This document shows positions 1 through 64,000 of a stretch of DNA of 64,000 nucleotides, one piece after another. How positions within the stretch are numbered: the stretch's first letter is position 1; the number at the start of each line of letters is the position of its first letter. The notes under the pieces are model-generated. The model saw only the letters and a list, made by a program, of their open reading frames with translations. It was not told the origin of the DNA and did no database searches. Position numbers and translations under genes: made by a program. The stretch is from Cytophaga sp. FL35 (GTDB taxonomy: Bacteria > Bacteroidota > Bacteroidia > Flavobacteriales > Flavobacteriaceae). The stretch spans positions 1 through 64,000 of the forward strand of contig NZ_JACSOH010000021.1 in NCBI RefSeq assembly GCF_014349235.1, read 5' to 3'.

Positions 1-3000
1 ATATGTTTGGGTGTCCGTGGCCGTGCCTTGGTTGCCGGCAGTATCGGTGGTCGTTACGCTGCCATCGACGGTCGTATCGCCATCGGCGGCCAGTTCGCTT
101 CCAGGTACGGATATGCTGTAGGCGCCAAGTGCATCAACGGTGCCGGTATAATCGGTGCCGTTCACCGTCAGGGTCACGGTATCGCCCGCATTGAAGTCGC
201 CGCTTACCGTTCCGGTAACGTCTACGTTCCCGCCCGCTTCCGTACCGTTCAATATATTGTCCGCAGTAATGTCGTCTATCTCTAAAATTGGAACGGGCAA
301 AGTTGTTATATGCTGAATGCCCCTAGAAGCTTGAACGGCATCTGTTCCAAAAACATTTGCGACATCTGCAGTAATTGTTGCATTAGCAGGAAGTGCCTGT
401 GCATCTGTAGCTGAAATATCCAAACTCCATGTATTCGAAGTAACCGTAGTGGTATACGTTTGGCCGTTTAAAACAACGGTGACTGTTTGTCCATCTTCCA
501 CATTGGTGGTTGTTCCACTAATGGTTACCGGACTATCATCTTCGGTAGCATTGATAATATCATCAATGGCCACTACATCAATGGCAATCGTTGGGGTAGC
601 TACCACCGTAATAGTTGCTGTAGCGGTTGAAGTATCATTATTAGCATCGGTGATGGTATAATCGAACGTATCCGTTCCCACAAAATCCGTTGCAGGAGTA
701 TATACGATGGTGTCATCGGTAGGGTCCGCTGGCGTTCCGTTGTTATCCACAGCTATTACCCCTCCATTTACAGTAGTTGCGGATGGTAAGGTTAAAGAAC
801 CAGCGTTTGGCCCATCGGCACCAAAATCGTCTACACCGTTTCCATTATCCGCCAAAACATTTAGGTTATTATTGGAGCTATCTTCCGCTACAGTAAAAGA
901 ATCATCCTGTGCAGAAGGTAGGCTATTTGCTCCTACCGAGATGGTGGCAATACCCGTATCACAATTGGTGGGGTTCGCGGTTTCGCATATCTGATAGTTG
1001 ATGGTATATACCCCGGAAGCCGTATTACTTGCGACATCAATGGAACCATTGGAATTTACCGTTAGTGGTCCATCGGTTACAGGTGTTAAGGTAACCTCTG
1101 CCGGGTTGACAAAGACGCCATTAATTTCATCGTTATCCAACACATTTGCCACATTAGTTACGCCCAAAAACCCTTCTACAGCGGATATATTGACATTGTC
1201 ATTTACCGCATCAATATGGTTATTGACGGCCAAAACAGCCTGCGCCTCCATGAGGCATGGATTGTTTGTATGAACCACCAACACTTTATATATATTTCCA
1301 TCCATGGATAGATCCACAGCCGTTAAATTTAAGGTGGAAGAATTCTCACCCACAATATTGGAAAAGCTAGTTCCCCCATCTGAACTTACCTGCCAATGAT
1401 ATGTAAGCCCACCATCAGCGTTGGTATCATAATTTGGAGTGCCTCCCGAATAGGAAGATGCAGCTAGTGCTGAAGCAACTACACTAAAAGTTGCGTCCGA
1501 TCCATTACTCACCTCTTGATTTACCGGTGCCGTATCAATCGATTTTTGTACGGCATTGGTAACCGCTAATGTTGTACCCGTATAAGAAGTGGTAGCTCCT
1601 GTAACTTGACCATTGGCGTCATAACCGGTACCATCTACTTCCCCATCTGAATCCTCGTCTAAATGACCAGCTTCCACAGCATCAAAACAGCCATCGTTGT
1701 CACTATCAATATCCAAGTAATCTGGTGTACCGTCTAAATCAGTGTCAACTGCTACGCAATAACTAAATTCATAAAATTGCATAGTAACATTTCCTGCTCT
1801 TCCATCATTCTTACCTGTAACAATAATAATGGTGTCTACTGCGCCTTTAGAGGACACTGAGATTGAGTTGTTAGGGGCGTTTGCTCCGGCAGAAAGACTT
1901 ACCACAGATTGATTTGAAATCGTAATATCAGCTGGGTTGACGTTAATATTAGAGATTTCTAGTGGTACATTGTTACCATTTAAAGATGCAGAAAAGTCAG
2001 CTCTATCTGCATTATCCAATCCGCCCCATTTAAACTCAGAAATTTGAATAGGCGTATCAAATGTGAAAGTATATACTGCGGCGTCAATATTATTTGCGTC
2101 CTTAGGATAAATATATTGAGGTAAAAAACTGGTGTTAGTAGGTTGTACATTTACGTAATTACCATCAATACCCGCCGTAGGGCCAGCGCTGTTAACTCCG
2201 TTGTTCCAAACAGCGTTATTAAGCAACTCATAAGAAAATGTACCGGTTACCCCGTTATAATTATAGGTGTTGACAACAGATCCATTTGTATTTGCATTAT
2301 CTGAAAAAGTAGTTCCTAAATCTATATATCCAGCTGGGCAATCAAATTCGTTAATATCCAAAATACCATCGTTATCCCCATCCAAATCAACGGAATCCAC
2401 AATCCCATCATCATCAGAATCCATTTGTGTTCCCCTAAGAGTAATAATCAAGTTGGCCGTATCGGAATTTGCTCCGTCCGTCAGCCTGTATTCAAAAGTT
2501 TCAGTCAATGTTTCGCCGACCAAAAGTCCGGAAACATCCGGATTCCCAGTATCCGGGGTATACGTATAACTTCCATCCGCATTTACTACAATGGTTCCGT
2601 AGGTACCGGTATACACGATACCCACGTTGGCCGCATTCGCATCAATCTCAGAAATAACAATATTTGGGTCAACACCTTGCCAATAAATATCGGATATTCC
2701 GGCAATTTGCCCACCTTGATCGGCATCCGTAGCGTTAGGTCCATAATTATAACTTAAAACCAATTGATCAATCGCCTCTTCAAAGAAGACATTGACATTG
2801 CCCGTAGCATCACTGGCAATGGCGTTACCAACACCGTAGTAAGTGCCATTTCCGGCATCAATAACCCCACCTGTGGTTGTTATGTTAAAGGCTGAGGAAA
2901 CCCCACCTAGGGTTCCAGAAATAGTCATTTGATCTTGCCAAGAAGTGGACTGGGCAAAATCTATATCGGCTACCAAAAACCCTAGATTGTAAACCGGTTC

Positions 3001-5172
3001 ATTAAAATCAATAATCAATTGGGTATCGCTAGATGGATTTGAAGCAGCATCAATTGCAAACAAAAGATAGCCTGTATGACCTCCATTGGTTCCCGTTTGA
3101 AATACCGTCTGGTTTTGATCCGGAATTCCAATATTTGATGGATCGGTCGAAGAAAAATTTAAATCAACTCCTGAAATGGTCCTAGTTTGTCCGTTTACCG
3201 GAGCCGAAAGCCCCCCATAAACGCCCCCTGGGGCACTAAATTCATTTTCCCATACTAAAGTAGAAAGGCCCCTATCTACAAAATCGGCGCCATCTACCCC
3301 AATATCCGTTATAATATTTCCTGAAACGGAGGATTCAGTTATAACGTAAATTTCATCGGTATTGTCCAAAGCTACGGGAGCTTCATCCACACCATTGATG
3401 GTAATACTAAGAATTCCATAATCAGTAATATCGTTGGCATCCTTTACCGTATAGGATATGATATCTTGTATACTCTCTCCATTCTTAAGTCCCGTTACAG
3501 CGGAATTCGATTCATCAACATCATAGCTATAGCTTCCATTTGAATTTATGGTAAACGTGCCATAAAGTGTTTTATAGGGAACCCCTACTTGAGGTGCGTA
3601 AACATCTATTTCAGAAACGGAAAGACCTGTTCCTGAATCCGGGGTACCATCCGTTAAAACATTACCAGTTACGGAACCTGTATTATTTGCGGCAATTGAA
3701 TTGGTATCATCAACTGCTACCGGACCATTATTATAAACCCTAATGGTGGTTGTTGCAGAAGCTGTATCGGAATTCGTATCGGTCACCGATAAATTAGCAG
3801 TTCTGACACCATCCGTTGGCGTGTTCGTATTGTTTCTGTAGTATAAACTGTTTAAAAATTCAATGAATACATCGTTAGCAATTGGAGTTCCAGAGAGTTC
3901 CGTGAAGGTAAAAGTGCCAAAATTCTGCACCATTCTGATAATAGTGCCATTTACCGTAAAATCATAGGTGTTTGAGGCCGCCGTAAAAGCAAATTGAACG
4001 GGTCCGTTGGTAACATACAAATATTCGGTGGCATCCACATTTCCACCAAAAGTGAGTGTAGCACTGGTAATGGTATTATCAACCGAAGTTAAGGTAGGGG
4101 ATACGGATATAGCAGCTATATTTCCTGTTGTTGGCCTAAACTGCTGATCATGATCAACACCTGCGGTTATCCCGTTTAAATCTATAACCGGTGAAGCTCC
4201 TCCCGAGGTAGTCCAAGGGGAAAAAGAGGTGACATTATTTACTATTAACGAGTTACTTGCTGCATCGTACAAGGTAGCCCCTTGGTATTGCCATCTATCG
4301 GAATTGGTATCGTACCTGTAGGCCGCTATATTATTTTCCCCATCAACGGGGGCTTCTGCATCGGCATAAGTAAAAGAAAGATTTGCCGATCCAGTTCCGG
4401 ATTTATCAAGTTGCCAAAACCTGTTGACCGTACCAGTAGTTAAATCGTTTCCGTTGGTGTTTACCATACTCGTGGCCGTCTCCGGTACGGTTGGCAAAGG
4501 TAGCATATCTGCACCTACGGGATAGGTAGATACCGTAATGGTGCCCAAATCTCCTGATGATCTTTCTATACCCATAGGAATGACATCACCTGACACAGTA
4601 CCAAAGGGGATGGTGTAAGCACCACCGTCAACAGAGGTTTCCCAAATAACCTTACTTTCGTTTAAAACGTCTTCACTTACGACAAAGCCTCCATTCTCTA
4701 TCAAAGCACCTACAACCGAGTTCGTTATTTGTAGCGTATGGGAATTTAAGTTAAGCTGTGCATTGTCCAAATCCAAAACTCCTAGGTTGGCCCCAGAAAT
4801 ATGTCCACCTACAATGGTATTCACGTCCAAGGTGGCCTGATCTACCTGTAATACCAGATTGTAGAAAAGTGTAGATGTTGTACCACCAATGGTTACAGGA
4901 GCAGTTGAATTTAAAATTACGGTACCTTCAGAATCGGTAGTAAAGATTGGACCAGTGGTATTGTTATTGATCCAATCTCCCCCAACGCTTATTAGGGAAG
5001 AATTCTTTATTTGACCTTCATCGGAAACATTTAAATCTCCTCCTTTTACTCGAATGGATGCTCCATCTACAATTGACACGGAACTGCCAATCAAATTAAG
5101 TCCATCTTGAGCCGAAAGTATAAATAGGTTAAAAAATAGCAGGAAACCAAGGTAATACGCTGTTTTCATCAT
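1..5172 (-). CDS. Giant repeat-rich secreted surface protein/adhesin, N-terminal 1724 residues (3' end outside window)
   Basis: One uninterrupted minus-strand frame runs from ATGATG at 5172/5169 off the left edge, so the C-terminus, where a T9SS sorting or gliding-associated domain would lie, is not visible. Residues 1-22 form a signal peptide ending SAQ. Residues 23-325 are Gly/Asn/Thr-rich and resemble a beta-solenoid. About 330-600 are cadherin/VCBS-like, with a VAVDDT motif near 478. Thrombospondin type-3-like calcium repeats (DSDDDGIVD, DGDNDGILD) lie near 917-945 and again at 1140-1178. An Ig-like unit sits at about 1215-1306 (HWQVSSDGG), further cadherin-like units at about 1317-1524, and bacterial Ig/Bap-type repeats at about 1533-1614 and 1628-1724. 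This build is typical of huge flavobacterial adhesins. Surface adhesion is inferred from it; ligand unknown. The start lies 46 bases behind the upstream gene's stop, so the two are probably co-transcribed. The last ~290 bases are more GC-rich than the rest. Confidence 0.85.
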   Translation of the reverse strand, partial: MMKTAYYLGFLLFFNLFILSAQDGLNLIGSSVSIVDGASIRVKGGDLNVSDEGQIKNSSLISVGGDWINNNTTGPIFTTDSEGTVILNSTAPVTIGGTTSTLFYNLVLQVDQATLDVNTIVGGHISGANLGVLDLDNAQLNLNSHTLQITNSVVGALIENGGFVVSEDVLNESKVIWETSVDGGAYTIPFGTVSGDVIPMGIERSSGDLGTITVSTYPVGADMLPLPTVPETATSMVNTNGNDLTTGTVNRFWQLDKSGTGSANLSFTYADAEAPVDGENNIAAYRYDTNSDRWQYQGATLYDAASNSLIVNNVTSFSPWTTSGGASPVIDLNGITAGVDHDQQFRPTTGNIAAISVSPTLTSVDNTITSATLTFGGNVDATEYLYVTNGPVQFAFTAASNTYDFTVNGTIIRMVQNFGTFTFTELSGTPIANDVFIEFLNSLYYRNNTNTPTDGVRTANLSVTDTNSDTASATTTIRVYNNGPVAVDDTNSIAANNTGSVTGNVLTDGTPDSGTGLSVSEIDVYAPQVGVPYKTLYGTFTINSNGSYSYDVDESNSAVTGLKNGESIQDIISYTVKDANDITDYGILSITINGVDEAPVALDNTDEIYVITESSVSGNIITDIGVDGADFVDRGLSTLVWENEFSAPGGVYGGLSAPVNGQTRTISGVDLNFSSTDPSNIGIPDQNQTVFQTGTNGGHTGYLLFAIDAASNPSSDTQLIIDFNEPVYNLGFLVADIDFAQSTSWQDQMTISGTLGGVSSAFNITTTGGVIDAGNGTYYGVGNAIASDATGNVNVFFEEAIDQLVLSYNYGPNATDADQGGQIAGISDIYWQGVDPNIVISEIDANAANVGIVYTGTYGTIVVNADGSYTYTPDTGNPDVSGLLVGETLTETFEYRLTDGANSDTANLIITLRGTQMDSDDDGIVDSVDLDGDNDGILDINEFDCPAGYIDLGTTFSDNANTNGSVVNTYNYNGVTGTFSYELLNNAVWNNGVNSAGPTAGIDGNYVNVQPTNTSFLPQYIYPKDANNIDAAVYTFTFDTPIQISEFKWGGLDNADRADFSASLNGNNVPLEISNINVNPADITISNQSVVSLSAGANAPNNSISVSSKGAVDTIIIVTGKNDGRAGNVTMQFYEFSYCVAVDTDLDGTPDYLDIDSDNDGCFDAVEAGHLDEDSDGEVDGTGYDANGQVTGATTSYTGTTLAVTNAVQKSIDTAPVNQEVSNGSDATFSVVASALAASSYSGGTPNYDTNADGGLTYHWQVSSDGGTSFSNIVGENSSTLNLTAVDLSMDGNIYKVLVVHTNNPCLMEAQAVLAVNNHIDAVNDNVNISAVEGFLGVTNVANVLDNDEINGVFVNPAEVTLTPVTDGPLTVNSNGSIDVASNTASGVYTINYQICETANPTNCDTGIATISVGANSLPSAQDDSFTVAEDSSNNNLNVLADNGNGVDDFGADGPNAGSLTLPSATTVNGGVIAVDNNGTPADPTDDTIVYTPATDFVGTDTFDYTITDANNDTSTATATITVVATPTIAIDVVAIDDIINATEDDSPVTISGTTTNVEDGQTVTVVLNGQTYTTTVTSNTWSLDISATDAQALPANATITADVANVFGTDAVQASRGIQHITTLPVPILEIDDITADNILNGTEAGGNVDVTGTVSGDFNAGDTVTLTVNGTDYTGTVDALGAYSISVPGSELAADGDTTVDGSVTTTDTAGNQGTATDTQTY

Positions 5173-5218
5173 CTGGGGAGCTACATTATTAAAAAGGATA
5201 AAAGGGAGAAAAGGTTTT

Positions 5219-5938
5219 TTACCTTACCTCCACCTGAACAAGCCCAAGACCTACTTGGGTAACAATCCCTCCGCTGGCCTGACCAACCAATCGAAGCTGA
5301 ACATCATTCTGGGCACCGGCATCTATATCTACCCAAGGAGTAGTTAACAAACCGTTTACGGTAATCGATAGCCCAGGTCCAAAAGTGGCCGAGTTTAATG
5401 GGAGCCAGGTAGACCCATCTGTGGAATATTGAAGGGACAAGGTAAGTCCGGAACCCAAGCCCAAAGTTAAACCGGACACATTGGCAACAACCCTGGCCTG
5501 TCTGGCATTGGTGAGGTCCATTCTAAAGCGATGAACGGATAATCCCAATATTTCCGTAGGATTCAAGAACCCAACATTTAACCAAATCGCGGGCTCCAAT
5601 CCAGATAATACGGCCATGGTATTGGTTGCGGTACGGTTAAATAATTCATAAGCACTACCCTGCACGAACATCATGGTATTTTCTTCATCGGTGTTATAAA
5701 CCAACAACCCGTCTGGAGGGCTACTTAAAGCATTCATTTGAGTAGTGGTCATTCTAGGAATGAGAAGACCACCCGTAGTGGACTCAATATCCAATGCGGC
5801 AGCTGCATTAGGTGTTAAGGTATTAATACCAACAGATTGCGCAGATGCAACTGTAAGTGCCAAGCTGGTCAACATTAGAAAAAGTATGATACCATAAATA
5901 CGCTTGGGTTCTGTGGGGAGCACGAAATTGTTTTTCAT
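5219..5938 (-). CDS. Secreted protein with Bacteroidota surface-protein N-terminal motif
   Basis: A 239-residue protein. The signal peptide has a hydrophobic core at about residues 16-33 and ends ASAQ. It is followed by VGINT and then the pattern LDIESTTGGLLIPRM...PPDGLLVYNTD (about 45-85). This module recurs at the N-termini of many secreted flavobacterial proteins, some described as tail-fibre-like or T9SS cargo. The C-terminal two thirds look like a beta-sandwich and have no catalytic motif I recognise. I chose ATG at 5938; a GTG directly before it (5941) is in frame. It is the first gene of a likely two-gene operon with the giant adhesin, which suggests a companion surface or matrix component. 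Function unknown. Confidence 0.75.
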   Translation of the reverse strand: MKNNFVLPTEPKRIYGIILFLMLTSLALTVASAQSVGINTLTPNAAAALDIESTTGGLLIPRMTTTQMNALSSPPDGLLVYNTDEENTMMFVQGSAYELFNRTATNTMAVLSGLEPAIWLNVGFLNPTEILGLSVHRFRMDLTNARQARVVANVSGLTLGLGSGLTLSLQYSTDGSTWLPLNSATFGPGLSITVNGLLTTPWVDIDAGAQNDVQLRLVGQASGGIVTQVGLGLVQVEVR

Positions 5939-5941
5939 CAC

Positions 5942-6500
5942 TTTTGAATTATTTGTCTTATAATAACGATTAATGCTTTTGTAGGAATAAACAACATTTA
6001 TATAAAGACAAATATATTTTCAGAATCAATCCATGAAAACTAAATGTTGTAATTACTTACATTTTGTAGATGAAACGAAGAAAACGTGTAGTTTATCTAT
6101 TAAATACTATATTAATTGAACCTACACGACTATAAACTATAACGTTTTCGTTCATTTACGTAAGTATTTTCAAGAGTATTCAACGAAGAGGTGGTAATTA
6201 CATAAGTGTAGGAAATAATACAGCCAGTCTAAAATAAAAACAACAGAATATTCTTACAAATTGTAAAAAAGAGACTAGGAAAGACCTCTGACAAGAATGT
6301 AAATTGTAGCATCTAACTAAATTGAAATTTTAACTCCCTTCTCTTTTTAGTTTTGGCCTTCCTAACTTTTGGCAGCATCTTTGATATTAATGGAGTAAAT
6401 TGCAAAAGGTTTCTGTTCTATATGATAACATTTACCCTACCCAAGCGTTTATAAATAGTAGAATAAACAAGATTTTCACCGAATAAATTCAAGATAGGAT
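5942..6500. repeat. AT-rich intergenic region with inverted repeats (main pair 6080-6096 / 6132-6149)
   Basis: No credible gene lies in these 560 bases between divergent genes. The arm at 6080-6096 (GAAAACGTGTAGTTTAT) is the near-perfect inverse of 6132-6149 (ATAAACTATAACGTTTTC), differing at one G/TA position. Nested inside is a second pair, CGTGTAG (6085-6091) and CTACACG (6122-6128). A TTACGTAA palindrome follows at 6156-6163. The two pairings are mutually exclusive, as in a regulatory RNA or a set of operators. The only ORF in this stretch has 21 codons (6070) and is probably spurious. Confidence 0.5.
6009..6016 (-). promoter_or_regulatory. Candidate -7 element (TATATTTG) for the adhesin operon
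   Basis: The minus strand reads TATATTTG, matching the Bacteroidota -7 consensus TAnnTTTG, about 70 bases before the start at 5938. No TTG lies at the usual -33 distance; the nearest is only 10 bases upstream. Support is therefore moderate. Confidence 0.4.
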
Positions 6501-7235
6501 ATGCAGCGAAGGAAATTTATAAAAACAACGGCATTAGGTGGGTTGGCTTTGAGCCATTTACCACTTTTGTCCCACGGTAAAGAATTTGAATTTTCCATTC
6601 TGGAACTCATGGGCAAGACAGATATTAAACTGTACGGTAAGGACATTAACCTAAGGAAAGAAGCCCATGACGCCTTTGTTGAAATGAAAAAGGCAGCATA
6701 TAGCGATGGAATCAATCTTAAAATAGTTTCTAGTTACCGAAGTTTTGAACGCCAAAGAGGTATTTGGGAGCGCAAATACCTTAAGTATACAGATGATAAT
6801 CAAATGAAGCCCATCGAGGCCATTGACAAAATCATTGAGTATTCTACCATACCGGGCACCAGTAGACATCATTGGGGAACAGATATTGATATTATCGATG
6901 GATATCAAAAAGTAAATGGGGATGTTCTGGATCCCGATAAATTTAATGAAGGACAGCCATTTAACAATTTAAAAAAATGGATGGATGAAAATGCCAACAA
7001 ATATCATTTTTATCTTGTATACACTGATACTCCCGGAAGAAGAGGTTTTAAATATGAGCCTTGGCATTTTAGCTATGCCCCTATTTCCAAACCTATGCTC
7101 AAAGAATTTAGGAGCAAGAATATAATGCAGTTGCTGTCCAAAGAAGATTTTTATGGTAGTGAACATTTTACTGAAGGCTTCCTTACCAATTACATAGAGG
7201 ATAATATCTTGGATATCAACACAGAACTTTTATAA
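6501..7235 (+). CDS. M15-family D-alanyl-D-alanine carboxypeptidase (VanY-like)
   Basis: A 244-residue zinc peptidase that would trim D-Ala from peptidoglycan stem peptides in the periplasm. The N-terminus QRRKFIKTT followed by a hydrophobic stretch (residues 11-24) resembles a Tat-type signal, although only a near-twin-arginine motif is present. Family motifs are intact: SSYRS (77-81), SRHHWGTDID (121-130), which supplies the zinc ligands His123 and Asp130, and EPWHF (186-190), with catalytic Glu186 and ligand His189. It stands alone after a long intergenic region. The M48 protease gene follows after 38 bases in the same direction. Confidence 0.88.
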   Translation: MQRRKFIKTTALGGLALSHLPLLSHGKEFEFSILELMGKTDIKLYGKDINLRKEAHDAFVEMKKAAYSDGINLKIVSSYRSFERQRGIWERKYLKYTDDNQMKPIEAIDKIIEYSTIPGTSRHHWGTDIDIIDGYQKVNGDVLDPDKFNEGQPFNNLKKWMDENANKYHFYLVYTDTPGRRGFKYEPWHFSYAPISKPMLKEFRSKNIMQLLSKEDFYGSEHFTEGFLTNYIEDNILDINTELL

Positions 7236-7273
7236 GTCTTTTGTACCTTGTCTTGCAATAGATCGTAACAACA

Positions 7274-8038
7274 ATGAGAAGAGGTAGTTGGAAAATACGC
7301 ATATTTATTGGGTTGGCCATTGTTGCCTTTGCTTTTATAAAGCGGTGCAACAGCAAGGAGGAAAATCCCTATACTGGTAGAATACAGACCATTAATATGT
7401 CTTCTGATCAAGAAATTGCCATTGGTCTCCAAAGTGCCCCTCAAATAGCCCAGCAATACGGCGGACTGTATCCAGATAAGCAAATGCAAGCGTATGTTGA
7501 CAAAATAGGCAACCGACTTGTTAAAAATAGTATCGCCAGCGAAACGCCCTACCAGTATGACTTTCACCTTTTGGCAGATGACCAGACAATCAATGCTTTT
7601 GCCTTACCTGGTGGACCAATTTTTATTACCTACGCTCTTTATAAACAATTGAACGAAGCGCAGCTGGCAGGAGTTCTAGGTCATGAAATAGGGCACGTTA
7701 TTGGACGGCATTCTGCAGAGCGAATTGCAGAAGGTGAATTTTGGCAAACCGTATCCACAGGAGCTTCCGTAGGTGGGGATTTAGGCGACTTGGTGGGAGG
7801 AATTGGCCAGAACACCCTTTTGAGTAACGGCAGGGATGATGAGTTGGAAAGTGATGATCTAGGGGTTCTCTTTATGATGCAATCTGGATATGAACCCGAA
7901 GAAATGATCACGGTCATGAAAATTTTAAAGGAGGCAGCGGGCCCCAATCGTGTTCCGGAATTTCAGAGCACTCATCCCGATCCCGAAAATAGAATTGAAA
8001 AAATAAGGGAATCCATTCAAAAGTATAGAAACCAATAA
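7274..8038 (+). CDS. M48-family zinc metalloprotease
   Basis: A 254-residue protein with an N-terminal hydrophobic segment (residues 10-22) just before a Cys (KRCNSKEE). It is therefore membrane-anchored or possibly a lipoprotein, although the lipobox is poor. The catalytic motif HEIGHVIGRH is at 137-146, and the downstream helix ELESDDLG (190-197) supplies the third zinc ligand (Glu). The C-terminal STHPDPENRIEKI is the usual end of the M48C/BepA-like group, which degrades or matures outer-membrane proteins. A periplasmic quality-control role is inferred from the family. Confidence 0.87.
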   Translation: MRRGSWKIRIFIGLAIVAFAFIKRCNSKEENPYTGRIQTINMSSDQEIAIGLQSAPQIAQQYGGLYPDKQMQAYVDKIGNRLVKNSIASETPYQYDFHLLADDQTINAFALPGGPIFITYALYKQLNEAQLAGVLGHEIGHVIGRHSAERIAEGEFWQTVSTGASVGGDLGDLVGGIGQNTLLSNGRDDELESDDLGVLFMMQSGYEPEEMITVMKILKEAAGPNRVPEFQSTHPDPENRIEKIRESIQKYRNQ

Positions 8039-8289
8039 ATTTCGCAATTGCACTTCGTATCTCATTTACATTGTAAAATTCTTCCTTCAAAGGCTGTATT
8101 CTAGTATAATTTTCCTTTGAAATACTGTTAATTTCGATGAACCGCTTCTTCACCCCCTACAGTGCCTTTTCTAATTACCTATCTTTACCATTCCCAAATT
8201 TGCTTAAATAAGCTACCTTTTATTTAACCCCTTATAGCTCTGATTTGCTAATTAACCGGCTTGAGAACCCGGAATGAAAATGAAACTAT

Positions 8290-8457
8290 ATGGGAACAAT
8301 TACACATTTTAAAAATCTTTATGTTGAGGCATTTGATAATTGCAAACCGGAAATTTTAGTAGTGCTTTTAAAGGCCTATTCCGTTTTTAGTGCAATTATG
8401 ATTTTAATGGCAGTATATGCCTTCATGGACCGAGCCATAAACGGATTTGAGTTTTAA
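8290..8457 (+). CDS. Small single-pass membrane protein (55 aa)
   Basis: ATG at 8290 to TAA at 8455-8457 encodes a 55-residue protein: an amphipathic N-terminus (FKNLYVEAFDN), one hydrophobic segment at about 33-46 (FSAIMILMAVYAFM), and a short tail ending GFEF. Small proteins with this layout (xxLYxEAFxN followed by a membrane helix and YAFxxR) are common in Flavobacteriaceae and, as I recall, are grouped under a DUF (possibly DUF6747). Function is unknown. A strong hairpin terminator follows 53 bases later, which supports a real transcript. A near-consensus -7 (TATCTTTA) lies about 110 bases upstream. Confidence 0.65.
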   Translation: MGTITHFKNLYVEAFDNCKPEILVVLLKAYSVFSAIMILMAVYAFMDRAINGFEF

Positions 8458-8509
8458 GACAGTCTTACTGTCGCTCTTTTATGTAGACACACTATTTTTT
8501 GAAAATGAA

Positions 8510-8537
8510 AAAACCCGGACCATTTGGTCCGGGTTTT
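8510..8537. terminator. Bidirectional hairpin terminator
   Basis: Perfect 12-bp stem AAAACCCGGACC / GGTCCGGGTTTT with a 4-base loop. T-runs lie on both sides, so it can end the small plus-strand gene and the convergent ankyrin gene. Confidence 0.9.
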
Positions 8538-8557
8538 GTTTTTATTGGAGTTAACTA

Positions 8558-8950
8558 TTAGCTACCCAAAGCTGTTTCAAGTACCTGTAAAGCTTCCGTA
8601 GCATTTGAAAGTTCTGCATACTTCATAACGGAATATCCCTTGTCACTCTTAATTTTTAAGTTGGCCCCGTTATCGATCAACAACTGTAAGATTTCGGCTT
8701 TGTTATACCTCGCGGCATAAATGGCCGGGGTCATTCCTAGGGATTTTTGGTTGATATCCTCACCCAAATCAATAAGCTTCTTCACGGTATCTATATCCCC
8801 CTGCATAATAGCTTTGCAGAAAGAGCTTACCTCTAAATTTTTAATATTTTCAATTACAACACCTTCATTTGCTTTGTCAATTGCGTTGGCCTCAAGACCT
8901 GTAGAAAATGCTAGACAAACTAGTGCGGCGGAAAGAATCGTTTTTTTCAT
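8558..8950 (-). CDS. Secreted ankyrin-repeat protein
   Basis: 130 residues from ATG at 8950. I prefer this start over upstream in-frame codons because it gives a clean signal peptide, MKKTILSAALVCLAFSTG...ANA. The body carries about two to three ankyrin repeats: DIDTVKKLIDLGEDINQ, TPAIYAARYNKAEILQLLIDNGAN, and a partial third. Ankyrin units bind proteins; a periplasmic or extracellular partner is expected but not identified. Monocistronic, closed by the hairpin at 8510-8537. Confidence 0.8.
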   Translation of the reverse strand: MKKTILSAALVCLAFSTGLEANAIDKANEGVVIENIKNLEVSSFCKAIMQGDIDTVKKLIDLGEDINQKSLGMTPAIYAARYNKAEILQLLIDNGANLKIKSDKGYSVMKYAELSNATEALQVLETALGS

Positions 8951-9186
8951 GATGATTGATTTTTGATTGATGAATGAATATTTTGATTGTATTATTATAG
9001 ACGACCCTTTTTGCATATTGTTTCAACTTTATCCAGAAAAATTTAATTTTTAACAAAACCTCACTTTTCATTAACTTCAATTTAAGAAACACCTTTTATA
9101 GAAAAGTATTATCCAAGGTTCAAGGTTGACTCATTTTAAGTGTACTTAAGAATAGGTAATTCCCCTTCAAAAAACAGCTAATATAA

Positions 9187-9217
9187 TTGCCTAATGCCCC
9201 ATTTCACAGTACATTTG
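9187..9217 (+). promoter_or_regulatory. Promoter of gpmI (TTG-N20-TACATTTG)
   Basis: TTG at 9187-9189 and TACATTTG at 9210-9217 are separated by 20 bases, a full match to the Bacteroidota housekeeping promoter. The ATG follows 24 bases after the -7 element. Confidence 0.75.
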
Positions 9218-9241
9218 AAACTCAGTAAAAGTCAATAAAGA

Positions 9242-10759
9242 ATGAACAAAAAAGTAATTTTAATGATCCTTGACGGATGGGGCAAATCTCCAGACCCAAA
9301 AGTATCTGCCATAGCCAACGCTAACACCCCCTTTGTGGATTCCCTTTATGGAAAATACCCAAATGCTAATCTTTTGACCGATGGTATGAACGTAGGTCTT
9401 CCGGAAGGACAAATGGGAAATAGTGAAGTAGGTCATATGAATTTAGGTGCGGGTAGGATTGTTTACCAAGATTTAGCCAAAATTAATCTCGCCGTAGAAG
9501 AAAATACCTTAAAGGATGAAAAGGTGCTTCAAGAAGCGTTCAACTATGCAAAGAAAAACGATAAGGATGTTCATTTTTTAGGTCTTTTAAGTGATGGTGG
9601 CGTTCATAGCCATATTTCCCACCTAAAAGGACTTATAGACGCCGGTCACGGTTTTGGACTAAAAGACATGTACGTGCATGCTTTTACAGACGGTAGGGAC
9701 GTGGATCCTAAAAGTGGAAAAGGCTTCTTAGAAGATTTGGTATCCTACACAAAAGACAAGAATGCCCAATTGGCTACGGTAATAGGCCGTTATTTTGCCA
9801 TGGACCGTGATAAGCGCTGGGAAAGGGTAAAAAAAGCTTACGATGTAATGGTAAAAAATGTGGGTGAAAAATCCACTCAAATAGGCCCTACATTACAAAA
9901 AAGTTATGATGCCGGCACTACGGATGAGTTTATTGAACCTATAGTAATGACGGATGCTTCTGGTAGTCCTGTGGCTCAAATAAAGGAAGATGATGTGGTT
10001 ATCTTTTTCAACTTTAGAACCGATAGAGGGCGGGAGCTGACACAAGTACTGAGCCAAGAGGATATGCCTGAATTTCAAATGAAGAAGTTGGGCCTTTATT
10101 ATGTTACTTTGACCAATTACGACGATTCTTTCAAAGGGGTCAACGTTGTTTACGATAAAGAAAATATAAAAGATACTTTAGGAGAGGTGCTTGAAAGAGC
10201 TGGCAAGAAGCAAATACGAATTGCCGAAACGGAAAAGTATCCCCACGTTACCTTTTTCTTTAATGGAGGAAGGGAAACTCCCTTTGAAGGTGAGGAAAGA
10301 TTACTTTGCCCTTCGCCCAAAGTAGCCACTTACGATCTTAAGCCGGAAATGAGTGCTTATGAAATCAAAGATTCCATTATCCCTGAACTACAAAAAGGAG
10401 AGGTGGATTTTGTATGCCTAAATTTTGCCAACCCAGACATGGTGGGACATACCGGAGATATGAACGCGGCAATTAAGGCATGTGAGGTAGTTGATGAATG
10501 TGCGAATGCAGTGGTAAGTAGCGGACTGGAAAACGGATATTCTACTATTGTAATTGCAGACCATGGGAACTGTGATACCATGATCAATCCTGATGGCAGC
10601 CCTAATACAGCCCATACCACCAATCCCGTTCCTCTTATATTGGTAGACAATGAAATTAAGGCCATTAAGGATGGTGTTTTAGGCGATATTGCACCCACTA
10701 TTCTGAAAATGATGGGTGTTGCGCAACCTGAACTAATGACTAGGGAAGCTTTGGTATAA
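9242..10759 (+). CDS. gpmI: 2,3-bisphosphoglycerate-independent phosphoglycerate mutase
   Basis: 505 residues, the usual length for this cytosolic Mn-dependent enzyme, which interconverts 3- and 2-phosphoglycerate in glycolysis and gluconeogenesis. The alkaline-phosphatase-fold start ILDGWG (9-14, metal ligand Asp11) and the phosphoserine site GNSEVGHMN (59-67, Ser61) are clear. The second metal cluster (NFANPDMVGHTG, IADHGNCD) is in the C-terminal half. It has its own promoter just upstream. map follows after 29 bases but also has a promoter. Confidence 0.97.
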   Translation: MNKKVILMILDGWGKSPDPKVSAIANANTPFVDSLYGKYPNANLLTDGMNVGLPEGQMGNSEVGHMNLGAGRIVYQDLAKINLAVEENTLKDEKVLQEAFNYAKKNDKDVHFLGLLSDGGVHSHISHLKGLIDAGHGFGLKDMYVHAFTDGRDVDPKSGKGFLEDLVSYTKDKNAQLATVIGRYFAMDRDKRWERVKKAYDVMVKNVGEKSTQIGPTLQKSYDAGTTDEFIEPIVMTDASGSPVAQIKEDDVVIFFNFRTDRGRELTQVLSQEDMPEFQMKKLGLYYVTLTNYDDSFKGVNVVYDKENIKDTLGEVLERAGKKQIRIAETEKYPHVTFFFNGGRETPFEGEERLLCPSPKVATYDLKPEMSAYEIKDSIIPELQKGEVDFVCLNFANPDMVGHTGDMNAAIKACEVVDECANAVVSSGLENGYSTIVIADHGNCDTMINPDGSPNTAHTTNPVPLILVDNEIKAIKDGVLGDIAPTILKMMGVAQPELMTREALV

Positions 10760-10783
10760 AATACTAGCAATTACGTACCTTTG
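10751..10783 (+). promoter_or_regulatory. Promoter of map (TTG-N22-TACCTTTG)
   Basis: TTG at 10751-10753 lies inside the end of gpmI and TACCTTTG is at 10776-10783. The map ATG is only 6 bases after the -7 element, so this transcript would be leaderless or nearly so. Confidence 0.6.
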
Positions 10784-10788
10784 CCGCT

Positions 10789-11607
10789 ATGGTAAAATTA
10801 AAGACTCCAGAAGAAATAGAACTAATGCGCGAAAGCGCATTAGTTGTTTCCAAAACCTTGGGACTAATCGCCTCTGAATTAAAACCAGGCGTTGATGCAC
10901 TCTATTTAGATAAGTTGGCCGAAGATTTTATTCGATCTCAAGGTGCAGAGCCCGGTTTCTTGGGAATGTACGGCTTTCCCAACACCCTAAACATGAGTCC
11001 TAACGCGCAAGTGGTCCATGGCATACCCACCAAGGAACCATTTAAGGATGGGGATATAATTTCTGTAGATTGCGGTGCCCTTAAAAATGGGTATTACGGT
11101 GATCACGCCTATACCTTTCAAGTTGGTGAGGTAGCTCCTGAGACGAAAAAGTTGTTACAGGTGACCAAAGAGTCTCTTTACATAGGTATTAGAGAGTTCA
11201 AAGTAGGTAATCGAGTAGGCGATGTGGCTTTTGCCATTCAAAATTACTGTGAAAACCATGGATATGGCGTAGTACGGGAACTCGTAGGTCATGGATTGGG
11301 AACAAAACTACATGAAGGACCTGAAATGCCCAACTACGGAAAACGTGGTAGGGGCAAAAAATTTGCCGAAGGAATGGTGGTTGCCATTGAACCCATGATA
11401 AATATGGGTACCCGTAGAATTAAGCAATTAAAAGATGGATGGACCATTCTCACCGCAGATGGTCAACCCAGCGCTCATTTTGAACATAATGTTGCAATAG
11501 TAAACGGTAAACCGGAACTACTTTCAACCTATCAATATATTTATGAAGCTTTGGGTATAAAAAGTGAGGAGGAAGATGAATTTCGTCAAAAGAAACTCGT
11601 TCTCTAA
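10789..11607 (+). CDS. map: Type I methionine aminopeptidase
   Basis: 272 residues. Removes the initiator Met from nascent proteins in the cytosol. The five metal ligands of the pita-bread fold are visible: Asp94 and Asp105 (SVDCGALKNGYYGDH), His168 (VGHGLG), Glu201 (AIEPMI) and Glu232 (FEHNVAI); His77 (VVHG) is also conserved. It lacks the N-terminal zinc-finger extension, as expected for a bacterial type Ia enzyme. Confidence 0.97.
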   Translation: MVKLKTPEEIELMRESALVVSKTLGLIASELKPGVDALYLDKLAEDFIRSQGAEPGFLGMYGFPNTLNMSPNAQVVHGIPTKEPFKDGDIISVDCGALKNGYYGDHAYTFQVGEVAPETKKLLQVTKESLYIGIREFKVGNRVGDVAFAIQNYCENHGYGVVRELVGHGLGTKLHEGPEMPNYGKRGRGKKFAEGMVVAIEPMINMGTRRIKQLKDGWTILTADGQPSAHFEHNVAIVNGKPELLSTYQYIYEALGIKSEEEDEFRQKKLVL

Positions 11608-11619
11608 CCCCGAAGCCCG

Positions 11620-11627
11620 TAGCTTTG
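11620..11627 (+). promoter_or_regulatory. Candidate -7 element (TAGCTTTG) before the methyltransferase
   Basis: TAGCTTTG matches TAnnTTTG 19 bases before the GTG start. No clear TTG lies at -33. Confidence 0.45.
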
Positions 11628-11646
11628 GTACTAATTAATTGCCTTT

Positions 11647-12420
11647 GTGTCCAGAATTTTCAAGTTTTTCCTCAATCTCATCCCTAGGCCATGGCTCATT
11701 AGTTTAAGTTATTTGGTTAGGCCAATTTTTGCTTTGTGGATGAAGGGCTCCAAGTATACGGACCCCATAGACGGCAGGAGTTTTAGAAAATTTCTACCCT
11801 ACGGCTATGAGGACCCAAGGGAAAATGTACTTTCCCCCTCCACCCTCTCCTTAGAAAGACACCGGTTATTATGGCTATATCTTAAAGGGGAGTCCAATTT
11901 TTTTAGCGCCCCTTTAAAAGTATTGCATTTTGCTCCAGAACAACCCTTTTATAAACGTTTTAGAAAGCTTAAAAACCTTCAATACATTACCACAGACCTT
12001 AATTCTCCCCTAGCCGATATAAAGGCAGATATCTGCCACCTCCCTTTTGACAATGACAGTTTTGATGTCATTCTTTGCAATCATGTCCTAGAGCATATAC
12101 CTAATGATACAAAGGCCATGAAGGAGCTTTATAGAATACTAAAACCCGGAGGATGGGGTGTTTTTCAAATTCCTCAAGATTTGACCAGAGACAGGACATT
12201 TGAGGACAATTCCATAACGGATAAAAAAGAGCGTACTAAAATTTTTGGCCAATATGACCATGTTCGCGTTTACGGTTCGGACTATTTTAACAAACTAAGG
12301 TCTATAGGTTTTGATGTGGAGGAAGTAGATTACACCTCCATACTAAGCGAAGAAGAACTGGATAAATATAGATTAGCTCCCAATGAAATCATTCCAGTGG
12401 TGAGAAAACTAAATTACTAG
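11647..12420 (+). CDS. Class I SAM-dependent methyltransferase
   Basis: 257 residues from a GTG start; no suitable ATG exists nearby and the sequence is family-like from the first codon (FFLNLIPRPWLI). The Rossmann-fold motifs are degenerate at motif I (VLHFAPEQPF, about 98-107). DICHLPFDNDSFDVILCNHVLEHI (about 128-151) is a clear Methyltransf_11 core, followed by ELYRILKPGGWGVFQIP. The substrate cannot be read from sequence. The gene ends in a 4-base convergent overlap with apbE. Confidence 0.82.
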   Translation: MSRIFKFFLNLIPRPWLISLSYLVRPIFALWMKGSKYTDPIDGRSFRKFLPYGYEDPRENVLSPSTLSLERHRLLWLYLKGESNFFSAPLKVLHFAPEQPFYKRFRKLKNLQYITTDLNSPLADIKADICHLPFDNDSFDVILCNHVLEHIPNDTKAMKELYRILKPGGWGVFQIPQDLTRDRTFEDNSITDKKERTKIFGQYDHVRVYGSDYFNKLRSIGFDVEEVDYTSILSEEELDKYRLAPNEIIPVVRKLNY

Positions 12421-13427
12421 TTCAATACCACCTCCTCAAAACCCGGACTCATGAACTCTTGGGTATTACCCTCCTCATCAACATAAATGATATAAGCCTC
12501 CAAATCCTTTTGAGATGTTAAAAGCTTAAGGGCATCATCTAAATCCATAGCCATAAAAGCAGTTGCATAGGCATCTGCTGTTGCGCAATTTTCCGCCAAA
12601 ATGGTTACCGCTAGAGTATTGCCATTTTTCGTAAATCCAGAAGTAGGGTCGATTGTATGGACATATTTTTTGCCTGTCTCCGCGTCTATTCTAAAGTGCC
12701 TATAATTACCAGAAGATGCCAAAGCTCTATCTGTAAGTGTTATGGTTGCCTTTAGTTCCCTACCATCTATAACCTGGGGATCATCTATACCTACAACCCA
12801 TTCTTTTTGCTTTTGAATATTTGTTCCTTTTGCGACCAATTCCCCACCAACTTCCAGTAAATAGTCTTGAATCCCTTTTTCATCCATCAAGGCCGCAAGA
12901 CGGTCTACAGCATAACCTTTGGCAATAGCATTGAACTCCAAGTACATATTGGGAACCTGCTTTTCAATAACATTTTTCCCATTGAGTTTCACCTTATCAA
13001 ATCCTACTCGTTTCATCAACGAATCTACAGAGGCGCTATCCATTTGTATTCCTTTTTCAGAACCAAACCCCCATGCATTTACCAAAAGGCCCACAGTGGG
13101 GTCAAAATAACCGTTGGTAGCTTCATGAATAGTTTTTGATAAATGAAAAACTTCTTGAAACATCATGTCAACTACCAATCCCTCTTCCCCATCATTAATC
13201 TTAGATATATCGGAATCCGGAATATAGGTCGATAGCGATTGATTCATGGCAGCAAAAGTAGAATCGATTTCCTTTTGTAAATCAATACGTTTTTGAACCG
13301 AAAAATAAATTAAATTGTACGTAGTGCCCAAGGCTGACCCGTGACTTTCATTCCTTATAATTTCGGGCTCGCTATTTCCACAAGCCAAAAAAAGCAACCC
13401 AAATAATACTGCTAAAATCCTTTTCAT
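12417..13427 (-). CDS. apbE: FAD:protein FMN transferase (lipoprotein)
   Basis: 336 residues. Transfers FMN from FAD to Thr in target proteins; here the likely targets are NqrB and NqrC, encoded upstream on the same strand. The lipoprotein signal ends FLACGN (Cys16), placing it at the periplasmic face. Family motifs: AIAKGYAVDR, LEVGGELVAKG, ASSGNYRHF, HTIDPTSGF and NCATADAYATAF. Its ATG directly follows the stop of the preceding small gene, so the two are translationally linked. It lies 3' of the nqr terminator hairpin and may need its own promoter or read-through. Confidence 0.95.
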   Translation of the reverse strand: MKRILAVLFGLLFLACGNSEPEIIRNESHGSALGTTYNLIYFSVQKRIDLQKEIDSTFAAMNQSLSTYIPDSDISKINDGEEGLVVDMMFQEVFHLSKTIHEATNGYFDPTVGLLVNAWGFGSEKGIQMDSASVDSLMKRVGFDKVKLNGKNVIEKQVPNMYLEFNAIAKGYAVDRLAALMDEKGIQDYLLEVGGELVAKGTNIQKQKEWVVGIDDPQVIDGRELKATITLTDRALASSGNYRHFRIDAETGKKYVHTIDPTSGFTKNGNTLAVTILAENCATADAYATAFMAMDLDDALKLLTSQKDLEAYIIYVDEEGNTQEFMSPGFEEVVLN

Positions 13428-13787
13428 TTAAATTTCTATCAACCCTCTGTAATCAACTATATAATCCTCGTTCAAGTAAACTGGCAAATTTCTATCCTTA
13501 GCATTGGACAACCCAACACCGGCAAAGTAAGTTTTGGCCTCGTGTTTATCTGCATGCTCTTTCATTTTAGCCATTAAAGTCTTGTCATAGTCAGAAGGGT
13601 TATTTGGATATGCAATAGGCCTTACCACTATAAAATGAAGTATTTTATCCTTTAAACAAACGAATTGTGGATTTCTTTTAGGCTTACTGTTCACACCCAT
13701 AAACTCAAAACCGTTCGCTTCTAATTCCCTGCCAACTATATTCATTGCCAGATTGTGCAATTCCTGTTCCGTTAGTTCCTTTCCCAT
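13428..13787 (-). CDS. Nqr-associated conserved small protein
   Basis: 119 residues, no signal peptide or membrane segment, mixed alpha/beta with a high Lys content. It sits between nqrF and apbE and directly abuts apbE. Similar proteins occupy this position in other Flavobacteriia and are sometimes labelled NqrF, but this one has no iron-sulfur, FAD or NADH motif, so that label would be wrong. The text HFIVVRPIAYPNNPSDYD looks conserved in character. A role in assembly or flavinylation of Nqr is inference from location only. Confidence 0.75.
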   Translation of the reverse strand: MGKELTEQELHNLAMNIVGRELEANGFEFMGVNSKPKRNPQFVCLKDKILHFIVVRPIAYPNNPSDYDKTLMAKMKEHADKHEAKTYFAGVGLSNAKDRNLPVYLNEDYIVDYRGLIEI

Positions 13788-13802
13788 AACCTATCTAGCC
13801 AA

Positions 13803-13831
13803 AAAAACCGATGCAAAGTACACCGGTTTTT
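13803..13831 (-). terminator. Terminator after nqrF
   Basis: Stem AAAAACCG (13803-13810) / CGGTTTTT (13824-13831) with a 13-base loop, 34 bases past the nqrF stop. On the minus strand it is followed by a T-run. The loop reads TACTTTG on the minus strand, close to a -7 element for the next gene. Confidence 0.7.
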
Positions 13832-13864
13832 AATATGTTCATTTGAATTAAACCTGAAGTACGA

Positions 13865-15172
13865 TTATCCTCCAAAGTCATCAAAACGAATGTGTTCATC
13901 CGGAATTCCAAAATCCTCACCCATTTTCTGAACGGCTTTGTTCATTAGTGGGGGACCACAGAAGTAAAGCTCAATATCCTCGGGAGCTTCATGTTTGCTC
14001 AAATAGTTGTCGATTACACAATTGTGAATAAAACCAACAAAACCATCGCCTGGGGCATCAAGATCTTCCTTCACCTTCCAGTTGTCTTCTTCCAAAGGCT
14101 CGGAAAGTGCCAAATAAAATTTAAAGTTGGGGAAGTTTCTCTCCAACTCCCTAAAATGCTCTAAATAGAACAATTCCCTCTTAGAACGACCTCCATACCA
14201 ATAAGTCACTTTTCTATTGGTCTGTAATGTCTTGAACAAGTGGTACAAATGCGAACGCATTGGCGCCATACCGGCCCCACCACCTACATACAACATCTCA
14301 GAATCTGACTCATTGATGAAAAATTCTCCGTAAGGTCCTGAAATAACCACATCATCTCCTTTCTTCAACGAGAAAATATAAGAAGAAGCTACACCAGGGT
14401 TAACATCCATCCAACCGTTCTTAGCACGGTCCCATGGTGGGGTAGCAATACGCACATTCAACATGATTTCCCTTCCCTCTGCAGGATAGGAAGCCATAGA
14501 ATACGCTCTTTCTACCAACTCCGGATTCTTCATTACCAAAGGCCATAGGTTGAATTTATCCCACTCAGCCTGAAATTTATCAGGTGTTTCATGTTCCTCC
14601 GGGTGAGCCGTGATATCAATATCAGCATATTTAATTTCACATTTAGGAACCTCAATTTGAATATAACCTCCAGCTTTGTAGTTCATATCCTCAGGAATCT
14701 CAACTACAAATTCCTTAATGAAAGAAGCCACATTATAGTTACGAACTACTTTAGCGTTCCATTTTTTAATACCGAAAACCTCCTCGGGAATTTCGATTTC
14801 CATGTCTTGCTTCACCTTCACCTGACACGCCAACCGCGCACCTGCGTTCAACTCCTTTTTTGAGAAATGCGGCGTTTCTGTTGGTAATGCCTCACCACCG
14901 CCTGAAAGCACATGGCACTCACATTGAATACAGGTACCCCCTCCCCCACAAGCTGAAGGCAAGAAGACTTTCTGGTTACCTAATGTAGAAAGCAATGAAC
15001 TTCCTGAGGCCACCTCAACCTTTTTCTCCCCATTGATAGTTATGGTCACGGGACCAGAAGGAGATAGTTTTTCTTTGGTAAACAACAGAAGTGCTACCAA
15101 AACCATTAATAAGATCAAAAATGCGACAACGGTAATTAATATTGTTCCGCCCGTACTTGCTGCTAATAGCAT
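13865..15172 (-). CDS. nqrF: Na+-translocating NADH:quinone reductase subunit F
   Basis: 435 residues. The NADH-oxidising subunit, anchored by one N-terminal helix (about 10-31). The plant-type 2Fe-2S ferredoxin domain has Cys75, Cys81, Cys84 and Cys116. The FAD-binding domain contains RAYSMASYP, and the NADH domain YVGGGAGMAPMRSH. It ends FDDFGG. Electrons pass from NADH to FAD and then to the 2Fe-2S cluster. It is the last subunit gene of the operon. Confidence 0.97.
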   Translation of the reverse strand: MLLAASTGGTILITVVAFLILLMVLVALLLFTKEKLSPSGPVTITINGEKKVEVASGSSLLSTLGNQKVFLPSACGGGGTCIQCECHVLSGGGEALPTETPHFSKKELNAGARLACQVKVKQDMEIEIPEEVFGIKKWNAKVVRNYNVASFIKEFVVEIPEDMNYKAGGYIQIEVPKCEIKYADIDITAHPEEHETPDKFQAEWDKFNLWPLVMKNPELVERAYSMASYPAEGREIMLNVRIATPPWDRAKNGWMDVNPGVASSYIFSLKKGDDVVISGPYGEFFINESDSEMLYVGGGAGMAPMRSHLYHLFKTLQTNRKVTYWYGGRSKRELFYLEHFRELERNFPNFKFYLALSEPLEEDNWKVKEDLDAPGDGFVGFIHNCVIDNYLSKHEAPEDIELYFCGPPLMNKAVQKMGEDFGIPDEHIRFDDFGG

Positions 15173-15174
15173 AT

Positions 15175-15927
15175 CTATTCGTTTATTGCGTCGTTATATG
15201 AAATTTCCTTTTCGTCTATGTCTTCCTTATCAAGATTATCTTTCTTGATTTCCGAAACTTTGTCATAATCCATTCTTTGCTCATCCTCCACAGGAGCCGC
15301 ATCATCACCGCCAGTCAACATTCCTCCAAAACTTTGGAAGCCAATTCCCATTAAACCGGTAATTATAAAGGTAATACCCAAACCACGTAAAGGTGCAGGC
15401 ACATTGGAATACCTAATTTTTTCACGAATGGCGGCAATGGCCAAAATAGCCAAGAACCAACCAATACCAGAACTTACACCATAATTGAAGGCCAAGCCCA
15501 AACTTTGTATATCCCTAGATTGCATAAACAGGGAACCTCCAAGGATGGCACAGTTTACAGCAATCAAAGGAAGGAATATCCCCAAAGAGTTATATAAGGA
15601 GGGGGAAAATTTCTCTACTACGATCTCTACCAATTGCACCATGGTTGCAATGGTGGCGATAAAAAGGATAAAAGATAGGAAGCTCAGGTTATAATCCGCG
15701 TACTCAGGCCCCAACCAAACCAATGCCCCATCACGAAGCAAATACTGGTCCAACAACCAGTTTAAGGGTACGGTAACCGCCAATACGAATATAACGGCAG
15801 CCCCAAGACCTACAGCTGTAGACACCTTTTTAGAAACCGCAAGGTAAGAACACATTCCCAAGAACACGGCAAATACCATGTTGTCTATGAAAATGGATTT
15901 GAAAAATAATTCAATATGCTCTAACAT
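15175..15927 (-). CDS. nqrE: Na+-translocating NADH:quinone reductase subunit E, with extended C-terminus
   Basis: 250 residues, against about 200 in the classical enzyme. Residues 1-205 form the six-helix membrane core (MLEHIELFFKSIFIDNMVFA, LGMCSYLAVS, NCAILGGSLF); the conserved Cys in each half (GMCSY, NCAIL) correspond to the metal-centre ligands shared with NqrD. The extra ~40 residues are acidic and charged (VEDEQRMDYDKVSEIKKD...). Two bases separate it from nqrF. Confidence 0.96.
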   Translation of the reverse strand: MLEHIELFFKSIFIDNMVFAVFLGMCSYLAVSKKVSTAVGLGAAVIFVLAVTVPLNWLLDQYLLRDGALVWLGPEYADYNLSFLSFILFIATIATMVQLVEIVVEKFSPSLYNSLGIFLPLIAVNCAILGGSLFMQSRDIQSLGLAFNYGVSSGIGWFLAILAIAAIREKIRYSNVPAPLRGLGITFIITGLMGIGFQSFGGMLTGGDDAAPVEDEQRMDYDKVSEIKKDNLDKEDIDEKEISYNDAINE

Positions 15928-15948
15928 AATTTTTCTTTTAAATCTTTA

Positions 15949-16596
15949 TTAATGATCCTCAATCAGTGCTTTGTTTCTAGAACGTTGTACCCAGATGATA
16001 ATACCCACAACTATCAGGGCAGCGGGAGGAATGATCATAAATCCATTGTTCTCGTATCCCGTAGCGTATAATCCTGTTTTGGCGATTGGGTCCCCCAAAA
16101 CTTTGTACCCCAATAAGGTTCCAGAACCTAAAAGTTCCCTAAAGAAACCAACAATGATCAAAATAACACCGTAACCCAAGGCGTTACCGATACCATCCAA
16201 AAACGATCTCCACGGACCATTACCTAAAGCGAAGGCTTCAAAACGTCCCATAATAATACAGTTGGTTATAATAAGGCCAATGAATACCGATAAGGTTTTA
16301 CTCAACTCATAGGCAAATGCCTTTAAAACCTGATCAACCACGATTACCAGGGTGGCTACTACTATCAACTGAACAATAATCCTAATTTTAGAAGGAATGA
16401 TGTTCCTCATAAGAGAAATAACAACGTTACCTACACCTAAAACGAATATCACCGCAACGGACATTACAATAGATGCCTTTAACTCTGCAGTAATTGCCAA
16501 TGCGGAACAGATCCCCAATACCTGTATAGTAATAGGGTTATTGTCCGCTAATGGGTCAGAAATAAGTTTCGCGTCCTTTTTTGTCAATAATGCCAT
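15949..16596 (-). CDS. nqrD: Na+-translocating NADH:quinone reductase subunit D
   Basis: 215 residues, standard length. Integral membrane subunit with six hydrophobic segments, homologous to NqrE. The conserved Cys residues are in LGICSALAIT and ITNCIIMGR, where the NqrD/NqrE iron centre binds. The soluble N-terminus LLTKKDAKLISDPL is typical. Spaced 21 bases from nqrE and 1 base from nqrC. Confidence 0.97.
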   Translation of the reverse strand: MALLTKKDAKLISDPLADNNPITIQVLGICSALAITAELKASIVMSVAVIFVLGVGNVVISLMRNIIPSKIRIIVQLIVVATLVIVVDQVLKAFAYELSKTLSVFIGLIITNCIIMGRFEAFALGNGPWRSFLDGIGNALGYGVILIIVGFFRELLGSGTLLGYKVLGDPIAKTGLYATGYENNGFMIIPPAALIVVGIIIWVQRSRNKALIEDH

Positions 16597-16597
16597 T

Positions 16598-17347
16598 TTA
16601 TTCTGCGCTAATAGTTTGTAAATAATCTTTGTACAGGTCTATACTCTCCTTGATCATGGCTGCAATTCCATTTCCGGTAATGGTAGCACCGGCAATGGCA
16701 TCCACTTCATTATCATCCTTATCCTCGTTCAAGGGATCGTTGTTACCCTTGGCCACATTGATGCCTGCATATCTAGTACCGTCTAGAATAGATTCCCCTG
16801 AAAAGTCATCCATAAAATATCTTTGGTTGATATTGGCACCTAGACCAGGAGTTTCCCCTTTATGATCAAAAAATACCCCTTGAACAACCATTTTTTCATC
16901 TAAAGCAATATAGCCCCAAATAGCATCCCATAGACCTTTACCGTACATGGGGATGATGTAAGACTTCTTTCCGTCTTTTTCACCTATGAAAACAGGTAAT
17001 TCTGGAGTTTCCCCCTTTTTATAATTGGCTAGTTGCTTTTTCATATCAATAAGATAAGCTTCCGGATTCTCGGTAACCTCACCTCCCTTAACAACTATTT
17101 GTTCCTTAATGTACTTTGAAAATTCCGCTTCTACCTTGTCCGTAGGAACAAAGGCAACACTACCTTCATCAGGGTTTTCATTAACCCCCATGGCATAAAG
17201 TATGTTCTGCTGCTTTTCAAAACGTTCGTTTTCTTGGATTCTACTCTTTAAACCTGAGGCCATAAAAGCCAAGAGTGAACCCACTACTATAACCATAACC
17301 GCGGCAAACACTACGGTGTATACGTTCTTATCTGTATTAATTGCCAT
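16598..17347 (-). CDS. nqrC: Na+-translocating NADH:quinone reductase subunit C
   Basis: 249 residues. One N-terminal helix (about 9-30) and a periplasmic FMN-binding domain. The ApbE target motif reads DAIAGATITG, with Thr222 as the expected covalent FMN site; the usual S/T-GAT is AGAT here. GETPGLGANI is the other family motif. Two bases separate it from nqrB. Confidence 0.96.
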   Translation of the reverse strand: MAINTDKNVYTVVFAAVMVIVVGSLLAFMASGLKSRIQENERFEKQQNILYAMGVNENPDEGSVAFVPTDKVEAEFSKYIKEQIVVKGGEVTENPEAYLIDMKKQLANYKKGETPELPVFIGEKDGKKSYIIPMYGKGLWDAIWGYIALDEKMVVQGVFFDHKGETPGLGANINQRYFMDDFSGESILDGTRYAGINVAKGNNDPLNEDKDDNEVDAIAGATITGNGIAAMIKESIDLYKDYLQTISAE

Positions 17348-17349
17348 AA

Positions 17350-18624
17350 TTAAGCTGTTTCTACTTGAAGTTCTTTTTCTTTGCCTTCTGAGTCCTCTGG
17401 CAAGATGGTAGCATTTTTCAATCGTTTCATTCTTCTGTTTACATTACCTCGTACCACATAATGGTCAATGGTAGGCGCAAATACGTTCATTAAAAGAATG
17501 GCCAAGAAAACACCTTCTGGATAAGCAGGATTGAACACCCTGATCAACACAGAAATAAACCCGATGAAAAAACCATAAAACCATTTTCCCCTATTGGTTT
17601 GAGCTCCGGTTACAGGATCAGTTGCCATGTAAACAATACCGAAGGCCAAACCTCCAACAATTAAATGCTTCCAGAAATCAAAACTCATCAAACCGTAGAA
17701 CTTACTGGTTTCACCTATCCAACCTGCATCTACAACACCATTAAAGATCAAACCCATAACCAAAGAACCGATAACGGCACTCAACATGATCCTCCAGCTT
17801 GCAATCTTGGAGAAAATTAAGAACAATCCTCCCAAGAGAATTAAAAAAGTAGGGGTTTCACCAACTGAACCGGGAATAAAACCCCAGAACATGTCAGAAA
17901 CCGAATAAGACATTTCAGCGGCCTTGTTCTGTGCCAAATACCCCAAAATAGTTTCTCCAGAAATAGCATCCGGACCACCGGCCCTTTCAACAGCTTCATA
18001 TACCCAGACCTTATCACCACTCATCCAAGTAGGATATGCAAAGAACAAGAAAGCCCTAATAGTCAATGCCGGATTCAAAATATTCATTCCGGTACCACCA
18101 AAAACCTCTTTCCCAATGACCACCCCGAATACTACGGCCACGGCCAACATCCAAAGAGGTGTATCTATTGGTACGATCAGAGGCACCAACATACCGGTTA
18201 CCAAGTATCCTTCCTCTACCTCGTGACCTTTAATTACCGCAAAGATAAATTCCACAGTAAGACCCACTATGTAAGATACCGCCACGAGCGGCAATACTTT
18301 AATAATACCGATCCAGAAGTTATCCCAAGTAAGGAAATGCTCCATTACCGAGAAGTTTTCCGGAAAACCATTTACTGCTGAGTAATGCTGGTATCCCGCA
18401 TTGAACATGGAAAAAAGCAAAACGGGAACCAAGGCCATAATAACCGTGTTCATCGTTCTTTTTAAATCATCCGCAGCCCTAACATGACTACCACTATGGG
18501 TAGTTTCATCCGGGGTAAACAAAAAGGTATGAAACGCATTAAAAGCAGGGGCCATTTTCTTTCCACGAAAATGGTGCTTAATAATGTGCAGCCTTTTTTT
18601 CAATGTTAATTTTTTATCACTCAT
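17350..18624 (-). CDS. nqrB: Na+-translocating NADH:quinone reductase subunit B
   Basis: 424 residues. Main membrane subunit carrying covalent FMN and riboflavin, with about ten hydrophobic segments. Characteristic motifs: GGTGMNILNPAL, FAYPTWMSGDKVW, YMATDPVTGAQTNRGKWFYG and RVFNPAYPEGVFLAILLMN. The flavinylation site reads DAISGETILG, with Thr225 in the acceptor position but Glu224 where Ala is normal (SGAT). The codon is GAA at 17955-17953. Whether this is normal for the lineage needs an alignment. Confidence 0.96.
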   Translation of the reverse strand: MSDKKLTLKKRLHIIKHHFRGKKMAPAFNAFHTFLFTPDETTHSGSHVRAADDLKRTMNTVIMALVPVLLFSMFNAGYQHYSAVNGFPENFSVMEHFLTWDNFWIGIIKVLPLVAVSYIVGLTVEFIFAVIKGHEVEEGYLVTGMLVPLIVPIDTPLWMLAVAVVFGVVIGKEVFGGTGMNILNPALTIRAFLFFAYPTWMSGDKVWVYEAVERAGGPDAISGETILGYLAQNKAAEMSYSVSDMFWGFIPGSVGETPTFLILLGGLFLIFSKIASWRIMLSAVIGSLVMGLIFNGVVDAGWIGETSKFYGLMSFDFWKHLIVGGLAFGIVYMATDPVTGAQTNRGKWFYGFFIGFISVLIRVFNPAYPEGVFLAILLMNVFAPTIDHYVVRGNVNRRMKRLKNATILPEDSEGKEKELQVETA

Positions 18625-18626
18625 CT

Positions 18627-19979
18627 CTATCCTATTTCTTTATGTAACAAATCAAGACCCTCCCTAATTATTTGCTGATGTGGTTGTTTGGACACACACA
18701 CAAATTCCGTAAGTGAAAAATCTTCCGGGGCCACCTCGTAAAGACCAAGTTGTTCCATCTCATCCAAATCCTGAACCATACAAGCCTTTAACAACTGTAG
18801 CGGATAGATGTCCATGGGAAATACTTTTTCATACATTCCGGTAACCACAAAAGCCCTGTGCTCCCCGTTGGTATTGGTATCTAAATCGTATTTCTTATTT
18901 GGCTGCATCCAAGAAAAGGTAAGCGCCCTTGTTGCCGATATTTTATTGAAGATAGGTTTATTCCATCCAAAAAGGTCATAATCATCGCCTTCTGGAATTA
19001 CGGAAACCGTATTGTTATAAAAACCTAGATAGCCATCTGGCCTACTTTTTCTTCCCGTTAGCACATCACCATTGATTACCCTAAAGTTTTCATTGGTGAC
19101 ACCGCTACTGTAAAGAAAAGTAGAAATTTCGGCACCTATTTTTGTTGTATAATATTTGGGAGCCTTCACGCAAGAGCCTGCAAGCGCGATCACTCTTTCC
19201 GCATTGAACTTTCCTGTCAACAAAAGCTCGCCTATAACCACCAAGTCTTGTGGCGTTACCGTCCAAACGGTTTCTCCTTTATTGATTGGATCAATTTTAT
19301 TGATTTGGGTCCCCACCAAACCTGAAGGGTGCGGACCGGAAACTTTATGTAATTCCACTCCACTAACACCTGACAATGGAGAGCTGGACTGAGCACCGAC
19401 GGATACATGCACCTTACCTGGGGTAAGTTTCCCCAAAGCGGTTATGGCCGCCTGCAACTCCGCCTCCTTGCCTTGTAGCACATAATCATAATTGGCTGCT
19501 AAAGGGGCACTGGCATAGGCGGAAATAAAAATTGCCTTTGGTGTAGCATCAGGATTCGCCACTATATCATAGGGACGTTGTTTTATAAAAGGCCAAACAC
19601 CTCCTTTTAGCATGTATGCCTTTAATTCCTCCTTAGAGGCACTTTCCACCTGCAAAGGTGTATGGGCTAATTGTGATTGTTCCTTATCCGCTAAAATTTT
19701 CAGGGATAGAATTTTTCTTCTTGCACCTCTATTGATTTCCACCAATTCACCGCTCACAGGTGAAACAAAAAGCATATCCTCCCTATTCTTATTATAGAAA
19801 AGAGGCTCCCCGGCTTTTACCTCGGCTCCTTGCTTTACCAACATTTTAGGTGTTATTCCGTGAAAATCGTCAAGATTTATGGCGTAAACATTGCTTAGAA
19901 CAGCTTTAGAAGTAGATTGCTCTGCAGCACCAACAAGATTAATGTTCAAGCCCTTTTTAATCCGAATGTCTTTAGACAT
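18627..19979 (-). CDS. nqrA: Na+-translocating NADH:quinone reductase subunit A
   Basis: 450 residues, first gene of the operon. Peripheral cytoplasmic subunit implicated in quinone binding. It begins SKDIRIKKGLNINLVG, with an RnfC-like N-terminal barrel (VKQGAEVKAGEPLFY...) and the motif VSGPHPSGLVGTQI in the middle. There are only two-base gaps to nqrB. A -7 element lies 35 bases upstream. Confidence 0.97.
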   Translation of the reverse strand: MSKDIRIKKGLNINLVGAAEQSTSKAVLSNVYAINLDDFHGITPKMLVKQGAEVKAGEPLFYNKNREDMLFVSPVSGELVEINRGARRKILSLKILADKEQSQLAHTPLQVESASKEELKAYMLKGGVWPFIKQRPYDIVANPDATPKAIFISAYASAPLAANYDYVLQGKEAELQAAITALGKLTPGKVHVSVGAQSSSPLSGVSGVELHKVSGPHPSGLVGTQINKIDPINKGETVWTVTPQDLVVIGELLLTGKFNAERVIALAGSCVKAPKYYTTKIGAEISTFLYSSGVTNENFRVINGDVLTGRKSRPDGYLGFYNNTVSVIPEGDDYDLFGWNKPIFNKISATRALTFSWMQPNKKYDLDTNTNGEHRAFVVTGMYEKVFPMDIYPLQLLKACMVQDLDEMEQLGLYEVAPEDFSLTEFVCVSKQPHQQIIREGLDLLHKEIG

Positions 19980-20014
19980 ATTATTGTAGACCTTAGGTTA
20001 ACTGAAATATTGCG

Positions 20015-20022
20015 CAAAAATA
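20015..20022 (-). promoter_or_regulatory. Candidate -7 element (TATTTTTG) of the nqr operon
   Basis: Minus-strand TATTTTTG matches TAnnTTTG, 35 bases before the nqrA ATG. No clear TTG at -33. Confidence 0.45.
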
Positions 20023-20105
20023 GTACTTAAAGGATAGTTTTCATAATAAATGCCTATAAATTTGGATCCTATATCGATCTTAATTTATTGGGCACGCATT
20101 TTGTT

Positions 20106-20113
20106 TAACTTTG
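20106..20113 (+). promoter_or_regulatory. -7 element (TAACTTTG) of the T9SS Plug gene
   Basis: TAACTTTG matches TAnnTTTG 22 bases before the ATG. A TTG at 20088-20090 is only 15 bases upstream, shorter than usual. Confidence 0.5.
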
Positions 20114-20135
20114 CCACAAAAAAAATAGCAGATTC

Positions 20136-21380
20136 ATGCTAAGAAAATTTACATTCCTATTTTCCCTATTCTTTTTTACACAACTTATTGCCCAGGTACA
20201 AGAAGAAATTAATCCGCCATCCCATATAAAAACCGTAATTTTTGGAGGTCCAACAGAAGACCAATTTCCGGTTGTAGAACTGGGCGAAACGATACGATTG
20301 GAATTTGACGACCTTACCGCTTCGGAAAGTGATTATTACTATAAAATAATTCATTGTGATTATGATTGGACGCCTTCGCAATTACTAAAATCCCAATATT
20401 TGAACGGAGTTGACAACCAACGAATCATTGATTATGAAAATAGCTACTCTACCCTTCAACCTTATTCCAATTATAGACTGAGCATACCCAATGAAAATGT
20501 TAGCCTAAAGGTAAGCGGCAACTATGTATTGGAAATTTACGACGACAATTACGAGCTTCAATTTTCAAGAAGATTTGTGGTGTATACAGACGCCGTTCAA
20601 GTGGGAGCCACAGTAAAGCGTTCAAGGGATTTCAACTTTTTAATGGAAAAACAGGTAGTACAATTTACCATTAACGCCGGTAGTTTTAAACTTGTAAACC
20701 CCAAGAAGGAAGTGAAAGTAGCAATCATACAAAACTACCAATGGAACACGGCCCTTTACAATATTAAACCCCAATATACTATAGGCAATGAACTTGTTTA
20801 CAAGTACGATCAAGAGACCAGTTTTTTTGCCGGTAACGAATATCTCAATTTTGACACTAGCGACCTTAGGGCGCCTAGCTCGCAAATAGGAAAAATTGAA
20901 ATAGCGGACCTCTATCACCATTACCTATTTGCAGACGGATTTAGATCTATGGACGCTTACACCTATTTCCCGGATATCAACGGGGATTTTGTTGTTAGAA
21001 CCTTGCAAGGTGAGGACCATTCCCGAGAAGCGGAATATAGTATGGTACATTTCTCCCTTCCTTATGACCCTCTGCTTAATTTGGATACCGTTTACATCTA
21101 CGGAAAGTTTAACAACTATGCCCTTACGGATGAAAATAAGCTTACTTATAACGAGGACAATGGCATGATGGAGGGAACAATAAAACTTAAACAAGGGTTC
21201 TACAACTATAAATATGTGGTACACAAAGAAGACACTACTATTGATAACAGTCTAGTTGGCGGAAATTTTCATTTTACCGAGAACAACTATCTAATCCTGG
21301 TGTACTACAGAAATTTTGGAGACCTTTACGATAGCATCATAGGCATTGGGAACGCCAATTCCCGAAATATCAGCAATTAA
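20136..21380 (+). CDS. Type IX secretion system Plug-like protein (DUF5103 family)
   Basis: 414 residues with a signal peptide (about 1-19, ending LIAQ). The sequence matches the family once called DUF5103: an N-terminal Ig-like domain (KTVIFGGPTEDQFPVVELG, YYYKIIHCDYDW) and a C-terminal beta domain ending in a carbohydrate-binding-like fold (DTVYIYGKFNNY...FYNYKYVV). In Flavobacterium the family member called Plug closes the periplasmic side of the SprA translocon when no cargo-binding PorV is attached. Assignment is by family resemblance. It is divergent from nqrA and may be co-transcribed with the next gene (31 bases). Confidence 0.85.
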   Translation: MLRKFTFLFSLFFFTQLIAQVQEEINPPSHIKTVIFGGPTEDQFPVVELGETIRLEFDDLTASESDYYYKIIHCDYDWTPSQLLKSQYLNGVDNQRIIDYENSYSTLQPYSNYRLSIPNENVSLKVSGNYVLEIYDDNYELQFSRRFVVYTDAVQVGATVKRSRDFNFLMEKQVVQFTINAGSFKLVNPKKEVKVAIIQNYQWNTALYNIKPQYTIGNELVYKYDQETSFFAGNEYLNFDTSDLRAPSSQIGKIEIADLYHHYLFADGFRSMDAYTYFPDINGDFVVRTLQGEDHSREAEYSMVHFSLPYDPLLNLDTVYIYGKFNNYALTDENKLTYNEDNGMMEGTIKLKQGFYNYKYVVHKEDTTIDNSLVGGNFHFTENNYLILVYYRNFGDLYDSIIGIGNANSRNISN

Positions 21381-21411
21381 CCTATATTTATTTCCGTATC
21401 AGTAATGCTTT

Positions 21412-22533
21412 ATGGAAAACAAACCAGTCATCAAGGAAAAAGGGCGTTACCAGGTCCATTTTAGGGGGACCGAATGTCTCAACTGTGGCCACCCCCTCAA
21501 ACTAAGTGATAGGTTTTGCCCCAACTGCTCGCAGGCCAATAGCACAAAAAAGTTGTCCATAAAGGATTTTGTGGATGAATTTTTCGCCAATTACTTCGCC
21601 TATGACTCCAAACTTTTAAGAACCTTATCGGCATTACTTTTAAAGCCAGGGAGAATTACCCGGGATTATATAAACGGTAAGCGGGTTTCTTACACCAACC
21701 CCTTTCGTTTTTTACTGAGTTTGGCCATTGTTTATTTCTTGATTTTAGGCCTTACCGGAGATTTTGACCAAATTGACCTAAAACCAAATACAGCGGACCT
21801 AGCGGATTTTGACCTCAAAAAAACCTTGGACACCATTCAATACGAAAATGAAAACGAAAAGCAAAGATTACTACAGCTTGCAGATTCATTGCCTATAAGC
21901 AACTATATTGATCTTGTTTCAAAAAAGGATTCTGCCCTAAAAGCAGACCCGGTCACCTATTTTAGTTCCCTAAAAGACGAATCCAAGACATTTCGAATTT
22001 TGCGAAAACAAGATTTTTTCAATACCGTTATCAAAAATGGCAGTATTCGAACTTATAAAGATGCACTTGAAAAATATGAATTTGAAGACTCTCGAGAAAA
22101 TCAATTTGCATTTACCGCAGGAAGAAGTTTTGCCAAAATAAGTGCCAACCCTGGAGACTTTTTGCGCACAATGATTTCCAGGCTACCTTTTGCGGTGTTT
22201 TTCTTTCTACCCCTTTTTACCCTGTTCATTTGGCTGGTTTACATCAGAAAAAGGTTCAATTATACCGATCATTTGATCTTTAGCTTTCACAACACATCAC
22301 TATTGTTTATCTTGCTCATTATTAGCTATTTGGTCGATACGATTTTTAACAGTAAAAGTAATTGGCTGTTTTTGAGCATTTTTTCGGTTTACTTGTTTCA
22401 GGCAATGCGAAAATTCTATGGTCAAAACGTTTTTAAAACTATTGTTAAGTATCTTTTTTTAAACGCAATTTTTATTATTTTAGCTACTGTCTCGACCCTT
22501 ATACTAATTACGGGAAACATTATTACCTATTAG
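21412..22533 (+). CDS. DUF3667 zinc-ribbon membrane protein
   Basis: 373 residues. A zinc ribbon with Cys22, Cys25, Cys36 and Cys39 (CLNCGHP...FCPNCSQ) is followed by DFVDEFFANYFAYDSKLLRTL and LLKPGRITRDYINGKRVSYTNPFRFL, the DUF3667 signature. One membrane segment is at about 100-115, then a charged central region (about 120-250), then four hydrophobic segments to the C-terminus. Function unknown. Confidence 0.85.
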   Translation: MENKPVIKEKGRYQVHFRGTECLNCGHPLKLSDRFCPNCSQANSTKKLSIKDFVDEFFANYFAYDSKLLRTLSALLLKPGRITRDYINGKRVSYTNPFRFLLSLAIVYFLILGLTGDFDQIDLKPNTADLADFDLKKTLDTIQYENENEKQRLLQLADSLPISNYIDLVSKKDSALKADPVTYFSSLKDESKTFRILRKQDFFNTVIKNGSIRTYKDALEKYEFEDSRENQFAFTAGRSFAKISANPGDFLRTMISRLPFAVFFFLPLFTLFIWLVYIRKRFNYTDHLIFSFHNTSLLFILLIISYLVDTIFNSKSNWLFLSIFSVYLFQAMRKFYGQNVFKTIVKYLFLNAIFIILATVSTLILITGNIITY

Positions 22534-22547
22534 CCCCAAGTTATAAA

Positions 22548-22934
22548 ATGATTACACAGGTTACCAAAGGCATTAAAATTTCGGTGAACACTAGTTTTGA
22601 AGGCACTTTTTTCAAAAACTATAAAATGCACTTCGCTTTCGCCTACACCATAACTATCGAGAACCAAAGTAAGGATTCCGTTCAGCTAACTTCCAGACAT
22701 TGGAAGATTCACGATGCCCTCAACGAATTAGAGATTCTTGACGGCGAAGGTGTTATTGGTAAAAAACCGGTTATTAAGCCAGGGGAGTCCCACACCTATA
22801 CTTCAGGATGTTTATTGGCATCGCCTATCGGTGCCATGAGAGGTCATTACAACATGGTAAATTTTGCCTCGACAGAAAAATTCAGGGTCTATGTACCAAC
22901 CTTTAAATTCCATGCTCCTTTTGCCCTCAATTAA
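22548..22934 (+). CDS. apaG: ApaG/DUF525 domain protein
   Basis: 128 residues, full length for this single beta-sandwich domain. Motifs: FAYTITIENQSKDSVQLTSRHW, GEGVIGKKPVIKPGESHTYTSG and PIGAMRGHY. Historically linked to Co2+ resistance and Mg2+ efflux; the molecular role is not settled. Cytosolic. 14 bases after the DUF3667 gene. Confidence 0.93.
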   Translation: MITQVTKGIKISVNTSFEGTFFKNYKMHFAFAYTITIENQSKDSVQLTSRHWKIHDALNELEILDGEGVIGKKPVIKPGESHTYTSGCLLASPIGAMRGHYNMVNFASTEKFRVYVPTFKFHAPFALN

Positions 22935-22984
22935 AAGATGGTAATAAAATAGTTTTTACAATTTAAATCAAAGGGAAAACTCGT

Positions 22985-23005
22985 CATAGCATTCAGAATA
23001 CTATG
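22985..23005 (+). terminator. Weak hairpin after apaG
   Basis: CATAG...CTATG with an inner ATTC/GAAT pair, followed by a T-rich run (GCCTTTCTTTTTT). Marginal stem. Confidence 0.35.
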
Positions 23006-23036
23006 GCCTTTCTTTTTTATTTCAAATTAGTCCTCC

Positions 23037-23044
23037 TACCTTTG
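23037..23044 (+). promoter_or_regulatory. -7 element (TACCTTTG) of pruA
   Basis: TACCTTTG matches TAnnTTTG, 32 bases before the ATG. No TTG at -33. Confidence 0.5.
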
Positions 23045-23076
23045 CGTATTAGTAATTTTAAAAAAATATACGCTAT

Positions 23077-24705
23077 ATGGGCAAAGGATTTTTCCAAGTA
23101 CCAACTGCTGTAAACGAGCCAATTAAAAGCTACGCGCCAGGCACTCCAGAACGTGAGGAAGTTTTAGCTGCTTATAAAGAATTTTACAATGGACAAGTTG
23201 AAGTTCCTCTATACATTGGAAGTAAGGAAGTAAAAACGGGCAACACAAAACCCATGTCGCCCCCGCATGACCATCAACATGTTGTTGGCAACTACCATTT
23301 GGCAGAGAAAAAGAATGTGCAAGAAGCAATAGATAATTGCTTAACATCTAGAACAGCTTGGGCCAATCTCACTTGGGAACAACGTGCTGCGGTTTTTTTA
23401 AAGGCAGCCGACCTTATTGCGGGACCGTACCGCGCCAAAATAAACGCGGCCACTATGATCGCTCAGTCCAAAAATATTCATCAGGCTGAGATAGATTCAG
23501 CATGTGAGCTGATTGATTTTCTTAGATTCAACGTGGAATACATGTCGCAAATCTATGAGGAACAACCGGAATCTGCACCAGGAACCTGGAACCGAGTGGA
23601 ATATAGACCCTTGGAAGGTTTTGTATATGCCATTACCCCCTTCAACTTTACGGCAATCGCAGGTAACCTGCCAGCTAGTGCTGCCATGATGGGAAATGTC
23701 GTTCTTTGGAAGCCAAGTGATTCCCAAATTTTTTCCGCCAAAGTAATTGTTGATGTCTTCAAAGAAGCAGGTTTGCCGGATGGAGTTATCAACGTGGTTT
23801 ATGGAGATCCCGTTATGGTAACCGAAACGGTTTTGACAAGCCCAGATTTCTCTGGATTGCATTTTACAGGATCTACACATGTATTCAAAGAACTTTGGAA
23901 ACAGATCGGCAACAACATTCACAACTATAGGACCTACCCAAGAATTGTAGGTGAAACTGGAGGAAAGGATTTTATTATCGCCCACCCTACAGCCAATCCA
24001 CAGCAGGTAGCGACGGCTATTGCCAGAGGTGCCTTTGAATTTCAGGGGCAAAAGTGTAGTGCTGCCTCAAGAGTGTACTTACCAAAATCTATCTCCGAAG
24101 ATGTTCTAGAAAGGGTTAAAAATGATGTGGGAACTTTCAACAAGCCCGGCAGCCCAGAAGATATGAGTAATTTTATTACTGCCGTTATCCATGAAGGATC
24201 TTTTGATAAATTGGCCAAGTATATTGACCAGGCCAAAAAGGACGAAAATGCGGAAGTAATCATCGGAGGTAACTATGATAAATCTAAGGGCTATTTTGTA
24301 GAGCCTACGGTTATCTTGACCACAGACCCGAAGTATACTACCATGGAAACCGAACTTTTTGGACCTGTGGTTACCGTATATGTGTATGAGGACAAGGATT
24401 GGTCCAATACCCTAAAATTGGTAGATGAAACTTCAGAATACGCCTTAACGGGTGCTGTTTTGTCCGGAGACCGCTATGCCATTGACGAAGCTACCAAAGC
24501 ATTGCAAAATTGTGCCGGAAATTTCTATATCAATGACAAACCCACAGGAGCAGTTGTTGGTCAACAGCCATTTGGAGGAGCAAGAGCATCTGGAACCAAT
24601 GATAAGGCAGGTTCTGCCCAAAACCTTTTGAGGTGGGTATCACCTAGATTGATCAAGGAAACGTTTGTTACACCAACGGACTATAGATATCCTTTCCTAG
24701 GGTAA
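23077..24705 (+). CDS. pruA: L-glutamate gamma-semialdehyde dehydrogenase
   Basis: 542 residues, typical of the stand-alone P5C dehydrogenase. It performs the second step of proline catabolism, oxidising glutamate semialdehyde to glutamate with NAD+. The catalytic Cys327 is in GQKCSAASR and the general base Glu293 in VGETGGKD. The C-terminus (GAVVGQQPFGGARASGTNDKAG) is the proline-pathway form. No proline dehydrogenase gene is nearby, so PutA is split in this organism. Confidence 0.96.
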   Translation: MGKGFFQVPTAVNEPIKSYAPGTPEREEVLAAYKEFYNGQVEVPLYIGSKEVKTGNTKPMSPPHDHQHVVGNYHLAEKKNVQEAIDNCLTSRTAWANLTWEQRAAVFLKAADLIAGPYRAKINAATMIAQSKNIHQAEIDSACELIDFLRFNVEYMSQIYEEQPESAPGTWNRVEYRPLEGFVYAITPFNFTAIAGNLPASAAMMGNVVLWKPSDSQIFSAKVIVDVFKEAGLPDGVINVVYGDPVMVTETVLTSPDFSGLHFTGSTHVFKELWKQIGNNIHNYRTYPRIVGETGGKDFIIAHPTANPQQVATAIARGAFEFQGQKCSAASRVYLPKSISEDVLERVKNDVGTFNKPGSPEDMSNFITAVIHEGSFDKLAKYIDQAKKDENAEVIIGGNYDKSKGYFVEPTVILTTDPKYTTMETELFGPVVTVYVYEDKDWSNTLKLVDETSEYALTGAVLSGDRYAIDEATKALQNCAGNFYINDKPTGAVVGQQPFGGARASGTNDKAGSAQNLLRWVSPRLIKETFVTPTDYRYPFLG

Positions 24706-24729
24706 GCATACACCAGAATTGAATAGAAA

Positions 24730-24758
24730 GGGGATGGATAACATCCCCCTTTTTTTTT
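24730..24758 (+). terminator. Terminator of pruA
   Basis: Stem GGGGATG / CATCCCC, loop GATAA, followed by nine T residues. Confidence 0.9.
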
Positions 24759-24876
24759 ATAAACCCATATTATATTTCTCGTTTGACGAGGATTTTTTTA
24801 ACTGATTTCATACCTTGTGAGGAGGTAATGAATTCACTTACATTAGATTAACAACATCAACTAAAACAATTTACAA

Positions 24877-25389
24877 ATGAAAAAAGTAGTCTTTTTACTA
24901 TGTTTCTCTTGCTGCCTTATGTCTTTCGCCCAAGAGAATCTGACCCAAAACACCATACAGGGAGTTTTGAAAGGAAATCAAGAACAGGTTCTTAGCCTAG
25001 CACAAGCTTTTTCTGAAGAACAATACAATTGGCGCCCCATGGAAGGCGTCAATTCAGTAGGAGAAGCTTTATTGCATGTGGCTGGGGCCAATTATTTTTT
25101 AGCATCCAAATTGGGCTTCCCACCACCGGAAGATGTAGATATGATGAATATGGCAAAAATAACAGGCAAGGACAACATTATTGAGACCCTAAAAAAATCA
25201 AATGAATTTGTCCTGGAAAAAGTTACCAAAATAGAAGACGGCAATCTGAACGACGAAGTGGATTTTGGTTTTGCCCAGATGAATAAATTATCCGGTTTGC
25301 TTATAATAATGGAGCATAACGGAGAGCACAAGGGACAACTAATAGCCTATGCCAGATCCAACGGGGTTGTACCACCTTGGAGTAAATAA
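24877..25389 (+). CDS. Secreted DinB-family protein
   Basis: 170 residues with an N-terminal signal (hydrophobic core about 4-17, ending SFAQ). The four-helix DinB fold carries the three-His metal site: His67 (LLHVAGA), His147 and His151 (EHNGEHKGQL). Related proteins include metal-dependent thiol (mycothiol/bacillithiol) transferases, but the exported members are uncharacterised. Monocistronic, with a clear terminator. Confidence 0.85.
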   Translation: MKKVVFLLCFSCCLMSFAQENLTQNTIQGVLKGNQEQVLSLAQAFSEEQYNWRPMEGVNSVGEALLHVAGANYFLASKLGFPPPEDVDMMNMAKITGKDNIIETLKKSNEFVLEKVTKIEDGNLNDEVDFGFAQMNKLSGLLIIMEHNGEHKGQLIAYARSNGVVPPWSK

Positions 25390-25415
25390 GCACAGACAAT
25401 TCAATTATTCTGTTC

Positions 25416-25441
25416 ACCCCTCTAATTAGTTTTAGAGGGGT
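25416..25441 (+). terminator. Terminator of the DinB-family gene
   Basis: Perfect 10-bp stem ACCCCTCTAA / TTAGAGGGGT with a 6-base loop, followed by TTTT. Confidence 0.9.
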
Positions 25442-25541
25442 TTTTATTTGAAATAACCAACCAAACTTCACGTCATCTACATATTAAATCCGTAAAAAGT
25501 AGCGGTAAACACAATTCTAATGTAAATTTAACGTTAATAAA

Positions 25542-25572
25542 TTGTAAATTAAAGGTAATTAAGCCACCTTTG
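25542..25572 (+). promoter_or_regulatory. Promoter-like element (TTG-N20-CACCTTTG)
   Basis: TTG at 25542-25544 and CACCTTTG at 25565-25572 have the ideal 20-base spacing, with one mismatch to TAnnTTTG. No annotated plus-strand gene follows except the tiny ORFs at 25577-25724. Confidence 0.5.
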
Positions 25573-25595
25573 TACAATGATAAATGCGCAGGATT

Positions 25596-25724
25596 ATGAA
25601 AAGAACGACGTTTGCCCAAAGAACAAGAATGATTCTCACCTGTCTCCAAATCCATATTTGGGGACACATGAAAATCTATGCTAGAAAGTATAGGAAGACC
25701 TATTACAGGATGTTGAGCTTGTAG
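25596..25724 (+). CDS. Candidate small basic protein (42 aa)
   Basis: ATG at 25596 to TAG at 25722-25724 encodes a 42-residue, strongly basic peptide (MKRTTFAQRTRMILT... KYRKTYYRMLSL). It lies about 20 bases behind a promoter-like element and ends one base before the rsmG stop on the other strand. A second ORF of 35 codons in another frame starts at ATG 25577. I do not recognise either. Both could be coincidental and the transcript could be a non-coding RNA. Confidence 0.35.
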   Translation: MKRTTFAQRTRMILTCLQIHIWGHMKIYARKYRKTYYRMLSL

Positions 25725-25725
25725 C

Positions 25726-26361
25726 TTAGCCCTTAAATTTTAGAGGTAGGTACACTACTTTTTTAGTTTGGAAGAAGTCCTCTTCAAAAAAGTTGGGCAG
25801 GTCATAAATCTGAACCGTTTTATAGTCCTTAAGTTCCTCACTCAAATCGCCCCCCTTCAAGTATAAAATTCCATTCCTTCTCTCGTGCTCGGAATCCTTT
25901 TTAATTTTACCCTTCACCCAATGGGTAAAAGTAGGCATGGCCGCCACCGCCCTACTGACAATAAAATCAAACTGCCCCTTTAATTCCTCAACCCTAGAAT
26001 TAACAGTAGTGATATTATTCAGCTCCAACCCTTGCACCACTTCATCCACAACCTTGATTTTCTTACCAATTGAATCTACGAGCGTAAAATCTGTTTCTGG
26101 AAAAAGTATAGCCAAGGGCACTCCAGGAAAACCACCTCCCGTGCCAACATCAAGAACTTTGCTTCCCGGCTTAAACTCTTGTACTTTGGCAATTCCCAAA
26201 GAATGGAGCACATGTCTCAAATAGAGTTCATCAATATCTTTCCTAGAAACCACGTTTATCTTTTGGTTCCAATCTTTGTACAGGTGCTCCAACTTTAAAA
26301 TATTTTGCTGTTGTACATCGGATAAATTGGGAAAATATTTAAAAACTATTTCGGCTGTCAT
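25726..26361 (-). CDS. rsmG: 16S rRNA (guanine-527-N7)-methyltransferase
   Basis: 211 residues, standard for RsmG/GidB. Methylates N7 of G527 in 16S rRNA. The SAM-binding motif VLDVGTGGGFPGVPLAI (about 69-85), the N-terminal LEHLYKDWNQKINVVSRKDI and the later FIVSRAVAAMP are all diagnostic. Confidence 0.96.
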   Translation of the reverse strand: MTAEIVFKYFPNLSDVQQQNILKLEHLYKDWNQKINVVSRKDIDELYLRHVLHSLGIAKVQEFKPGSKVLDVGTGGGFPGVPLAILFPETDFTLVDSIGKKIKVVDEVVQGLELNNITTVNSRVEELKGQFDFIVSRAVAAMPTFTHWVKGKIKKDSEHERRNGILYLKGGDLSEELKDYKTVQIYDLPNFFEEDFFQTKKVVYLPLKFKG

Positions 26362-26470
26362 GCGTATATTTGTATGTCGGCTAAATTACTATATATACCG
26401 GTTACATAATAACTTCAATACAATTTATAAGGATAAAAGGTTGCTATTATCCATAAAAGCTTAAACTATA

Positions 26471-27574
26471 ATGAATCGTACAACCGTAAGATTTCAACGC
26501 AAGGACCCCACTCAGTTTTTCAAGACACTTAACAAAAGGGTTAATGAGTATTTCAAAGAAAATCAATTAAAGAAAACGGGCAATTGGAGGCTTCACCTCA
26601 AGACCATTATCATGTTCGCTATTTTCTTGACCCCTTATTTTGCGATTTTAACCTTGGGATTACCAAACTGGGCTAATTTATTGCTAACGATAGTTATGGG
26701 TGTTGGTATGGCCGGTGTTGGCATGAACGTAATGCATGATGGAAACCATGGGGCCTACAGCAACAAAAAATGGGTAAATAAGCTTATGGGAAGCAGTATT
26801 TACATTTTGGCCGGCAACGTATACAACTGGCAAGTACAACACAACGTTCTACACCATACCTATACCAATATTCATGAACATGATGAAGATATGGAGGCCG
26901 GACGTATCCTTAGGTTCTCGAAGCATGCCGAGTGGAGAAAACACCACAGGTTCCAACACTTTTACTCTGTTTTCCTTTACGGATTGCTTACTTTTAATTG
27001 GGCCATTACTACGGACTTTTTACAGATGTACCGCTATATGAAGCGCAAACTTTCCTATGGGAAGCTTCCCAGCCCTATAAAAAACTGGAGTACCCTGGTT
27101 ATTACCAAAATACTTTACATTACTATTTGGATCGTACTGCCATTAATATTCGTTGATGTGGCATGGTGGGAAGTACTGCTCGGCTTTTTTATCATGCACT
27201 ATGTAGCAGGCGTCATTTTAAGTGTTGTGTTTCAATTAGCACACATAGTTCACGATGCCCAGACACCATTACCGGATGAAAGCGGTACTATGAAGAACAC
27301 ATGGGCCATTCACCAATTGTTCACCACCGTCAATTTTAGTACAAAAAACCGAATAGTCAATTGGTTTACCGGAGGGCTTAACCACCAAGTTGAGCACCAT
27401 ATCTTCCCCAACATCAGTCACATACATTACACAAAAATTTCTAAAATTGTGAAAGAAACTGCAAGGGAGTTTAATTTACCCTATCACGAGTATGAAACTA
27501 CTAGAAAAGCTATAATTTCGCACTTCAAACATCTGAAAGAACTAGGTAAAAGACCTAGCATTCAGTTGCAATAA
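26471..27574 (+). CDS. Membrane fatty acid desaturase (acyl-lipid/CoA, delta-5/6 type)
   Basis: 367 residues. Integral membrane di-iron desaturase with three histidine boxes: HDGNHG (89-94), HNVLHH (124-129) and NHQVEHH (304-310). Hydrophobic pairs lie at about 45-85 and 215-250. The QxxHH form of the third box is typical of front-end desaturases, but there is no cytochrome b5 domain. Likely adjusts membrane lipid unsaturation; position specificity is not predictable. A TATATTTG at 26365-26372 could be the -7 element of a ~95-base leader. Confidence 0.9.
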   Translation: MNRTTVRFQRKDPTQFFKTLNKRVNEYFKENQLKKTGNWRLHLKTIIMFAIFLTPYFAILTLGLPNWANLLLTIVMGVGMAGVGMNVMHDGNHGAYSNKKWVNKLMGSSIYILAGNVYNWQVQHNVLHHTYTNIHEHDEDMEAGRILRFSKHAEWRKHHRFQHFYSVFLYGLLTFNWAITTDFLQMYRYMKRKLSYGKLPSPIKNWSTLVITKILYITIWIVLPLIFVDVAWWEVLLGFFIMHYVAGVILSVVFQLAHIVHDAQTPLPDESGTMKNTWAIHQLFTTVNFSTKNRIVNWFTGGLNHQVEHHIFPNISHIHYTKISKIVKETAREFNLPYHEYETTRKAIISHFKHLKELGKRPSIQLQ

Positions 27575-27638
27575 TTTAAACCAAAAAAAATGGTGGAAGG
27601 AGGAATTTCCATCCCACCTCAACAGCTAAACAACACAG

Positions 27639-28847
27639 ATGACTTCAACACTAGCTACGTCTAACGGACTATCTGAAAGAATTAACAGCCTAACCCCCTC
27701 GGCTACATTGGAAATGGCTGCAAAGGCTCGTGAACTTAGGGCCGCCGGCAAGGATATTATAGGCCTTAGTTTGGGCGAACCGGATTTCAACACCCCTGAC
27801 TACATTAAGGAGGCGGCCATACAAGCTATTAATGACGACTACAATTCCTATACTCCAGTTGATGGATACGGTGAATTAAAAGAGGCTATCATAACTAAAT
27901 TCAAAAGAGACAACCGTATTGCCTATGAACCTGCTCAAATTGTAGTTTCCACGGGTGCAAAACAAGCTTTGTACAATGTGGCACAGGTAGTGCTCAACAA
28001 AGGCGAAGAGGTTATTTTACCATGTCCATATTGGGTAAGCTATAGCGATATCGTAAAATTGGCAGATGGGGTTCCCGTAGAGGTGGAGACCACCATTGAA
28101 AATGATTTTAAAATGACCCCGGAGCAATTGGAAGCCGCTATTACCCCAAATACCAGAATGCTTTGGTATAGCTCTCCTTGTAACCCCAGCGGTTCTATCT
28201 ATAGCGAAGAGGAGCTTAGGGCTTTGGCCGATGTGCTGCAAAAGCATCCACAAATTATCGTAGTTAGTGATGAAATTTACGAACATATCAACTACGGAGT
28301 TACCAAACACGCTTCCATGGCGGCATTTGAAGACATGTATGACAGGACTGTTACCGTTAATGGTGTGGCCAAAGCTTTTGCCATGACCGGATGGAGAATA
28401 GGTTATATTGGCGCTCCTACGTTCATAGCACGCGCTTGTAACAAGCTTCAAGGGCAAGTTACCAGTGGTGCCAATTGTATTGCACAGAGAGCTGTCATTA
28501 CTGCACTGAACGAATCCCCTAGCAGAATTCAATACATGGTGGATAAATTCCAGGAAAGAAGACAATTGATACTCGGTCTTTTAAATGAGATTGAAGGTTT
28601 CCGTTGCAACGAACCGGAAGGTGCATTTTATGTGTACCCAGATGTAAGTGCTTATTTTGGTAAAACTTTGAATGGAGTTACTATAAACAATGCATCGGAT
28701 TTGGCAATGTACATTTTGGAACACGCCAATGTGGCCACTGTTACAGGTGATGCTTTCGGGAATGGAAACAGCATTCGAATATCTTATGCCGCTTCAGAGG
28801 ACGAAATTAAAGAGGCCGTTGCTAGGATCAAGAAGGCCCTTAACTAA
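27639..28847 (+). CDS. PLP-dependent class I aminotransferase (aspartate aminotransferase-like)
   Basis: 402 residues. Fold type I with PLP-binding Lys245 in VAKAFAMTGWRIGY; SSPCNPSG and VSDEIYEHI supply the other cofactor contacts, and RISYAASE near the C-terminus provides the substrate carboxylate Arg. Closest in character to the bacterial Ib aspartate/prephenate aminotransferases. Exact substrate uncertain. Terminated by a strong hairpin. Confidence 0.92.
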   Translation: MTSTLATSNGLSERINSLTPSATLEMAAKARELRAAGKDIIGLSLGEPDFNTPDYIKEAAIQAINDDYNSYTPVDGYGELKEAIITKFKRDNRIAYEPAQIVVSTGAKQALYNVAQVVLNKGEEVILPCPYWVSYSDIVKLADGVPVEVETTIENDFKMTPEQLEAAITPNTRMLWYSSPCNPSGSIYSEEELRALADVLQKHPQIIVVSDEIYEHINYGVTKHASMAAFEDMYDRTVTVNGVAKAFAMTGWRIGYIGAPTFIARACNKLQGQVTSGANCIAQRAVITALNESPSRIQYMVDKFQERRQLILGLLNEIEGFRCNEPEGAFYVYPDVSAYFGKTLNGVTINNASDLAMYILEHANVATVTGDAFGNGNSIRISYAASEDEIKEAVARIKKALN

Positions 28848-28866
28848 AACAATTTCCTTTACTCAC

Positions 28867-28896
28867 AAAAAATGCCCCGTTTTAGGGGCATTTTTT
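28867..28896. terminator. Bidirectional hairpin terminator
   Basis: Perfect 12-bp stem AAAAAATGCCCC / GGGGCATTTTTT with a 6-base loop, between the convergent aminotransferase and trkH genes. Confidence 0.92.
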
Positions 28897-28927
28897 ATAT
28901 GTTCGAACTCTTAAAGGGCAATAAAGT

Positions 28928-30418
28928 TTACGTTTTCTTCCAGAAATAGGGAGAAAAGAGAATTAATACCGTAAATAATTCCAATCTTCCCGCCAGCATT
29001 AAAAAGCCGCACCACCACTTACCAATATCCGGCAGGCCGTTAAAATTACTTACAGGGTTTAAGGTACCAAACGCAGGCCCTACGTTACCTAATGAAGAAG
29101 CAGCACCACCAATGGCCGTCACAAAATCTATCCCCATGGCTCCCAGGCCCAATGCCCCTATAATAAACAGAAGCATATAGAGCACAAAAAAACCGATTAT
29201 ATTGTAAACAATATGCTCCTTTACGGTCCTGCCATTATAACGCACGGGAATGACGGCACTGGTATGCAATGACCTTTTAAATTCAAGCAAGCCATTTTTT
29301 ATAATCAATAAATGGCGCATTACCTTAATACCACCTGCAGTAGAACCTGCAGACCCTCCCAAAAACATCAAACCAAAAAAGAATACGGTTAAAAAGGGTG
29401 TCCAACTTGTAAAATCAGCAGTAACAAATCCCGTAGTGGTCACTACTGCAATTACTTGAAACAATGTATGTCTAAAGGCACTTTCGGCATTGCCCAAAAC
29501 CATGGGATGGTAATCGTTCACCACGGGACTCGCCTTAAAATATACCACTAAAGCGGCTACTATTGTAAAGAATAGGATAAAGCCCGTATAAAATTTTAAC
29601 TCCTCGTCCTTTATAATTCGCTGCACCTTTCCTTTAAAAGCAAAATAGCTCAATACAAAGTTGGTACCCGCCAAAAACATGAATAAGATCACAATATATT
29701 GAATCAGCGGCTGGTCATTCCAATAGGCGAGACTCAGGTTTTTTGTTGAAAAGCCACCTGTTGACAATGTTGCCAGCGAATGGTTAATAGCATCAAAAAA
29801 GGACATCCCCGCGAGCCTCAAAAGAATGGTTTCCGCAATGGTATACCCCACATATATAAGCCAAAGTCGTTTAGCGGTATCGGTAATTCTAGGATGGAGT
29901 TTATCTGCGCTAGGCCCGGGAGCTTCAGCAGCAAAGAGCTGCATTCCCCCTATCCCCAACAATGGGAGGATGGCAATTGCCAAAACAATAATCCCCATTC
30001 CCCCTATCCAGTGGGTAAGACTACGCCAAAACAAGAGTCCTTCGGGCAGCGCCTCAATATCATCCAAAATTGATGCCCCAGTTGTGGTATAACCCGAAAT
30101 GGTTTCAAAAAATGCATTGGTTATAGAGGGTATGGCATCCGAGAATAAATAAGGTAACATCCCACTGGCGGACATTACAATCCAACCGAAAGTAACAATG
30201 ATGTACCCCTCTTTCTTCTTGACCTCTTTCTTATGCCCCCTTGTATAGAACATAGCAAAAGTTCCCACGAACATGGTGGTAATGGCCGCCAAGCCAATTC
30301 CCAAGGTAGCTCCGTCCTTATATATACCGCTTACAAGGGCAGCCAATAACATAAAGGCTCCATTGCAAAGCAATAACAGCCCCATGATATGGAATATGAT
30401 TTTGGTATTAAGGCGCAT
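28928..30418 (-). CDS. trkH: TrkH-family potassium uptake channel subunit
   Basis: 496 residues, polytopic with about ten hydrophobic segments. The four pore-loop selectivity segments carry the expected Gly-containing motifs: SGYTTTGAS, LSTGGFSTKN, TTTGFVTAD and SSLGNVGPAF. K+ import energised by ion gradient and gated by the cytosolic RCK protein. Its ATG overlaps the trkA stop (TAATG), so translation is coupled. Confidence 0.95.
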   Translation of the reverse strand: MRLNTKIIFHIMGLLLLCNGAFMLLAALVSGIYKDGATLGIGLAAITTMFVGTFAMFYTRGHKKEVKKKEGYIIVTFGWIVMSASGMLPYLFSDAIPSITNAFFETISGYTTTGASILDDIEALPEGLLFWRSLTHWIGGMGIIVLAIAILPLLGIGGMQLFAAEAPGPSADKLHPRITDTAKRLWLIYVGYTIAETILLRLAGMSFFDAINHSLATLSTGGFSTKNLSLAYWNDQPLIQYIVILFMFLAGTNFVLSYFAFKGKVQRIIKDEELKFYTGFILFFTIVAALVVYFKASPVVNDYHPMVLGNAESAFRHTLFQVIAVVTTTGFVTADFTSWTPFLTVFFFGLMFLGGSAGSTAGGIKVMRHLLIIKNGLLEFKRSLHTSAVIPVRYNGRTVKEHIVYNIIGFFVLYMLLFIIGALGLGAMGIDFVTAIGGAASSLGNVGPAFGTLNPVSNFNGLPDIGKWWCGFLMLAGRLELFTVLILFSPYFWKKT

Positions 30419-31767
30419 TAGAGAAATAAACGTTCAATTTTTGGAATGGCTTCCGGAAGGCAACAAACCACCACACGGTCTCCAGCCTTTATTTCAAAAC
30501 CACCTAGAGCGATTATACCCTCATCATCCCTAATGACCCCTCCAATAGTTGCCGATCTAGGAAAATCCAACTCCCTAATGATATTACCGGTAACCCTTGA
30601 ACTTGGTTTTACCACAAATTCCAAAATTTCGGCATTTAGATTGTTCAACCTCATAAGGGCAACAACCTCTCCCTTACGGATATGACGGAAAATGTTATTC
30701 GCTGCCAAAAGTTTTTTATTGATAAGGGTATCGATACCTATAGAATGGGATAATTGAAAATAATCCATATTCTCAACCAAAGCAATGGTCTTTTTTATTC
30801 TTTTGGACTTTGCAACCAGACAGGACATAATATTGGTTTCTGAGTTACCGGTTACCGCAATAAAGGCATCCATGGACTCCAAGCTTTCTTCCTCCAGTAA
30901 TTCCACATTTCTACCATCGCCATTAATAACCAAGGCGTTGGGAAGATCATCTGCCAAATCAAAGGCCTTTTCCTTATCTTTTTCTATCAATTTTACATTG
31001 AAGCGATGCTGGCAAAGGTCGCGGGCAGATTTGAAACCTACCTTGCTACCACCCAAAATCATCACATTCTTAATTTCCTCCTTTTTCTTACCGGTAAGCT
31101 TATACAGTTCATCTACCCCTTCTTTGGTAGTGATGAAATATACCTGATCACCATCCTTAAAGATGGTATCACCACGTGGCACCACGGTATATTGGGTTCC
31201 TGTTCGCTGTAGGGCGATAGGCATAAAATGCAGCTCCGGAAATATTTTTGCGGCTTCCTTCACCATTTTGCCTACAAAAGGTGCGGAAGGTGGAAGGGAT
31301 ACGCCCACCATAATCAATTTACCGTCTTCAAATTCATAGGTATCATTGAAGGCGCTCTTATTGAGTAATAACTTAATTTCCGTTGCTGCCAGCTCCTCGG
31401 GAGAAATAAGTTCGTCTATACCCAATTCTGAAAAACGAATGGTTTCACGATCATCTATAAATTCGGTATTGGAAATTCTGGCAATGGTACGCTCACACCC
31501 CAATTGCTTGGCAAGCATGCAAAGGGTGAGATTGGTGGTTTCAGAAGCCGTAACCCCGATCATTAGATTGGAATCTTGAACGTTGGCATCCTTGAGTACT
31601 GATATAGAAGTGGCATCACCACGTAAAACCCGAATATCCAAATGAGTATCCGCGTATGCGAGACTCTCCTTATTGGTATCGATTAAAGTGATGTCCTGAG
31701 ATTCGTAAGATAGCAGTTTAGCAAGGTGAAATCCCACCTCACCGGCACCTGCAATAATAATTTTCAT
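30418..31767 (-). CDS. trkA: Trk system potassium regulatory protein TrkA
   Basis: 449 residues with two RCK_N Rossmann domains (IIAGAGEVGFHLAKLL at 3-18; VMILGGSKVGFKSARDL at about 235), each followed by an RCK_C domain. Binds NAD(H)/ATP and gates TrkH on the cytosolic face. First gene of the trkA-trkH pair; same strand, 1-base overlap. Confidence 0.96.
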   Translation of the reverse strand: MKIIIAGAGEVGFHLAKLLSYESQDITLIDTNKESLAYADTHLDIRVLRGDATSISVLKDANVQDSNLMIGVTASETTNLTLCMLAKQLGCERTIARISNTEFIDDRETIRFSELGIDELISPEELAATEIKLLLNKSAFNDTYEFEDGKLIMVGVSLPPSAPFVGKMVKEAAKIFPELHFMPIALQRTGTQYTVVPRGDTIFKDGDQVYFITTKEGVDELYKLTGKKKEEIKNVMILGGSKVGFKSARDLCQHRFNVKLIEKDKEKAFDLADDLPNALVINGDGRNVELLEEESLESMDAFIAVTGNSETNIMSCLVAKSKRIKKTIALVENMDYFQLSHSIGIDTLINKKLLAANNIFRHIRKGEVVALMRLNNLNAEILEFVVKPSSRVTGNIIRELDFPRSATIGGVIRDDEGIIALGGFEIKAGDRVVVCCLPEAIPKIERLFL

Positions 31768-31952
31768 CTACTAACAACTTTGTGTGGTCTGCAATTTAAT
31801 TGGCTAAGCAACAAAAAGTAAGCCTTCTTAGGTCGTCAATTGCGTCGCAAAATTACACATTTAATCCGTAGCCCGTTTTATTTTGATCCTTATTTGATAA
31901 TTACCTCCATAGTAATTACCAAAATGCTAAACGCGTAGTGCGGGCTATATTG

Positions 31953-31960
31953 TATCTTTG
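31953..31960 (+). promoter_or_regulatory. -7 element (TATCTTTG) deciding the ubiE/menG start
   Basis: TATCTTTG lies 16 bases before ATG 31977. It is downstream of an in-frame ATG at 31938, so transcription would start after that codon, which favours 31977 as the true start. Confidence 0.55.
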
Positions 31961-31976
31961 CCACAAAAATTGCCAC

Positions 31977-32705
31977 ATGGCCAATAAGGTGACCCCCTAT
32001 AAAAATTCCCAAATGGGAAAGAAAGCCCAAGTTACCCAGATGTTCGATACCATTTCTGAGGACTACGATGGGCTCAACCGCGTAATTTCTTTTGGAATTG
32101 ATATTAAATGGAGAAAAAGAGTGGTTTCCATTGTACAAAAATCTCAACCTGAATCCGTTTTGGATATCGCAACAGGAACTGGGGACCTTGCTATTAATCT
32201 AACCCAAACGGGCGCCAAAAATATTATAGGCCTGGACATTTCGCCAGGAATGCTGGAGGTTGGAAAAAAAAAGGTGGCTCAAAAGAAATTGGGGAACACT
32301 ATTGAAATGGTCGTTGGAGACAGTGAAAACCTACCTTTTGAAAACGAAAGTTTTGATGCGGTCACCGTAGCCTTTGGGGTGCGTAATTTTGAAAACCTTG
32401 AAAAAGGACTATCGGAAATCCATAGGGTATTGGTCAAGGGGGGTACATTTGTCGTGTTGGAAACATCCGTACCTACAAAGTTTCCATTTAAACAAGGTTA
32501 TACATTTTACACCAAATATATTCTACCTGCAATAGGTAAAATCTTTTCCAAGGACCGCTCTGCCTACTCATACCTAAGCGAATCTGCATCCGTTTTTCCC
32601 CATGGAGAAGCCTTCAACAATATTTTACGTAAAATCGGGTTTATAGAGGTAGAGAACAAGCCCCAAACACTTGGGGTGGCATCCATATATGTTGCCAAAA
32701 AATAA
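31977..32705 (+). CDS. ubiE: Demethylmenaquinone methyltransferase
   Basis: 242 residues from ATG 31977. Final C-methylation of menaquinone (menG/ubiE), which supplies the quinone used by Na+-NQR. SAM motif VLDIATGTGDLAI, then GLDISPGML, FDAVTVAFGVRNFE and the C-terminal SYLSESASVFPHGEAF. The longer reading from 31938 adds MRAILYLCHKNCH, which lies over the promoter. porT follows after 85 bases. Confidence 0.95.
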   Translation: MANKVTPYKNSQMGKKAQVTQMFDTISEDYDGLNRVISFGIDIKWRKRVVSIVQKSQPESVLDIATGTGDLAINLTQTGAKNIIGLDISPGMLEVGKKKVAQKKLGNTIEMVVGDSENLPFENESFDAVTVAFGVRNFENLEKGLSEIHRVLVKGGTFVVLETSVPTKFPFKQGYTFYTKYILPAIGKIFSKDRSAYSYLSESASVFPHGEAFNNILRKIGFIEVENKPQTLGVASIYVAKK

Positions 32706-32790
32706 ATAAAACAGGCCCTAATAAAGCCTACAGACACCCGCACCCCCTTTCAATAAAAGGATACGGCACAAACGGGATAATTTTTTTTGA

Positions 32791-33510
32791 ATGAAAAGAT
32801 TTTTTCTGCTTTTGGCAAGTATGCTGTTTCTAGGAGTTACAGTTCATGCTCAATTCAATTCCAACCCAGTCCTAAATCTAGAGAATAAGGATAAAAAGTT
32901 TCTTAATTACGGATATTTTCTAGGTTTTAACCGATATGGTTTTAAGTTCGATTATAAAAATGACCGAGGCAACCAAAATACGGAAGTCCTAGTTCTGGAG
33001 TCCACAGGGTTTAATGTGGGGCTTATTGGCGAAATGAACCTACACGAGTTTTTAGATATCCGAATGGAACCCGGCCTATATTACAATGCCCGTACAATGG
33101 GTTTCCCTGGTTTTCAAGCAACGGAAGAAGGAGAGCGAAATGCCATTAGGGAAGTAAAGTCTACCTATATCAATTTTCCTATACTGGCTAAAATTAGTAC
33201 CCGAAGATTAGGAAACTGGAAGCCATTTTTAGTTGCGGGACCATCTGCTTCCCTTAATCTGGGAAGTAATGAAGCGAGCCCGGATGACAACAGCAGTGGG
33301 ACCTTTCGAATGAAAAAATGGACCTACAATTACGAGCTTGGTTTTGGTATTGACTTTTATTTGGAATATTTCAAGTTCACTCCCTCCATTCGTGGGGTTT
33401 TTGGACTTACCGATGAATTGGTGCGTGACGTAGATCCTAACAGCCCTTGGACCGGCAATATTGAAAAAATGAGCACCAGAGGTATTTTTGTCAACTTTAC
33501 GTTTGAATAA
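32791..33510 (+). CDS. porT: PorT-family type IX secretion/gliding outer membrane protein
   Basis: 239 residues. Signal peptide 1-20 (VTVHAQ), then an eight-strand-like beta-barrel with alternating aromatic residues (FLNYGYFLGFNRYGFKFDY...) and a terminal Phe-rich strand (GIFVNFTFE). This outline and its place directly behind ubiE match PorT/SprT of Flavobacterium, required for T9SS secretion. The family call is by resemblance and context. It converges on the RNA methyltransferase gene with only 6 bases between. Confidence 0.85.
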   Translation: MKRFFLLLASMLFLGVTVHAQFNSNPVLNLENKDKKFLNYGYFLGFNRYGFKFDYKNDRGNQNTEVLVLESTGFNVGLIGEMNLHEFLDIRMEPGLYYNARTMGFPGFQATEEGERNAIREVKSTYINFPILAKISTRRLGNWKPFLVAGPSASLNLGSNEASPDDNSSGTFRMKKWTYNYELGFGIDFYLEYFKFTPSIRGVFGLTDELVRDVDPNSPWTGNIEKMSTRGIFVNFTFE

Positions 33511-33516
33511 TAAAAG

Positions 33517-34239
33517 CTAACCCCTTCTTATTTCACTAAGCAAAATAGCCGTTGCCGTTGCCACATTTAAACTTTCGGTCTGTTGATTTCCAAATTGTGG
33601 AATGCTGATTTTTTCATCGACAACCTCTTCAATTTCACTTGATATTCCATTGGCCTCATTGCCCATGACCAATATTCCTTTGGAAGGCAAATTATTTGAA
33701 TATATGTTGGTACCGTTCATGAAAGCTCCGTAAACAGGAAATTGTGCATCACTCAAAAACTTTTTTAAATCCGTATACCCCACATGAACCCGAGCCAAAG
33801 AACCCATGGTTGCCTGTATGGTTTTAGGATTATAACAATCCACCGTCTGTGCAGAACATAGCAGGTTCTTTATCCCAAACCAATCGCATAACCTAATAAT
33901 GGTCCCTAAATTTCCAGGATCCCGCACATCATCGACCGCAACCATCCAATCATCAAAAACAAAAGGTGCTGCCTTTGGAATTTTAAAGACTCCCAACACT
34001 TTGTTTGGGGTGGTCAATGCGCTTATTTTTTTAAGTTCCAACTCCGAAATTATATGAACCACAGATTCTGTGCAATGCACCAAATTCTCTTCCGTGGCAT
34101 AAACACTATCCACTTCAAAATGGGAATCTAAAATTTCCTGTACCGCCTTTACCCCTTCTACAAAAAAAAGCCCGTACTGGTTACGGTACTTTTTTTGATG
34201 TAGACTTTTTATAAGTTTTATTTGACTTTTAACAATCAT
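33517..34239 (-). CDS. SpoU/TrmH-type RNA 2'-O-methyltransferase
   Basis: 240 residues. An N-terminal substrate-binding domain (KSLHQKKYRNQYGLFFVEG) is followed by a SPOUT knot domain with motifs DDVRDPGNLGTIIRLCDWFG, VMGNEANGIS and ISIPQFGNQQTESLNVATATAILLSE. Most like the rRNA-modifying RlmB/TsnR branch; the target nucleotide cannot be assigned. Starts only 23 bases from the divergent tamL ATG. Confidence 0.92.
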   Translation of the reverse strand: MIVKSQIKLIKSLHQKKYRNQYGLFFVEGVKAVQEILDSHFEVDSVYATEENLVHCTESVVHIISELELKKISALTTPNKVLGVFKIPKAAPFVFDDWMVAVDDVRDPGNLGTIIRLCDWFGIKNLLCSAQTVDCYNPKTIQATMGSLARVHVGYTDLKKFLSDAQFPVYGAFMNGTNIYSNNLPSKGILVMGNEANGISSEIEEVVDEKISIPQFGNQQTESLNVATATAILLSEIRRG

Positions 34240-34256
34240 AAAAAGATGTAATTTTG
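34222..34256 (+). promoter_or_regulatory. Candidate promoter of tamL (TTG-N24-TAATTTTG)
   Basis: TTG at 34222-34224 and TAATTTTG at 34249-34256. Spacing is a little long. The ATG is 6 bases after the -7 box, so the mRNA would be nearly leaderless. The element overlaps the start of the divergent methyltransferase gene. Confidence 0.4.
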
Positions 34257-34262
34257 GTGGCT

Positions 34263-36875
34263 ATGTGTAAATCGTCGCGCTTTAAATATATCGGTGCTAA
34301 AATAAGCCTATTATTCCTAGCGGTTGCGATCAATGCATGTAACACTCTAAAACGGGTAGAAGAAGATGAACTGTTACTTAGGGAAAACACCATTTTTGCA
34401 GATGGTGAAGAAATTAAGGACGAGGACATCAACAGTCTTATTCTACAAAAACCCAACACTCGAATTTTAGGGTATCCCTTAAGACTCAATCTTTACAATC
34501 TTGCAAAAAAAGACCCGGACTCTTCCTATCAAGCCTGGCTACATAAAAAAGAACATAGAGAGGAGCGTTTGGAGAAGCTTCTATCCAAAAAACAGGTAAA
34601 CCGGCTTGGGGAATCATTTGTAGTGAAGGGACTGAGCGAATGGCTTAAAAAAATTGGGGAATCACCTGTAATTGTCGATACCACAAAGGCCCGTAGAACA
34701 TTGGAGCGTTTAAGCGCCTATTACGGAAGCAAAGGGTATTTTAATAACAATACCACATACACCATAGATTCACTTGCCAAAAAACAACGTGCAAGCCTGG
34801 AATACAAAATTGAGTTGGGCAAACCCTTTTTTATTGATACCGTTAGCCACCAAATCTCCTCTAAGGCTATTGATTCCATTTATCAGGAATACCAAGAACT
34901 TTCATTTGTAAAAGCAGGAACTCAATTTGATTTGGCAGAATTTGCTCGGGAACGGGAACGTTTAAGTACCATTTTTAGAAACAATGGGGTCTATAACTTT
35001 CAAGAAAGCTCTATTTCCTATGATATTGCGACAGATACTACAAAGGTAGCAGATGACCAACAAATGAATATTGAATTGAATATTGACAACTTTAAAAGAA
35101 GGGGTGATTCTACCGTTACCTCTTCAGAATACAAGGTGTACAAATTTGATAAAATCAATATTTATACAGATTACCTTTTTAATGGCGAGGATACTGAGCA
35201 ACAGTCGATTGAATACGAAGACTATACCATATATTACAAAAACAAACTGAGGTTTAAACCAAAGACGCTTGCCAATGCCGTGTTTTTTAAAAAGGACAGC
35301 ATTTATAGAGAAATAGATCGGACAAGAACCTATAGACAAATAACCAATCTGGGAGTTTTTAAATATCCAACCATTACTTCCCAGCCTAGTCCAATTGGCG
35401 AAACCCTTGACGCCAATATTTATCTGGCTGCGAGACCAAGGTACTCCCTAGGTACCTCTTTTGAGGTAACCCGTTCCAACATTCAGCAAGTAGGCTTGGC
35501 ACTAAGTCCCTCCCTTCAGGCCCGAAATCTATTTGGAGGTGCAGAAAACCTTAGTCTAGCCGGTAGGGTAAGCATTGGATCATCCAACGATCCCAGTATT
35601 ATAGACAGCAGGTTTTTCAACATTCAGGAATACGGGGCAGATCTCAATTTGGACATCCCTAGAATCTGGTTTCCCTTATTTAACACAACAAAGCTAATTC
35701 CCAGCTATACCCTTCCCAAAACCAGGATATCCTTAGGAACCAGTTTTCAGAAAAATATAGGGTTGGACAAGCAGACCTTTAATACCGTTCTAGGCTACAA
35801 TTGGGTTCCGTCAGACTTCATAAAACACAATGTAGAACTTCTAAATGTTCAATTTGTACGCAACGTAAATATTGACCGCTTTTTTAATGTTTACCGAAAC
35901 TCCTATGAACAGCTGGACAACATCGCCAATAATTTTGACAGCTACTTAGACGAAGTCCAGTACCCTGAACTGGAGGAATATTTTGAATTAAACGGAGATT
36001 CCAGCAATCCAAGTTTAATTATTCCAGACGGAACTACCGGATTCACCCAAGCCATCTTGAATAGAGATGTTAACGCCACCGATGCCATTTATCAGTCCGT
36101 AAGTAGAATTGAGGAAAGAAGACAGCGATTGACCGAAAACAACCTAATTTTTGCCAGCAACTATACCCTTAACCTAAATAACAGGGAAGGCATTACAGAT
36201 AATAATTTTTACCAGTTTCGTTTTAAATTGGAAAGTGCGGGCAACCTATTGTCCACAATTTCGCAGATTATCCCATTTGAAGAGAATGCCAATGAAGATA
36301 GGTTGGTATTTGGGGTTCCTTATAGCCAATATGTAAAAACCGAGTTCGATTATATAAAATATTGGAACGTATCCCGAAATAATGTCATTGCCTTTAGAAG
36401 CTTTTTCGGAATTGCGATTCCCTATGGAAATTCTGACAATATTCCTTTTGTACGTAGTTATTTTGCTGGTGGGGCCAATGATATTAGGGCATGGTCTCCC
36501 TACTCTTTGGGTCCGGGCCGTACAGATGCCGTAAACGATTTTAACGAGGCCAACTTAAAAATAGGGCTTAATCTTGAATACCGATTTCCTCTCATTGGCA
36601 ACCTTAAAGGTGCACTCTTTGCAGATGCAGGCAACATCTGGAACGTCTTTGATAACGTGGAAGACCCCGAAGCCACCTTTACCGGAATAAGCTCCTTAGA
36701 AGATATCGCCCTGGGTACCGGTTTTGGTTTGCGGTATGATTTCACCTATTTTGTTTTAAGGGCAGATTTGGGTTTTAAGACCTACAACCCTGCAAATGAT
36801 ATTTCGGATAGATGGTTGAATGATTTTAACTTCTCAAATGCCGTACTTCAAATTGGAATTAACTATCCATTCTAA
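34263..36875 (+). CDS. tamL: TamL-like outer membrane lipoprotein of the BamA/Omp85 superfamily
   Basis: 870 residues from ATG 34263 (a TTG at 34254 is in frame but less likely). The lipoprotein signal ends AINACN (Cys26 from this start), followed by the typical TLKRVEEDELLLREN and LILQKPNTRILGYPLRLNLYNLA. POTRA-like repeats extend to about residue 370, then a C-terminal 16-strand barrel with SFFGIAIPYGN, RSYFAGGANDIRAWSPYSLGPGR and a final strand ending NYPF. Bacteroidota use this lipidated Omp85 protein in place of TamA for outer membrane biogenesis. Monocistronic. Confidence 0.9.
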   Translation: MCKSSRFKYIGAKISLLFLAVAINACNTLKRVEEDELLLRENTIFADGEEIKDEDINSLILQKPNTRILGYPLRLNLYNLAKKDPDSSYQAWLHKKEHREERLEKLLSKKQVNRLGESFVVKGLSEWLKKIGESPVIVDTTKARRTLERLSAYYGSKGYFNNNTTYTIDSLAKKQRASLEYKIELGKPFFIDTVSHQISSKAIDSIYQEYQELSFVKAGTQFDLAEFARERERLSTIFRNNGVYNFQESSISYDIATDTTKVADDQQMNIELNIDNFKRRGDSTVTSSEYKVYKFDKINIYTDYLFNGEDTEQQSIEYEDYTIYYKNKLRFKPKTLANAVFFKKDSIYREIDRTRTYRQITNLGVFKYPTITSQPSPIGETLDANIYLAARPRYSLGTSFEVTRSNIQQVGLALSPSLQARNLFGGAENLSLAGRVSIGSSNDPSIIDSRFFNIQEYGADLNLDIPRIWFPLFNTTKLIPSYTLPKTRISLGTSFQKNIGLDKQTFNTVLGYNWVPSDFIKHNVELLNVQFVRNVNIDRFFNVYRNSYEQLDNIANNFDSYLDEVQYPELEEYFELNGDSSNPSLIIPDGTTGFTQAILNRDVNATDAIYQSVSRIEERRQRLTENNLIFASNYTLNLNNREGITDNNFYQFRFKLESAGNLLSTISQIIPFEENANEDRLVFGVPYSQYVKTEFDYIKYWNVSRNNVIAFRSFFGIAIPYGNSDNIPFVRSYFAGGANDIRAWSPYSLGPGRTDAVNDFNEANLKIGLNLEYRFPLIGNLKGALFADAGNIWNVFDNVEDPEATFTGISSLEDIALGTGFGLRYDFTYFVLRADLGFKTYNPANDISDRWLNDFNFSNAVLQIGINYPF

Positions 36876-36955
36876 CCTAAAAGAAATTCATTATTTATAG
36901 CTGGTACAACAAGGTAACTTCTTGTTACATCTGACCATCACAATCTTAAGTGAGC

Positions 36956-36988
36956 TTGGTCTTTAGAGATAATATTTTATTACTTTTG
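36956..36988 (+). promoter_or_regulatory. Promoter of fbaA (TTG-N22-TACTTTTG)
   Basis: TTG at 36956-36958 and TACTTTTG at 36981-36988. The ATG follows 29 bases after the -7 element. Confidence 0.65.
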
Positions 36989-37017
36989 TTGCATTAAATT
37001 TAGAAACCTAGAAAATT

Positions 37018-38085
37018 ATGGCCCACAATATTAAACCCGGAGTTGCCACCGGAGAGGAAGTTCAGGAAATTTTTAATTACGCAAAAGAGAAAGGATTTGC
37101 CCTTCCTGCGGTGAATGTAATTGGCTCCAATACCATTAACGGAGTTTTGGAAACCGCAGCAAGTCTTAACGCTCCCGTAATTATTCAATTCTCCAATGGA
37201 GGTGCCCAGTTTAATGCTGGTAAAGGTCTTTCCAATGAGGACCAAAAAGCTGCCGTTTTAGGTGCCGTTGCCGGTGCAAAGCATGTACACCAATTGGCTG
37301 AAGCCTACGGTGCAACCGTCATCTTGCACACCGATCACTGTGCTAAAAAATTATTGCCGTGGATAGATGGTATGTTGGATGCCAGTGAAAAACATTTTGC
37401 AGAAACGGGAAAATCCCTTTTTAGCTCTCATATGATCGATTTATCCGAAGAGCCTATTGAAGAGAACATTGAAATCTGCAAAGGTTATTTGGAGCGCATG
37501 GCCAAAATGGACATGACCTTGGAAATAGAACTTGGTATTACCGGAGGTGAAGAAGATGGTGTTGACAATTCTGATGTGGACGACTCTAAATTGTATACCC
37601 AGCCCGAAGAAGTTGCGTATGCCTACGAAGAACTTTCTAAAGTAAGCCACCGATTCACAATTGCAGCGGCTTTTGGTAATGTTCACGGGGTTTATAAACC
37701 GGGTAATGTTAAATTGACACCAAAAATTCTTAAAAACTCGCAAGAATTCATTTCCGAAAAATACGGCGTTGAGCACAACCATATTGATTTTGTTTTCCAT
37801 GGTGGTTCCGGTTCAACTGTAGAAGAAATTAGGGAAGGTATAAGCTATGGAGTAATCAAAATGAACATAGATACAGATTTGCAATATGCTTTTCTATCCG
37901 GAGTTCGTGATTATGTACAAGGCAAAAAAGACTATTTACAGTCACAAATAGGCAACCCGGACGGTCCGGATGAGCCTAACAAAAAAGTCTACGACCCAAG
38001 GGTTTGGTTAAGAGAAGGAGAAAAAGCGTTTACAGAGCGTTTAAAAAAGGCTTTTGAAGACTTGAACAACGTAAACACCCTATAG
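37018..38085 (+). CDS. fbaA: Class II fructose-bisphosphate aldolase
   Basis: 355 residues. Zn-dependent cleavage of fructose 1,6-bisphosphate to DHAP and GAP. Visible motifs: HTDHCAKKLLPW (metal-binding His and catalytic Asp), ELGITGGEEDGVDNS, NVHGVYKPGNVKL and VFHGGSGS (metal/phosphate ligands), then MNIDTDLQYAF. Length and motifs fit the E. coli type. accD follows after 24 bases and is probably in the same operon. Confidence 0.97.
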   Translation: MAHNIKPGVATGEEVQEIFNYAKEKGFALPAVNVIGSNTINGVLETAASLNAPVIIQFSNGGAQFNAGKGLSNEDQKAAVLGAVAGAKHVHQLAEAYGATVILHTDHCAKKLLPWIDGMLDASEKHFAETGKSLFSSHMIDLSEEPIEENIEICKGYLERMAKMDMTLEIELGITGGEEDGVDNSDVDDSKLYTQPEEVAYAYEELSKVSHRFTIAAAFGNVHGVYKPGNVKLTPKILKNSQEFISEKYGVEHNHIDFVFHGGSGSTVEEIREGISYGVIKMNIDTDLQYAFLSGVRDYVQGKKDYLQSQIGNPDGPDEPNKKVYDPRVWLREGEKAFTERLKKAFEDLNNVNTL

Positions 38086-38109
38086 TAAGAATAATCCGCT
38101 AACGATAAT

Positions 38110-38979
38110 ATGGAGAATATGACGGCTTGGTTCAGAAGAAAGGAGAAGGGCATTCAAACGGCTACCGAAGAAAAGAAAGACACCCCAAAAGGCCTTTGGT
38201 ATAAATCGCCTACCGGGAAAATCGTTGAATCTGAGGAGCTGGCCAAAAACTTCTATGTTAGTCCAGAAGATGACTACCATGTTAGAATAGGCAGTAAGGA
38301 ATATTTTGAAATAATTTTTGATGACAATAAGTTTAAGGAACTAGATACTAAACTTACATCTAAGGACCCCTTAAAGTTTGAAGACACCAAAAAATACGCA
38401 GACCGTTTAAAGGACGCCCAAAAGAAAACCAATCTTAAGGATGCCGTTCGTACAGCGGTTGGTAAATCTTTAGGTAAGGATTTGGTGGTTGCCTGTATGG
38501 ATTTCAGCTTTATTGGAGGATCTATGGGAAGCGTTGTTGGAGAGAAAATTGCACGTGCCATTGACCACTCCATCAAGAAAAAGATTCCTTTTTTAATGAT
38601 TTCAAAATCTGGGGGCGCCCGTATGATGGAAGCGGCCCTGTCATTGATGCAATTAGCCAAAACATCGGCTAAATTAGCGCAACTGGCAGATGCCAAAATT
38701 CCTTATATCTCATTATGTACAGACCCTACAACGGGAGGGACCACTGCATCTTACGCTATGTTAGGAGATATAAATATTTCCGAGCCCGGTGCCTTGATCG
38801 GTTTTGCCGGACCAAGGGTAGTCAAAGATCTTACGGGTCAAGATTTGCCAGAAGGATTTCAAACTGCGGAATTTCTGCAAGAACATGGGTTCCTGGATTT
38901 TATTTCTCACAGAAGGGACCTTAAGAAAAAAGTGAATCTTTATTTAGATCTTGTACAGAACAATCCTGTAAGAAGTTAA
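38110..38979 (+). CDS. accD: Acetyl-CoA carboxylase carboxyltransferase subunit beta, without Cys4 zinc finger
   Basis: 289 residues (a second ATG at 38119 gives [11 protein letters not shown] and may be the true start). Forms the carboxyltransferase with AccA to make malonyl-CoA. The crotonase-like core is intact ([56 protein letters not shown]). The N-terminal zinc ribbon is kept in outline, but all four cysteines are gone: the usual WxKCxxCG reads WYKSPTGK and VCPxCxxHxR reads [11 protein letters not shown] 15-bp hairpin terminator follows. Confidence 0.95.
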
Positions 38980-39025
38980 CTTTATATTTCGCCTAGGCGG
39001 ATGAAAAAAACAGCCATCAGGTGAT

Positions 39026-39060
39026 TAAATCCCGCTACTTCAGGCAAGTAGCGGGATTTA
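39026..39060 (+). terminator. Terminator of fbaA-accD
   Basis: 15-bp perfect stem TAAATCCCGCTACTT / AAGTAGCGGGATTTA with loop CAGGC. Little T-run follows, so it may also act as an RNA-stabilising hairpin. Confidence 0.8.
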
Positions 39061-39115
39061 TCATATATTGCAGTCTGTACCCTTCCCCTTTTATTTAATT
39101 TTAATTCTTCCTTAA

Positions 39116-40834
39116 ATGAAAGTGGCCTGTTTATTTACCATCGTTTTCCTGTTCACCCTCTCAGCCTGTAAAAGTGAGAAACAGCCAAAAAAAGAGTTGT
39201 CCCAAAAGGCGCCTATTGGATGTAAACCGTTAACAACCGATGCAGATTGGTATAAAACAAATCAGAAAGCTCCTATTATTGATGGGCTCAATGTGCTTCA
39301 TTTCCCAACAAGTACAAAGGACAGCTTGGCCCAAGTGTATTTTAACCAAGGTTTGGTGTTAGCTTATGGCTTTAACCATGCTGAAGCTGCACGATCCTTC
39401 TATTACGCCACCAAGCTAGACCCCCAATTTGCCATGGGCTACTGGGGTTACGCCTATGTTTTAGGCCCTAACTATAATGCCGGTATGGAGGCAGATAACT
39501 ATTTACGTGCTTTTGATGCTGTAAACCAAGCTAAAAACCTTGCTTCAACCATAACTGAAAAAGAAAGAGGACTTATTAATGCCTTGGCAAAAAGGTATTC
39601 AAAAGAACCCCCTGAAGACCGATCAAATCTTGACAGGGCCTATTCGGAAGCTCTGAGGAAACTATTAAAGCAATTTCCAGATGATGCCAATATACAATCA
39701 CTTTATGCCGAAAGCATCATGGACCAACACCCATGGGATTTATGGGAGAGTAATGGAGACCCCAAGGTTTGGACATCTGAAATTATTTCACATTTGAATA
39801 GCGCCCTAAAAATTAACCCCGATCACCCTGGCGCCCACCACTTTTACATTCATGCCGTAGAAGCGTCAAAAAATCCAGAAAAAGCACTGTCCAGTGCACA
39901 AGCATTTGATGATGACCTAGTTCCCGGGGCAGGACATTTAGTTCATATGCCCTCACACATTTATATTAGAACCGGAGATTACCACAAAGGCACCCTATCC
40001 AATTTAAGAGCGGTAAAAGTAGATAGCTCTTACGTTTCTGCCTGTAATGCCCAAGGGGCCTACCCCTTAGCACTATATCCGCACAACTATCACTTTATGG
40101 CCGCAACGGCCACCTTGGAAGGGAATAAAAAAATAGCCTTGAAAGCAGCCAATAAAGTAGCTTCCCAAGCCAATTTGCAATTAATGAAAGAACCCGGTTG
40201 GAGCACTATTCAACATTTTTACACCATTCCCTACCACATAAATGTAAAGTTTGCGGAATGGGAGGCAATTTTAAAAATACCCGATTTGGACCCTAGCTTA
40301 AAATATCCCGCCGCCATTAGAAATTATGCTCGCGGCATGGCATTCATAGGGCTCCATGACCTTGAGAAAGCCAAATTGGAACTTGACAAATTAAAAAGTT
40401 TGGCCATAGACCCAGAACTTAAGGAAGTAACCATTTGGGACATTAATTCCGTGGATGTTTTGGTTCAAATTGCAGAGCGTATTTTAGAGGCTGAAATATG
40501 GGCAAAGGAACTTAACTTTGAAAGAAGTATAGAATTACTTTCGGAAGCTGTAGCCCTTGAAGACCAACTCAATTATAATGAACCCCCAGATTGGTTTTTT
40601 TCAGTAAGACATCATCTAGGGGCTGTGCAATTAGAAGGAAAGAAATACGAGGATGCCATTGCTACCTACATGGAAGATCTAAAAAAGTTCCCAAAAAATG
40701 GGTGGGCACTTCACGGCCTGCAAACGGCCTATAAAGCATTACAGTTTGAGAAAGAAATTCAAGAAACAAACAACCTATTGAAACAAATATGGGCCACCGC
40801 GGACATTGAATTATCCTCCTCTAGAATATGGTAA
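39116..40834 (+). CDS. TPR-repeat lipoprotein
   Basis: 572 residues. Lipoprotein signal MKVACLFTIVFLFTLSAC (lipobox LSAC, Cys18). Several TPR helix pairs: AQVYFNQGLVLAYGFNHAEAARSFYYATKLDPQFAMGYWG (about 70-110), ALKINPDHPGAHHFYIHAVEAS (about 235-256), and a C-terminal set near 480-560. Conserved HMPSHIYIRTGDY and an unusual number of His residues in the middle. Proteins of this layout are common in Bacteroidota and uncharacterised. No clear operon partner. Confidence 0.8.
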   Translation: MKVACLFTIVFLFTLSACKSEKQPKKELSQKAPIGCKPLTTDADWYKTNQKAPIIDGLNVLHFPTSTKDSLAQVYFNQGLVLAYGFNHAEAARSFYYATKLDPQFAMGYWGYAYVLGPNYNAGMEADNYLRAFDAVNQAKNLASTITEKERGLINALAKRYSKEPPEDRSNLDRAYSEALRKLLKQFPDDANIQSLYAESIMDQHPWDLWESNGDPKVWTSEIISHLNSALKINPDHPGAHHFYIHAVEASKNPEKALSSAQAFDDDLVPGAGHLVHMPSHIYIRTGDYHKGTLSNLRAVKVDSSYVSACNAQGAYPLALYPHNYHFMAATATLEGNKKIALKAANKVASQANLQLMKEPGWSTIQHFYTIPYHINVKFAEWEAILKIPDLDPSLKYPAAIRNYARGMAFIGLHDLEKAKLELDKLKSLAIDPELKEVTIWDINSVDVLVQIAERILEAEIWAKELNFERSIELLSEAVALEDQLNYNEPPDWFFSVRHHLGAVQLEGKKYEDAIATYMEDLKKFPKNGWALHGLQTAYKALQFEKEIQETNNLLKQIWATADIELSSSRIW

Positions 40835-40900
40835 CCATTGCCTTCATACTAGGTATTTCAATTAAACTGTATTTTTCATCATGGAATAACTAAATAATAG

Positions 40901-40908
40901 TATCTTTG
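40901..40908 (+). promoter_or_regulatory. -7 element (TATCTTTG) of rpsO
   Basis: TATCTTTG, 54 bases before the rpsO ATG, which leaves a ~50-base leader, long enough for autoregulation by S15. No TTG at -33. Confidence 0.5.
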
Positions 40909-40962
40909 CGCCCTGATTGAAAATCAATCGGATACATAATAATCATTAAAAACAATATTGGC

Positions 40963-41232
40963 ATGTATTTAGACAAAGAAAAGAAAGCCGAAATTTTTAA
41001 GCAATACGGTGGCAAAGAAGAGAACACAGGTTCTACTGAAGGTCAGATTGCATTGTTCACGTACAGGATCAACCACTTGACCGAGCACTTGAAAAGAAAT
41101 CAAAAAGACTATAATACAGAGCGTTCCTTGGTTCGTTTGGTAGGTAAAAGAAGAAGTCTTCTAGATTATATGATCAAGAATGATATTGTAAAATATCGTG
41201 AACTGATTAAAGAATTAGGTATCAGAAAATAA
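40963..41232 (+). CDS. rpsO: 30S ribosomal protein S15
   Basis: 89 residues, exact family length. Binds 16S rRNA early in 30S assembly. Signature KQYGGKEENTGSTEGQIALFTYRINHLTEHLKRNQKD and LVGKRRSLLDYMIKND. Located before pnp as in many bacteria, but here separated by a strong terminator. Confidence 0.98.
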   Translation: MYLDKEKKAEIFKQYGGKEENTGSTEGQIALFTYRINHLTEHLKRNQKDYNTERSLVRLVGKRRSLLDYMIKNDIVKYRELIKELGIRK

Positions 41233-41238
41233 AGTTAT

Positions 41239-41266
41239 AAAGGGACTGATTTTTTTCAGTCCCTTT
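41239..41266 (+). terminator. Terminator of rpsO
   Basis: 11-bp perfect stem AAAGGGACTGA / TCAGTCCCTTT with a T6 loop and trailing T-run. Confidence 0.9.
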
Positions 41267-41282
41267 TTTATTTACATAAAGA

Positions 41283-41407
41283 CCTCTATCTTAGAGGCAA
41301 ATTCAAAAAGCTTCACATAGTTTTTCATTGGTCAACACAACACAACAACTCCGGCCTATTAAATTGTCCGGTAAGACCATTGTTTAACAGTTCGCGCAAA
41401 TGCGAAC
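41283..41407 (+). promoter_or_regulatory. pnp leader with hairpins
   Basis: The 154 bases between the rpsO terminator and pnp contain CCTCTA/TAGAGG (41283-41297) and GTTCGC/GCGAAC (41390-41407), the latter ending 13 bases before the pnp ATG. A hairpin here recalls the autoregulated pnp leader of E. coli. No convincing TAnnTTTG promoter was found. Confidence 0.4.
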
Positions 41408-41420
41408 GTAAATCACATTT

Positions 41421-43664
41421 ATGATTCCAAAAGTATTTAAAGAGGTCATAGACCTTGGTGACGGTAGGGAAATTACTATCGAAACCGGAAAATTAGCAAA
41501 GCAGGCGCACGGTTCCGTGGTGGTGAGCTCGGGAAAATGTATGTTATTATGTACCGTAGTTTCCAACTATAAGGCCTCTGATGTAGACTTTCTTCCCCTA
41601 ACTGTAGATTACAGGGAAAAATTTGCAGCTGCAGGACGTTATCCCGGCGGTTTTTTTAAAAGAGAAGCACGACCAAGTGACGGGGAAGTTCTTACTATGC
41701 GACTAGTAGATCGCGTTTTACGCCCATTGTTTCCAAAAGATTATCATTCGGAAACACAGGTGATGATCCAATTAATGTCTCATGACGAAAACGTAATGCC
41801 TGATGCCATGGCTGGTTTGGCCGCATCTGCAGCCATTCAACTTTCAGATTTCCCGTTTGAATGCCCAATTTCGGAAGTGCGAGTGGGTAGAATCAATGGA
41901 GAATTGATCATTAACCCTACCTTTAAGCAATTAGAGGAATCCGACATTGATATGGTTATTGGTGCTTCTGCCGATTCTGTTATGATGGTTGAGGGTGAGA
42001 TGAAAGAGATTTCCGAAGAGGAAATGACGGAAGCCATCAAATTTGCTCATGAAGCCATTAAGGTACAATGTGAGGCACAAGTAAAATTAGCCGAAGCTTT
42101 TGGTAAAAAGGAAGTTAGGGAGTACGAGCCAGAAAGAGAAGATGCAGAGCTCGAGAAAAAGGTACACGGTCTAACCTATGACAAAGTGTATGACATTGCA
42201 AAGGCAGGCTCGGCCAAACATGAAAGAAGTGCGGCTTTTGAAGCTATTAAAGAAGAAGTTATTGCTTCTTTCTCAGAAGAAGAACAAGAGGAATATAATG
42301 GTTTGATCAGCAAGTATTTTTACAAAGCTGAAAAAGCTGCTGTTAGAGATCTAACGTTAAACGAAGGTTTACGTTTAGATGGGCGTAAGACAGATGAAAT
42401 TCGTCCAATCTGGTGTGAGGTCGATTATCTTCCTTCTACCCACGGTTCTGCCATCTTTACAAGAGGAGAAACACAGGCTTTGGCAACGGTAACTTTAGGA
42501 ACTTCTAGAGATGCCAACCAGATAGACATGCCTTCTTATGAAGGAGAAGAGCGTTTTTACCTTCATTATAATTTCCCTCCTTTCTCAACAGGAGAAGCTA
42601 GACCTATTAGAGGTACCTCTAGAAGGGAAGTTGGTCACGGAAACCTGGCGCAAAGAGCTTTGAAAGGAATGGTTCCTGAAGATTGCCCATACACTGTAAG
42701 AGTTGTTTCGGAAATATTGGAATCCAATGGTTCCTCTTCCATGGCAACCGTTTGTTCAGGTACTATGGCCATGATGGATGCAGGTGTTCAATTGAAGAAA
42801 CCTGTTTCAGGAATCGCCATGGGATTGATCACCGATACTGATAGCGGTAAATACGCTGTACTGTCTGATATTTTGGGTGATGAAGACCACTTAGGCGATA
42901 TGGATTTTAAAGTAACCGGTACAGCAGACGGTATTACCGCTTGCCAAATGGATATTAAGGTTAAGGGTCTTTCTTATGAGATTTTGGTCAATGCCCTTAA
43001 TCAAGCAAGGGACGGTAGGCTACATATCTTGGAGAAATTGACTGACACTATTGCTACTCCTAACGGGGATGTGAAACCACACGCTCCTAAAATGGTTACC
43101 AGAATCATACCTAATGAATTTATTGGAGCATTGATCGGACCAGGCGGTAAAGTAATTCAAGAACTTCAAAAAGAGACGGATACTACCATTGTTATCAATG
43201 AAGATCCTGTTACCGAAGAAGGAATCGTTGAGATTCTTGGTACCAATCAAGATGGTATAGACGCAGTGTTGAGGAAAATTGATTCTTTGATGTTCTCCCC
43301 TGAAGAAGGAAGCGTTTATGAGGTTAAAGTAATCAAAATGCTAGATTTTGGTGCCGTGGTAGAATACCAGGAAGCGCCCGGAAACGAGGTATTACTACAC
43401 GTTTCAGAATTGGCTTGGGAACGCACTGAAAATGTGAGCGATGTAGTAAACATGGGAGATGTCTTTGATGTTAAGTACATGGGTATAGATTCGCGTACAA
43501 AGAAGGACAAGGTTTCAAGAAAAATCCTTCTTCCAAAACCCGAAGGTTATAAGGAAAGACCTCCACGTAGTAACAACGACCGTAATCGCGGTAGGGACAA
43601 CAATCGTGGCAGGGACAACAATCGCGGTAGAGATAACAGGGACCGAAAGCCTAGAAGGGACTAA
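41421..43664 (+). CDS. pnp: Polyribonucleotide nucleotidyltransferase (PNPase)
   Basis: 747 residues. Phosphorolytic 3'-5' RNA degradation. Two RNase PH domains (about 1-230 and 310-540) flank an alpha-helical linker; the second carries the active-site [24 protein letters not shown] domain (about 556-615, [17 protein letters not shown]) and an S1 domain (about 630-705) follow. The C-terminus is an Arg/Gly/Asn/Asp-rich tail with three GRDNNR-like repeats, which should bind RNA or partners. Confidence 0.97.
43584..43637 (+). repeat. Three tandem 18-bp repeats in the pnp 3' end
   Basis: AATCGCGGTAGGGACAAC and two variants (43584-43601, 43602-43619, 43620-43637) encode the NRGRDN repeats of the PNPase tail. 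Such in-frame repeats can change copy number by slippage. Confidence 0.9.
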
Positions 43665-43685
43665 ATCTCTGTATTTTAAATATTT

Positions 43686-43717
43686 AAAAGCCTCGAAATT
43701 TTCCTTTCGAGGCTTTT
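43686..43717 (+). terminator. Terminator of pnp
   Basis: 13-bp perfect stem AAAAGCCTCGAAA / TTTCGAGGCTTTT, 6-base loop, T-run after. Confidence 0.92.
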
Positions 43718-43833
43718 TTATGCCATTTAGCTAAAATTTTAAGTTTTTTTTACCCTCATGTAACATTTCTATGTTTTTTACGTATAAGTATATGCAACTA
43801 TGCATAACGCACGTAACAGAAAGGAAATTTTAG

Positions 43834-44697
43834 ATGAGACAGCTTAAGATTACAAAACAGGTAACCAACCGTGAAACGGCGTCTTTGGACAAGTACTTGC
43901 AAGAAATTGGCAAGGTAGATTTGATTACTGCAGATGAAGAGGTAGAATTGGCACAACGAATCAAGGCAGGCGACCAGATCGCTCTTGAAAAACTTACAAA
44001 AGCCAACCTTAGATTCGTAGTATCCGTTGCCAAGCAGTACCAAAACCAAGGATTGACCCTACCTGATTTGATCAATGAAGGTAACTTAGGTCTTATTAAA
44101 GCAGCTCAAAGATTTGATGAAACCAGAGGTTTTAAATTCATTTCTTATGCTGTATGGTGGATTAGACAATCTATTTTACAAGCTTTGGCAGAGCAGTCAA
44201 GAATTGTTCGTTTGCCACTGAACAAGATTGGTTCCATCAACAAAATCAACAAGACATTTGCATTTTTGGAGCAAGCTCACGAACGAGTTCCATCTGCAGA
44301 GGAGATTGCAAAGGAATTGGACATGACCGTGGAGGATGTAAAACAATCCTTAAAAAACTCAGGTCGACACGTTTCTATGGATGCCCCATTAATTGACGGT
44401 GAGGATTCCAATCTTTATGACGTACTTAGAAGTGGTGAATCTCCAAATCCCGATAAGGAACTTCTACACGAATCTTTAAGAACGGAAATCGAAAGGGCCT
44501 TGGAAACTTTGACCCCTAGGGAAGCAGATGTTATCCGTCTTTATTTTGGATTGGCAGGACAACATTCCATGACTTTAGAGGAAATTGGAGAAACTTTTGA
44601 CCTTACCAGAGAAAGAGTTCGCCAAATCAAGGAAAAAGCGATTAGAAGATTGAAGCATACTTCTAGAAGTAAAATACTTAAAACCTATTTAGGTTAA
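43834..44697 (+). CDS. rpoD: Primary sigma factor RpoD/SigA (short Bacteroidota form)
   Basis: 287 residues. Region 1.2 starts at once ([27 protein letters not shown]), so region 1.1 is absent, as usual for Bacteroidota. Region 2 ([38 protein letters not shown]...[10 protein letters not shown]), region 3, and region 4.2 helix-turn-helix ([27 protein letters not shown], about 246-272). This is the sigma factor expected to read the TTG/TAnnTTTG promoters seen across the window. Confidence 0.97.
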
Positions 44698-44815
44698 AAA
44701 ATTCACGTTTTGAATTACACGTTAAATTATCCTTAAATTGGAAATTTGGCATATTAGTTGTAATTTTGATAGTAACAACAGTTTATCATGACTGTTCGTT
44801 TTTTGATTGATGAAT

Positions 44816-44840
44816 AAACTCCGGCTGATTACCGGAGTTT
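44816..44840 (+). terminator. Terminator after rpoD
   Basis: 9-bp stem AAACTCCGG / CCGGAGTTT with a 7-base loop and T-run. A further hairpin AACAGT...ACTGTT lies at 44778-44797. Confidence 0.88.
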
Positions 44841-44923
44841 TTTCATTTTATGCCATTATTCAAGTATGTCAAAAAACTTTACAGTTTCATGCTTTACATC
44901 TAAGTTAAATACCCACTATCACC

Positions 44924-45157
44924 ATGAAAAAAGATGTTCAACCAAATAATCCATTACATGGTGTAAAATTGGCAGAAATTCTAGAGTATCTTACCCAGAA
45001 ATACACATGGGAAGAATTGGCTTCGCTAATTAACATTAACAGCTTTAAAAATAATCCTTCTATAAAATCCTCCCTTAAATTCCTACGAAAAACTCCCTGG
45101 GCACGTGAAAAAGTGGAGCGATTGTACCTAACATCAATAAAAAAGGAAAAGAATTAA
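44924..45157 (+). CDS. VF530-family (DUF2132) small protein
   Basis: 77 residues. The family motif is almost complete: [28 protein letters not shown], then [26 protein letters not shown] structural study of a family member suggested DNA binding; the physiological role is unknown. Monocistronic. Confidence 0.9.
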
Positions 45158-45466
45158 ATTACCAACAAAGGTTGTTTCCCTACCGAATTTGAGTTTTCTA
45201 CCCTTATTTATATACTGATTTGATTAAATCAAGGAAATTTAGCTTTTCAAAATAATATTAAAAAGAGCTATTTGGAATATCGGCACTGTAACAAATCAAA
45301 TCCCTCTAATATTTACCCACCATCTCTATAAAAGAGTCTACGCCTCCTGCTTCCTAAAAAAGTAAGAATTTAACCTTTTGGAAGACTAGAATTGTTACAA
45401 TTTTGATTTCCAATGATCATATAAAACTAAACAAGGAAACAGAGAACTCAACAAATACCATTTCCT
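45158..45466. other. Intergenic stretch with no recognised gene
   Basis: About 310 AT-rich bases between the VF530 gene and the rpe promoter. Only a short TTGATT-A-AATCAA palindrome near 45225 stands out. No ORF, RNA gene or terminator is convincing. Confidence 0.6.
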
Positions 45467-45474
45467 TATTTTTG
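45467..45474 (+). promoter_or_regulatory. -7 element (TATTTTTG) of rpe
   Basis: TATTTTTG matches TAnnTTTG, 23 bases before the rpe ATG. No TTG at -33. Confidence 0.5.
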
Positions 45475-45497
45475 CAAAAGAATAGAAGCAGTACGCA

Positions 45498-46178
45498 ATG
45501 AATAAATCTAAAATAGCCCCTTCCCTACTCGCAGCGGATTTTGGCAATTTGCAGCGAGACGTAGAAATGGTGAACCAAAGCGAAGCAGATTGGCACCATA
45601 TAGATGTTATGGACGGTATTTTCGTACCTAACATTTCATACGGAATGCCTGTAATAAAAGCCATTGCCAAACATGCCACTAAACCTTTGGATGTTCATTT
45701 AATGATTGTAGATCCGGACAGGTACATACAAACATTTGCAGATTTAGGCGCTACTTACCTCACCGTACATTATGAAGCATGTACGCACTTGCATAGGACT
45801 GTTCAAGCCATAAAAGATGCGGGAATGAAGGCTGGTGTGGCCTTAAATCCACATACCAATGTAAACCTGCTTAAAAATATTATCAAAGATTTGGATTTGG
45901 TGCTTATCATGAGCGTAAATCCAGGTTTTGGTGGTCAGAGTTTTATAGAGAACAGTTATGAAAAAATAACGGACGCCAAGGAACTTATTAAAATGAACGA
46001 TTCCAAGGCTGTGGTAGAGGTAGATGGTGGTGTTACGGCCAAAAACGCCAAGGCTCTTATTAAGGCGGGTGCCGATGTTCTGGTGGCCGGTAGTTTCATC
46101 TTTAAGAGCGATGAGCCGAAAAAAACTATTAAGGACCTAAAAGCAGCAACAGATAAATGGAGCATTTTCGAATTGTAA
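45498..46178 (+). CDS. rpe: Ribulose-phosphate 3-epimerase
   Basis: 226 residues. TIM-barrel enzyme interconverting ribulose-5-P and xylulose-5-P. Motifs: IAPSLLAADFGNL, HHIDVMDGIFVPN, LDVHLMIVDPDRY, LIMSVNPGFGGQSFI and VEVDGGV. Overlaps the next gene by 22 bases. Confidence 0.97.
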   Translation: MNKSKIAPSLLAADFGNLQRDVEMVNQSEADWHHIDVMDGIFVPNISYGMPVIKAIAKHATKPLDVHLMIVDPDRYIQTFADLGATYLTVHYEACTHLHRTVQAIKDAGMKAGVALNPHTNVNLLKNIIKDLDLVLIMSVNPGFGGQSFIENSYEKITDAKELIKMNDSKAVVEVDGGVTAKNAKALIKAGADVLVAGSFIFKSDEPKKTIKDLKAATDKWSIFEL

Positions 46179-47137
46179 TTATTGGCGGAGGCCCTATAGG
46201 TATTGCATGTGGATTGGAAGCTCAAAAAAAAGGGTTGAGTTATGTAATCCTCGAAAAAGGCCCCATAGTCAACTCCCTTTTCAATTACCCTATAAACATG
46301 CAGTTTTTCTCTTCATCGGAAAAATTGGAGATTGACAACATTCCTTTTATTAGCAAGGAAGCCAAGCCTAAGCGGAACGAAGCCTTGGAATATTACAGGA
46401 GAATTGTCACCTCCAATAACCTCAACATTCGGCTATTTGAAAGAGTAACTCATGTTGAAAAACAAAACGAACAATTTTCCATTACCACTAACAAAAAAAA
46501 CTACACGGCAGACAAGGTAATTATAGCCACAGGCTTCTATGATATTCCAAATACCATAGATGTTCCCGGGGAAAACTTACCAAAAGTTTCCCACTACTAT
46601 AACGACCCTCATTTCTATGCAAGTCAGAAATTAGCAGTCATTGGAGCAAGTAATTCCGCTATTGATGCCGCATTGGAATGCTACCGAAAAGGATCGGAAG
46701 TTTCTCTTATCATCAGAGGTCCGGAAGTGGGTCAACGCGTAAAGTATTGGGTTAGGCCAGATATAATCAATCGCATAGAAGAAGGTAGTATTAAAGCTTA
46801 TTATGATACCACAGTAAAAGAAATAAGAGACCACTCCTTGGTCTTGAACACCCCGGAGGGCGAAAAAGAAATAGAAAATGATTTTGTGCTGGCTTTGACG
46901 GGGTACAAACCTAACTTTAAATTTTTGGAGGCCGTGGGAATCGAACTCACGAACGATGAAAAGAAACTACCAAAATACAATCCGGATACCATGGAGACCA
47001 ATATTGGAGGTCTTTATCTAGCTGGAGTAATTTGTGGGGGCATGGAAACCCATAAATGGTTTATTGAAAACTCAAGGGTGCATGCCCAAATGATTGTATC
47101 ATCTATACTCAAGGATGAGGTTATTAGCAATCAATAA
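46157..47137 (+). CDS. YpdA-family FAD/NAD(P)-dependent oxidoreductase (putative bacillithiol disulfide reductase)
   Basis: 326 residues. FAD-binding GGGPIGIACG (10-19), NADPH-binding VIGASNSAIDAAL (about 158-170) and a C-terminal NIGGLYLAGVICGG. There is no CxxC redox pair, as in YpdA/Bdr, which reduces oxidised bacillithiol. Start ATG lies inside rpe (22-base overlap), so translation is coupled to the pentose-phosphate gene that helps supply NADPH. Whether the organism makes bacillithiol cannot be seen here. Confidence 0.88.
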   Translation: MEHFRIVIIGGGPIGIACGLEAQKKGLSYVILEKGPIVNSLFNYPINMQFFSSSEKLEIDNIPFISKEAKPKRNEALEYYRRIVTSNNLNIRLFERVTHVEKQNEQFSITTNKKNYTADKVIIATGFYDIPNTIDVPGENLPKVSHYYNDPHFYASQKLAVIGASNSAIDAALECYRKGSEVSLIIRGPEVGQRVKYWVRPDIINRIEEGSIKAYYDTTVKEIRDHSLVLNTPEGEKEIENDFVLALTGYKPNFKFLEAVGIELTNDEKKLPKYNPDTMETNIGGLYLAGVICGGMETHKWFIENSRVHAQMIVSSILKDEVISNQ

Positions 47138-47236
47138 TTTGCCCCCCTGTTTTCAGGGATAAACAAAAGGCTGAATCACGTGTATTTCTAGGCGCTTCAA
47201 ATTTTCACATTTGTAGTGAACATAAAGCCTATAGAA

Positions 47237-47725
47237 ATGAAATACATATACCCCAAGTTGTTAGCCGTTTGCCTTGTTGTAGCTATTTATTGTAACAATC
47301 GTTCTGTAAAAAATTACCAAACCACAAGTGATGGCCATGGTTATCATCTCATAGTAAAAAGAGGCGCTTTCCACAAAGACAGGTTTGACCTATATAAGAA
47401 CAAAATAAGGTATACCCCAGATACTTCTGAACGGAAAGCGGATGCCAAATACAATCACTATACAGAAACCTATTTAGACTCATTACCAACCATAGGGTTC
47501 TTTAAAAAATTGGAAGCAGAAGGATTCTGGGAATTAGATGACCATTATCCTACCGGAACTTCCTGCCCTAGCCAAATGATCGTCACATTAAAACACGACA
47601 AAAAATCAAAAACCGTAATTTGCGGTGATTTTTTAAATGACTGTCCCGATTTGATTAAATATATTGACAAAAAAGTGGTTGAAATGGAAGGTCATGACTT
47701 ACATCGAATTTATACACCAGGTTAA
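47237..47725 (+). CDS. Hypothetical lipoprotein
   Basis: 162 residues from ATG 47237; an in-frame GTG at 47216 would add seven residues before the signal. The N-terminus MKYIYPKLLAVCLVVAIYCNN looks like a lipoprotein signal with an imperfect lipobox. The rest is a small alpha/beta domain with three Cys (TSCPSQ, VICGDF, NDCPDL) and many Lys/His. No family recognised. An ACATTTG near 47208 may be part of its promoter. Confidence 0.65.
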   Translation: MKYIYPKLLAVCLVVAIYCNNRSVKNYQTTSDGHGYHLIVKRGAFHKDRFDLYKNKIRYTPDTSERKADAKYNHYTETYLDSLPTIGFFKKLEAEGFWELDDHYPTGTSCPSQMIVTLKHDKKSKTVICGDFLNDCPDLIKYIDKKVVEMEGHDLHRIYTPG

Positions 47726-47775
47726 CATACATCGAATAGATGTTCATGAACTGATTACTTATCAAAATCAACATA

Positions 47776-49701
47776 TTGAACAAAGGCACATTAAAAATCT
47801 TACTTATATTCTCCCTTACCATAGTTTTGGGAAAGGGAGTATTCGCGCAAAATCAAAGTGGGGATCAACAAATACGCTTTTCCACGGTACCCAATGAGCG
47901 TGACACTTCTTTGAACCGCTATTACCAGACCCTAAAAGGCTCGGAATATGGCCCCAATAGATTTTTGGCTATTATGAAGTTGGCCGGGTATCATATAGAT
48001 AAGGCCAACTCAGACAGTATTATTCAATATGGGAACAAGTATCTCAGAGAGGTACGCCATTGGAACGCAGACAGCCTAGCCAAGTCAAGACATTTTTCAA
48101 AAGCCTACTACATTTTAGGTATTGGAAGTAGATTTAACGGTTTATTGGACAATGCCACTAAATGGCATATTCAAGGAATTAAGGAAGCCGAAAGCTCTGT
48201 ACAAAAAGAGTTTCTATTGAGAAACAAAATAGGTTTGGCCCACACCTATAACCTTAAACAAGAACCACAAAAGGCTATAGAAATTCTGGAATCCATTGCT
48301 GATGATTTAGTTGGTGAGTTTCAAATCCTACTACCAAAAGCGATCACTTTTTTAGGAGATGCCTATTATATACAGAAAAAGTATACTAGAGCACAGGAAA
48401 TATACAAAACCGGGCTTCAGAGGGCACACGAACAAGAGGATGCTAGACAAGCGCTAGCCCTGGAACTTAAGTTAGGTTCCTTAGCGGAATTGGATAAGCA
48501 ATATGATAAAGCTTTTGAGCTTTATAACACCGCGCGCGAAAAGGGCATGCAAGAAGGGTTTCTCAATATCTATTTTGAAGGAACCATACGCATGGGAGAA
48601 CTATTCTATCGCGAAAAGAACTTTGACGCCGCTAATGCGGCACTTTCGGTCGCCTATTTTAATGCTATTGAAAGAGACAATCTTCATTACCAAAGAGAAA
48701 TTTTAGACATACAGAGAAGGGTTTTCAATGCCAAGGAGGATTATAGCAATGCCTATGCAGTAATGACGCAAATGGCAGGTATTAACCAACAGATTGCCCA
48801 TAGACAACAGCAAAAGGTGATTAAAGAACTGGAAATACAATATGAAACCTTAGAAAAGGATAAGGAGATCAGTGAGTTGGAAGAAAACCAGATTTTAAAG
48901 GAGGCGGAACTCAAAGCCCAACGAACTATTAAAAATGCCATTCTTATAGGATTTCTTGTGGTACTCATACCCGTACTGGGATTACTATACGTTTACTATC
49001 AAAAGATACAAGCACAAACAGAACTTGCAAAAAAGAAAGAGGAAGTCAATATTCAAAAATTACAGGCCTTAAAGAAAGATCAGGAACTGGACCTCATAAA
49101 GGCATCCATTGAAGCCCAAGACGAAGAACGAAAGCGAATAGCACAAGAATTACACGATAGTATTGGAGGTAATCTTGCGGGAATAAAACTTCAAATTTCC
49201 GGAACAGAAAACAATACACACAATTGGAATATTATCAAGCAGCAATTAGATGAAACTTATCAGTTGGTGAGAAATATTTCCCACACTTTGATTCCCAAAA
49301 AATTCAAGGAAAAACCATTTACAGAACTCATCTCGGATTATATCAATACCATATCCATCAACGGTAATTTAAAAGTGAGTTTTCATAAATATCCAAAGGA
49401 AGAAATCAACGCGTTAAAAGATGCACTACACCTGCAACTTTATAAAATAATTCAAGAATTGATGACCAATACCCTTAAACATGCACAGGCAGACCAAGTA
49501 TCCATCAATCTAACCTTGACTGAAAATGAATTGTCGCTCTTATTTGAAGATAATGGAATTGGGTTTGATGCCAAAAACACAACAAATGGTATCGGTCTTG
49601 AAAATGTAAAAAGTCGTGTAGAAGAGTTAAACGGCTCACTTCAAATAGATTCTAGTATCAACAGGGGCACCGTGACCGTGATAAATATTCCTACTACATG
49701 A
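47776..49701 (+). CDS. TPR-containing sensor histidine kinase (NarX/DesK type)
   Basis: 641 residues. Start is TTG at 47776; the only upstream in-frame ATG (47740) is followed at once by a stop, and no ATG occurs in the signal peptide. A signal peptide (ending VFAQ) leads to a periplasmic region of TPR helices (about 50-345), a coiled stretch, one membrane segment (about 385-406), a coiled coil, HisKA_3 with phospho-acceptor His460 (RIAQELHDSIGG), and HATPase (LMTNTLKHA, FEDNGIGFD, GIGLENVKSR). Partner regulator is at 49972. TPR sensors of this build are common in Bacteroidota; signal unknown. Confidence 0.9.
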   Translation: MNKGTLKILLIFSLTIVLGKGVFAQNQSGDQQIRFSTVPNERDTSLNRYYQTLKGSEYGPNRFLAIMKLAGYHIDKANSDSIIQYGNKYLREVRHWNADSLAKSRHFSKAYYILGIGSRFNGLLDNATKWHIQGIKEAESSVQKEFLLRNKIGLAHTYNLKQEPQKAIEILESIADDLVGEFQILLPKAITFLGDAYYIQKKYTRAQEIYKTGLQRAHEQEDARQALALELKLGSLAELDKQYDKAFELYNTAREKGMQEGFLNIYFEGTIRMGELFYREKNFDAANAALSVAYFNAIERDNLHYQREILDIQRRVFNAKEDYSNAYAVMTQMAGINQQIAHRQQQKVIKELEIQYETLEKDKEISELEENQILKEAELKAQRTIKNAILIGFLVVLIPVLGLLYVYYQKIQAQTELAKKKEEVNIQKLQALKKDQELDLIKASIEAQDEERKRIAQELHDSIGGNLAGIKLQISGTENNTHNWNIIKQQLDETYQLVRNISHTLIPKKFKEKPFTELISDYINTISINGNLKVSFHKYPKEEINALKDALHLQLYKIIQELMTNTLKHAQADQVSINLTLTENELSLLFEDNGIGFDAKNTTNGIGLENVKSRVEELNGSLQIDSSINRGTVTVINIPTT

Positions 49702-49971
49702 AAGTTATAGCGCTTCTCTTGATGCTAGTAATACAGGGTTCTGGATACCACCTTTCCGATTTCCTGAGAATGAAGTACACAAAGATATTCTTACTTTTTT
49801 TGGTCATTGCCGGTTACATTTGGGTAATTCCTTTATGTTTATCCAGAAAGTGCTGCAATGGATTGCGGTCTAACAACGCTGGGTATACACTTATTTTTCA
49901 TCTTCACGGGGGTTCCTTTAGCCCTAATCCTACATATCATCCATTATTTAAAACTAAAAAATTATCCCTAA
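49698..49971 (+). pseudogene. Frameshifted (or recoded) small membrane protein gene
   Basis: ATG at 49698 overlaps the kinase stop (ATGA), and an inner ATG is at 49770. That frame reads a good hydrophobic helix (MKYTKIFLLFLVIAGYIWVIP), then becomes Cys/Arg/Asn/His-rich and non-protein-like and runs into the next gene. From about 49832 the +1 frame takes over with YVYPESAAMDCG followed by a second helix (LGIHLFFIFTGVPLALILHI) and KLKNYP, and stops at TAA 49969-49971, directly before the regulator ATG. One extra T in CCTTTATG (about 49830-49837) would explain it. Intact, it would be an ~88- or ~65-residue two-helix protein. Confidence 0.6.
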
Positions 49972-50616
49972 ATGAGTTTTAACATTATTATTGCCGATGA
50001 CCACCAAATGTTTATTGACGGTCTCTTGAGTATCTTACACGAGGACAATGAACTGAATGTGACCACCACATTTAAAAACGGAGCACAAGTATTGAAATTT
50101 TTGGAAATCAATGGGCCCCAACAAATTCATTTATTGATTACGGACTTAACAATGCCAGAGGTAGATGGTATAAAACTGAACAGTATTGTCAAAGATAAAT
50201 ACCCCACATTAAAAACTTTGGTGGTAAGCATGCATATTGATGGCGGTATGATAGACCAACTAATCAAAAATAATGTGGACGGATATGTTCCTAAAAATGC
50301 GGAGAAGGATGAGCTACTACAAGCCATCCGTACAATTTTAAAAGGGGGTACATACTTCTCTTCAGAAATTAAAAAGGCCTATACGGATGCGATGTTTGAA
50401 AATAGAAAGCATGAGGAGGTTCACCTTACCGATAGGGAAAAAGAAGTGTTGAAGCTTATTGCGGAAGAATACACCACTCAAGAAATAGCAGATTCCCTGT
50501 TCCTTAGCAAACACACGATTGAGAGCTACAGGAAAAATCTAATCGCTAAATTACAAGTAAAAAACCTTGCAGGTCTTACAAAACACGCCATTAAAATGGG
50601 CCTGTTGAAAGGGTAA
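49972..50616 (+). CDS. NarL/LuxR-family response regulator
   Basis: 214 residues. Receiver domain with acidic pair Asp9/Asp10, phospho-acceptor Asp58 (LLITDLTMPEVDG) and Lys in VPKNAEKDE. C-terminal LuxR helix-turn-helix: LTDREKEVLKLIAEEYTTQEIADSLFLSKHTIESYRKNLIAKL. Pairs with the TPR histidine kinase. Its ATG follows the stop of the intervening membrane frame without a gap. Confidence 0.95.
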   Translation: MSFNIIIADDHQMFIDGLLSILHEDNELNVTTTFKNGAQVLKFLEINGPQQIHLLITDLTMPEVDGIKLNSIVKDKYPTLKTLVVSMHIDGGMIDQLIKNNVDGYVPKNAEKDELLQAIRTILKGGTYFSSEIKKAYTDAMFENRKHEEVHLTDREKEVLKLIAEEYTTQEIADSLFLSKHTIESYRKNLIAKLQVKNLAGLTKHAIKMGLLKG

Positions 50617-50623
50617 CAAAAAA

Positions 50624-50670
50624 GGCCAAATGCCATGGATCAAGTCACAAAACCAATAGCGCATTTGGCC
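50624..50670. repeat. Inverted repeat between convergent genes, possible terminator
   Basis: GGCCAAATGC (50624-50633) and GCATTTGGCC (50661-50670) are a perfect 10-bp inverted repeat with a 27-base loop, between the regulator and the convergent outer membrane gene. No strong T-run. Confidence 0.6.
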
Positions 50671-50690
50671 AACCAACAAACTATTTTCTG

Positions 50691-53102
50691 TTAAAATCTT
50701 CTTCGCTGCCCTGAGTATTGCATGGCCTCCCCTTTTCCAAAGCCGTAGCTAAATCCTAATGCTATGAACCTTCCTCGAAGTCTTCTATTAAAGACTTCAT
50801 TGGTTATTTGATCATTATTTGTTTGGGTCAAAAGACTTTCATCTATTCTAGAAGCGAATAAATCCCTAACACTTAAGTTTAGCACCGCCTTACCCTTCAT
50901 TATGTTCTTACGTACTCCCATATCCATGAAAAGAATATCCGCCACTTTACTTTGAACAGTTCTATAACTAGATTGGTAATTTCCGGTCATCTCTAAATCA
51001 AAATCAGCCGGTAGCTTTACTTTCGTCATTAGCTTGGAAGTCCATTGGTCTCCAGAAAAGTCAAATTCTTGCTCATTAAAAACCCCATCCCTACTAAAGG
51101 AGCTGTAATTAAAATCCCCATTAAGGGTCAACCAATTTAAAGGACTATACTTAGCATTGAACTCTATACCCGTGGAATTATTGGTTCCTATATTTTCAGG
51201 TCTAACGGTGGTTACGTTATCTTCAAAGGTTGATACCCTTTCTATCACGTCACTGGTGTAACGGTGGTATACCCCAAAGTTTAAGGAAGCTTTCCCCAAA
51301 ATGTATATACTGGTAATTTCATAGGAATCTGTAAACTCTGGTTGTAGGTCAGGATTCCCCTGTCTTATAAAAAAGTTGTTCCTGGGATTAAAGAAAGGGT
51401 TCAAATCCCACATTCTTGGCCTATAGATCCTTTTGGAATAGCCTGCCTGTAGTGAAATTTTATTACTGAACTTATAGGAAGTATGTGCACTAGGAAAGAG
51501 ATTAAAAAAATCTTGGTCATTTGCTTGCCCTGTGGTAGCCAAAAAGGTACTCAAATCTGTATGCTCAAGTCGGAGACCGCCCTTCACTCCCCATTTTTCA
51601 CCCTCGTAGGAGCCTGTACTATATACTCCCAAAACATTTTGTTGGTAGTCAAAAATATTAGTTAGATCAGGGTCATTTACATAAGCTCCATTTACCAAAT
51701 TATTAAGCTCATAGTCATTACTCACATCGTTCAATACATATTGCGCCCCCGTTTCAATGGTAATCTCATCAGTTAAGGGATTGGTATAATCCAACTTAAA
51801 CGTAAAGACAGATTCCTTAAAATCAGTTCTGGTCTGCTGATTTAAATCCCTATTTTCTCCTGAAACGGTGGCATTGCTAAATTCTGAAGATTGATCTTTT
51901 CCAAAAAAGTTACCTAAACCACTAAATAGAAGAGTATGTTCATCATTTTCCTCATCAAAATTTTTCTTATACTGAAGCTCATATTGAAATTTTGGGTTTC
52001 TGGCATCGGTTACTTCCGTACGTTCCCACTGCGAAACCAATGAATTAGCAGCATCAAATTCAGCAAAATTGGTGGTGGAAGGCTGGTCCTCCATTTCAAG
52101 GGCAAAATTTCCCGATAGGGTCAGCACGTTCATATCGTTGATATGATAATCTGTTCCCAATACCAAATTATAGTAGTTTTCATTTCTATATTCATCGCCT
52201 ATACTAGTAATGGTAGTATTATCTATTAAGTTTAGATTTCTGTTTTCCACCTCGGTAGGTATATCCCGTACCCCCACTCCGATCTGACTGAAAAGATTGA
52301 ATTTTTCTGTTCTTCTGTTGAGACTTACTCCAACGCTATGACCAGCAGGCGTACCTGTGTTTACAGAGATGGAACCATTGAGTCCTTTGCGTTCCTCTTT
52401 CTTTAATACAATATTGATGATTCCAGAAGTACCCTCTGCCTCATATTTAGCAGAAGGATTGGTAATAACTTCCACTCGCTCTATCATATCTGCGGTAATA
52501 GTTCCCAAGGCATTGCCTTCTTCACTTGCTATAATCGACGGCTTACCGTTGATGAGCATTTGCACCCCTTGACTACCTCTTAGGCTAACCTGACCTTCAA
52601 TATTCACGTTTACGGAAGGCACATTGTTAAGCACTTCCAACGCGCTTGCACCCGTACTGCTCAGGTCTTTACCAACATTGAACACACGTTTGTCCAACTT
52701 AAATTCTGTTCTGCTTATTTCTCCCTCAACAACCACCTCCTGTAGCTGCTCAGCATCCTCTGCCAAGAAGATCTCTCCCAAATCCATTACGGTAGTTCGG
52801 GTGGCCGGTTGTCCAAAGGTTTTTGATTGAAATCCTAAAAAACCTATCTCAACATAAAAATTATCGGCTGTAGTTTCAATGTTAAAGGCTCCATCATCTC
52901 CTGTTGTACCTCCGGTGATAGGTTGTTTAGTTTCACTATCTGCCACCATAACGGTAGCAAAGGCAATTGGAATACCACTACCCTGTTCTATGACTTTTCC
53001 TTTAATGGTGATAGGAGGTGCTTCTTGAGATCTGATGGTAGGACTTACAAGAAGTAACAGGGCCGCCAACAGTGGGAGGTAAAATTTATTTTCTGGTATC
53101 AT
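50691..53102 (-). CDS. TonB-receptor-like outer membrane beta-barrel protein
   Basis: 803 residues. Signal peptide (about 1-25, ending IRSQ), carboxypeptidase-regulatory-like domain (ITIKGKVIEQGSGIPIAFATVMV..., about 31-115), a plug-like domain (SALEVLNNVPSVNVNIEGQVSLRGSQGVQMLINGK..., about 150-235) and a long C-terminal barrel of the OMP_b-brl_3 type. The VVVEGE segment before the plug resembles the TonB-box region. The substrate is unknown; no SusD partner is present. It sits between two two-component systems, one of which may control it. Confidence 0.88.
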   Translation of the reverse strand: MIPENKFYLPLLAALLLLVSPTIRSQEAPPITIKGKVIEQGSGIPIAFATVMVADSETKQPITGGTTGDDGAFNIETTADNFYVEIGFLGFQSKTFGQPATRTTVMDLGEIFLAEDAEQLQEVVVEGEISRTEFKLDKRVFNVGKDLSSTGASALEVLNNVPSVNVNIEGQVSLRGSQGVQMLINGKPSIIASEEGNALGTITADMIERVEVITNPSAKYEAEGTSGIINIVLKKEERKGLNGSISVNTGTPAGHSVGVSLNRRTEKFNLFSQIGVGVRDIPTEVENRNLNLIDNTTITSIGDEYRNENYYNLVLGTDYHINDMNVLTLSGNFALEMEDQPSTTNFAEFDAANSLVSQWERTEVTDARNPKFQYELQYKKNFDEENDEHTLLFSGLGNFFGKDQSSEFSNATVSGENRDLNQQTRTDFKESVFTFKLDYTNPLTDEITIETGAQYVLNDVSNDYELNNLVNGAYVNDPDLTNIFDYQQNVLGVYSTGSYEGEKWGVKGGLRLEHTDLSTFLATTGQANDQDFFNLFPSAHTSYKFSNKISLQAGYSKRIYRPRMWDLNPFFNPRNNFFIRQGNPDLQPEFTDSYEITSIYILGKASLNFGVYHRYTSDVIERVSTFEDNVTTVRPENIGTNNSTGIEFNAKYSPLNWLTLNGDFNYSSFSRDGVFNEQEFDFSGDQWTSKLMTKVKLPADFDLEMTGNYQSSYRTVQSKVADILFMDMGVRKNIMKGKAVLNLSVRDLFASRIDESLLTQTNNDQITNEVFNRRLRGRFIALGFSYGFGKGEAMQYSGQRRRF

Positions 53103-53302
53103 TGTAATTTTCTTGTTGATTTGAATAGGTCAAATATGCAATGGATTATAGGATGTTGAAATTCAAATCCGTAAACGACCAAACTAAACCAGTAAACGAC
53201 AAATGTTAGGCTTGGAGCCAGCTATGCGTCGTTAAGGGTAAGAAACTTGTTGTTTAGGATATTGCATTTGAAGTACTTGGTGCAAATTTTTAGTTTTATA
53301 AG

Positions 53303-54310
53303 ATGAATACATCTTTCATTACAAGAGGAGAGCTTTTATTTCAAGCCATTCTTCATATTATTGTTTTCCTTTTTTATTCTTTTGACAGGAACAATCCGGG
53401 CATTTCCTATGACCATTTCCTGTTTTTTGCTATCTATACCGTTGCTTCTGTTATTATCACCTACTACCTAATGCCCAAATATCTCTATAAAAAGAAATAT
53501 GGGACATTTACAGGTTTGGCCGTATGTGTTTTTTTTACCGTTATAATGATTGAAGAACTTCTTGAAACGGTACTTTTTCCCGGTACGATAAGAGCAAGTA
53601 TTGTCCCCGGTATTTACTACGCGTTTTTTGATATTCTACCGGTCTTGGCCATCTTAGCCGGATTTAAATTTGCCTGGGATGCCATTGGTAGCCAACAGGA
53701 AGTAGAAAAGCTTAGAAACTATGTACAGGAAAGCGAGCTGCAGTTTTTAAAGTCACAAATAAATCCACACTTTCTTTTCAACAACCTGAACAATCTCTAT
53801 TCCTACGCTTTGGAAGGATCTTCCAAAACCCCTGAAATTATCCTTGAAATGAGCGGTGTTCTTAGGTATATGCTTTATGAGTGTAAAGAAAAACTTGTAC
53901 CCCTACAAAAAGAAATAGAACAACTTAGTAACTTTATAAAGCTATATAAATTACAGATTGAAGAAAGGGGAAAGGTAAACTTTACGGAAGGCACCATGGA
54001 CTCCGGATTTAAAATTGCGCCTCTTATTCTGGTAGTTTTCATTGAAAACGCATTTAAGCATAGTCAATCTGGACAGTCTAAAGATATTGAGATAGATATT
54101 GAGGTGAGCATGGAAGACAACCATTTGACGTTTATTTGTAAAAATAATTTTGAACAGGTTACCAGTATGGACACCGTGGCGAAAGGAATCGGGTTAAAAA
54201 ATGTTAGAAAAAGATTGGAACTGTTATACCCAGATAGACATAAGCTTGAAATTAAGGAAACTCACAACCAATTCGCAGTATTCCTTACCATGCAGTTGGA
54301 AAAAATGTAA
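53303..54310 (+). CDS. LytS-type sensor histidine kinase
   Basis: 335 residues. Four hydrophobic segments (about 10-135) without an extracellular domain, then the His_kinase domain with acceptor His156 (SQINPHFLFNNLNNLYSYAL) and a HATPase-like end (VFIENAFKHS, GIGLKNVRKRLELLY). Cognate regulator follows after 5 bases. Confidence 0.93.
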   Translation: MNTSFITRGELLFQAILHIIVFLFYSFDRNNPGISYDHFLFFAIYTVASVIITYYLMPKYLYKKKYGTFTGLAVCVFFTVIMIEELLETVLFPGTIRASIVPGIYYAFFDILPVLAILAGFKFAWDAIGSQQEVEKLRNYVQESELQFLKSQINPHFLFNNLNNLYSYALEGSSKTPEIILEMSGVLRYMLYECKEKLVPLQKEIEQLSNFIKLYKLQIEERGKVNFTEGTMDSGFKIAPLILVVFIENAFKHSQSGQSKDIEIDIEVSMEDNHLTFICKNNFEQVTSMDTVAKGIGLKNVRKRLELLYPDRHKLEIKETHNQFAVFLTMQLEKM

Positions 54311-54315
54311 TCCCT

Positions 54316-55020
54316 ATGCGATGTATCATCATTGAAGATCAACCGCCTGCTCAACGTATCTTAAAAAAATACATTGATGATATGGGCGCATTGGAACTAA
54401 GAGGTGTTTTTTCCGATGCCATACAAGCCATGGAGTTTATAGGAAAAGAACCTATAGACCTGATGTTTTTGGACATTCATCTTCCTAAAATTTCCGGAAT
54501 TGATTTTTTAAAAAGTATGCAAAATCCTCCAAAGGTAATTCTTACCACAGCTTTTCCGGATTACGCTTTAGAGAGTTATGAGTTTAACGTGGTAGATTAT
54601 TTATTGAAACCTTTTTCTTTTCAACGTTTTGTTAAAGCAGTATCCAAGGTAAGCCTCAAAACAATTACACCCCAAGGGGATACGGTAGCTGTTTCTACCA
54701 AAGAGCACCCCAAGGAAATCTATATCAAGTCCGGATATGAACATATAAAAGTTGTCATTGCCGATATCATTCATATTGAATCCGATGCCGATTATACCGA
54801 AATCATCATCGAACATAAAAAGCACCTTTCCAGTGAATCATTAAAATTCTGGGAAGATACCCTTCCGTCAGATCAATTCTTTCGCATACACCGATCCCAT
54901 ATTATCAACACGGAAAAGATTGAAAAACTTGTAGGCAATCAAGTCTACTTACTCAATGGGAGTATTCTCCCAATTGGCAGGGCCTATAAGGATGAATTTG
55001 TAAAACGAATTTTAAACTAA
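54316..55020 (+). CDS. LytTR-family response regulator
   Basis: 234 residues. Receiver with Asp53 (LMFLDIHLPKISG) and Lys in YLLKPFSFQRF. C-terminal LytTR DNA-binding domain (IYIKSGYEHIKVVIADIIHIESDADYTEI...FFRIHRSHIINTEKI). Partner of the preceding kinase; the dienelactone hydrolase gene 13 bases on is probably in the same operon. Confidence 0.95.
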   Translation: MRCIIIEDQPPAQRILKKYIDDMGALELRGVFSDAIQAMEFIGKEPIDLMFLDIHLPKISGIDFLKSMQNPPKVILTTAFPDYALESYEFNVVDYLLKPFSFQRFVKAVSKVSLKTITPQGDTVAVSTKEHPKEIYIKSGYEHIKVVIADIIHIESDADYTEIIIEHKKHLSSESLKFWEDTLPSDQFFRIHRSHIINTEKIEKLVGNQVYLLNGSILPIGRAYKDEFVKRILN

Positions 55021-55032
55021 AAAGAGCACCCT

Positions 55033-55917
55033 ATGAAACCGTTAAAAAAAGAACAGATCCAACAAGAGGTTTTTGATCTCTATGATGACTACGCCCATAA
55101 CAAACTGCAAAGACGGGAATTTTTAGAAAAACTATCGCTCTATGCCGTAGGAGGCATTACCGTTGCCTCCTTGATGAGTTTCTTAATGCCCAATTATAAG
55201 GATACCCTTCTTGTTCCTAAAAACGACCCCCAACTTGACTCCAAGACTATTAGCTATAATTCTCCTAACGGAGGAGGCAAAATTAAGGGCTTGCTTTCCA
55301 AACCAAAAGAATTTGAGGGTAAGCTGGGTGGTATTGTCGTAGTACACGAAAACAGGGGACTTAATCCGTATATTGAAGATACTGCCAGGAGAGCCGCTTT
55401 ATCAGGTTTTATCACATTGGCACCGGACGCCTTGAGTCCCCTGGGAGGATATCCAGGAAACGATGATGAAGGTAGGGAAATGCAACGTAAAAGAAATCGC
55501 AATGAAATGTTGGAAGATTTTATTGCCGCTTATAATTATTTAAAGAACCACAAGGATTGTTCTGGTAATATTGGTGTCGTAGGTTTTTGTTTTGGTGGGT
55601 GGATATCAAATATGATGGCGGTAAAAGTAAAGGATTTGGCTGCGGCAGTTCCCTTCTATGGCGGTCAACCTACCGAGGAAATTGAAAACATCAATGCTCC
55701 TCTAATGCTTCAATTTGCCGGTTTGGATGAAAGGGTAAATGCCGGCTGGCCCGCTTATGAAAAAGCGTTAAAAGAGCATAATAAGGAGTATGTAGCATAC
55801 ACCTACCCAGATGTGAACCACGGTTTTCACAATACATCTACCCCAAGATATGATAAAGAAGCGGCAGAATTAGCCTGGGAACGGACCATTGATTTCTTTA
55901 AAAAACACCTGCAATAG
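55033..55917 (+). CDS. Dienelactone hydrolase-family alpha/beta hydrolase
   Basis: 294 residues. Residues 1-55 hold an N-terminal extension with a hydrophobic segment (LYAVGGITVASLMSFLMP), reminiscent of Tat-type export (QRREFLEKL precedes it). Catalytic triad Cys186 (GFCFGG), Asp232 (GLDERV) and His263 (DVNHGFHN), with conserved Glu106 (VVHENRG). Probably periplasmic; substrate unknown. Placed at the end of the LytS/LytTR operon. Confidence 0.9.
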   Translation: MKPLKKEQIQQEVFDLYDDYAHNKLQRREFLEKLSLYAVGGITVASLMSFLMPNYKDTLLVPKNDPQLDSKTISYNSPNGGGKIKGLLSKPKEFEGKLGGIVVVHENRGLNPYIEDTARRAALSGFITLAPDALSPLGGYPGNDDEGREMQRKRNRNEMLEDFIAAYNYLKNHKDCSGNIGVVGFCFGGWISNMMAVKVKDLAAAVPFYGGQPTEEIENINAPLMLQFAGLDERVNAGWPAYEKALKEHNKEYVAYTYPDVNHGFHNTSTPRYDKEAAELAWERTIDFFKKHLQ

Positions 55918-55969
55918 GTGACATCCACCAATGAAGTAACTAAACAGCAGTATAAAGAGCGAAACGAAA

Positions 55970-57043
55970 ATGAATAGACTCATCAAGGTCTCTTTAATTC
56001 TATGGTGCATACAGTCAAGCAATACTTTGCTAGGCTACCAGCCACCTGAGAACCTGGAAACTACCTTTGATGTGATTATTGATACCGACTTAGGAGGAGA
56101 CCCGGATGATATACAATCATTGTTCAGGGCCGTACACTATAGTGACATTCTAAAGATAAAGGGGATTATTTCTACCCCTAACAGTGATAAAAACCACCAT
56201 CCTTGGGATACCATACCTAACGTAAAACTCATTAAGAATTGGGTTAAACGTATTGATGTGGATCACTTAAGAAGGAAAGGATACACTCACCTCATGACCG
56301 AAGAGGAACTATTACTTTCAGTAAAGGAAGGTTCCCAATCAAAAGGCGCACCTTCAACTTTGCGTTCATCTGAAGGCTCTAATTGGATTATAGCAACAGC
56401 CCGTAATTATACCAGAGACCAACCATTGTGGATTTTGGTTTGGGGTAGTATGACCACCACAGCCCAAGCTCTTCATGACGCCCCAGACATTGCAGATAAA
56501 ATAAGAATATACTATATAGGCTCCACCAATACCCTACATGATACCGAAAGCAGGAATTTCGTATTTAATTTTATGGAAAAGGAATTTCCGAATTTATGGT
56601 GGATAGAAAATGGAGTATTGCCCAAAGGTAGTCATGAAACTTTTAGGGGAGTTTACCATTTGGGAAAACAAGAGGGAGAATGGGCCTATACTTCATTCAT
56701 CAATTCCAATATTAGAAATCATCGTTCTGATCATGCCGGAATGTTCAAAGAAAAAAATGGAGATATATTTCCTACGGCAAATTACCCTAAGAACAGCTTA
56801 AAAGAAGGGGATAGCCCTTCCCTACTCTATTTGATTTCTCCTGTCTTAGGAAATGTAGGTCAGGTGAACGACCCCACCCAAGAAAGTTGGGGAGGGCAGT
56901 TCAGGCATTTTAATGCTCGGAAATTCCCTAATTATTATGTGGATTTAGACCTATCACCAGAAGAATGCCAAATGACCATTGCACAATGGCGATATGATTT
57001 TTTAAACGACTGGAAGCTTAGATGGGACCGATATTCGGAATGA
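55970..57043 (+). CDS. DUF1593/nucleoside-hydrolase-like secreted protein
   Basis: 357 residues. N-terminal signal (about 1-23). The N-terminal motif VIIDTDLGGDPDD (35-47) is the calcium-binding loop of the nucleoside hydrolase fold. PLWILVWGSMTTTAQAL and KIRIYYIGSTN follow the DUF1593 pattern; SWGGQFRHF is also characteristic. Function in sugar or nucleoside release is inferred from the fold only. Confidence 0.85.
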   Translation: MNRLIKVSLILWCIQSSNTLLGYQPPENLETTFDVIIDTDLGGDPDDIQSLFRAVHYSDILKIKGIISTPNSDKNHHPWDTIPNVKLIKNWVKRIDVDHLRRKGYTHLMTEEELLLSVKEGSQSKGAPSTLRSSEGSNWIIATARNYTRDQPLWILVWGSMTTTAQALHDAPDIADKIRIYYIGSTNTLHDTESRNFVFNFMEKEFPNLWWIENGVLPKGSHETFRGVYHLGKQEGEWAYTSFINSNIRNHRSDHAGMFKEKNGDIFPTANYPKNSLKEGDSPSLLYLISPVLGNVGQVNDPTQESWGGQFRHFNARKFPNYYVDLDLSPEECQMTIAQWRYDFLNDWKLRWDRYSE

Positions 57044-57147
57044 CTGAAATATGGAGATTGTATTGACTTCCATATTCTGAAAGATTTTAAATCCTCCACA
57101 CCATTCTCATTAACCTCTTTCTCCTAAAAACCCTTTCTTTAAAAAGA

Positions 57148-57211
57148 AACCAACATGGTGGAGGATTGGCTCGCTTGCGCCCGCCCTTCCTCTCAAAGCT
57201 CCGCTTTGAAA
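57148..57211. other. GC-rich patch with a 7-bp hairpin
   Basis: About 60 bases with more GC than the flanks (GGCTCGCTTGCGCCCGCCC), followed by TCAAAGC-TCC-GCTTTGA (57193-57209). It lies between a coding end and the tRNA terminator. Could be a dispersed extragenic repeat; no coding role seen. Confidence 0.4.
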
Positions 57212-57223
57212 ATAATTCAAACA

Positions 57224-57256
57224 AAAAAACGCTCAAGCAAGCTTGGCGTTTTTTCT
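57224..57256 (-). terminator. Terminator after tRNA-Arg
   Basis: AAAAAACGC...GCGTTTTTT with an inner CAAG/CTTG stem; T-run on the minus strand about 20 bases past the tRNA 3' end. It can work in both directions. Confidence 0.8.
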
Positions 57257-57274
57257 TTACGAATTATTTATTCG

Positions 57275-57348
57275 TGACCCAGGGAGGATTCGAACCCCCA
57301 ACCCTCAGAGCCGAAATCTGATATTCTATCCAGTTGAACTACTGGGCC
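57275..57348 (-). tRNA. tRNA-Arg (anticodon TCG)
   Basis: Full cloverleaf on the minus strand, 74 bases without encoded CCA. Acceptor GGCCCAG/CTGGGTC, D stem GTTC/GAAT, anticodon stem TCAGA/TCTGA with loop TTTCGGC (anticodon TCG, reads CGN), T stem GGGGG/CCTCC with TTCGAAT loop, discriminator A. Its 5' end is 7 bases from the yqeY stop, so they may share a transcript. Confidence 0.95.
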
Positions 57349-57355
57349 GTAATTT

Positions 57356-57802
57356 TTATGCTAATTTTTGCTTCACTATGGCAGATATGGTCTTACCATC
57401 AGCTTGCCCTGCCAATTCCTTGGAGACAATACCCATGACCTTTCCCATATCCTTCATACCTTCCGCACCAATGGAATCTATGGTTTGAACTACTACTTTT
57501 TCTATTTCCTCCTCGGTCAATTGTTCCGGTAAAAATTGCTCAATTACCGCAACTTGAGCCAATTCAGGTTCTGCCAAATCATCCCTTCCCTGTTCCTTAA
57601 AAATAGCGGCGCTATCTTTTCGTTGCTTTACTAATTTTTGAACTAGCTGTATCTCTTCCTCTTCTGTCATATCAGTCCCTGAACCACTGGTCTGGGCCAA
57701 GAGCAAAGCCGACTTTATGGCACGCAACGATTCCAAAGCAACGGAATCCTTGGATTTCATAGCTACTTTCATTTGCTCCATTACTTTTTGCTGTAAGCTC
57801 AT
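57356..57802 (-). CDS. yqeY: GatB/YqeY domain protein
   Basis: 148 residues, the full stand-alone family length. Signature AMKSKDSVALESLRAIKSALLLAQ, LVQKLVKQRKDSAAIFKEQGRDDLAEPELAQVAVIEQFLPEQL and GMKDMGKVMGIVSKELAGQADG. Related to the tRNA-binding tail domain of GatB; role in tRNA amidation is unproven. A near-consensus -7 (TATCTTCG) lies at 57831-57824, downstream of the ftsZ terminator. Confidence 0.93.
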   Translation of the reverse strand: MSLQQKVMEQMKVAMKSKDSVALESLRAIKSALLLAQTSGSGTDMTEEEEIQLVQKLVKQRKDSAAIFKEQGRDDLAEPELAQVAVIEQFLPEQLTEEEIEKVVVQTIDSIGAEGMKDMGKVMGIVSKELAGQADGKTISAIVKQKLA

Positions 57803-57837
57803 CTCTTTTATTTTTAAGGACTGCGAAGATAAAAAAT

Positions 57838-57869
57838 AAACCCGAAAAATTTAGGATTTTTTCGGGTTT
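57838..57869 (-). terminator. Terminator of the mur/fts operon after ftsZ
   Basis: 12-bp stem AAACCCGAAAAA / TTTTTCGGGTTT; on the minus strand it is followed by a T-rich run. Separates ftsZ from yqeY. Confidence 0.88.
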
Positions 57870-57917
57870 AGGATTGAGTTAGCACAGTAAGTTCAAGGCC
57901 ATTCTTAGACCGTGTTC

Positions 57918-59876
57918 TTAATCTACATTGTCGTGTAAAAATGAATTGTTGGAACGCAATTGAATTTCATCATTACTATCAGATCCCAAAGTAGTTCGGG
58001 AAACCCTACCCTCATTGTTCCTAGAATCACTTAGGTCAATTCCCTGCCTTTTATAAGCAGGTTGCTTCTCTATTTCATCTATACTACTTACACTGTTCTG
58101 AAACTTATAATTAAAATCCTTAAGCTTTCTTCTTCTCTCATCTGCCCTCTCCTTAAGTAATTCCTCGATAGGGCTGTTCATTGGATCCACTTCGGTTTCT
58201 TGTACACGTTGGGGAGCACCACCTTGAGAAACGGGCTTCACGGCCTTTTTCTCTATCATCAATTCCTCCTCTACCACTTCTGGTTCCGGAGATGGTTTGG
58301 CATTGTTCAACCTATTTTCCAATTCCATATAATCCCCAAGACTGTGACGCGTTTCACCCTTGCTGTTAAATTTAGCTGTAGGAACAACTTCCTTAGGGTT
58401 TCTTACTTCTATGTTCCTAATATCGTCATCAAGATTAAAAGTGATCACGTTTTCCTTGCTCTCTTCCTCTTCTTGAACACTATTGGGAAGCGGCATATCA
58501 AAACTCATGGTAATCTGCTCCTCTTTTAATCGGTCAAACTCCACAGTAATAGGGTCAATAACCTCAATATCGTGTAAGGACGTTTTTGATTCTATGATGA
58601 CAAAATCATCATCCAAAACCTCTGGTTTCTTCTCCACCTTTTCAACAACCTCTTCATAGAAAACATTGAAATTTTTGATGTAATTGGTAGTTTTTACCAA
58701 ATCCATACCCAACTCCACTTCTTCCTCCTCTTCGATCAAGGTGTGCTTAATAACAGGCTCACGTACCTCTTCCTCCTCTACTAAATGGTGAACGATATTT
58801 CTATTATTGCTTAAATCTTGTTGCGCTTTTTGCTCGTCTTCAAGCGTATGGATGATTTTTTTGCTTTCGGTATTTACGATATCATCTTGCTGATCTACAT
58901 TGAACCCTGTAGCAATTACGGTAACGGCTATTGCTTCTCCCAAATCTTGGTCTTCACCAACACCCATAATAATGTTGGCTCCGTGTCCGGCCTCTGTTTG
59001 AATATGATCGTTGATTTCTCCAATCTCATCTATGGTAATCTCTTGAGAACCTGAAACAATCAATAATAGCACGTTTTTGGCCCCTTTGATTTTGTTATCG
59101 TTCAATAGTGGAGAGTCCAAAGCTTTCATAATCGCTTCGTTCGCCCTAGCGGAACCACTTGCAATGGAAGATCCCATAATGGCCGTACCACTGTTGGAAA
59201 GTACGGTTTTGGCATCCCTAAGGTCAATATTCTGGGTATAGTGATGGGTAATTACCTCTGCAATTCCCCTTGCAGCAGTAGAAAGAACCTCATCGGCTTT
59301 GGAGAACCCTGCCTTGAATCCAAGGTTTCCGTATACTTCCCTCAATTTATTGTTGTTGATGACAATAAGCGAATCTACATTGGAACGCAGCTTTTCTATT
59401 CCGATCCTCGCTTGCTCACATCTCATCTTACCTTCAAACTCAAAAGGCATGGTAACGATGCCCACGGTAAGCACGTCCAATTCTTTTGCCTGCTTTGCGA
59501 TAACAGGAGCGGCACCAGTACCCGTTCCTCCACCCATTCCGGCAGTGATAAAGATCATTTTTGTGGTTGTGGAAAGCATCTGCTTTATTTCTTCCATACT
59601 TTCCATAGCGGCTTGCTCCCCAACTTCAGGGTTGGCGCCTGCACCCAATCCTTCGGTCAAGGAAACGCCCAACTGAATTTTAGTTGGCACCGGGCTATTG
59701 CTCAGGGCCTGGGAATCTGTATTACAGATAACAAAGTCCACTCCGTTTATTCCCGATTGGAACATGTGGTTAATGGCATTGCTACCACCGCCACCTACTC
59801 CGATTACTTTTATAACGTTACTTTGATTCTTGGGGAGATCAAAGGATATTCCATCAAATTCCGTGTTGCTGCTCAT
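57918..59876 (-). CDS. ftsZ: Cell division protein FtsZ with long C-terminal linker
   Basis: 652 residues, against about 380-400 in model bacteria. The GTPase domain (about 20-330) has GGGGSNAINH (28-37) and the tubulin signature GGGTGTG (115-121), with the T7 loop in GFSKADEVLSTAARG. Residues ~335-600 are a charged, Glu/Val-rich, probably disordered linker. The tail ends RSNNSFLHDNVD. Such long tails are usual in Flavobacteriia. Last gene of the cluster. Confidence 0.97.
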   Translation of the reverse strand: MSSNTEFDGISFDLPKNQSNVIKVIGVGGGGSNAINHMFQSGINGVDFVICNTDSQALSNSPVPTKIQLGVSLTEGLGAGANPEVGEQAAMESMEEIKQMLSTTTKMIFITAGMGGGTGTGAAPVIAKQAKELDVLTVGIVTMPFEFEGKMRCEQARIGIEKLRSNVDSLIVINNNKLREVYGNLGFKAGFSKADEVLSTAARGIAEVITHHYTQNIDLRDAKTVLSNSGTAIMGSSIASGSARANEAIMKALDSPLLNDNKIKGAKNVLLLIVSGSQEITIDEIGEINDHIQTEAGHGANIIMGVGEDQDLGEAIAVTVIATGFNVDQQDDIVNTESKKIIHTLEDEQKAQQDLSNNRNIVHHLVEEEEVREPVIKHTLIEEEEEVELGMDLVKTTNYIKNFNVFYEEVVEKVEKKPEVLDDDFVIIESKTSLHDIEVIDPITVEFDRLKEEQITMSFDMPLPNSVQEEEESKENVITFNLDDDIRNIEVRNPKEVVPTAKFNSKGETRHSLGDYMELENRLNNAKPSPEPEVVEEELMIEKKAVKPVSQGGAPQRVQETEVDPMNSPIEELLKERADERRRKLKDFNYKFQNSVSSIDEIEKQPAYKRQGIDLSDSRNNEGRVSRTTLGSDSNDEIQLRSNNSFLHDNVD

Positions 59877-59918
59877 AGTTATTTTTTATTACTGGTTAAT
59901 GTTCTTTTTGCATAGGTT

Positions 59919-61265
59919 TTATTCTGCATTGTCCAAAAAGTCCTTCAACTTTTCAGACCATACATCAAAAACAGATTTTCTTTCCTTCTTCACTTTGGCC
60001 TGTTGCGGAGCCTGAATGGGCTCTTCTTCATGACCGGCCATTACCAACTCCCCTTCATCCTCAATGATTTCAGTTTTAGGAGCCGATTTTTTCCTGTTCT
60101 TATTTTCGTTGTTTACGGCGTTCATCAATAGACCTACGGCCGTAGCATACAATGGACTGGCAATTTCCTCATCGGAATCACCTGCCAAATGCTCATTGGG
60201 ATAGCCAATACGGGTATCCATACCTGTGATGTACTCCACCAACTGCTTTAAATGTTTTAATTGACTTCCACCACCGGTTAGAACAATACCGGCAATGAGT
60301 TTCTTTTTCTGTTCATCATGCCCGTAGTTTTTTATTTCCGTATACACCTGTTCAATGATTTCCACGACCCTGGCGTGAATAATTTTTGAAAGGTTCTTAA
60401 GGGTAATTTCCTTGGGTTCGCGCCCTCTAAGGCCTGGAATGGACACTATCTCATTGTCTTTGTTTTCTCCTGGCCAGGCAGAACCAAACTTTATTTTCAA
60501 TAGCTCGGCCTGCTTTTCAATAATGGAGCACCCTTCCTTGATATCCTCGGTAATAACGCCGCCACCAAAAGGTATGACCGCCGTATGACGGATAATACCA
60601 TCCTTGAAAATGGCCAAATCCGTAGTACCGCCACCTATATCAATTAGTGCCACCCCGGCTTCTTTTTCCTCCTTGCTCAAAACGGCATCGGAAGAAGCCA
60701 ATGGCTCCAACGTAATATTTCCTAGATCAAGACCAGCACTTTTTATACAGCGTCCCACATTCTTTATGGAGGAAACCTGCCCCACAACTACATGAAAATT
60801 GGCCTCTAAACGCCCTCCATACATACCTATGGGTTCTTTGATTTCCGCTTGCCCGTCTACCTTGTATTCCTGCGGAAGCACATGTATGATCTCTTCACCT
60901 GGAAGCATAACCAATTTGTACACTTGATTGCACAGCTTGTCCAAGTCCTCTTCATTGATCACTTCCTCAGAATCCGGTCTGGTGATATAATCGCTGTGGT
61001 GCAAACTGCGAATATGTTGCCCGGCAATACCCACTACCACAGAGCCTATTTTCAGCCCTGAGCTGGCCTCTGCACCTTCTACCGCTTGTTGAATGGATTG
61101 AATGGTTTGGGTAATATTGTTCACCACACCACGGTGCACACCAAGGCTTTTGGATTTTCCAATCCCTAAAACCTCAATTTTACCATATTCGTTTTCACGA
61201 CCAATAATGGCCACAATTTTGGTGGTTCCAATGTCCAGTCCTACCGAATAATTACCTACTTCCAT
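59919..61265 (-). CDS. ftsA: Cell division protein FtsA
   Basis: 448 residues. Actin-like ATPase that tethers FtsZ to the membrane. Motifs: GLDIGTTKIVAIIG (9-22), the 1C domain (SIQQAVEGAEASSGLKIGSVVVGIAG), ALIDIGGGTTDLAIF, and GIVLTGGGSQLKHL. The C-terminal amphipathic helix VFDVWSEKLKDFLD is the expected membrane target sequence. 42 bases before ftsZ. Confidence 0.97.
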   Translation of the reverse strand: MEVGNYSVGLDIGTTKIVAIIGRENEYGKIEVLGIGKSKSLGVHRGVVNNITQTIQSIQQAVEGAEASSGLKIGSVVVGIAGQHIRSLHHSDYITRPDSEEVINEEDLDKLCNQVYKLVMLPGEEIIHVLPQEYKVDGQAEIKEPIGMYGGRLEANFHVVVGQVSSIKNVGRCIKSAGLDLGNITLEPLASSDAVLSKEEKEAGVALIDIGGGTTDLAIFKDGIIRHTAVIPFGGGVITEDIKEGCSIIEKQAELLKIKFGSAWPGENKDNEIVSIPGLRGREPKEITLKNLSKIIHARVVEIIEQVYTEIKNYGHDEQKKKLIAGIVLTGGGSQLKHLKQLVEYITGMDTRIGYPNEHLAGDSDEEIASPLYATAVGLLMNAVNNENKNRKKSAPKTEIIEDEGELVMAGHEEEPIQAPQQAKVKKERKSVFDVWSEKLKDFLDNAE

Positions 61266-61268
61266 ATC

Positions 61269-61988
61269 TTAAATTTTAGTGCACACTACTTGATTGTTAA
61301 ACTCTAAACTTACCATACTATACGCGCCCAAGGCCTTGTCTTTCTTTGCTTTCACGTAAAAAGCCTTGAAATTGCCAAATTTCTTGTTCAGGTCTTCAAC
61401 TTCTCCCAAGACCACCACAAATTGTTCTGTCCTAAACTTTATTTGGTATTTGGTTTCAGACGCAATATGTATTCCAATGACATTTTTTCGCAAAAAATCA
61501 TCCTTGTTGATATAGTTCAAAATTTCATAAACATCAGCCAAGCTTTCACCGGAAATCACCCCGGTAATAATCGGCACTCGGGCAGAGTGGCTAGTTGATA
61601 ATGGCATGCGCTCTCCCTGATCATCAAGATAAAATTGAGAATCCCCTTCTATTCTTCCGATTGGTTTGCGCTGAACGATTTTCGACGCCAATTGCCCATT
61701 AACGGTGAGATAAACTTGTGCACTTTTCACCATTTTGTTGGCCTCAAGGGCCTTCTCCATAGTATTCAAAACTAATTTTTCTTTAGGCACGTTTTCAAGA
61801 CTCCCAAATTTTTGTATTAACAATTTATTAACCGCTCCTTGGGTGATATACAAGTTGTCATCCCCCTCAAATTCCACCTCCATTCCGGAAACGGTTTTAC
61901 CGCTGCTCCTATGATTGGAAAATGCGTAAAGTCCCGTAATTACAAGCAACAGGACTATCAACTTCAGATAGTTATAGTTCATGCGCAT
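61269..61988 (-). CDS. ftsQ: Cell division protein FtsQ
   Basis: 239 residues. Single N-terminal membrane helix (about 8-24), then a periplasmic POTRA-like domain (VEFEGDDNLYITQGAVNKLL...) and the FtsQ beta domain (IGRIEGDSQFYLDDQGERMPLS, VPIITGVISG). Assigned from topology and position between murC and ftsA; sequence conservation is low as usual. ATG lies inside murC (17-base overlap). Confidence 0.92.
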   Translation of the reverse strand: MRMNYNYLKLIVLLLVITGLYAFSNHRSSGKTVSGMEVEFEGDDNLYITQGAVNKLLIQKFGSLENVPKEKLVLNTMEKALEANKMVKSAQVYLTVNGQLASKIVQRKPIGRIEGDSQFYLDDQGERMPLSTSHSARVPIITGVISGESLADVYEILNYINKDDFLRKNVIGIHIASETKYQIKFRTEQFVVVLGEVEDLNKKFGNFKAFYVKAKKDKALGAYSMVSLEFNNQVVCTKI

Positions 61989-63330
61989 GCTCTAATTCTT
62001 TTTTTATAGTATTTACCAACAAACCAATATCTCCTGCACCCATACTGATCAAAACCTGAGGATCTTGCTGTTTAATTTCCGCTAGAAGGTTTGTTTTTTC
62101 AATTCTTTTCTTGTAAGGCGACTGTATTTTTTCCAACAACCAATCTGAGGTAACTCCTTCAATTGGCTTTTCCCTCGCGGGATAGATATCCATCAACAGT
62201 ACGCTGTCAAATTGCGAAAGGCTTTGCGCAAATTCATCAGCAAAATCCCGGGTTCTGGAGAACAAATGAGGCTGAAATACCACTACCGTTTTTTTATCGG
62301 GATGCATTTCACTTACCGCTTCAAACACCGCATTTATCTCAGTTGGGTGATGGGCATAATCGTCAATGAACACCAAATCATCCCGCTTAATGTGATAACT
62401 GAACCTGCGTTGCACCCCTTTGAAAGTGGACAGCCCTTTTGCCAATTCCTGTACAGGATAATCTGTAAAGCTGGCCATAGCCAAAGCCACCAATCCGTTT
62501 AATAGATTGTGCCTACCAGGTTTGCTGAACCTTACATTTGTAATTAATTCTTGTGGGGTGCGTACATCAAATTGATAACTGCCCCCTTCCACTTTCAGGT
62601 TTTCTATACAAAAATCACTGCCGTCTTCTATACCATAAGTCAACCCTACAAGAGGCAGTCCTTTTCGAACCAATAAATGCCCCCCAGGCTGTATCTGGTC
62701 TACAAAATACTTAAAGGAGGTTCTAAGCGCCTCCACATCGCCATAAATATCCAAATGATCGGCATCCATAGAGGTTACACAGGCTACGTTTGGGAACAGC
62801 CTTAAAAACGAGCGATCAAACTCATCTGCTTCCACCACTGATATATCCGCTCCCCGGAACACAAAATTGCTGTCAAAATCTTCTGAAATCCCTCCTAAGA
62901 ATCCAGTAAATGGAGCTTCCACTTCATTTAGCAAATGAGCCAAAATACTCGTGGTAGTGGTCTTACCATGCGTACCGGCCACCGCCAAACAGTACGAGCT
63001 TTTGGTAATCAAACCTAAAACTTCCGATCGTTTTTTTATGTCAAAACCGCGATTTAGAAAATATTGGTATTGCGTATGCTCCGTTGGTACGGCGGGCGTA
63101 TACACCACCAATGTTTTGGCCGCATCCTTGAACCCTTCACCAATAAGGTTGACATCATCTTCATAGTGAACGGCCACCCCCAACTCCACTAACTCTTGGG
63201 TAAGCGGGGTCTCGGTCTTGTCATAACCGGCCACATTCTTGTCTATGAACTTAAAATACCGCGCCAAGGCAGACATACCTATGCCTCCTATACCTATAAA
63301 AAAGACGTTATGTACGGTTTTTAAATTCAC
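61972..63330 (-). CDS. murC: UDP-N-acetylmuramate--L-alanine ligase
   Basis: 452 residues. Adds L-Ala to UDP-MurNAc. N-terminal nucleotide-sugar site FIGIGGIGMSALAR (11-24), ATP-binding GTHGKTTTTS (119-128), VEADEFDRSF, and the C-terminal DDYAHHPTEI and VFQPHLFSRTRDF. One base after murG; overlaps ftsQ. Confidence 0.97.
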   Translation of the reverse strand: MNLKTVHNVFFIGIGGIGMSALARYFKFIDKNVAGYDKTETPLTQELVELGVAVHYEDDVNLIGEGFKDAAKTLVVYTPAVPTEHTQYQYFLNRGFDIKKRSEVLGLITKSSYCLAVAGTHGKTTTTSILAHLLNEVEAPFTGFLGGISEDFDSNFVFRGADISVVEADEFDRSFLRLFPNVACVTSMDADHLDIYGDVEALRTSFKYFVDQIQPGGHLLVRKGLPLVGLTYGIEDGSDFCIENLKVEGGSYQFDVRTPQELITNVRFSKPGRHNLLNGLVALAMASFTDYPVQELAKGLSTFKGVQRRFSYHIKRDDLVFIDDYAHHPTEINAVFEAVSEMHPDKKTVVVFQPHLFSRTRDFADEFAQSLSQFDSVLLMDIYPAREKPIEGVTSDWLLEKIQSPYKKRIEKTNLLAEIKQQDPQVLISMGAGDIGLLVNTIKKELEHAHEL

Positions 63331-63331
63331 T

Positions 63332-64000
63332 TTACTTCAATAATTTTTCTATTTCATCCACAATATGATTTGTGGCATTTGGCAAAGCCATTTTTTTAAT
63401 GTTTGCCGATAATTTTTTCTGTTGGGACGGGTCATTGATCAAACCGGAAAAAACCGATTCAAAATTCTCATCCAATTCCGATTCCCTTAGCATTAAGGCC
63501 GCATCCTCATTGACCAATGCCATGGCATTTTTAGTCTGATGGTCTTCTGCCACATTGGGCGAAGGAATAAAAAGAACCGGCTTGCCCACTATGCTCAATT
63601 CCGAAACTGCACCGGCCCCTGATCGGGAAACCATTACATCTGCCGCGGTATAGGCATAATCCATTCGGTTCAAAAAATCCAACACCTTCACGGTATCCGA
63701 TACATATTTTTTGTATTCTTCTATATATAGTTTGCCGCATTGCCAAATCACTTGAAGCCCCAAGGATTGGATAAATTCCAGCTTGGCGGCAATCAATTGG
63801 TTGATCCTTCGGGCGCCCAAGCTCCCTCCCAATATTAAAAGGGTAGGTTTCTCCGAGTCTAACCCAAAATGGGATAAAGCCTCTTGCTTACTTACTTTCA
63901 TTTCCACCAAATCCCCCCGAACGGGGTTACCGGTCTTTACAATTTTACCGGCCGGAAAAAATTTTTCCATACCGTCATAGGCCACACAAATCTTGGCCAC
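63332..64000 (-). CDS. murG: UDP-GlcNAc:undecaprenyl-PP-MurNAc-pentapeptide transferase, C-terminal 222+ residues (5' end outside window)
   Basis: Partial gene open at the right edge; the GTG at 64000 is an internal codon. The visible part starts at [14 protein letters not shown] in the linker between the two GT-B domains, then [15 protein letters not shown] (donor-site glycine loop), [38 protein letters not shown] (UDP-GlcNAc-binding signature) and a normal C-terminus. Makes lipid II at the inner membrane face. It heads the visible murG-murC-ftsQ-ftsA-ftsZ run. Confidence 0.95.

Follow-up and report, generated by a model that had tools for sequence, protein, structure and literature searches.

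A small membrane-protein gene, apparently disrupted in frame, between a sensor histidine kinase and a response regulator in Euzebyella

Organization of the locus

The window, a stretch of 64,000 nucleotides from contig NZ_JACSOH010000021.1 of Cytophaga sp. FL35, contains a sensor histidine kinase gene and a response regulator gene on the same strand, with a short hydrophobic open reading frame (ORF) lodged between them. The features of the locus are collected in Table 1. In addition to its Pfam domains, the kinase has a TPR-like stretch that scored below the Pfam cut-off and one membrane segment as judged by eye. The TTG start listed for the kinase is the mechanical start of its ORF.

Table 1. 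Features of the kinase-regulator locus, in positions of the window.
Feature	Position	Strand	Basis
Sensor histidine kinase, upstream gene	47776..49701	+	Pfam HisKA_3 4.6e-10, HATPase_c 3.8e-13
Small membrane-protein gene with a disrupted frame; frame-0 ORF of 94 aa	49698..49982	+	Start and stop as in the intact E. saccharophila ORF (L036:7923-8210)
N-terminal part, native frame kept, hydrophobic segments 1 and 2	49698..49837	+	Gapless alignment to E. saccharophila (G002)
Lesion, two nucleotides fewer than E. saccharophila	49836..49841	+	G001 and G216 in frame too
Native C-terminal part, displaced to the +1 frame	49840..49971	+	76% identity to G002 residues 46-90
Second length difference relative to E. 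saccharophila, one nucleotide	49944..49950	+	DNA alignment
Response regulator (receiver and LuxR-type HTH), downstream gene	49972..50616	+	Pfam Response_reg 1.5e-18, GerE 2.9e-17

As the original prediction had stated, the ATG at 49698 overlaps the stop codon of the kinase as ATGA. The frame that begins here (frame 0) is hydrophobic to approximately codon 48 and reaches its stop at 49982, having entered the regulator gene by 11 nt. In the +1 frame, stops occur at 49825 and 49969 with none between them, and the TAA terminator (49969-49971) abuts the regulator ATG at 49972. This frame encodes YVYPESAAMDCG... and, from about 49840, a strongly hydrophobic stretch. The best 19-residue Kyte-Doolittle mean is 2.26 in the +1 frame versus 0.05 in frame 0 from codon 47 on. 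The description of a membrane helix in frame 0 that gives way to unlikely protein sequence, followed by a second helix in the +1 frame that ends at the regulator, was therefore largely borne out. Two details were not: frame 0 is not cut short where its hydrophobic character ends, and the count of two helices does not hold since intact relatives present up to three hydrophobic segments.

The native product, about 95 aa in length, is predicted from its sequence to be a hydrophobic membrane protein and belongs to an uncharacterised family. Four intact members had no match above the curated cut-offs of NCBIfam and Pfam, and a search of PHROGs and PADLOC with eight members returned none at E <= 0.01. 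Weak Pfam and NCBIfam matches to membrane families (best E 0.004) and a match to 7TMR-DISM_7TM (E 0.022) were sub-threshold and were not accepted. A Pfam KASH match of frame 0 (E 0.088) was also below the cut-off and was dismissed. Judging by titles and the openings of abstracts, the open literature on Euzebyella holds no paper on this locus. When the open literature was searched for a small membrane protein together with a two-component histidine kinase in flavobacteria, the one paper returned concerned a Riemerella system.

Intact counterparts in Euzebyella

With the 37 aa of the +1 peptide as a query, matches were found in all three Euzebyella genomes searched, one of which is that of the window. 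In E. saccharophila 7SM30 (G002, NZ_JACYFJ010000007.1), both halves are spanned by a single intact ORF of 95 aa, and a single intact ORF of 94 aa occupies the same place in the other congener (G001). Both small genes are flanked by orthologues of the kinase and the regulator. Over the parts compared, the kinase orthologues are 92-93% (G002) and 65% (G001) identical to that of the window; the corresponding values for the regulator are 93% and 81%.

The 95-aa E. saccharophila protein matches the +1 half in the window with an E-value of 3.6e-18 and the frame-0 ORF with an E-value of 2.4e-15. From this comparison, the two frames are parts of a single gene that is disrupted in frame in this genome. 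Two outcomes had been named that would have spoken against a joined gene, namely a second frame lacking any homologue and a 49698 frame conserved to its natural stop. The first is at odds with the intact orthologues in both congeners. The second is seen in part, as the E. saccharophila ORF shares the start and the frame-0 stop of the window, but its middle is read in what is the +1 frame of the window. The E. saccharophila gene resembles that of the window in its position between kinase and regulator, its start context, its frame-0 stop and the homology of both halves. It differs in having one continuous frame and in its length, with two extra nucleotides at the lesion and one near the end.

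At the DNA level, the window has two nucleotides fewer than E. saccharophila at about 49838 and one fewer at about 49947, for a total of three. The proposal that the two frames could be joined with one T fewer has to be amended, since the E. saccharophila sequence shows that two nucleotides are missing at this point; the net change of frame is the same and the mutation is different. In alignments across 49838, the frame is kept in G001, in G216 (a member of another genus) and in five solo family members, all of which had been chosen as intact ORFs. Because these sequences and that of E. saccharophila are all in frame, the two-nucleotide shortfall is taken to be derived in the lineage of the window. 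Two features expected of a frameshift pseudogene are found here: intact homologues at the same locus in close relatives and a disrupting indel that is derived in the one lineage, the shortfall being present in the window only.

The difference at about 49947 only sets whether the native frame ends immediately ahead of the regulator ATG or overlaps the regulator gene by 11 nt. The small gene has an 11-nt overlap with the regulator in E. saccharophila and G216, and ends just before the ATG in G001. Overlaps of 11 nt are also present in 12 of 24 kinases that directly adjoin a regulator. Both possible histories of this second difference need an equal number of changes.

The pattern of substitutions between the window and E. 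saccharophila was considered in terms of uncorrected Nei-Gojobori proportions, which for the short parts of the gene involve small numbers. Over 35 codons of the C-terminal part, pN/pS is 0.20 in the +1 frame (10.5 synonymous and 6.5 nonsynonymous differences) versus 2.5 in frame 0. For the N-terminal part (46 codons), pN/pS is 0.39, and the flanking kinase and regulator genes have values of 0.12 and 0.10, respectively. The +1 value of 0.20 sums both lineages and is compatible with a very recent break. Constraint on the C-terminal part over much of the divergence implies a recent break, continued production of the +1 part, or an error in the sequence. From these data, the break looks recent.

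Explanations for the interrupted frame

A recent frameshift, a sequencing error and a programmed +1 frameshift were the three options originally put forward. The first is the best supported, with intact single-frame orthologues at the same place in both congeners. Most likely, the locus represents a recent and lineage-specific pseudogenisation of a dispensable small membrane-protein gene in which the shifted frame was left open into the regulator. The low pN/pS of the C-terminal part does not distinguish this reading, as it is equally expected from continued +1 expression or from an assembly error.

A sequencing or assembly error, with an intact gene in the living strain, is unlikely. Such an error would agree with the intact state of all three other copies at this operon place (G002, G001 and G216), with the location of both the 49838 and 49947 differences at short runs, and with the constraint on the C-terminal part in the +1 frame. 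The remainder of the window speaks against it. The window aligns to a continuous stretch of the E. saccharophila contig, the longest block having 93.6% identity, and 42 indels are distributed over 63,320 aligned columns. Six of these fall within the 56 complete window ORFs of at least 80 aa (54,594 bp): two are 1-2 nt from the end of an ORF, two form an offsetting pair separated by 10 nt, and the small gene holds the last two. The latter are the only unbalanced indels that lie well inside an ORF, the other 55 ORFs having none of this kind. Each of the 56 ORFs has a match in E. saccharophila DNA that covers more than 93% of its length (the small gene by way of its frame-0 alignment). In the reverse direction, 53 of 60 E. 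saccharophila ORFs match window DNA to the same extent. Of the remaining seven, one is the small gene itself. Three relate to the limits of the window: one ORF lies beyond it, another is cut by its right end and a third is at its left end. The others are a repeat-like ORF, an ORF that lacks a match for its first 16 residues only, and a very long minus-strand ORF, which extends past the left end of the window and, being open-ended there, is outside the set of 56. From this indel pattern, general sequencing noise or an error-rich assembly is unlikely; a purely local error is less improbable. An error would also need two events within about 110 nt, or one error accompanied by one real difference, and the lesion is not at a homopolymer of five or more bases.

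Recent decay was also weighed against possibilities in which the C-terminal part is still made. It is very unlikely that both frames of the disrupted gene are still expressed, whether through low-level frameshifting at about 49828-49840 or through separate initiation at 49858, with the open frame being kept for translation coupling of kinase and regulator. If this were true, the organism would tune a two-component operon by means of a broken spacer gene. The shifted frame does stay open over the whole remainder of the gene. Among window ORFs longer than 600 nt, shifted frames are open for 48 codons at only 257 and 309 of 14,089 positions (about 2%), and openness this uncommon leaves room for a role. 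In the intact E. saccharophila gene, a 72-aa alternative ORF covers most of the shifted frame; with the frame already largely open in this relative, selection need not be invoked.

Use of the frame change itself, whereby ribosomes shift at about 49828-49840 to make the joined protein in a programmed or low-level compensatory manner, is likewise very unlikely. The C-terminal part is constrained in its old frame, no stop interrupts frame 0 in the region, and a review describes how "problem" and "savior" indels are compensated in translation (PMC5009743). In opposition to this, the intact orthologues in G002, G001 and G216 are read in a single frame and need no shift, and a shift site is accordingly not conserved. 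Any shift must fall downstream of 49825 because of the +1 stop there, and from this stop to the lesion, homopolymer runs of at least five bases and frame-0 stops are both absent. The only runs of this length in 49691-49990 are T7 at 49795, T5 at 49894, G5 at 49908 and A6 at 49956. Inspection of the interval by eye did not reveal any shift motif known to us. Transcriptional slippage at the T7 run was rejected since a shift to the +1 frame at 49795 runs into the +1 stop at 49825. Programmed +1 frameshifting, the third of the original options, is not supported, given the single-frame orthologues and a usable interval that lacks a slippery run. Programmed systems such as those of the prfB type (PMC12421855) and dnaX (PMC3711429) resemble the locus in that two frames jointly could encode one protein; unlike them, the locus has no conserved shift, no slippery run that could be found, and orthologues in a single frame.

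Least probable of all is that the gene has become two small ORFs that overlap, one for an N-terminal piece starting at 49698 and the other for a 37-aa C-terminal membrane piece starting at the +1 ATG at 49858, with its stop abutting the regulator ATG. This is the one ATG in the open and constrained +1 stretch, but it corresponds to an internal Met also present in the intact E. saccharophila protein, nothing points to initiation at it, and no such split occurs in either congener or G216.

With these alternatives considered, a candidate recoding event is settled as most likely ordinary gene decay. Among prokaryotic reading-frame transitions, 4010 pseudogene clusters are reported versus 146 that are apparently recoding (Antonov et al. 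2013, PMC3711429). Like the frameshift pseudogenes of that survey, the locus combines a frame transition with intact homologues. It differs from them in having a lesion at this site in one species and a shifted frame that is open into the next gene.

Distribution of the family and the course of decay

A search anchored on the regulator produced 31 matches in 28 of 299 genomes. Thirty of the matches were taken as loci; the E. saccharophila small gene was known separately and is a fourth carrier. At 24 of the 30 loci, the kinase ends no more than 32 nt from the regulator start or overlaps it, and three more have a wider gap without the small gene. The three that carry the gene are those of the window, G001 and G216. 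Where the regulator is only about 62% identical or lower, the loci may represent paralogous pairs. Among the five nearest loci outside the genus, the gene is present in G216 and absent from G237, G003, G154 and G028, the regulators of which are 75-80% identical. When the G216 protein was searched in these four genomes, nothing convincing was found (best E 0.067).

With a profile built from eight members, the small-gene family was found at E <= 1e-4 in 13 of the 299 genomes of the taxonomic family, counting that of the window. Three of the 17 profile matches were set aside, namely the two from the window itself and a weak one within an 804-codon frame, and the remaining 14 loci were inspected. 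Two of them (G001 and G216) adjoin a kinase and a regulator. At the other 12, a kinase or regulator of this type was not found in the flanking 1.5 kb or so on each side. A dedicated accessory protein would be expected to accompany the orthologous kinase-regulator pair consistently and to be confined to such operons. Instead, the gene is present at three of 30 loci plus that of E. saccharophila, and the family mostly resides elsewhere. The notion that the intact protein is an accessory component of this two-component system is weak given these numbers and its absence from four of the five nearest outside loci.

Family copies in G053 (L095:1504-1728) and G051 (L096:1504-1752) contain stops and frame changes, although these interrupted copies could themselves be assembly errors. 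Since most related kinase-regulator loci are without the gene and two more family members are interrupted, the gene looks dispensable. The patchy occurrence, the general lack of a link to a signalling pair and the interrupted copies together suggest a gene that is apparently prone to decay.

The probable decay of the gene may be considered in terms of a short series of steps. A net loss of two nucleotides at about 49838 would have shifted the frame after hydrophobic segment 2. As a result, the last membrane segment would no longer be made from the gene's own start, and the native product would presumably be lost in any useful amount. The separate one-nucleotide difference at about 49947 would alter only the tail of the native frame. 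With the shifted frame open to the regulator start, ribosomes would still reach the regulator, with a likely bearing on its translation, and the break might be tolerated for this reason.

The comparison brings to light an uncharacterised family of small membrane proteins encoded between kinase and regulator in Euzebyella and a second genus, that of G216. Interrupted copies of the family in three genomes call for caution in assigning a function to such small genes from their neighborhood.

Several additional observations were made. The interrupted copies in G053 and G051 are from two other genera and have similar neighboring genes and apparently different lesions. In three genera (L087, L088 and L091), a solo member is found about 5 nt after a conserved protein of about 92 aa that begins MKKWIFK or MKKRIFK, and the two may constitute a two-gene cassette. 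Kinases without the small gene (L038 in G237 and L040 in G003) and the small gene of G216 (L041) have the same type of 11-nt overlap with the regulator, for example ending in HEI, as if the small gene had entered just upstream of that overlap. At the left end of the window, the minus-strand ORF is at least 1724 codons in length (1-5172), and its counterpart in E. saccharophila is 1048 aa. The two differ by one nucleotide at 1613, and approximately 600 nt of window sequence (1747-2347) is unaligned.
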